Below, piece after piece: positions 1-25,049 of a stretch of DNA of 25,049 nucleotides (position 1 is the stretch's first letter; every line of letters starts with the position of its first letter). Under the pieces are notes generated by a model that had not been told where the DNA came from, searched no databases, and worked only from the letters and a program-made list of their open reading frames with translations. Position numbers and translations under genes: made by a program. This DNA is from a virus: positions 1 to 25,049 of IMG/VR virus record IMGVR_UViG_3300032316_000203, one strand, 5' to 3'.

Positions 1-2028
1 AGGAACTAATGCTTCAACTAATGGCAATACTGCTTTTATTAGAGCATTCTTAATCTTACTCAATGCTACATCAAATCTTTCAGCTTGTTGAGCTTTTGAT
101 ATTTCAGATTTTAATTGACCTGCACTCATTTTTTCTACACCATCCAAAGTTTTTAAATGGTCTAAAGCATACTTCTGTTCTTCTTCTGTAAGTCCTGAGA
201 GCTTTTCTCTAATGTATAAACTCTTTTGCAGCTCCCCAACTTCCATACCAAAAGCTTTTGCTAATAGCATTCTTTGTGGAACAGATGCACTTTGAAACTC
301 AGCGTAAGTACCTGCTTGTTTTGATATCTCTTGCATCATCTTCACAGTCTCTCCCTGTAAAGCATAATTTCTTGCAGCACTGACATCAATAAGCTTACCC
401 ATAGCAACAGATGCTTCCATCTGTGCAGTCAAACTACCTTGAACATCAAATAAATGATCTTGTATCTTAGCTGCTTGTGATAGACTAAATCCTAACTTTC
501 TAACCTCTATTGCTGCTTTGGCTGCTTCAATGGGCATTCCTGCAAAGTTTGTTGCGAGAAACTCGGAGTTTTCAATCAAGTCTTTTGTAATCACTCCGGG
601 AGCTAACTTATTAGCCTTCGCCAAATTACCCACTGCTACTTGCATATTTCCTGCCATACTTTCGTCAGCACCTAACTCCATAAAAGTACCCTGCAATTGA
701 GCAGCAGTCTCAGCAGTATATCCAAATACCTTTGCAGCATCTGATATCTGTACTAATGTCGTATCCGTTAATTGTGCAAATCTTGAGTAATTATTTACCC
801 ACCCCTTTTGTACATTAACAATATCTTCTAAAGTTGATAATTGATTATGAAATGAAGTTTGTGCAGATAAAGCATTCTTATATAAATCATAAGCTTGAAC
901 AGATGCTAATCCTGTCTCAGCTTGTATACCTTTAGTAATTTCATTTATAGAACTTAGTAAGGAATGTACTCCTTTGAATGCAAATACCATTGCACCTATG
1001 ATAGGGCCCATCATACCAATATGACCTCTCATAACCTTCATACCCGCTGCTAATGCTTTTATAGGGTCTCTCGTCTCCATAAAAACATCTCTAATAGCTG
1101 TACCTGCTTCAATTGATATATCCTTAGCTTGTAGAAAAGCTTTTGATAAACCTTTTCCAAAAAATGGAATCATATTAGCTATAGCAGCATATTTCGTATA
1201 TGACGTATCTACCTTTTTAACATAATCTTCAAAAGCATCATTTATTTCCTCTCTAACTCCAAGTTCTGACTTTAACGTATTTAATGATTTTTTGTTATTC
1301 TGTAATTCATCATACGCCATATCCGATAACTTTGACTTCGTAGATTTTATATCCTCAAGTATTGAAGCTCTCTCAGAATCATCGTCTTTACTTGTTTCCG
1401 ATAATTTAGTATTTAAACCATCTAATTCAGATTTTAAACTATTTACAGTATCACTAAATTGAACTCCTTTATCTATCAACTGTTGAAACATATCAGAATC
1501 TACAAGAATACCTCTATTCTCACTGATATCCATCAATGTCTTTGCATAATCTATTAGCCTTATTTTATCCCTCAACAGAGATATACTCGCATTCAATGAC
1601 ATATTATTCTTAGATATAAGTCCTATATTCTCATGATCTAAGTTATTTAACTTTTCTTTTACCGAAGATGATTTGTTTAATTCTGATAATTGTTTTCCTA
1701 TTAACTTATTTAATTCTTCGTATATTGAAGCACTGACTTGTAACTCTTTATTAGAATCTTCTAATATTTCTAATATTTCTTCTACAACATTTTTATAATC
1801 TTCATTGGATACATCTATATTCTTTAACTCTTTAGATAACTCTTTGTAGTTTTTAAGTATTTCCTTAATATCCTTTAACTGCTTTGATGTTAAATTATTA
1901 TTTTCTTTAAAGAAATCTTTTAACTTGGTTTGTAAATTTTGTATATCTAATGCACCATCAGCTGCTTCTTGTCGAGCTGCTTTTCCTAAATCTTCTAATT
2001 CTTTCTTAGGGTCTTTCCTATTTGCCAT
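1..2028 (-). CDS. Tape-measure-like tail protein, N-terminal 676 residues (partial at left edge)
   Basis: The minus-strand frame is open without a stop from the ATG at 2028 to the window edge, giving 676 codons and no end. Residues 1 to about 240 are Lys/Glu/Leu/Asn-rich and look like a long coiled coil. A hydrophobic stretch follows near residues 337-352 (GMMGPIIGAMVFAFKG), then an Ala/Gln/Met-rich helical region (motifs such as FMELGADESMAGNMQ and FGMEVGELQKSLY). This composition is typical of phage tape measure proteins, which fill the tail tube and set its length. Its place downstream of the sheath, tube and gp26-like chaperone genes is the usual one. The start overlaps the stop of the 71-aa gene by one base (TAATG), suggesting coupled translation. 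It could instead be another large internal tail or baseplate protein; the family is inferred from composition and context, not from a signature motif. Confidence 0.72.
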   Translation of the reverse strand, partial: MANRKDPKKELEDLGKAARQEAADGALDIQNLQTKLKDFFKENNNLTSKQLKDIKEILKNYKELSKELKNIDVSNEDYKNVVEEILEILEDSNKELQVSASIYEELNKLIGKQLSELNKSSSVKEKLNNLDHENIGLISKNNMSLNASISLLRDKIRLIDYAKTLMDISENRGILVDSDMFQQLIDKGVQFSDTVNSLKSELDGLNTKLSETSKDDDSERASILEDIKSTKSKLSDMAYDELQNNKKSLNTLKSELGVREEINDAFEDYVKKVDTSYTKYAAIANMIPFFGKGLSKAFLQAKDISIEAGTAIRDVFMETRDPIKALAAGMKVMRGHIGMMGPIIGAMVFAFKGVHSLLSSINEITKGIQAETGLASVQAYDLYKNALSAQTSFHNQLSTLEDIVNVQKGWVNNYSRFAQLTDTTLVQISDAAKVFGYTAETAAQLQGTFMELGADESMAGNMQVAVGNLAKANKLAPGVITKDLIENSEFLATNFAGMPIEAAKAAIEVRKLGFSLSQAAKIQDHLFDVQGSLTAQMEASVAMGKLIDVSAARNYALQGETVKMMQEISKQAGTYAEFQSASVPQRMLLAKAFGMEVGELQKSLYIREKLSGLTEEEQKYALDHLKTLDGVEKMSAGQLKSEISKAQQAERFDVALSKIKNALIKAVLPLVEALVP

Positions 2029-2243
2029 TATTTAATATTAGGATGTTTCTTCTTTAGTCTCCGTATTTCATCTTTATAACGTTGTTCATTGAATTTAATA
2101 TCATGTATTAATTCTTGAATTTCGGGATCTCTACTTGCTGTATACATCCTTTCCAACATCTTTACTTGCTTACCAAATGAAAACAATGCTAAGATACCTG
2201 CTAAAAAACCCTCTTGCAAAATTTTTGAAGTTTGCTTAGTCAT
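2028..2243 (-). CDS. Small phage protein upstream of the tape measure gene
   Basis: This 71-aa protein has a hydrophobic segment near residues 11-24 (EGFLAGILALFSFG) followed by a charged helical tail ending in Lys-rich sequence. I do not recognise the family. It lies between the gp26-like/frameshift cassette and the tape measure gene and shares one base with the latter (TAATG). Small proteins between the tail chaperone and tape measure genes are common in phage tail operons, so a tail-assembly role is possible but unproven. A single membrane-associated helix is also possible. No Shine-Dalgarno sequence precedes the start. A TATTTATA leader element lies 13 bases upstream. Confidence 0.6.
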   Translation of the reverse strand: MTKQTSKILQEGFLAGILALFSFGKQVKMLERMYTASRDPEIQELIHDIKFNEQRYKDEIRRLKKKHPNIK

Positions 2244-2256
2244 ACAAATACTTTAC

Positions 2257-2264
2257 TATAAATA
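2257..2264 (-). promoter_or_regulatory. TATTTATA leader motif before the 71-aa gene
   Basis: Coding strand TATTTATAG, 13 bases before the start. It belongs to a recurring set of leader motifs and is a candidate late promoter. Confidence 0.3.
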
Positions 2265-2306
2265 TAATATACCTAACATATTTAGTAATAAATACTATAT
2301 AAAATA

Positions 2307-2489
2307 TTAACGTCTTCTATTTTGTTTAGGATTCTCTTGTTTTATATATGCATTTATCTCTTGTATATATATTTGTCTTACATATACAGGAAGATTATAC
2401 ACTTCTGTAAAAGATAGTGAACCTTTACTATTATAGCTTAAATTAAGTATTTGCTTGTATAAATCTAACTTATACTTTAACGTCAGGCC
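2307..2489 (-). CDS. Frameshift-dependent C-terminal extension of the gp26-like tail protein
   Basis: Just past the gp26-like gene, a second minus-strand frame is open from 2549 to a TAA at 2307-2309 and has no ATG, GTG or TTG near its beginning (the first GTG is deep inside). From the T7 run onward it encodes 60 residues, including LDLYKQILNLSYNSKGSLSF, then TEVYNLPVYVRQIYIQEI, and an Arg-rich end. The amphipathic, protein-like content shows it is not a random frame. It overlaps the end of the gp26-like gene in the +1 frame relative to it, so a +1 (or -2) slip on the T7 run would give a fusion of about 336 residues. This parallels the lambda gpG/gpGT chaperones, which also sit just upstream of the tape measure gene. 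The sequence shows the open frame without a start; the shift itself is inferred. A homopolymer error in the assembly is the main alternative. Confidence 0.6.
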   Translation of the reverse strand, partial: GLTLKYKLDLYKQILNLSYNSKGSLSFTEVYNLPVYVRQIYIQEINAYIKQENPKQNRRR

Positions 2490-3318
2490 AAAAAAACTGT
2501 ACCCCGATGGGAGCGTTAGTGCGAAAGGTTTCCCCTGTTTGTCGATCTGTCACCTCCACTGACAGATTTATTCCCGGTTGAACTTCCTCGATATACTTCC
2601 TCAAAGATCTTGCATCTGAAGCTAACATTTGCGTATCTACAAAATCTCTTATGTACTTAACATCATAATTACCATCTACTGAAACTATATAATATTTTAA
2701 TTGAGTAGATGATATCTTGGATAAACCGTTGAATATCTTTTTATTTTTTTCAATTTCTTCTTGCAACTTTTTTTGATCAAGTTGCCTTAGCATTCTAAAT
2801 GTAATCTTATTCTTAGTCGATGGTAGTTCAAAGTTAAGTTCATTAACTCCTAAACTATCAACATACTGCTCATCTAAAAATTTAAGTTCTATTTCTGATA
2901 AATCAATAGTTTCTCTCTGCTTTTTTCCTGAAGGTGTGTCAATGCTAACTTCGTACTCACTGCCGTATCCAAAAATACGAGAAGCTACTGTTATAGCATC
3001 AATATCCCCAACTAACAAATCATCTAACTTTATACCTTCAGTAACTATTAAAGATTCTAAAAACTTATCAATAACAATTCCTTTTTTAATATATGATTCT
3101 GTAGTAAGAATATCTTCCTCTTTAGCAGTCATATATTTTATCTCAATAGTACCTTTATGAAGAGGACTATCTTTTGGGTAAAGTAGTCCTCTTGAAGGTA
3201 AGTCTATAATTTCTGTAGGAATTCTATATCCTACAGCTTCTTTCTGAGTTTGTGTTACAATAGAACTTTCTTCCTCTGAAATAACATCTTTTTTTGGATA
3301 GCTCGTATCTAAATTCAT
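2470..3318 (-). CDS. T4 gp26-like baseplate hub/tail assembly protein
   Basis: The 282-residue protein carries the signature of the T4 gp26 baseplate family: LPSRGLLYP at residues 40-48, then GTIEIKYMTAKEEDIL at about 56-71, and an aromatic-Pro ending (FFWPD). In T4, gp26 takes part in assembling the baseplate hub. In many T4-like marine phages a homologue lies directly after the tail tube gene, as here. Position before the tape measure gene suggests it acts as a tail-assembly chaperone. The start at 3318 is the first ATG and follows an A-rich leader without Shine-Dalgarno. The last eight codons overlap a second open frame (see the frameshift entries), so both a short and an extended product may be made. 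Confidence 0.8.
   Translation of the reverse strand: MNLDTSYPKKDVISEEESSIVTQTQKEAVGYRIPTEIIDLPSRGLLYPKDSPLHKGTIEIKYMTAKEEDILTTESYIKKGIVIDKFLESLIVTEGIKLDDLLVGDIDAITVASRIFGYGSEYEVSIDTPSGKKQRETIDLSEIELKFLDEQYVDSLGVNELNFELPSTKNKITFRMLRQLDQKKLQEEIEKNKKIFNGLSKISSTQLKYYIVSVDGNYDVKYIRDFVDTQMLASDARSLRKYIEEVQPGINLSVEVTDRQTGETFRTNAPIGVQFFWPDVKV
2490..2496 (-). promoter_or_regulatory. Putative slippery site (T7 run) for ribosomal frameshifting
   Basis: On the coding strand the gp26-like frame reads CAG TTT TTT TGG at its next-to-last few codons (Phe-Phe-Trp-Pro). Skipping one T gives TTT TTT GGC and enters the 60-codon frame ending at 2307. The run lies 18 bases before the in-frame stop, which is where tail-chaperone frameshift sites are expected. 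I did not identify a convincing downstream pseudoknot. Confidence 0.5.
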
Positions 3319-3343
3319 ATTTAAAACTTTTTTTTAATAACTT

Positions 3344-3351
3344 AATAAATA
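3344..3351 (-). promoter_or_regulatory. TATTTATT leader motif before the gp26-like gene
   Basis: A one-base variant of the leader motif on the coding strand (ATATTTATTAAG), 26 bases before the start. Confidence 0.3.
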
Positions 3352-3364
3352 TTATAATTGTTCA

Positions 3365-3892
3365 TTAGGATGGGAAGTATTCTGCCCAATCATAAGAAAT
3401 TGTTGCTTCAATAGCTACTAAATCATCTGAAGATACATCTAAACTACCCCAATTGATATTGGCAAAGAAAGCACCGTTCAATTCCCAATATGCTCCTGTA
3501 AGTCCGTTAATATCACCTTGAGGTGGTACATAATACAATGTTATCTTCTTCTTATAAGTAGACATATATTCATCAGTATCTACACTTGAATTGTGATGAT
3601 CATCTCTTAACCAATTATGAGCCACAGCTGCACCACTTTTTCGTGCTGTTAATGACTCATAAGGGTCATAGAATGTTACTGAAATATCCTGCCATCTTGA
3701 TTTTCCCTTTATCTTGAATTCAGAGTTGATGGTATCAACTACTACAGGATTATTCTCAATAGATGGAATATCAGTAGTCTTGATAAGATATGATTGCTCT
3801 CCCGCTTCATAATAGGATTGTATGCTCATTATGAAGCGATTCTGCTGCTTCATATCAACAAACTGAAAATTATTACGATATTGTGCTGACAT
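3365..3892 (-). CDS. gp19: Tail tube protein (T4 gp19-like)
   Basis: At 175 residues it matches the length of T4-type tail tube subunits (T4 gp19 has 163). It shows the family's pattern: an N-terminal NRFIMSIQSY strand, KGKSRWQDISVTFYDP in the middle, a YWELNGAFFANINWG strand and a final ISYDWAEYF. Hexamers of this protein stack to form the inner tube of the contractile tail, through which DNA passes. It follows the sheath gene by 40 bases, the canonical gp18-gp19 order. The leader is A/T-rich with a TATTTATA motif 15 bases before the ATG, and no Shine-Dalgarno is visible. Confidence 0.9.
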   Translation of the reverse strand: MSAQYRNNFQFVDMKQQNRFIMSIQSYYEAGEQSYLIKTTDIPSIENNPVVVDTINSEFKIKGKSRWQDISVTFYDPYESLTARKSGAAVAHNWLRDDHHNSSVDTDEYMSTYKKKITLYYVPPQGDINGLTGAYWELNGAFFANINWGSLDVSSDDLVAIEATISYDWAEYFPS

Positions 3893-3907
3893 AGTTGTTT
3901 TGTTTTA

Positions 3908-3915
3908 TATAAATA
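3908..3915 (-). promoter_or_regulatory. TATTTATA leader motif before the tail tube gene
   Basis: The coding strand reads ATATTTATATAAAAC, 15 bases before the start. Tube protein is needed in many copies, which fits a dedicated promoter. Confidence 0.35.
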
Positions 3916-3932
3916 TAGTATTTATTTTTTTT

Positions 3933-5825
3933 TTAATTATTTCCCGATCCTTCAGGAGTATCACTTGGGAATACTGCACCTGTAGGTAACACAAAGAAAT
4001 CAATTATTACAAATTCCGCAGTTCTCGTTGGTTTCAAATAAATAGCACCTCGTAGTTCATTTCTATCAATTACTTCAGCAGTATTGTTAGATTCATCCAT
4101 CACTACCCTAAAATCATAGAGTCCTTGTTTCTGTCTAATATCTGTGAAATAAGGTGTTACGATATCAACAAATCTTTTTCTCGTTTGAACAGTATTTTGT
4201 TCGAATACTAAATATCTTGAAGTAGATGCTACAAATTTCTTAGCTGCAATTAATAAACGTCTAACGTTTATTCTATCTAATGCAGAACGTTTCTTCTGTA
4301 GTGTTTTCTGACCCCAAACAACAACTCCATCTCTTGGATAAGTAGCTATTGGGTTTATATTACTTGCATATAAATCATCTCTCATTGAGGTAGATAATTT
4401 AGTCTCCACTTGTACTGCAATATCAATTCCACCTCTATTCAAACCCGCAGGAGCAAACCATGGGAAACTAACATAATCATTAAATGATAGTACACCTGCT
4501 ACTAAACATGATGGTGGAAGCCATACGTTTCTGTTCAAATCAGGATCCGCTACTTGAACCCATGGGTAGTACATAGCTGCATAGTTGGAGTTTCTTGACT
4601 CACCTGCTAATTGAGCTTGACCTATCGAATCTCCGTATTTAGTTGGATCTGCTACTAAGAAAACGTCACCTCTATCTTCGCACATTGCGATAGCGTGAGT
4701 TAGGATATCACTATGTTTACCACCTGCTTCTTGTAGAATTCCCGGCATGAACAACATATTTACATCATACTCATCAGCATTAGATAAAATATCCAATGCA
4801 TCATAATAAGCAGTAGAACCGCTAATACCTGCTGCACCCTGAGATAAGTTAAATCCTTGAGTGTTACTTGCTACAATTTTATCATAAAAAGCTCTTGGAT
4901 GTTGAACATATCCATCGCTACCGAAAGCAAAAGTTCCTGACACAGCAGCAGGTAATGATGCAGATAATGCTCCACTTCTAATACCACCTGCTTCGTTCAA
5001 ATAATTTAAAGTTGTTTTAAGAACTTGTACTCGTATGTATCTTGAACGATTTGGATAAGAACCTGATAATTGTAGGTAAGGTCTTCCTGTACCTGTATCC
5101 CTAAGTGTATATACTTGATCTCCTACAATTCTTGGTAAGTACCCTGAATCATTAGGATCTAATGACACATTATTAAATTGCTCAATAACAACTTTTCTAC
5201 CCGTTCTATCGTCACCTCTTCTTAAAACAAGATTAAATGTACCTCTCTTCAAGTTTACATTATTTACTTCCCAACGGAAATTATATCGAGTTCCTAAAGT
5301 TGAAGAAAGTAATCCTAAAGTTTGAGTAGTTGATGGGTCTTCTATACCATTATTAGAAGCTATAGTAGTACCACTATTACCATATAAACCTTCTGACATC
5401 AAATGTATCTTAAATGAAGCAGATGCCTCATTAAAGAATGATGCAGTTAGATCGGTTTTAGTTTTACCTCTATTTCTAAATGATTTAAAAGAACCTGAAC
5501 TTACAACATTAGTTCTTGCTATAGTTGCATTACTGTTTATAATTCTTACAACGGTTAAATTATCTCCGTATCTTAGATATTCTTGAGCAGTATAGTTTGT
5601 TAAGAACTTATATTCTTGAGCATAAGCTCCTGAACCACTGATAAAGCTATTACCAAAAGCTCTAAGGTATTCTGAATAATTTGATATTGTAGTAGGTCTA
5701 AATGCAGGGCCGTATAATGTAGGGCCAATCACTGCTGCTCCGATTGATTGTATTTCTTGAGGAAGGAAACTTAGGTCTTTCTCTCTCGTGAATACACCCG
5801 GACTTACAAATCTTTCGTTAGCCAT
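3933..5825 (-). CDS. gp18: Contractile tail sheath protein (T4 gp18-like)
   Basis: This 630-residue protein begins with the typical sheath N-terminus (VSPGVFTREKDLSFLP). Its C-terminal half has the hallmark segments: FPWFAPAGLNRGGI, YPRDGVVVWGQKTL, LDRINVRRLLIAAKKF and, at the very end, ELRGAIYLKPTRTAEFVIIDF. The sheath polymerises around the tail tube and contracts to drive the tube through the host envelope. Length is close to T4 gp18 (659). The middle Ser/Gly/Thr-rich part (about residues 100-330) is the variable, surface-exposed region in this family. It is followed by the tube gene; upstream is the gp15-like gene. A TATTTATA motif 35 bases before the start may be its promoter element. 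Confidence 0.95.
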   Translation of the reverse strand: MANERFVSPGVFTREKDLSFLPQEIQSIGAAVIGPTLYGPAFRPTTISNYSEYLRAFGNSFISGSGAYAQEYKFLTNYTAQEYLRYGDNLTVVRIINSNATIARTNVVSSGSFKSFRNRGKTKTDLTASFFNEASASFKIHLMSEGLYGNSGTTIASNNGIEDPSTTQTLGLLSSTLGTRYNFRWEVNNVNLKRGTFNLVLRRGDDRTGRKVVIEQFNNVSLDPNDSGYLPRIVGDQVYTLRDTGTGRPYLQLSGSYPNRSRYIRVQVLKTTLNYLNEAGGIRSGALSASLPAAVSGTFAFGSDGYVQHPRAFYDKIVASNTQGFNLSQGAAGISGSTAYYDALDILSNADEYDVNMLFMPGILQEAGGKHSDILTHAIAMCEDRGDVFLVADPTKYGDSIGQAQLAGESRNSNYAAMYYPWVQVADPDLNRNVWLPPSCLVAGVLSFNDYVSFPWFAPAGLNRGGIDIAVQVETKLSTSMRDDLYASNINPIATYPRDGVVVWGQKTLQKKRSALDRINVRRLLIAAKKFVASTSRYLVFEQNTVQTRKRFVDIVTPYFTDIRQKQGLYDFRVVMDESNNTAEVIDRNELRGAIYLKPTRTAEFVIIDFFVLPTGAVFPSDTPEGSGNN

Positions 5826-5860
5826 TTCTTTTTTATTGAATTTAATAATTATTTTCTATC

Positions 5861-5868
5861 TATAAATA
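5861..5868 (-). promoter_or_regulatory. TATTTATA leader motif before the sheath gene
   Basis: The coding strand reads ACTATTTATAGATAG, 35 bases before the start in a 68-base gap. Sheath is also a high-copy protein. Confidence 0.38.
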
Positions 5869-5893
5869 GTATATAAATTTTCCAAAATTATCT

Positions 5894-6703
5894 CTATTCT
5901 TGTTCATTTGGAAATCTATCAACAGCATTTATATCAAATGAAGATTGCTCAGTTCTGAACACAACTCTCTTAGTAGTGTATGCCTTTTGTATCGTTGATT
6001 TTCTAAGTTCAAATTCAGATTGAAGTCTTGCATCTACTGTCAATGTAGTTGTTGCTTTAACTAACCTTTCTGCTGTTGTTGGGTTTATAGTATCAAAATT
6101 AATATCTCCTACCCTTGTTTTAAATTTAAAGGAATCTCCCCAACTAAAATTACTTGTTGGAATAATATCCTGTACAATTGAATTCATCTGTTCTATATAA
6201 TAACTAAACAAAATTAATTCATATTCTACTATATAAAATTCAGGTAATACAGATATAAAATATTCATCAGAAAATTTTGAATTAGATAATGTACTATGCT
6301 GATCTCTTATGTTTTCAAAATTTCTATCTTTAGGAGTTATAGATATTGTAGCTGATCCGTAGTTCACATCCAACTTCTTGAATCTCTCATCCTCAGCCAT
6401 AGATATTCTTCGTATAGTACCGTAAGGAGCCAATATCTTTCCTTGCTTATCTCTCATAAATCCTCTTGCCTGAATTTGATTCCAAATCTCAGCAGATGCG
6501 TATACTATAGGAACATCTACCATAGTATCATTCTGTTCTACCTGAGCATTGATAGTATTTTTGAGATAATGCATTATAGCATAATCAACATCATATAAGG
6601 TGATAGCGGGAGTCCTAAAGGAGTCATTATCTCTCCTTGTCTCATATGCTCTATTAAATGGTGGATCTACTCCTGTTAATGATATGTTAGGATTTTCTGC
6701 CAT
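5894..6703 (-). CDS. gp15: Tail sheath stabiliser/completion protein (T4 gp15-like)
   Basis: The protein has 269 residues; T4 gp15 has 272. Two stretches line up with T4 gp15: VDVPIVYASAEIW (about 62-74), the counterpart of the RVPITYAS segment, and VEYELILFSYYIEQMNSIVQ (about 159-178), the counterpart of the YELSIFTRYEDDMFQIVEQ helix. In T4, gp15 hexamers cap the tail and join it to the neck. The gene order gp13, gp14, gp15, gp18, gp19 of T4 is preserved here apart from one inserted gene. Its ATG overlaps the stop of the gp14-like gene by one base (TAATG), so the two are probably translationally coupled. Confidence 0.8.
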   Translation of the reverse strand: MAENPNISLTGVDPPFNRAYETRRDNDSFRTPAITLYDVDYAIMHYLKNTINAQVEQNDTMVDVPIVYASAEIWNQIQARGFMRDKQGKILAPYGTIRRISMAEDERFKKLDVNYGSATISITPKDRNFENIRDQHSTLSNSKFSDEYFISVLPEFYIVEYELILFSYYIEQMNSIVQDIIPTSNFSWGDSFKFKTRVGDINFDTINPTTAERLVKATTTLTVDARLQSEFELRKSTIQKAYTTKRVVFRTEQSSFDINAVDRFPNEQE

Positions 6704-7236
6704 TATATTCTATTTGGTAAATCGTAAATACTATTTCTCGGAGTCATTATATTCTCTATTCCTAATCTATCTGCTGTTGTTTTCATTCCCTTTGCTACAA
6801 CACTTACGTTATATCCAAATCTATCTTGTCCATCTTCTACTGTTGCTAATAAAGTATCAGGATTTCTACCCATCCAAAGTTGATTAGAAGATACTAAATT
6901 TAATTCATAGTATTCAGCATCCCACTTTATTATGTCTCCTTCTTGTATAACTAAGTTTAAATCTTTTAAATCATCTCGCAAAAATGAAAAAGATATCTCT
7001 CTTATGAAAGTTGTATAGTCATCTCCATCAAAGTCTTTACCTTCCCTTGTAATCAATGAATTAATTCTCATAGGATTGAAAAATACTTTCTTTGCTGATT
7101 CTCCATATATATTCGTTTTTATATACTGCGTAGCTATCTTATATACTATGACTTCAGTATTGATTATAGAGTTAATTAATTCTCTATTCAATCTTCTTAT
7201 TAAACTTACATCTCTTGAACCTCCGAATAATGCCAT
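6703..7236 (-). CDS. Neck protein (T4 gp14-like)
   Basis: The 177-residue protein contains a central stretch typical of T4-like neck proteins: EVIVYKIATQYIKTNIYGES near residues 28-47, then FLRDDLKDLNLVIQEGDIIKW and YYELNLVSSNQLWMGRNPDT. In T4, gp13 and gp14 form the head-tail connector neck onto which the tail docks. The assignment rests mainly on this pattern and the position between gp13-like and gp15-like genes. The protein is shorter than T4 gp14 (256). The next gene starts inside its stop codon (TAATG). Another neck or head-completion role is possible. Confidence 0.65.
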   Translation of the reverse strand: MALFGGSRDVSLIRRLNRELINSIINTEVIVYKIATQYIKTNIYGESAKKVFFNPMRINSLITREGKDFDGDDYTTFIREISFSFLRDDLKDLNLVIQEGDIIKWDAEYYELNLVSSNQLWMGRNPDTLLATVEDGQDRFGYNVSVVAKGMKTTADRLGIENIMTPRNSIYDLPNRI

Positions 7237-7245
7237 AATATTATA

Positions 7246-8460
7246 TTATTGTATATCGTCTTTTAAATTATCATAATCTGATTTTTCATACTTATCTAAA
7301 GATTCATAATCTAAACTTTCTAAATAATTATTTAATACATCTTTCCCATTTTTTGGAATAAAAAATCTATTACTATAATAATTGTTATATAAATAATTCA
7401 AATACTTTATATCATAATCATTTGGATTTTTATCTAAATACATAATTACAAATCCATATATTTCTTCACTAATTTTTTCTCTTTCAAAATCTAAATCTTT
7501 TATTTTATCAAATATTATTTTTGGGTATACTTTCTTCACATGCTCTATTTGATGCAAGTATATATAACCATCCTTTAGTGCAAATTTAAAATCAGAATTG
7601 TAGTCATAATATGAAATTTTAGAGTAGTCTATCAATTTTAATAATCTATTTATTTCTGAATTTGATAATCTAATTAGATTAACAGATTGAAAATTATTTT
7701 TATTTATTTTTTTTATAATATCTTTTAAATTTTTAGGATGTCTTGAGTAAATATCTTTTTCATAATAAGGAGTTTGATTAGGTGCATCTACCACATTTTT
7801 CATATCGTAAATTACAGAACCATGAAGCGTACTATCATATACAGGTATTCCATTCACATTAACTCCATTCCAACCATTATTTTCCATAAACATAGTGGAT
7901 ATACTTGCTTTATATTTTAAATTACTTCCCCCTGTCCAATTAGCCGAATAATTTGGCATAACTTCATACCTTACTTTCTTAACAAATTCTTTAGTAAATT
8001 TTAAATTTAATTTTTTACAACTATCAAGTATATCAGTTAAATATTGTTTTTTTAATTTTAAATTTTTACTTTTTGAATTTACTAAATAAAATAAATCATT
8101 AATATTTTTTAATAATTCAAATAAAATTTCTGCATGTTCATTATTTTTAGGTCTATATAAATTATATCTATCTAAATCTATAGCATATGTATTAGGACTC
8201 ACTTGTATAAGAGGTTTTCCGTAATTTTTATCTAAAACATCTCTTATGTCTTGAGAATCTAAATTAAAATTTGTCCGCTCCTGTTTGTATGTAGATAGAT
8301 AAGTTCCTGAACCGAAATGTCCTGTACCTCTCCCATTCATCATAATTAGAGCATCTGTTCCTCCTCCATACTTTTTTAATTTATCTACGTCAAATTCACC
8401 ATATCTATTCACATGTAATGAATAATCAACTTCTTTTAATATATCTAATAATTTTATCAT
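7246..8460 (-). CDS. Putative ADP-ribosyltransferase-like protein inserted in the neck gene cluster
   Basis: This 404-residue protein interrupts the normal gp13-gp14 neighbourhood. Near its N-terminus it has GRGTGHFGSGTYLST (residues about 43-57), which resembles the G-x-G-x-Y core of PARP/toxin-like ADP-ribosyltransferases. At about 197-219 it has GWNGVNVNGIPVYD followed by HGSVIYD, similar to the C-terminal strands of such domains. Residues from about 230 on are Lys/Asn/Tyr/Asp-rich and unrecognised. Base composition is visibly more A/T-rich than its structural neighbours, suggesting an acquired 'moron'. It is nevertheless tightly integrated: its ATG overlaps the gp13-like stop by four bases (ATGA), and the gp14-like gene follows a 9-base gap. 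Phage ADP-ribosyltransferases such as T4 Alt modify host proteins, and some travel in the virion. I infer the fold from short motifs only; an unrelated fold is possible. Confidence 0.42.
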   Translation of the reverse strand: MIKLLDILKEVDYSLHVNRYGEFDVDKLKKYGGGTDALIMMNGRGTGHFGSGTYLSTYKQERTNFNLDSQDIRDVLDKNYGKPLIQVSPNTYAIDLDRYNLYRPKNNEHAEILFELLKNINDLFYLVNSKSKNLKLKKQYLTDILDSCKKLNLKFTKEFVKKVRYEVMPNYSANWTGGSNLKYKASISTMFMENNGWNGVNVNGIPVYDSTLHGSVIYDMKNVVDAPNQTPYYEKDIYSRHPKNLKDIIKKINKNNFQSVNLIRLSNSEINRLLKLIDYSKISYYDYNSDFKFALKDGYIYLHQIEHVKKVYPKIIFDKIKDLDFEREKISEEIYGFVIMYLDKNPNDYDIKYLNYLYNNYYSNRFFIPKNGKDVLNNYLESLDYESLDKYEKSDYDNLKDDIQ

Positions 8461-9614
8461 CCTATATAAAATCTTAAAGGTACTCTACTCATTTCAACTT
8501 GCAATGCTTCTGATTCAGCTGCTTTTCTTTCTAATAGATTCTGTCTTGAGAATTGATCTAATATTTCCTTTAACTCTTCTATTAATGATGATTTTTCTGT
8601 TTCAGCTGCACTTAATAATGCATCACCATTTAATGTAATATCAGATTCAGGTATTGGTATAGAGCTATACTTACTCCTAACATATCCTAACATTTCCTTT
8701 GATAATGCTAATGTATATTTTTTAATCCATTGTCTACCCATAGCATTTATTCTTGAGTATACCATATTATTGTAGGGTACATTTGAATAGTCACTTATTC
8801 TTCCTCTCCCCCGCTTTAGTGGATTACTCTCCAAATCATCTAAAGTATATTCAAAATGTAATTTAGTATCTCTCGTTGGTATTGGAAATATAGTTAATCT
8901 GTTGTTAACTAATCTAAAACTATAGGCACTCTTTCTAATTAAATCACTAAATTCTATTCCTTGTACCCTAAGTAAATCATGGTTTAGAGGATATAGTACA
9001 AAGCCTACAGCGGGTGTCGAATTACCGAATCCAAACCCTTCCAATAATCCTTGACTACCTAATCCTGTTCCTGCATAAGGATCTTGATATCTTATTAGGG
9101 CAGGTACAGGATAATGATGTATTTTTCTTATTGTAAAGTTATTGTTAGAAAAAGATCCTGATTCTAATATAATGCTATTATCTTTAGTTAAATCATAAGT
9201 TTGTTTACTTTGCTTTACTTGTAAACTGCCTGTAAAGTAAGTTACATTACCTCCAACTCCCACAGATGTACCATAGTGTTCTGATAGTTTAAAAATAGAA
9301 GCATTATTAGTATCTACATATTCTTGAGATAAACTTTGAGAACCTGTATTTGCTCCTAATAAATATAATAGATTATCTCTACTAACATAGGTGTTTACTT
9401 GAGATCCATACTCAGTAACAGCCTCTTCAAAAGCTGCGAAGAAGTTTGACTGCTGTAGTTCAACATCGACTATGGGATAACCTAATCTTCGTGCACACCA
9501 ATCGGCAATCATATCTGCGTCTTGTTGAAACTGATAGTCATTGTCGTATATTCCGTAGGGTGTATCGCCTTGGAAGAAGGATGCTGAACCAGGCCATATT
9601 GGGATGTTAGCCAT
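8457..9614 (-). CDS. Neck protein (T4 gp13-like)
   Basis: The 385-residue protein has an N-terminal segment common in T4-like neck proteins: ADMIADWCARRLGYPIVDVE (about 33-52) followed by FFAAFEEAVTEYGSQVN. Its helical C-terminal third has IKKYTLALSKEMLGYVRSKY, then IPIPESDITLNGDALLSAAE. In T4, gp13 forms part of the neck between the portal vertex and the tail. The middle Ser/Gly/Asn-rich part (about 100-200) looks like an inserted surface domain. It is the first gene after the terminator at 9674-9699 and heads the neck-tail transcription unit. A TATTTATA-like motif (9652-9659) lies 38 bases upstream of the start. Confidence 0.72.
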   Translation of the reverse strand: MANIPIWPGSASFFQGDTPYGIYDNDYQFQQDADMIADWCARRLGYPIVDVELQQSNFFAAFEEAVTEYGSQVNTYVSRDNLLYLLGANTGSQSLSQEYVDTNNASIFKLSEHYGTSVGVGGNVTYFTGSLQVKQSKQTYDLTKDNSIILESGSFSNNNFTIRKIHHYPVPALIRYQDPYAGTGLGSQGLLEGFGFGNSTPAVGFVLYPLNHDLLRVQGIEFSDLIRKSAYSFRLVNNRLTIFPIPTRDTKLHFEYTLDDLESNPLKRGRGRISDYSNVPYNNMVYSRINAMGRQWIKKYTLALSKEMLGYVRSKYSSIPIPESDITLNGDALLSAAETEKSSLIEELKEILDQFSRQNLLERKAAESEALQVEMSRVPLRFYIG

Positions 9615-9651
9615 ATTAATTTATTATTTTTACATACATACTATTACTTAC

Positions 9652-9659
9652 TATAAGTA
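9652..9659 (-). promoter_or_regulatory. Candidate promoter element of the neck-tail operon
   Basis: The coding strand reads TACTTATAG, a one-base variant of the TATTTATA leader motif, between the terminator and the gp13-like start. A promoter is needed here because the terminator just upstream would end transcripts arriving from the fibre region. Confidence 0.35.
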
Positions 9660-9673
9660 TATTATATAAAGTA

Positions 9674-9699
9674 AAAACCCCATCTTTCAATGGGGTTTT
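9674..9699 (-). terminator. Rho-independent terminator
   Basis: A perfect 10-bp stem (AAAACCCCAT / ATGGGGTTTT) closes a 6-base loop. On the minus strand it is followed by a T run (GGGGTTTTTAC). It lies 34 bases downstream of the EF-hand gene's stop and upstream of the gp13-like gene, so it should separate the fibre-region transcripts from the neck-tail operon. The A tract on the other side could make it weakly bidirectional. Confidence 0.9.
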
Positions 9700-9732
9700 C
9701 AAATAATTAAATCTAATCTTACGGTAATAAAT

Positions 9733-10083
9733 TTACTTCTTAAAATAAGATGCTGTTTTTACAGACAGTGTTACTGCTTGGTCTATCAATAAAAACCACT
9801 CTTCTAAAATGCTTTCAACAACATCATTTTTTAAATCAAATTCTTCATTAAACAATTTAATCAATTCAGTTCTCTCTGCTGAGTCTACATTTTTCAATTC
9901 GTTAAGTGCATCAGGTAATGTACCGTAAATAGAAATTACTTTAAATACTAATACCTGAACAATTCCAAATATTTCAGCAGTATCAATCTTACCGTTACCA
10001 TTCACATCAATTTGAGTTGAAGATGAAATTAACTGTGCTAAGTGTTTAACTGCGGGTTTTAATTTTTCAATACCTAAAGACAT
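9733..10083 (-). CDS. Small helical protein with an EF-hand-like calcium-binding loop
   Basis: The protein has 116 residues. Residues 26-37 read DVNGNGKIDTAE, which fits the canonical 12-residue EF-hand loop: acidic or Asn ligands at loop positions 1, 3 and 5, Gly at 6, Ile at 8 and Glu at 12. Only one such loop is present. The remainder is predicted helical (for example AEIFGIVQVLVFKVISIYG and a C-terminal amphipathic helix). I do not know the function. It is the last gene before the terminator and sits between fibre and neck genes, so a minor structural or calcium-dependent assembly role is possible. A holin is unlikely because no clear membrane helix pair is visible. The leader is 50 bases long with a TATTTATA motif at 10126-10133. 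Confidence 0.72.
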   Translation of the reverse strand: MSLGIEKLKPAVKHLAQLISSSTQIDVNGNGKIDTAEIFGIVQVLVFKVISIYGTLPDALNELKNVDSAERTELIKLFNEEFDLKNDVVESILEEWFLLIDQAVTLSVKTASYFKK

Positions 10084-10125
10084 TTTTTTTGATTTTTTAG
10101 TTTATTAATATGTTTCTTTATCATC

Positions 10126-10133
10126 TATAAATA
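10126..10133 (-). promoter_or_regulatory. TATTTATA leader motif before the EF-hand gene
   Basis: The coding strand reads ATATATTTATAGATGAT, 42 bases before the start in the longest leader of the set. Confidence 0.35.
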
Positions 10134-10200
10134 TATACGCTATATAGTAAATACTTTGTTTTTATATTATTTAATTGTTTATTTATTTATTATTTTTGTA

Positions 10201-10221
10201 GGGTCTTCTTCGCAGAATTTT
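10201..10221 (-). repeat. Conserved 3'-end element, copy a
   Basis: The coding strand reads AAAATTCTGCGAAGAAGACCC, overlapping the stop codon of the fibre gene. Similar elements occur at 11437-11457, 13574-13596 and 15334-15352. In one frame it would read KFCEEDPT. Confidence 0.6.
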
Positions 10222-11050
10222 ATAAGAAGCAGTCAATTATTGCTAATGATATTGTATACTCTTCTGTACAAGATACAAGCCCTGAATTTCCAGTACCTCC
10301 TGATACAAGCCCTGCATTTTGTGTTCCTGCTCCTGCTAAACGATATCTTGCTGTTGCTAATGCTCCTCCTGCTGACCAAGATGTGCCGTTGTATTCTTCT
10401 GTACATGACCTAACAGGATTACTACCTCCTGCTACAAGTCCTGCATTCTGTGACCCTGCTCCTGCTGCATAAGCCCTTGCCGTTATCAATGCACCACCTG
10501 CTGACCAAGATGTGCCATTATATTCTTCTGTACATGATAAAACGACATTTGTATAACCTCCTGCTACAAGTCCTTCATTCTGTGTTCCTGCTCCTGCAAT
10601 GAAACTTCTTGCTGTTATAATTGCACCTCCTGCTGACCAAGATGTACCATCGTATTCTTCAGTGCAAGAAACGCTTGGAAGATTAGTTACATACCCTCCT
10701 ACTGCAAGACCTTGATTTTGTGTTCCTGCACCTGCTATATATCTTCTTCCTGTTATCAATGCACCACCTGCTGACCATGATGTGCCATTGTATTCTTCGG
10801 TACATGACCTTGAAGGAACATAACTTTCATAACCTCCTGTAGCAAGTCCCGCATTTTGTGTTCCTGCTCCTGCAAGGCCTGCTGTTGTTGTTGCTAATGC
10901 ACCTCCTGATGACCATGATGTGCCATTGTATTCTTCTGTGCATGTATAAGAAGTATAACATATCCTTCCTCCCATTGCAAGTGTTTCATTCTGTGTTCCT
11001 GCTCCTGCTAATGCTTTTCTTGCTAATATCATTGCACCTCCTGCTGACCA
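10220..11050 (-). repeat. Six-unit kelch-like coding repeat array
   Basis: Six tandem coding units of about 120-140 bases each start at the Trp codon of WSAGG. Each unit contains the conserved words GGTGC, AGGAGCAGGAAC and GAAGAATA(C/T)AATGG on the coding strand. The last unit ends in a short non-repeat tail (ISLAIIDCFL). Confidence 0.85.
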
Positions 11051-11365
11051 AGTTCCGGGGCTATACCCACAATATGAAAGCATAGGTTTTAAAGTAGTGC
11101 TATCAAACCAAAGACACATCGTATTTAGATTTATAGTTGATGGTCTTGATGCACATGAGCCTACTCCTAATGTTTTTAAACTTAAATCACCTGATATAGA
11201 TGCACTACCTGTTACTACTAACTTTGAGGTAGGATTTGTAGTTCCTATCCCTATATTACCTTGTGGGTTTATATACAAATAGTTATCATTTATTCGTAAA
11301 GGACTTCGAGATAAACTTGAAGATATTAGTAAAGACCCTGATAATTGAATTTTATCTATTCTCAT
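10220..11365 (-). CDS. Kelch-like repeat tail fibre/receptor-binding protein (six units)
   Basis: The 381-residue protein starts with a conserved N-terminal module shared with the proteins starting at 13522 and, in part, 15251: MRIDKIQLSGSLLISSS, then IGIGTTNPTSKLVVTGSASI. A lead strand follows (MCLWFDSTTLKPMLSYC, about 83-99). From about residue 106 come six units of about 40-46 residues with the pattern WSAGGALITAR...AGAGTQNAGL..GG....SCTEEYNGTS. Such Gly/Trp-rich repeats resemble kelch/galactose-oxidase blades, so a six-bladed beta-propeller is likely. Related repeats are frequent in marine phage fibres. Variation concentrates in two short stretches per unit, after AR and after GG, which may form the ligand surface. 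The role in host recognition is inferred from the repeat type and location. Confidence 0.78.
   Translation of the reverse strand: MRIDKIQLSGSLLISSSLSRSPLRINDNYLYINPQGNIGIGTTNPTSKLVVTGSASISGDLSLKTLGVGSCASRPSTINLNTMCLWFDSTTLKPMLSYCGYSPGTWSAGGAMILARKALAGAGTQNETLAMGGRICYTSYTCTEEYNGTSWSSGGALATTTAGLAGAGTQNAGLATGGYESYVPSRSCTEEYNGTSWSAGGALITGRRYIAGAGTQNQGLAVGGYVTNLPSVSCTEEYDGTSWSAGGAIITARSFIAGAGTQNEGLVAGGYTNVVLSCTEEYNGTSWSAGGALITARAYAAGAGSQNAGLVAGGSNPVRSCTEEYNGTSWSAGGALATARYRLAGAGTQNAGLVSGGTGNSGLVSCTEEYTISLAIIDCFL
11152..11221 (-). repeat. 70-bp perfect direct repeat, copy 1
   Basis: This stretch, encoding the SGDLSLKTLGVGSC part of the N-terminal fibre module, is identical base for base to 13309-13378. 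The two copies are 2157 bp apart in the same orientation, so recombination between them would delete or duplicate a whole fibre gene. Confidence 0.93.
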
Positions 11366-11385
11366 TAAATGTATAGTTTATTACT

Positions 11386-11393
11386 TATAAATA
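11386..11393 (-). promoter_or_regulatory. TATTTATA leader motif before the six-unit fibre gene
   Basis: The coding strand reads ATATTTATAAGTAATA, identical over 16 bases to the motif before the collagen-like fibre gene. It lies 20 bases before the start. Confidence 0.4.
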
Positions 11394-11407
11394 TACAGTT
11401 TATTTTG

Positions 11408-11438
11408 TTTATATTGTATATTTGTTTTTTTATGTTGG
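11408..11438 (-). repeat. Intergenic 31-bp repeat, copy 1
   Basis: Exact match to 13545-13575, lying between the two kelch-like fibre genes. It ends beside the conserved 3'-end element at 11437-11457. The second copy sits in the equivalent position after the next gene upstream, so the duplicated unit includes the intergenic leader. Confidence 0.85.
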
Positions 11439-11457
11439 TTCTTCTCCGCAAAATTTT
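11437..11457 (-). repeat. Conserved 3'-end element, copy b
   Basis: The coding strand reads AAAATTTTGCGGAGAAGAACC at the stop codon of the 688-residue fibre gene. It matches copies a and c at most positions. Confidence 0.6.
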
Positions 11458-12271
11458 ATAAGCAGCAGTCAAATATTTGTAGTGGTTTGTTGTATTCTTC
11501 TGTGCAAGAATATACAGCAACTCCTACTACACCTCCTGCTACAAGTCCTGCATTTTGTGTTCCTGCTCCTGCTGAACCATACCTTCCCGTTGCTAATGCG
11601 CCACCTGCTGACCAAGATGTGCCATTGTATTCTTCTGTGCAGCTAGTACCCCCTACACCTCCTGCTACAAGTGCTAAGTTTTGTGTACCTGCTCCTGTAA
11701 AAAGACGTCTTGCTGTTATTAATGCACCACCTGCTGACCAAGATGTGCCATTGTATTCTTCGGTACAAGATACATTTGCAGAGCCATTATAACCTCCTGA
11801 TACCAATGCTTCATTTTCTGTCCCTGCTCCTGCTGAGTATTGTCTTGCTATTATCATTGCACCTCCTGCTGACCAAGATGTGCCATTGTATTCTTCTGTA
11901 CAAGACAAAACAGCATTCACAATACCTCCTGCTGCAAGTCCTGCATTCTGTGTACCTGCCCCTGCTAACCCATATCTTGCTGTTATCAATGCTCCTCCTG
12001 CTGACCAAGATGTGCCATTATATTCTTCGGTACATGCTACACTTACATTTATATAACCTCCTACCACAAGTCCTGCGTTCTGTGTCCCTGCTCCTGCTAA
12101 ATAAGCTCTTCCTAATATCAATGCACCACCTGCTGACCAAGATGCTCCATTATATTCTTCGGTGCAAGATATTACTGCATTTATATAACCTCCTGCTACA
12201 AGTCCTTCATTCTGTGTTCCTGCTCCTGCTAAATAATATCTTGCTGTTATCAATGCACCCCCTGCTGACCA
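11456..12271 (-). repeat. Second six-unit kelch-like array (module B)
   Basis: Units 7-12 of the 688-residue fibre protein. Unit 9's second half (11889-11968) is identical over 80 bases to unit 5's (12564-12643). Unit 8's first half with the end of unit 7 (12093-12166) is identical over 74 bases to the unit 4/5 junction (12636-12709). Confidence 0.88.
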
Positions 12272-13522
12272 TGAGCCAACACCAAACCCATAATAAGACA
12301 CCATAGGTTTTCTACTAGCAGAATCAAACCATATACACATTCCTGTTTCAAGTATCTCAGGTCTATTTGGATATTGTGCTGTATTGTAAGATGAGTCTAA
12401 ACTACGGTCAACAATTTCTGTTGGTGTATTGTATTCTTCGGTACATGCTACACCTCCAGTTGTATAACCCCCTGCTACAAGTGCTGCGTTCTGTGTTCCT
12501 GCACCTGCTAAACCATATCTTGCTGTTATCAATGCACCCCCTGCTGACCAAGATGTGCCATTATATTCTTCTGTACAAGACAAAACAGCATTCACAATAC
12601 CTCCTGCTGCAAGTCCTGCATTCTGTGTACCTGCCCCTGCTAAATAAGCTCTTCCTAATATCAATGCACCACCTGCTGACCAAGATGCTCCATTATATTC
12701 TTCGGTGCAGGCTACTGCTGCATTTACATAACCTCCTGTCACAAGTCCTGCATTCTGTGTCCCTGCTCCTGCTGAAGCCTGTCTTGCCGTTATCAATGCA
12801 CCCCCTGCTGACCAAGATGTGCCATTGTATTCTTCTGTGCATGATACATTTACACCTGTAGTACCTCCTGCTACAAGTCCTTCATTCTGTGTACCTGCTC
12901 CTGCTAAATATCTTCTTGCTGTTATCAATGCACCACCTGCTGACCAAGATGTACCATCATATTCTTCTGTGCAAGAAACGTTTGCATTTACAAATCCACT
13001 TACTGCAAATGCTACGTTTTGTGTTCCTACTCCTGCTAAACCAAATCTTCCTGTTATCAAACCACCCCCTGCTGACCAAGATGTACCGTTGTATTCTTCG
13101 GTACATGTTAGAGTACCTGTATGACCTCCTGCCACAAGTGCAGCATTCTGTGTTCCTGCTCCTGCTAAATAATATCTTGCTGTTGCCAATGCACCCCCCG
13201 CTGACCAAGCATTTATTAAGTTAATACAATAAGAAACCATTGGCATCTTACTTGTGGTGTCAAACCAAATACACATTTGGTCTGCGTTTATGGGAGATGG
13301 TCTTGTTTCACATGAGCCTACTCCTAATGTTTTTAAACTTAAATCACCTGATATAGATGCACTACCTGTTACTACTAATTTAGATGTTGGTGTCTTTGTC
13401 CCTATCCCTACATTACCTGTACTTGATACAAATAAATAATTATTGTTAACTGTTAACGGATTTATAGCTAAACTTGATGATATGGATAAAGAACCTGTTA
13501 ACTCTATATAATCTATTCTCAT
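11456..13522 (-). CDS. Kelch-like repeat tail fibre protein with two six-unit modules (12 units)
   Basis: The 688-residue protein has the same N-terminal module as its neighbour at 10220-11365 (MRIDYIELTGSLSISSS, then VGIGTKTPTSKLVVTGSASI), then a lead strand (MCIWFDTTSKMPMVSYC) and six WSAGG units. A linker of about 30 residues contains NRPEILETG. A second lead strand (MCIWFDSASRKPMVSYYG) and six more units follow, ending in KPLQIFDCCL. It is thus an internal duplication of a lead strand plus six-blade cassette, probably two tandem beta-propellers. Seven units carry NGTS, two carry NGAS and one carries DGTS. At the DNA level several units are mosaics of others (74- and 80-bp exact matches). 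It is probably a receptor-binding fibre. Only the N-terminus and fibre location support virion attachment. Confidence 0.78.
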   Translation of the reverse strand: MRIDYIELTGSLSISSSLAINPLTVNNNYLFVSSTGNVGIGTKTPTSKLVVTGSASISGDLSLKTLGVGSCETRPSPINADQMCIWFDTTSKMPMVSYCINLINAWSAGGALATARYYLAGAGTQNAALVAGGHTGTLTCTEEYNGTSWSAGGGLITGRFGLAGVGTQNVAFAVSGFVNANVSCTEEYDGTSWSAGGALITARRYLAGAGTQNEGLVAGGTTGVNVSCTEEYNGTSWSAGGALITARQASAGAGTQNAGLVTGGYVNAAVACTEEYNGASWSAGGALILGRAYLAGAGTQNAGLAAGGIVNAVLSCTEEYNGTSWSAGGALITARYGLAGAGTQNAALVAGGYTTGGVACTEEYNTPTEIVDRSLDSSYNTAQYPNRPEILETGMCIWFDSASRKPMVSYYGFGVGSWSAGGALITARYYLAGAGTQNEGLVAGGYINAVISCTEEYNGASWSAGGALILGRAYLAGAGTQNAGLVVGGYINVSVACTEEYNGTSWSAGGALITARYGLAGAGTQNAGLAAGGIVNAVLSCTEEYNGTSWSAGGAMIIARQYSAGAGTENEALVSGGYNGSANVSCTEEYNGTSWSAGGALITARRLFTGAGTQNLALVAGGVGGTSCTEEYNGTSWSAGGALATGRYGSAGAGTQNAGLVAGGVVGVAVYSCTEEYNKPLQIFDCCL
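12428..13207 (-). repeat. First six-unit kelch-like array (module A)
   Basis: Units 1-6 of the 688-residue fibre protein, from the first WSAGG Trp codon to the CTEEYN that precedes the inter-module linker. Each unit is about 40-44 codons. The unit count matches the other three modules in the window. Confidence 0.88.
13309..13378 (-). repeat. 70-bp perfect direct repeat, copy 2
   Basis: Identical to 11152-11221 (see copy 1). The identity ends abruptly on both sides while the encoded N-terminal modules remain similar, as expected from recent gene conversion or duplication. Confidence 0.93.
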
Positions 13523-13542
13523 ATTTATTTATCAGTTATTGT

Positions 13543-13550
13543 TATTTATA
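13543..13550 (-). promoter_or_regulatory. TATAAATA motif before the 12-unit fibre gene
   Basis: Here the coding strand itself reads TATAAATA, the T4 late-promoter consensus, 20 bases before the start. The other leaders carry its complement. One match of this kind in such AT-rich DNA is weak evidence. Confidence 0.3.
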
Positions 13551-13575
13551 TTGTATATTTGTTTTTTTATGTTGG
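13545..13575 (-). repeat. Intergenic 31-bp repeat, copy 2
   Basis: Exact match to 11408-11438, lying in the leader of the 688-residue fibre gene. Together with the 70-bp repeats it shows that the two fibre cassettes share both leader and N-terminal sequence. Confidence 0.85.
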
Positions 13576-13596
13576 GTCTTTTTCGCAGAATTTTTA
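13574..13596 (-). repeat. Conserved 3'-end element, copy c
   Basis: The coding strand reads AAAATTCTGCGAAAAAGACCC, starting within a few bases of the stop of the 111-residue protein gene. The surrounding sequence continues to match copy b for about 50 bases. Confidence 0.6.
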
Positions 13597-13598
13597 TG

Positions 13599-13934
13599 TT
13601 ATATATTAGAACTTCCGCTTGGCATTGACATCCATGGCGGGTCAGATTGGATTATTTTTGGATTTTCTATATTATCGATTGAGTTATTTAAAGTACTTTG
13701 TAGATTATTAATATCTAAGCTTCCACTTATCCAACCTATTACTATGTCCTCTTGTAAATTATCAAAAGGTACAAAAATAGATTCGGGTGGAGTTAAATCT
13801 GTACTTCCTCCTATTCCTGTTGATATGTTGCCTTTAGTTGCTTCATAATTCCAATATACTTTATTAACTACTTTCTCGTAGGTATTATATGTAGGTATGT
13901 ATTCTAATCTTGTTATATTTATTTTATATTCCAT
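13599..13934 (-). CDS. Small fibre-associated protein (DUF7936-like)
   Basis: The 111-residue protein has a beta-rich N-terminal half (YEKVVNKVYWNYEATKGNIS), then IFVPFDNLQEDIVIGWI (about 73-89), a short helix and a PPW motif close to the C-terminus. This layout (V..VYW, FVP(Y/F)..L.E..V..W, ...PPW) resembles a short protein family found near structural or fibre genes in cyanophages. I name the family from memory, and its function is not known to me. It starts six bases after the collagen-like fibre gene stops, so the two are probably co-expressed. A role as a fibre accessory or assembly protein is inferred from this placement. Confidence 0.62.
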   Translation of the reverse strand: MEYKINITRLEYIPTYNTYEKVVNKVYWNYEATKGNISTGIGGSTDLTPPESIFVPFDNLQEDIVIGWISGSLDINNLQSTLNNSIDNIENPKIIQSDPPWMSMPSGSSNI

Positions 13935-13940
13935 TGTTAT

Positions 13941-15251
13941 TTAATTTATTGCAATCCACATCATTGTTCCATTTCCTAATGAATACCCCTGAAATCCTGT
14001 AGTCGATTTTTTTAAAACACCAACTGCGGCTGTAGCCGTATTAGTACAAACTATAGAAGGTATACTACTAAAAGGACTTGAAAAAGTAATATCTTTTTCT
14101 ATACCATAACTTATTGCGTCAGCACCAAACAAAATTTTATTAACTCCCGAAACTATTCCTGCTGCTCCTTGTACTCCTGATTCACCCATGGGCCCAAAAG
14201 CAACAGAATTTAAAGATGAACCAATAGTATAAAAACTTGAATCAAAATATAATGGCACACCTATTGCTCTCGCTACCGTTCTTTGTATAACACCATCTTT
14301 CCAATATCTTACATTATACCCATCATAAGTTATGGATACAACTGTTGATGTTGTATATGTTCCATGACTTGAGATGCCTGTCCCATTTTCATATATAGTT
14401 AAATTACCATCACCCAAGAAATACCACGCAAAATCTATTGAAATGTAAGTACTATTTGTAGTTGGGTCACTATTTAACCCAAACATAATATACCCATTAG
14501 TTTGTGATGCTCTCACTGAACAATAAACCCCTCTTGAATATCCTTCTGTTGAATATACTTGACCATCCCAATCAATATTTCCTGTTGATTTTGTATATGT
14601 ATTTGAATTTGTTGTCGATTGAATCACACCACCACTAAAGTTAGGTGTCCAATCTGAAGCACCTCTTATTCCCTGAAATCCCTGATTACCTTGTGTACCT
14701 GCTGTTCCTTGTATTCCTTGAGTACCTTGAGCTCCATTAGTTCCCGCTGTTCCTTGAAATCCTTGGAATCCTTGAAACCCTTGTGTACCTACTGTTCCTT
14801 GAATTCCTGTTGGGCCTTGATTGCCTTGGAAACCTTGTGTACCTACTGTTCCTTGACTTCCTTGAATACCTATTGCACCTTGATTACCTTGGAAACCTTG
14901 TGTACCTACTGTTCCTTGTGTACCTACTGTTCCGTTAGTTCCTTGTACTCCTGTTGCACCTTGATTACCTTGAGCTCCTGTTAAAGATAAATTGCTTCTA
15001 TAGACAACATTACCACTACCGTTTACAAGAAGTATATTTGTTTCTGCTGCTCCTTGTGGTACTGTAGGTAATTTTATACTTCCTGTGAATGAACCCGAAT
15101 AAGAACCTATTACTTTTTGCGTTGGGTTACTGACATTTGTAAAAGATATAGATCCGTTATTGTCAGAGGATATCTTAGTCTTTCCTAATATAATTGACGC
15201 ACTTGATGTGACAAATAACGATCCTGATAATTGTATTTCGTCTATTCTCAT
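13941..15251 (-). CDS. Collagen-like tail fibre protein with lectin-like domain
   Basis: The 436-residue protein starts with MRIDEIQLSGSL, the same anchor as the two kelch-like fibres. Residues about 92-197 form some 35 uninterrupted Gly-X-Y triplets, mostly with Gln, Asn or Thr in the Y position, as in phage collagen-like trimeric shafts. Residues about 200-355 look like a concanavalin-type jelly-roll (VYCSVRASQTNGYIMFGLN, YNVRYWKDGVIQRTV). A second short collagen linker leads to a C-terminal beta domain ending in MMWIAIN, a common fibre-tip ending. It is probably a trimeric fibre with a sugar-binding middle domain. Only one triplet contains Pro, so stability would rely on Gln/Thr triplets. 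A TATTTATA element at 15270-15277 lies 18 bases before the start. Confidence 0.8.
   Translation of the reverse strand: MRIDEIQLSGSLFVTSSASIILGKTKISSDNNGSISFTNVSNPTQKVIGSYSGSFTGSIKLPTVPQGAAETNILLVNGSGNVVYRSNLSLTGAQGNQGATGVQGTNGTVGTQGTVGTQGFQGNQGAIGIQGSQGTVGTQGFQGNQGPTGIQGTVGTQGFQGFQGFQGTAGTNGAQGTQGIQGTAGTQGNQGFQGIRGASDWTPNFSGGVIQSTTNSNTYTKSTGNIDWDGQVYSTEGYSRGVYCSVRASQTNGYIMFGLNSDPTTNSTYISIDFAWYFLGDGNLTIYENGTGISSHGTYTTSTVVSITYDGYNVRYWKDGVIQRTVARAIGVPLYFDSSFYTIGSSLNSVAFGPMGESGVQGAAGIVSGVNKILFGADAISYGIEKDITFSSPFSSIPSIVCTNTATAAVGVLKKSTTGFQGYSLGNGTMMWIAIN
14661..14978 (-). repeat. Collagen-like Gly-X-Y triplet coding repeat
   Basis: About 35 Gly-X-Y triplets built from short words such as GTQG, GFQG, GNQG and GIQG. 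The DNA repeats locally (for example CAAGGTTTCCAAGG) and is prone to length change by slippage or recombination. Confidence 0.88.
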
Positions 15252-15269
15252 TACTTACATGTTATTACT

Positions 15270-15277
15270 TATAAATA
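15270..15277 (-). promoter_or_regulatory. TATTTATA leader motif before the collagen-like fibre gene
   Basis: The coding strand reads ATATTTATAAGTAATA, 18 bases before the start. It shares 16 bases with the leader at 11386-11393 and lies on the fibre side of the truncated glycosyltransferase junction. Confidence 0.4.
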
Positions 15278-15333
15278 TGCAGTAACAACTATAAATGTCA
15301 TATTTATATAAGTATATTATTTCTTTTACTATA

Positions 15334-15352
15334 TCATCTTCGCAAAAATTTT
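15334..15352 (-). repeat. Conserved element, copy d (inside the glycosyltransferase remnant)
   Basis: The coding strand reads AAAATTTTTGCGAAGATGA, matching the core of copies a-c. Here it encodes NFCEDD within the truncated glycosyltransferase frame. Confidence 0.5.
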
Positions 15353-15408
15353 GCAAGGTGTCATAGAATTTCTCTAAATTTGATTTCCATAATGTTGGAA
15401 CAACTACA

Positions 15409-17241
15409 CTATAAGTCATTGCATATATAATTTACATAGTTTTCATATTCTCCAAATCTACTTTCTACATTTAATGGATTATATCTATTCTCTTCATAAG
15501 CATAATCAATAACTCCCAATTCTTTGAATCTTTCACTTATTGCATCATTGTAGAAATACATAATACTTCTTACCCTCCTCTGAATATCAGCTCTTGATAA
15601 GTCATGCGTATTTCTACCATTTGAATTATGATAAATATATTGTAAATATCCTAACTTAGGTATTCTTACAAATTTTGTTTTCAAGAATGTTCTAACAATT
15701 AATTCATAATCATCCGCAATTGCTAAATCTCTATTGTGCCCTCCTACTTCAAAATACACATCCCTTCTCCATACTCTAACATGGTTAGGCACACCTACTA
15801 TATGTCTAATTGTTTTAGGATTAATATTTGGTGAATCTACTACATCCCATATTTTATCCCCATGTTTCTCTTTTTTATACTTACCATATCCAAAACAAAA
15901 TCCATTAGGATATGTCATAGAATTGTCATTTTCATCCAACTCTACACTATCTGTATATAGAAATCCTGCGTCAGGATATTTTCTTGATGCTTCAATAATA
16001 TATCTACTACAATCTCTAACCAAATAATCATCATGATCAAGTTCTGCTAACCACCTACCTCTTGTTAATGTAACTGCTCTATATTTAGATTCTCCTATAA
16101 TTCCTTTAGTCTTATCTCTAAAATCATAAAGTTTAACTCTACAATCTAATTTAGCTATTTCTTGAGCAATCTTTAAAGTTTTTCCATTATCAGATGAATC
16201 ATTCACTACAACCCATTCCCAATCATTATAAGTTTGCTCTTTTAATGATTTATAAGTTTTCCATAATTTATGTCCTGTATTATAGATTGGTGTAAAATAA
16301 GATATTGTAGAACTATAGTCAGCTTTTAGTATTTGGTTCATAGCACAATTATATGCTATCTCTCCTGTATTATCATTCTCCTCATCTAAGTTGATCCACT
16401 TATTTCTTATATATACAGGTTTAGAACATAAATTTCTATAATCATTAAAATAATCTTTAGATACTGTTATAATAGAGTCAGGTTTAAAATTAATTAAATC
16501 TTCTTCTATATTTTTGTCACTCTCTCTATACAATACATCTAAAGAATCATCTTCGTAATCTGCATACTTTATACTTTTTAATTCTTGTTCTTTATCTGCT
16601 ATGTATAATACTTTAGGTACTCTTGGTTTTGATTCCTTTACTAAAGCATTGTAATAACATAATACTTTATTTATGAAATGAAAATATTCTGAATTATCTT
16701 TATATAATTTTTCTATGAATCTTCCATCTGCATCATATCCTGATTCATATTTTAATTTTTTATGTAGTGATACATGTAAAGCATACTGAGCTGAATCTAT
16801 ATGTTGGAGTTTCATGTGCTGCTCCCCAACTTTTCTAATATCTAAACCTGTGAAATCTTTACCATTGACTTCTTGTTCATATACAAAAGCAAGTTTATCT
16901 TTATTATTTAGTATTTCTGTACTCAGGATATCAAAATAATTAGGATAACATAAATTATCATCATCGAGAATTACTACCCATCCATCTCCAAATAAAGATA
17001 CTAATTTACTTATTTGAGGATATAGATAATCAACCCCATCACTCTTTGTAAAATGAATTGAAACATCAGATTTATATAATTCTTCAAGTAATTTTGAGTC
17101 AATATCAATTAAAGAAGTAACATCAAATAAAACATACCATTGTACACAGTATGTTTTACTTGATTTATGTTCTAAGCTATTCAATATCTGTAAAAGATTT
17201 TGAGGTCTTGTACATCTTGTTATAACGTGATATAAAATCAT
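15409..17241 (-). CDS. Two-domain GT-A glycosyltransferase
   Basis: The 610-residue protein has two sugar-transferase-like halves. Residues 1 to about 200 contain WVVILDDDNLCYPNYF (D93-D95), a DxD-type nucleotide-sugar site. Residues about 313-540 are a clear family-2 domain: SYFTPIYNTGHKLWKTYKSL, WEWVVVNDSSDNG and the metal site WLAELDHDDYL (D402-D405), followed by the downstream VGGHNRDLAIADDYELIVRT segment. Family 2 enzymes transfer sugars from nucleotide donors. Two domains suggest either a bifunctional enzyme or one inactive half. It is the last intact member of a run of glycan-related genes, and a truncated transferase overlaps its 3' end. The substrate (virion fibre, host surface glycan or DNA) cannot be told from sequence. 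Confidence 0.85.
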   Translation of the reverse strand: MILYHVITRCTRPQNLLQILNSLEHKSSKTYCVQWYVLFDVTSLIDIDSKLLEELYKSDVSIHFTKSDGVDYLYPQISKLVSLFGDGWVVILDDDNLCYPNYFDILSTEILNNKDKLAFVYEQEVNGKDFTGLDIRKVGEQHMKLQHIDSAQYALHVSLHKKLKYESGYDADGRFIEKLYKDNSEYFHFINKVLCYYNALVKESKPRVPKVLYIADKEQELKSIKYADYEDDSLDVLYRESDKNIEEDLINFKPDSIITVSKDYFNDYRNLCSKPVYIRNKWINLDEENDNTGEIAYNCAMNQILKADYSSTISYFTPIYNTGHKLWKTYKSLKEQTYNDWEWVVVNDSSDNGKTLKIAQEIAKLDCRVKLYDFRDKTKGIIGESKYRAVTLTRGRWLAELDHDDYLVRDCSRYIIEASRKYPDAGFLYTDSVELDENDNSMTYPNGFCFGYGKYKKEKHGDKIWDVVDSPNINPKTIRHIVGVPNHVRVWRRDVYFEVGGHNRDLAIADDYELIVRTFLKTKFVRIPKLGYLQYIYHNSNGRNTHDLSRADIQRRVRSIMYFYNDAISERFKELGVIDYAYEENRYNPLNVESRFGEYENYVNYICNDL

Positions 17242-17250
17242 AAATTTTAT

Positions 17251-18192
17251 TTAGCTAACTAAACTTTCTTCTAATACATCAAAAAAGAATAAATGGAAAA
17301 ATCTACTATTATCTATAGTATCTCCAAAATAATTAACAGCTGCATGAATGTTTTTAGAATCAAATATAATTAATCTATTATAAATATTTGCTATACTGTC
17401 TACTACTTCAAAAGATGTTTTGTCATAGAAGTTTAAATCATTACTTAAACCTTTAAAAGTTTTTAGATGTGTTTCATCACTATCTATTTTTAAACTATTA
17501 GTGTATATACTTCTATAGGTGGCAGTTCCTGATTGTAATGGTGCATTAGGTGTCAAGAAGACCATAGCAGCATAAGATTGGATATCTGTATGATATACGA
17601 TAGGATCTAATGAAGTGCAGAATTGAAACTTACCATTTGCATAAGAAGGATCATTCCAATTTAAAATAGGTTTTCCTAATATCTGTTCAAATCTTTCTTT
17701 AGTTCCATTTAGTATAAAAGAATCAGAACTTCTCATTCCTCTATGATAATCTGAAGATTGGAAGTTTAGATTTTCAATTGCATATTTTCTAACTAAATCG
17801 GGATTTGTATAGAAATTATCCACTACTATGATGTTTATTGGAGCACTATAATTCAATCCTGAATTATATGCTACCCAAGAATTTAACATACCTACATTAT
17901 CATATTGTGTTCCTTGTACAATAATATTAATTGGTGAGTCTATTAAGTTTGATGGTACATTTATTTTGAATCCTAATTTATTATCAGGTGCTTTTGGATA
18001 TACCATCTTTACGTCTTCTCTATATATGTGTCCATAATAGTCAAATGAATATAGATTGTTTCCAATAGATAATGATTGGATTATGCCATCTTCGCAAAAA
18101 ATCCAACCTAATACTTCATACATGTCATTTTTCAAAAGACGCATACTATCTATATGCCAAAAAACATTATCAAAATTACTTTCATGTGTCAT
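17251..18192 (-). CDS. 2OG-Fe(II) oxygenase-like protein (DUF6445 type) with N-terminal beta-sandwich
   Basis: The 313-residue protein has two parts. Residues about 25-95 (VLGWIFCEDGIIQSLSIGN, REDVKMVYPKAPDNKLGF) resemble the small beta-sandwich that accompanies some glycosyltransferases. Residues about 120-310 resemble the DUF6445 group: VVDNFYTNPDLVRKYAIE, then YHTDIQSYAAMVFLT, NRLIIFDSKNIHAAVNYFG and SRFFHLFFF. H201-x-D203, H283 and R297 fit the metal and 2-oxoglutarate ligands of the cupin-like dioxygenase fold. The family's reaction is not known to me; hydroxylation of a sugar or peptide is plausible. It lies 9 bases after the gene starting at 17241's upstream neighbour set and between two glycosyltransferases, supporting a glycan-related role. 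Confidence 0.68.
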   Translation of the reverse strand: MTHESNFDNVFWHIDSMRLLKNDMYEVLGWIFCEDGIIQSLSIGNNLYSFDYYGHIYREDVKMVYPKAPDNKLGFKINVPSNLIDSPINIIVQGTQYDNVGMLNSWVAYNSGLNYSAPINIIVVDNFYTNPDLVRKYAIENLNFQSSDYHRGMRSSDSFILNGTKERFEQILGKPILNWNDPSYANGKFQFCTSLDPIVYHTDIQSYAAMVFLTPNAPLQSGTATYRSIYTNSLKIDSDETHLKTFKGLSNDLNFYDKTSFEVVDSIANIYNRLIIFDSKNIHAAVNYFGDTIDNSRFFHLFFFDVLEESLVS

Positions 18193-18200
18193 AGCTTTAT

Positions 18201-19076
18201 TTATATATTAGTTAGTATAATATTCATATCAAACATTTCTTCTAAAGTACTGTACGGACATTCATGCACATTATAATCAAACTGAAAGTCAAATAGGTAA
18301 GAACCAATTAAATGATTTTTATTACTAATCTGCTTCGCCACAATATTCGTATGCATATCGTAACCAAAAACTTGCGGAGATGTCCCAACCCAAAATACTA
18401 CCGATGGTAAATTAATCGCTACCGCTGCATGTTGCAAAGATGAGTCAATTAAAAATCTCTTAGATGATACAGTTAACATGCTAAATAATTCCATATTAGA
18501 TAACTTTGTATCAATTCTCTCTACATTATTTAAAACATATCCTCCTTGCCTTGATACATGAAATATATGAAATGAATCTTTATATTTATCTACAATTAAC
18601 TGTGCTATATCTTGTGGCATATCTCTACACCATGAATAAACATTTTTTGATTCTAATTCACCACCTGATGTTTGTAATACTACGACAGGCTTATCTCTAA
18701 ACCATTTCTTCGCATTTATCTTCTCCGAATAGTTTGGATATAATTGAGGGGTTTGATTGCTGTATTCTATTCCGAGTAGGTCACACCAATTGTTAATTAA
18801 ATGCTTATGCTTTAAAATGTGTCCTGTCTGATTGTAAGGCTCATGTCTAAACACAATAGTATCTTTATTCTCTATAAAATCCTCGTAAAAGTAGGGGCAA
18901 TTACCTAACGGATATACCCTATCAACATAAGGATTGTTTAGGAAAACTTCGGGGTACGACACAACCATTATAAGTTGTCTGTCACTGTATACTTCCTTTA
19001 TTGTCTTTGGTAATCCTGTTGCTGCAACATTCTTTCCTAATCCACCTTGAATGTGCCAAATAACGTATTTATTCAT
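18201..19076 (-). CDS. GT-B glycosyltransferase, family 9 (heptosyltransferase)-like
   Basis: The 291-residue protein starts with YVIWHIQGGLGKNVAATGL, the Gly-rich loop seen at the N-terminus of GT9-like enzymes. In its second half it has KRFLIDSSLQHAAVAINLPS and VVFWVGTSPQVFGYD, matching the D-S-x-x-x-H-x-A-x-A and donor-site pattern of heptosyltransferases. A single Rossmann pair of this size is slightly shorter than the bacterial enzymes. It would transfer a sugar, perhaps to a virion or cell-surface acceptor. It starts 28 bases after the kelch-like gene and is followed by the DUF6445-type gene after 8 bases, so the three are likely one transcript. Confidence 0.72.
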   Translation of the reverse strand: MNKYVIWHIQGGLGKNVAATGLPKTIKEVYSDRQLIMVVSYPEVFLNNPYVDRVYPLGNCPYFYEDFIENKDTIVFRHEPYNQTGHILKHKHLINNWCDLLGIEYSNQTPQLYPNYSEKINAKKWFRDKPVVVLQTSGGELESKNVYSWCRDMPQDIAQLIVDKYKDSFHIFHVSRQGGYVLNNVERIDTKLSNMELFSMLTVSSKRFLIDSSLQHAAVAINLPSVVFWVGTSPQVFGYDMHTNIVAKQISNKNHLIGSYLFDFQFDYNVHECPYSTLEEMFDMNIILTNI

Positions 19077-19104
19077 ATTAAAACTATTTTTTGTTGTACG
19101 TAAA

Positions 19105-19929
19105 TTATAAGATACAATCTATTATTTGTAGTGGTTTGTTGTATTCTTCTGTGGAAGAAATAATAGATGTGTTTGTAATACCTCCTGTAACAAGTCCTAC
19201 TGCTTGTGTTCCTGCTCCTGCTGGCCCATATCTTCCTATGGCTAATGCTCCACCTGCTGACCATGTTGTGCCATTATATTCTTCTGTACAAGTAGTGCCA
19301 GGTCGACTACTTGGAAAACCTCCTACTGCAAGTCCTGAATTTTGTGTTCCTGCTCCTGCTAAAGCATATCTTCCTGTTATAAGTGCACCACCCTCTGACC
19401 ATGTTGTGCCATTATATTCTTCTGTGCAAGAGACACTTGTGCTTGTAAAACCTCCTGCTACAAGTCCTACATTTTGCGTTCCTGCTCCTGCTAAAAAGTG
19501 TCTTCCTGTTATCAATGTACCTCCTACTGACCAAGATGTTCCATTATATTCTTCGGTACAAGCCACAGCTACATTTGTTAAACCTCCCATAGCAAGTCCT
19601 TCGTTTTGTGTACCTGCTCCTGCTGAAAGTCGTCTTGCTGTTATCAATGCACCACCTGCTGACCATGATGTACCATTGTATTCTTCTGTGCACGATACAA
19701 CTCCTGTTGTACATCCTCCTGCTGCAAGTCCTTCGTTTTGTGTACCTGCTCCTGCTGATGCATATCTTGCTGTTGATAAAGCCCCACCTGCTGACCAAGA
19801 TGTACCATTATACTCTTCAGTACATGATACTATTGTAGGCGTGTATCCCCCTGCAATAAGTCCTTCATTTTGTGTTCCTGTCCCCATAGGAGCATACCTT
19901 GCTATTATCAATGCACCCCCTGCTGACCA
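19105..19929 (-). repeat. Six-unit kelch-like coding repeat array
   Basis: Six tandem units from the first WSAGG Trp codon to the gene end. Units are more diverged from each other than those of the 12-unit gene but keep the GTQN, GG and TEEYNG words. Confidence 0.85.
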
Positions 19930-20067
19930 TGAAGCAACTCCATAACTACAGTATGTAACCATGGGTCTTAAATTAGTATTATCAAACCAAAAACATGCAC
20001 TACCACTATTGATTGTTGCAGGTCTATTTGCAACACCTACTATTTCACTACTCTGTAATTTTGCCAT
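19105..20067 (-). CDS. Kelch-like repeat protein without the MRID anchor (six units)
   Basis: The 320-residue protein begins MAKLQSSEIVGVANRPATIN and goes at once into the lead strand (ACFWFDNTNLRPMVTYC). It then has six WSAGG units (residues about 47-320) ending in KPLQIIDCIL. It therefore lacks the 70-80 residue N-terminal module of the two related proteins near 10-13.5 kb. Five units carry NGT sequences. The 3' end is nearly identical at the DNA level to that of the 12-unit gene, showing shared ancestry. It probably forms a single six-bladed propeller. Without the anchor it may attach to the virion differently or act as a separate adhesin or decoy. It is flanked by the sulfotransferase and the GT9-like gene. 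Confidence 0.75.
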   Translation of the reverse strand: MAKLQSSEIVGVANRPATINSGSACFWFDNTNLRPMVTYCSYGVASWSAGGALIIARYAPMGTGTQNEGLIAGGYTPTIVSCTEEYNGTSWSAGGALSTARYASAGAGTQNEGLAAGGCTTGVVSCTEEYNGTSWSAGGALITARRLSAGAGTQNEGLAMGGLTNVAVACTEEYNGTSWSVGGTLITGRHFLAGAGTQNVGLVAGGFTSTSVSCTEEYNGTTWSEGGALITGRYALAGAGTQNSGLAVGGFPSSRPGTTCTEEYNGTTWSAGGALAIGRYGPAGAGTQAVGLVTGGITNTSIISSTEEYNKPLQIIDCIL

Positions 20068-20077
20068 ATTCTTTTAT

Positions 20078-20085
20078 TATAAATA
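20078..20085 (-). promoter_or_regulatory. TATTTATA leader motif before the anchorless kelch-like gene
   Basis: The coding strand reads GATATTTATAATAAAAG, 10 bases before the start in a 31-base gap after the sulfotransferase gene. Confidence 0.3.
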
Positions 20086-20098
20086 TCCTCTCCCAACT

Positions 20099-20929
20099 TT
20101 ATTTATACCCAAAGAAATCATAATACCATTTATAATTCTCTTTAATCAAATCTACCGTATGTGTTCCTAATATTTCTTTAGAATCATTTGGCAACATTTT
20201 AAGAGAATTTCTTATGATGTGGTCTCCATATATTCCATGTATTGCATCATTTTCGGTAGTGACTTGACTTATATGTTGGAAATTATGTTTAAATTCATCT
20301 AACTCTAAATATTGATAGATGCTTTTCATTACATTATCAGGATTACTACATAAATCTTCATATCTAATAAATAAAAAGTTGGAAGCTGTACCATCCAACA
20401 AAGTCTGATATAATTTTTCTAATGAATAACCTATAGGATGTGATTGAGCCCATAATTCAACTCTCTTTTGTGTTGTAGTTCCTTTCATCTTTACATTATC
20501 CATAGTACCATCATCTTTATCAGGATTCATTCTAAATTTCTTTTCCATTGATGCGAAGATGGATGGTAAATCTCTAACCATGTATAATACTTTTGGTTTT
20601 TCTACCATATTTGATAATAGGTTATAGTAGAATGCCCATACTCTATTCTTATCTAAGTAATATGGTTTTGATGTTTGTGATGCTATATATGCTTTTATTC
20701 CTTCTTCGCAAAATTTATAGAATCCTTCTCTCCACATTTCTGTATCACCTGCCTTAGATTCATAGTTTTGATTGTATCCTATTCTTGCTCCTAACATCAA
20801 ATCAATTAGACCTGATGTCGGTGTTACAAAGAATTCAGGATTTTGTCCCATTATGTTTTGTAATAAGGTGCTACCACTTCTTGGTAATGTTGAGTTAAAA
20901 AATATTTTCTGTTTACGCATATCTTCCAA
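20099..20929 (-). CDS. PAPS-dependent sulfotransferase
   Basis: The 276-residue protein shows both PAPS-binding motifs: the P-loop-like 5'-phosphosulfate loop LPRSGSTLLQN (residues 15-25) and the 3'-phosphate site VLYMVRDLPSIFASM (about 114-128, with R119 and S127). FLFIRYEDLCSNPDNVMKSI, typical of the family, follows. It transfers sulfate from PAPS to a hydroxyl or amine of a sugar or protein. Sulfotransferases of this kind recur in marine phages. Its first ATG (20929) lies inside the preceding oxygenase gene (17-base overlap); Met-4 is an alternative start. Context among glycosyltransferases and oxygenases suggests sulfation of a glycan. The acceptor is unknown. Confidence 0.88.
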   Translation of the reverse strand: MEDMRKQKIFFNSTLPRSGSTLLQNIMGQNPEFFVTPTSGLIDLMLGARIGYNQNYESKAGDTEMWREGFYKFCEEGIKAYIASQTSKPYYLDKNRVWAFYYNLLSNMVEKPKVLYMVRDLPSIFASMEKKFRMNPDKDDGTMDNVKMKGTTTQKRVELWAQSHPIGYSLEKLYQTLLDGTASNFLFIRYEDLCSNPDNVMKSIYQYLELDEFKHNFQHISQVTTENDAIHGIYGDHIIRNSLKMLPNDSKEILGTHTVDLIKENYKWYYDFFGYK

Positions 20930-21551
20930 ATATAATTTCCGAAATGGTTTCTTTATCTCCTAATGTTCCTTTAGTTAAGGCATTCACTCCTAATGCTTTC
21001 CTAACTCTGTTTGTTTTGTTAGGTGGTACACCATGTGTTAACCATGATGGAAATATAATAAAATCATTCTTTTTAGGCATGTAATATATTTCTTCTTGAG
21101 CAAATACATGATTTTGGTAATCGTCATGTAGAGATGGTTCAAAGTATGATCTATTAAATGATTTTACTTCTTTTGAAAAACATATCGCAGCATCATCCTC
21201 ATGTGCATCATAGTAAAATACTCCCGCCAATAAAGTATTTGGATGAGTATGTGCTTTATGAAATTGATTTGGATTCTTATAAGTTAACCAAGATTGTGCA
21301 AATCCTAATTCTTTAAATCTATATCTCATAATGTTTGTTGCAAAATCTTCAAAACAAGACATTATAAATTTATTTAATTCATTACATATAGGATTATCTA
21401 ATATATAACTATTAGTTGAAATCATTCCATATCCACTTTTAGTATCTAACATTTCACAACTATCAAAATACTCAATTACATCTTTTAAATCTTTATCATA
21501 ATTTACAACATATAGAGGTGTTGGAAATAGAGAATAGACCTGTGCGTTCAT
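20913..21551 (-). CDS. 2OG-Fe(II) oxygenase (PF13759-like), first of the tandem nearest the sulfotransferase
   Basis: The 212-residue protein has the order of ligands expected for this group. FHKAHTHPNTLLAGVFYYDA carries H101-x-H103, IIFPSWLTHGVPPN carries H173, and an Arg follows (R182 or R184). These would bind Fe(II) and 2-oxoglutarate. The first motif is H-x-H rather than H-x-D, as in several members of this family. The opening YSLFPTPLYVVNYD is the usual N-terminal strand. The substrate is unknown. It lies 3 bases after the next oxygenase gene and overlaps the sulfotransferase start. Confidence 0.8.
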   Translation of the reverse strand: MNAQVYSLFPTPLYVVNYDKDLKDVIEYFDSCEMLDTKSGYGMISTNSYILDNPICNELNKFIMSCFEDFATNIMRYRFKELGFAQSWLTYKNPNQFHKAHTHPNTLLAGVFYYDAHEDDAAICFSKEVKSFNRSYFEPSLHDDYQNHVFAQEEIYYMPKKNDFIIFPSWLTHGVPPNKTNRVRKALGVNALTKGTLGDKETISEIIFGRYA

Positions 21552-21554
21552 ATT

Positions 21555-22151
21555 TTATTTATTACTTGGAACAAAGTTAAATGCTATTGATATTCTTTCT
21601 CCATGCGAATTATTCTTCTCAACATGATGTTTTACCCATGATGGGAATATATAAAAGAAAGACTCTATAGGTTTCTTTACTGCAACAAAAGAATTAGTTT
21701 TGGTACTAATTCTTTCTACGTCAGATTTCAAAAAGTATTCAGCTGTATCTCCTCTATGCAAAACTAAATCACCCATATCTTCAAAAGGTACTGAAACATA
21801 ATAAACTCCCGATAATATACTGTTTTGATGATCATGTGGTAAATTGTAACAACCATAAGTATTTATATTTATCCAAAAGTTGCCAAACTTTAAATTATCA
21901 ATACCTGTATGCTTATAACAATTCTGATTAACAAATATTTCAAGATTGCTGAATAAGGAAGTTAAATCACTTGGCATAGGTAAAACAATCTCACTACTAT
22001 GCCAACCTCCCCTATTAGATATGGTAGCACCTTTGGTATTACCTCTTAACCATAAACAATAATCCTTTATTTCTTCATTGTTTATATTCTTTACCTCTGA
22101 TTCCCAAATAGGTGTTGAAAACCAAGTCTCTTCATGTATTGAAAATTCCAT
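21555..22151 (-). CDS. 2OG-Fe(II) oxygenase (PF13759-like)
   Basis: The 198-residue protein has ETWFSTPIWE at its start, NFWININTYGCYNLPHDHQN (about 91-110; H106 and H108), SGVYYVSVP and FPSWVKHHVEKN (H175), and finishes with ERISIAFNF (R186). This set is diagnostic for the putative 2OG-Fe(II) oxygenases often found in phage genomes. It is closely linked to oxygenases on both sides (3-base gaps) and was probably derived from the same ancestral gene as its 21551 neighbour. The reaction is presumably a hydroxylation. Targets in these phages are unknown to me. Confidence 0.85.
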   Translation of the reverse strand: MEFSIHEETWFSTPIWESEVKNINNEEIKDYCLWLRGNTKGATISNRGGWHSSEIVLPMPSDLTSLFSNLEIFVNQNCYKHTGIDNLKFGNFWININTYGCYNLPHDHQNSILSGVYYVSVPFEDMGDLVLHRGDTAEYFLKSDVERISTKTNSFVAVKKPIESFFYIFPSWVKHHVEKNNSHGERISIAFNFVPSNK

Positions 22152-22154
22152 AAC

Positions 22155-22739
22155 TTATACATTTTGATGAGTAAACCATCCTGTTAATATATATTTTGTT
22201 TGTGTCGGTGAAGGAACTCCCCTGTGAAGATGAGTCCAATCTGAAGGGAATATCACTAACTTACCTCTCTCAGGTTCTTCGAAATGCTGCTGATAAAAGA
22301 ATTCTGTCTCTCCTCTATCTGTTACAGTATTCAAATATATCATCCATACTAATAATCTATCTGAATGCTTCTTACCTGCTCTTTCGCAATGCCATCCATG
22401 GAATCCTTCGTTAGGTTCATATTTCTGCATATTGAAATAAGTATATAAATCAATAGGATCCATTTTACTCATTGCTGTTGAATGCCTATTTAAATAATCT
22501 GAAACTCCATTCTGAATTGTTGATATAACTTCTTCTAATAGGATTGACCATCCTTCTTTTTTAAGGAAGGATGGATCAAAGGTTATATCTGTTGATTTTT
22601 TATCGCTATCTGAGCTTATACCGTTCGGCCCGTAAAGTACACCTGCTTGTTTTAAATCAGAATCTTCAAAGGTTTTTATTAGATTATAACAAGTATTAGC
22701 TGATAACGTGTTCTTTTTAGTGTAAATGAAATTCGTCAT
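22155..22739 (-). CDS. 2OG-Fe(II) oxygenase, prolyl 4-hydroxylase-like
   Basis: The 194-residue protein fits the P4H-type double-stranded beta-helix: MQKYEPNEGFHGWHCERAG (H117-C-E119), LLVWMIYLNTVTDRGETEFF, GKLVIFPSDWTHLHRGVP (H172) and TKYILTGWF (K182 as the 2-oxoglutarate anchor). Here the metal motif is H-x-E in place of the usual H-x-D. This variant may still bind iron but could alter activity. The gene is four bases downstream of the unknown gene at 22744 and three bases before the next oxygenase. A 9-bp perfect inverted repeat (22548-22574) lies within the coding region. Confidence 0.82.
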   Translation of the reverse strand: MTNFIYTKKNTLSANTCYNLIKTFEDSDLKQAGVLYGPNGISSDSDKKSTDITFDPSFLKKEGWSILLEEVISTIQNGVSDYLNRHSTAMSKMDPIDLYTYFNMQKYEPNEGFHGWHCERAGKKHSDRLLVWMIYLNTVTDRGETEFFYQQHFEEPERGKLVIFPSDWTHLHRGVPSPTQTKYILTGWFTHQNV

Positions 22740-22743
22740 AAAA

Positions 22744-23427
22744 CTATTGTAATCTGTTTTGTTTATCTTTAGGTACTTCTCCCAAAAAATTTCTTAATTT
22801 ACCATCATCTGTCTTTAATCGATTGAAGGATAGGTAAGGGCCCATAGCATTTATAATCTCTCCCGGAGCCGATGAGTCATTCAAAGACTTAACTCTATTC
22901 TCAAAATATCTATGCAAAGACTCTGCTTGGTGAGTGTTTACATTTTCTACATCAAAAGAATTATCATCCAATTCTTTCTTAATAGTACTCCATAGACTTA
23001 ATTCTCTAACTCTATCCTTAGCTACTTGTAACATACATGACCTATCGTATAGATTTCTATCAATATCAATTTCAAGTTCCATAATGTCAAATCTATTGGC
23101 ATTTGGGTCTTCCATAAACTCTTCCATCTGTCTATCATATCTTAACTTTTCTACCGTATTTTTTCGCAAGTCAAAAGATAAATTCATTAATGCATCAAAA
23201 TGTGCTGACATCTCTCTGACTGATTGCCAATACTTAGAAGCATTTGTAGGGTGTTTAGCGTCATTTAAAACAGATACTCTCATTTCTGTCTCTGTTCTAA
23301 AAATCTGCTTCTTATGCCAATTATCAACTAACTCATCTTTTAATGATAAAATAGTATTAGCATCTTCTTCATTTAAAACATTTACAATCTCTCGTAAATC
23401 TTCCGTAATCTGCAACTCTTTACTCAT
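22744..23427 (-). CDS. Conserved phage protein of unknown function
   Basis: The 227-residue protein is highly charged and helical, with segments such as WHKKQIFRTETEMRVSVL (about 37-54), KYWQSVREMSAHFDAL, YDRSCMLQVAKDRVRELSLW and a Pro/Asn-rich C-terminus. I recall similar sequences in other marine T4-like phages but know no function. There is no transmembrane segment, signal peptide or catalytic motif that I can see. It stands at the start of the oxygenase run, 4 bases ahead of the P4H-like gene and 9 bases after the small 80-residue gene. A structural or scaffold role is as likely as an enzymatic one. Confidence 0.7.
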   Translation of the reverse strand: MSKELQITEDLREIVNVLNEEDANTILSLKDELVDNWHKKQIFRTETEMRVSVLNDAKHPTNASKYWQSVREMSAHFDALMNLSFDLRKNTVEKLRYDRQMEEFMEDPNANRFDIMELEIDIDRNLYDRSCMLQVAKDRVRELSLWSTIKKELDDNSFDVENVNTHQAESLHRYFENRVKSLNDSSAPGEIINAMGPYLSFNRLKTDDGKLRNFLGEVPKDKQNRLQ

Positions 23428-23436
23428 ATTTAATTT

Positions 23437-23679
23437 TTAAGGTAATACAATTGGTGGAGGTGTTGTGCTATTTGGTGGGACATAACTTGCCTCGACAGCA
23501 GCATCTACAATAGCTTGTGCCTCCGCTTTAGTCTTTTCAACAGCATTTACTCTTTGTGCCCATGTTGTGTTTTCGGTCACCCAAATATTGCCCGGATATC
23601 CTGCAACATGTGCCGTTTCATTTTCTTGGTGAGTAATAAACCCATTTCCATAATTCTCTACTTGATAGTACTTTTTCAT
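23437..23679 (-). CDS. Small phage protein with KTKAEAQAIVD motif
   Basis: The 80-residue protein has an N-terminal beta-like part (YYQVENYGNGFITHQE), then TWAQRVNAVEKTKAEAQAIV and a Pro-rich tail (PPNSTTPPPIVLP). Short proteins with a V.KTKAEAQ helix occur beside fibre genes in marine phages. Their role is not known to me. It begins 19 bases after the S74-type fibre gene stops. Coding-strand TATAAATA overlaps that stop (23696-23703) and may be a promoter element. Confidence 0.65.
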   Translation of the reverse strand: MKKYYQVENYGNGFITHQENETAHVAGYPGNIWVTENTTWAQRVNAVEKTKAEAQAIVDAAVEASYVPPNSTTPPPIVLP

Positions 23680-23698
23680 TTTAATTTATTTAGTTTAT

Positions 23699-25049
23699 TT
23701 ATAATTTATTTTCTAACTCCTCAATCCTTTTTGTTAGATTTTCAATTTGTTCATCTTGTTTTTTCACAACCTCTATCAATAATGCAGTTAATCTACCATA
23801 AGACACAGAAGATGGTTGATTCTCATCGTCCACGTTAACAATCTGTGGTAAAATATCATACACTTCTTCTGCTATAACACCTATTTCTTTATTATTGTTT
23901 CCTATCTTGTTGTATTGTACCCCTCTTAGTTTTTTAACTATTTGTAAGGGATTTTCAATATCTTCTACATTTTCTTTTATCCTTATAGTTGAAGTTTCTG
24001 TTAATGTTGTACAAGTAACTGTACTACTAAAAGTAGCTGCTCCATTAGTTGTTATTAAAACCTTATTTGTATTAATTGCACTTCCATTACCTGTTTGTCC
24101 TGCAAAAAAATATTGATTATCTGCTCCTACTCCTGTTGTTTGCGCTCTATAAAAAATTGCATCTGCTGAAGTACCTGCGGGTAAAACTGCATTTATGACA
24201 TTTCCACTTATGTTATTAGTTACATTTAATACACCTGTTATACCACTTATATCAGATTGTGAGGTAATAAACCTTCCTGTACCACTCACATCAAGTTTAA
24301 AAGTTGGACTCGCAGTTCCAATACCTAAATTTGTACCATCAAATGTTAAATTTGCTTCCGCATTTATAGTTGTTGATGATACTGATGTTAATACTCTATT
24401 ATCGGCAGGGTTTGTGTAGGATGTTATTCCTGCATTCGAACCTTGAAATCCTTGAGGGCCTGTTATATTAACACTTCCACTAACCAAATGTCCACCCTTA
24501 GCTACAACTACATATCCTGTAGTTGGTGCTCCAAATGATAATTTTACATTATTGTTATCTACTAATTTTACTGAGTTAGGTACAAAATAAAAATCAGATG
24601 AATCATAAGCAGATACTATTACATTTTTTGTATTAAAATTATGAGCTAATGTAATAGAAGACGTAGCTACAAATGAAGCAGCTATAGTTGATGTTTGGGA
24701 TACATTAGTACCCGCTGTTCCTTGAATACCTTGGTTACCTTGCGTTCCTGTTATACCTTGAGCTCCTTGAGCTCCTTGAAATCCTGTTGCACTTACTAAA
24801 TGTCCTCCCTTTGCTACTACTGCATATCCTGTGGATGGGTTAGAGAATGTTAATTTTACTCTATTATTATCAAGTAAATTTATAGTTTCAGGAACAAAGT
24901 AAAAATCAGAAGCATCATAAGCAGATACTATAACATTTTTAGAATTAAAATTATGCTGTACAGTAATAGATGAGGTAGCAGCAAAAGAAGCAGATACCGT
25001 AGCTATTTCAGATACTGTTCCTGTTATACCTTGAAATCCTTGAGTACCT
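23699..25049 (-). CDS. Tail fibre with collagen-like linkers and C-terminal S74 intramolecular chaperone (partial at right edge)
   Basis: The frame is open from the right edge to 23699 (449 residues visible). An internal TTG at 24487 is not the start. From the edge it has GTQGFQGITG, a beta domain (HNFNSKNVIVSAYDASDFYF ... VVAKGGHLVS), a collagen-like linker, a second copy of the same domain 104 residues later, another linker and a head-to-tail stretch with NLGIGTASPTFKLDVSG. The C-terminal S74-type chaperone follows: STIRIKENVEDIENPLQIVK, KEIGVIAEEVYDILPQIV, SYGRLTALLIEVVKKQDEQI and a coiled coil. The Ser (about 23992) and Lys of STIRIK are the expected self-cleavage dyad. Such domains trimerise fibres and are then released by autoproteolysis. 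The N-terminal attachment part lies outside the window. Confidence 0.88.
   Translation of the reverse strand, partial: GTQGFQGITGTVSEIATVSASFAATSSITVQHNFNSKNVIVSAYDASDFYFVPETINLLDNNRVKLTFSNPSTGYAVVAKGGHLVSATGFQGAQGAQGITGTQGNQGIQGTAGTNVSQTSTIAASFVATSSITLAHNFNTKNVIVSAYDSSDFYFVPNSVKLVDNNNVKLSFGAPTTGYVVVAKGGHLVSGSVNITGPQGFQGSNAGITSYTNPADNRVLTSVSSTTINAEANLTFDGTNLGIGTASPTFKLDVSGTGRFITSQSDISGITGVLNVTNNISGNVINAVLPAGTSADAIFYRAQTTGVGADNQYFFAGQTGNGSAINTNKVLITTNGAATFSSTVTCTTLTETSTIRIKENVEDIENPLQIVKKLRGVQYNKIGNNNKEIGVIAEEVYDILPQIVNVDDENQPSSVSYGRLTALLIEVVKKQDEQIENLTKRIEELENKL

Follow-up and report, generated by a model that had tools for sequence, protein, structure and literature searches.

A conserved +1 extension of a gp26-like gene suggests a frameshifted tail assembly chaperone pair in a group of T4-like phages

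The gp26-like locus and its gene neighborhood

The window, a stretch of viral DNA of 25,049 nucleotides, encodes on its minus strand a set of tail genes in the order sheath, tube, gp26-like gene and tape measure gene. The tail sheath gene (3933–5825) matches PF04984 (E = 3e-15) and PHROG_23 (E = 2e-78), and the tail tube gene, which is the upstream neighbor of the gp26-like gene (3365–3892), matches the tail tube family PHROG_4542 (E = 3e-19). The tape measure gene (1–2028) runs off the end of the window; it was identified by BLASTP, which matched its product (E = 1e-13) to the protein annotated as tape measure in Flavobacterium phage immuto. The slot between the tail tube and tape measure genes is that of tail assembly chaperones. 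A 71-aa ORF with no identified family lies just ahead of the tape measure gene (2028–2243); Microcystis phage Mel-JY01 harbors a 71-aa ORF in the same slot, and the two are unrelated by BLASTP.

The gp26-like gene encodes a short form of 282 aa in the 0 frame (3318–2473, minus strand, with the stop codon at 2472–2470) that terminates in GVQFFWPDVKV. The gene ends in CAG TTT TTT TGG CCT GAC GTT AAA GTA TAA, in which the putative slip site TTT TTT TGG occupies 2496–2488, with the first phenylalanine codon at 2496–2494, a run of seven T (T7) at 2496–2490 and the TAA stop eight codons past the first slip codon. Another T7 run on a coding strand is present at 24104–24110, within an ORF cut off by the window boundary. 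The end of the gp26-like gene is overlapped by a +1 frame, open from 2549 to 2307 on the minus strand, which is entered by skipping one T or by moving back two bases. An upstream stop in this frame (2552–2550) limits where a shift is possible. Beyond the site, the frame encodes an extension of 60 aa (GLTLKYK...QNRRR; 2489–2310, stop at 2309–2307). The preliminary description of this DNA held that the frame has no usable start codon, and the first ATG, GTG or TTG in it is indeed a GTG at 2402, already within a conserved protein motif. Its positions and lengths (the gene at 3318–2470, T7 at 2496–2490, the open frame at 2549–2307 and the 60 residues) all hold on recomputation. The probability of 60 stop-free codons arising by chance in one frame at 32.7% G+C is ∼0.009, and hence the window alone is suggestive; the comparative evidence is decisive and confirms that the conserved start-less +1 extension is real, far beyond chance.

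Conservation of the frame and of the slip site

Relatives were collected from IMG/VR as 80 loci fetched with the short form of the window and 80 further loci fetched with the immuto protein, and each of the three coding-strand frames was searched with profile HMMs built for the short form and for the extension. In every one of the 163 loci in which both parts were found and the junction was spanned, the extension is in +1 relative to the gene, whose end it overlaps. The overlapping frame sought in homologous contigs is present in all of them, and neither loss of the frame nor an extension equipped with a start codon of its own was found to characterize the relatives. A canonical -1 arrangement of the extension (X_XXY_YYZ) occurs in 0/163 loci of this clade.

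All 163 overlaps contain an in-frame TTT with T or C as the next base, and the slip site falls at the same position in each, with the form (T/C)TT YTT/YTA TGG/TAC/TTC. Thinning to 106 non-redundant loci leaves TTT TTT TGG at 76 sites, TTT CTT TGG at 20, TTT CTT TAC at four and TTT CTA TGG at two, with TTT TTA TGG, CTT TTT TGG, TTT TTT TAC and TTT CTA TTC represented once each. Wherever the first slip codon encodes phenylalanine it is TTT (105/105 non-redundant loci, which are related by descent and are not independent trials), as compared with 66–89% TTT in other conserved phenylalanine columns. This uniformity has no coding reason, because TTC would specify the same 0-frame residue and reading in +1 does not include the codon; the codon usage points to a slip site maintained by selection.

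A residue-pattern scan of 78 loci places the short-form stop 18–27 nt past the slip codon and the start of the +1-frame open stretch as little as 9 nt upstream of the site. The shift is pinned to the slip site by these two boundaries. A run of six or eight T had been expected to make one continuous gene; two relatives (L022 and L072) do carry eight T in place of seven, yet their extension is still in the +1 frame. The T7 run is not a sequencing error, since it recurs in many independent contigs as well as in the isolates Mel-JY01 and Rhodothermus phage RM378. The idea of a relic, or of a once-continuous gene broken by the errors to which homopolymers are prone, is refuted by the relatives and can practically be dismissed, as 163/163 loci and the isolates share the identical state and both parts of the gene are under selection.

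The +1 arrangement in isolated phages

The arrangement is present in cultured phages. The site reads TTT CTT TGG in immuto and TTT TTT TGG in Mel-JY01 and RM378; the RM378 protein, whose extension is likewise in the +1 frame, is 26% identical to that of Mel-JY01. More distant phages retain a +1 extension with TTT-Y, namely SP-15 (TTT TTT CAC), BRock (CTG TTT CGC) and SagM-GXN1 (TTC TTT CGT), as do LIS04, LuckySocke and pSt2308. The long form is missed or split in isolate records: the extension of immuto (L081, 5707–5949) is unannotated, with just a 36-aa reading within the region, and that of Mel-JY01 (L082, 4737–4973) is drawn as a separate gene. Several isolate genomes are therefore wrongly annotated at the chaperone junction. 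In RM378, the tail tube gene (L095, 3852–4358) and the adjoining sheath and chaperone genes are annotated on opposite strands.

Family and predicted structure of the short form and the extension

The short form of the window matches PHROG_150, a baseplate hub family (E = 2e-11). It has no Pfam match itself; PF12322 (T4_baseplate) is matched by 36 of the 51 family members that were aligned, with a best E-value of 1.5e-18. The short form and the extension were modeled separately with AlphaFold2. The short-form model (pLDDT 89.5) resembles predicted baseplate hub proteins of SP-15 and T4-like phages in BFVD. A sequence search of the PDB gave no match, and fold searches of the PDB gave no firm match; a weak one to the HK97 chaperone structure 2ob9 was at rank 43 (E = 4.5, TM-score 0.48 by target length).

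The extension behaves as a protein-coding segment. Its median dN/dS is ∼0.22, close to the 0.24 of the gene body and indicative of purifying selection, and the differences by codon position (2710/1627/7512) show a third-position excess. Among 51 aligned extensions, Y31, P34 and R38 are invariant within a shared motif, VYN(L/M)P..(L/V)R, which appears as VYNMPIWLR in the alignment. The extension is modeled with confidence (pLDDT 85.6) as a helical mini-domain.

Both T4 gp26 and T4 gp51, which are listed among the hub assembly chaperones (PMC3004832), match PHROG_150 and PF12322. The PHROG_150 match reaches position 280 of 282 in gp51 and position 235 in gp26, and T4 gp51 is, judged by sequence, the long form of the family. 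Comparison of the extension with the gp51 C-terminus by hhalign gives a positionally right, weak match (E = 0.09), and a profile search of the extension gave no match to phrog_634. The full-length product of the SP-15 type aligns over a span that covers the extension, with E = 4.5e-27 for the whole alignment. On genetic evidence both a short and a frameshift-extended form are encoded; by analogy, the two would function as chaperones.

A proposed mechanism and its alternatives

It is likely that one gene gives rise to a short and a long tail assembly chaperone via +1 frameshifting. Most ribosomes would complete the gp26-like frame to yield the short form that ends in FFWPD..., the equivalent of lambda gpG and T4 gp26. 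A fraction would shift +1 at UUU UUU UGG, where the phenylalanine tRNA on UUU would re-pair with the overlapping UUU (UUC at other sites), and reading would continue into the 60-residue helical extension to produce the long form, which would correspond to lambda gpGT and T4 gp51. The frame change is probably translational and probably +1 rather than -2, with slippage of tRNA-Phe on UUU_Y as the favored mechanism. The preliminary description proposed such a strategy with a gp26 homolog, modeled on lambda G/GT. It is supported by the conserved frame without a usable start, by the slip site, by the position of the gene between tube and tape measure and by the homology to gp26 and gp51.

Perfect +1 re-pairing of the phenylalanine tRNA, from UUU to UUU or UUC, is possible at all sites. 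The first codon is able to slip in most of the group; in SagM-GXN1, BRock and its relatives only the second TTT can serve, and the single CTT TTT TGG site breaks any rule that slippage is always on the first codon. UUU ranks with the codons that shift most readily at the +1 site of E. coli prfB (PMC10274946). A conserved RNA stem-loop was detected on neither side of the site (mean z of -0.57 downstream and -0.46 upstream), and a profile of the sites showed no constant upstream Shine-Dalgarno-like element.

The direction had been given as +1 or -2; the frame is borne out, and the sites broken by C or A, together with the distant relatives, favor +1 of the two. A ribosomal shift of -2, for which phage Mu provides a precedent (PMC5009743), would reach the same frame with one residue more and could re-pair at T7 sites. 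It is nevertheless improbable, as re-pairing, reasoned by hand, would be mismatched at the TTT CTA, TTC TTT and CTG TTT sites, while a +1-compatible codon is present at every site. Transcript slippage, in which the RNA polymerase drops or adds a T on T7 so that mixed mRNAs encode both forms, draws on the presence of T7 at 77/106 non-redundant sites. However, C or A interrupts 28/106 of them (TTTCTTT, TTTCTA or TTTTTA) with the extension still in +1, and SP-15 (just T6), BRock (TTT) and SagM-GXN1 (TTCTTT) all retain the +1 extension, which renders this explanation quite improbable. Polymerase slippage could add to the shift at T7 sites. Slippage of the ribosome by +1 is favored because the interrupted sites oppose transcript slippage and some variants oppose a -2 shift.

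The annotators of Mel-JY01 and of cyanophage S-RIM50 drew the extension as its own gene, and many of the 78 scanned loci hold some ATG, GTG or TTG within the frame, which speaks for an extension translated from its own start codon as an independent small protein. This is very improbable, as the window has no start ahead of the GTG in the motif, 10/78 loci have none before the motif and the start positions vary; moreover, a separate protein would give no reason for the selection of TTT at the slip codon or for the constancy of the junction.

Evolution of the family

In cyanophages, the relatives of gp26 have a -1-frame extension, reached at NNT TTT TTC GNN TAR, in 75/75 loci, with the site U_UUU_UUC two codons ahead of the stop (L183, 3459–4357; L184–L263). 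In S-RIM50, what is annotated as a 45-aa 'gp51' belongs to this -1-frame extension. A -1 extension at U_UUU_UUY is also present in the jumbo phages LR756511 (L087), Atu_ph07 (L180), XacN1 (L181) and PA5oct (L182). The cyanophage and jumbo phage genes share the gene family and the place of the junction with the window and differ from it in frame.

In the short-form tree, T4-type phages have their gp26 and gp51 in a single cluster (support 98/95) that adjoins the cyanophages (100/99), which fits a duplication in the T4-type lineage. The +1 phages and the jumbo -1 phages are near one another on the opposite side of the tree, and three changes are needed to accommodate all three labels. Because the tree is midpoint-rooted and contains several long branches, any direction of change is inferred. 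Given +1 and -1 shifts among gp26 relatives, the T4 gp26/gp51 pair looks like a duplication that replaced frameshifting.

The frameshifting of tail chaperone genes in the -1, -2 and +1 directions is known across phages, and a 2016 review describes it as conserved in long-tailed phages with the exception of T4 (PMC5009743). PMC12846349 credits Vladimirov et al. 2022 with polyT -1 signals in the chaperone genes of T4-like phages, and PMC10274946, citing the same study, describes some T4-like phages as having a longer fused gene alongside a short one. No report of a +1 version in the gp26-like family was found in the open literature, taken without Vladimirov et al. 2022, and the conserved +1 chaperone frameshift in the gp26/gp51 family appears to be new. 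The site would be a simple natural +1 site with no stop codon or known stimulator, and it is present in cultured phages. Another mechanism for T4-like phages was reportedly proposed by Vladimirov and colleagues in 2022. A large T4-like group would use a +1 shift and, within the one gene family, cyanophages would use a -1 shift. We lean somewhat toward a broader reading in which a +1 motif with no recognizable stimulator, UUU_YUU_UGG, serves a very large phage group, and relatives of the gene have arrived at the same pair of products by changing among +1 frameshifting, -1 frameshifting and gene duplication.

Comparison with known systems

Like the window gene, the lambda gene for gpG and gpGT occupies the slot ahead of the tape measure gene and yields a frameshifted extended form; lambda shifts by -1 (PMC5009743), whereas the window group would shift by +1, and the two are likened by slot and design. 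Frameshifts in tail chaperone genes are also described for phage Mu (-2) and for the haloarchaeal myovirus HSTV-2 (likely +1) (PMC5009743). These shifts reach the same relative frame as that of the window group.

In the bacterial prfB gene the shift takes place at a stop codon and is stimulated by a Shine-Dalgarno element. Its +1 site, CUU_U, would resemble the sites described here in a P-site slip on a U-rich codon, and some of the present sites are CTT_T; in the window group, in contrast, TGG or TAC follows and a search for a stimulator gave none.

The closest counterpart by protein family is the T4 pair gp26 and gp51, which shares with the window gene the short and long forms and would share with it a role as hub assembly chaperones. 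The preliminary account of a lambda-like short and long pair in a T4-like phage is supported here; it missed the two genes of T4 and the -1 relatives. In T4 the two forms are encoded by separate genes on opposite strands, whereas the window group would obtain both from one gene with a frameshift.
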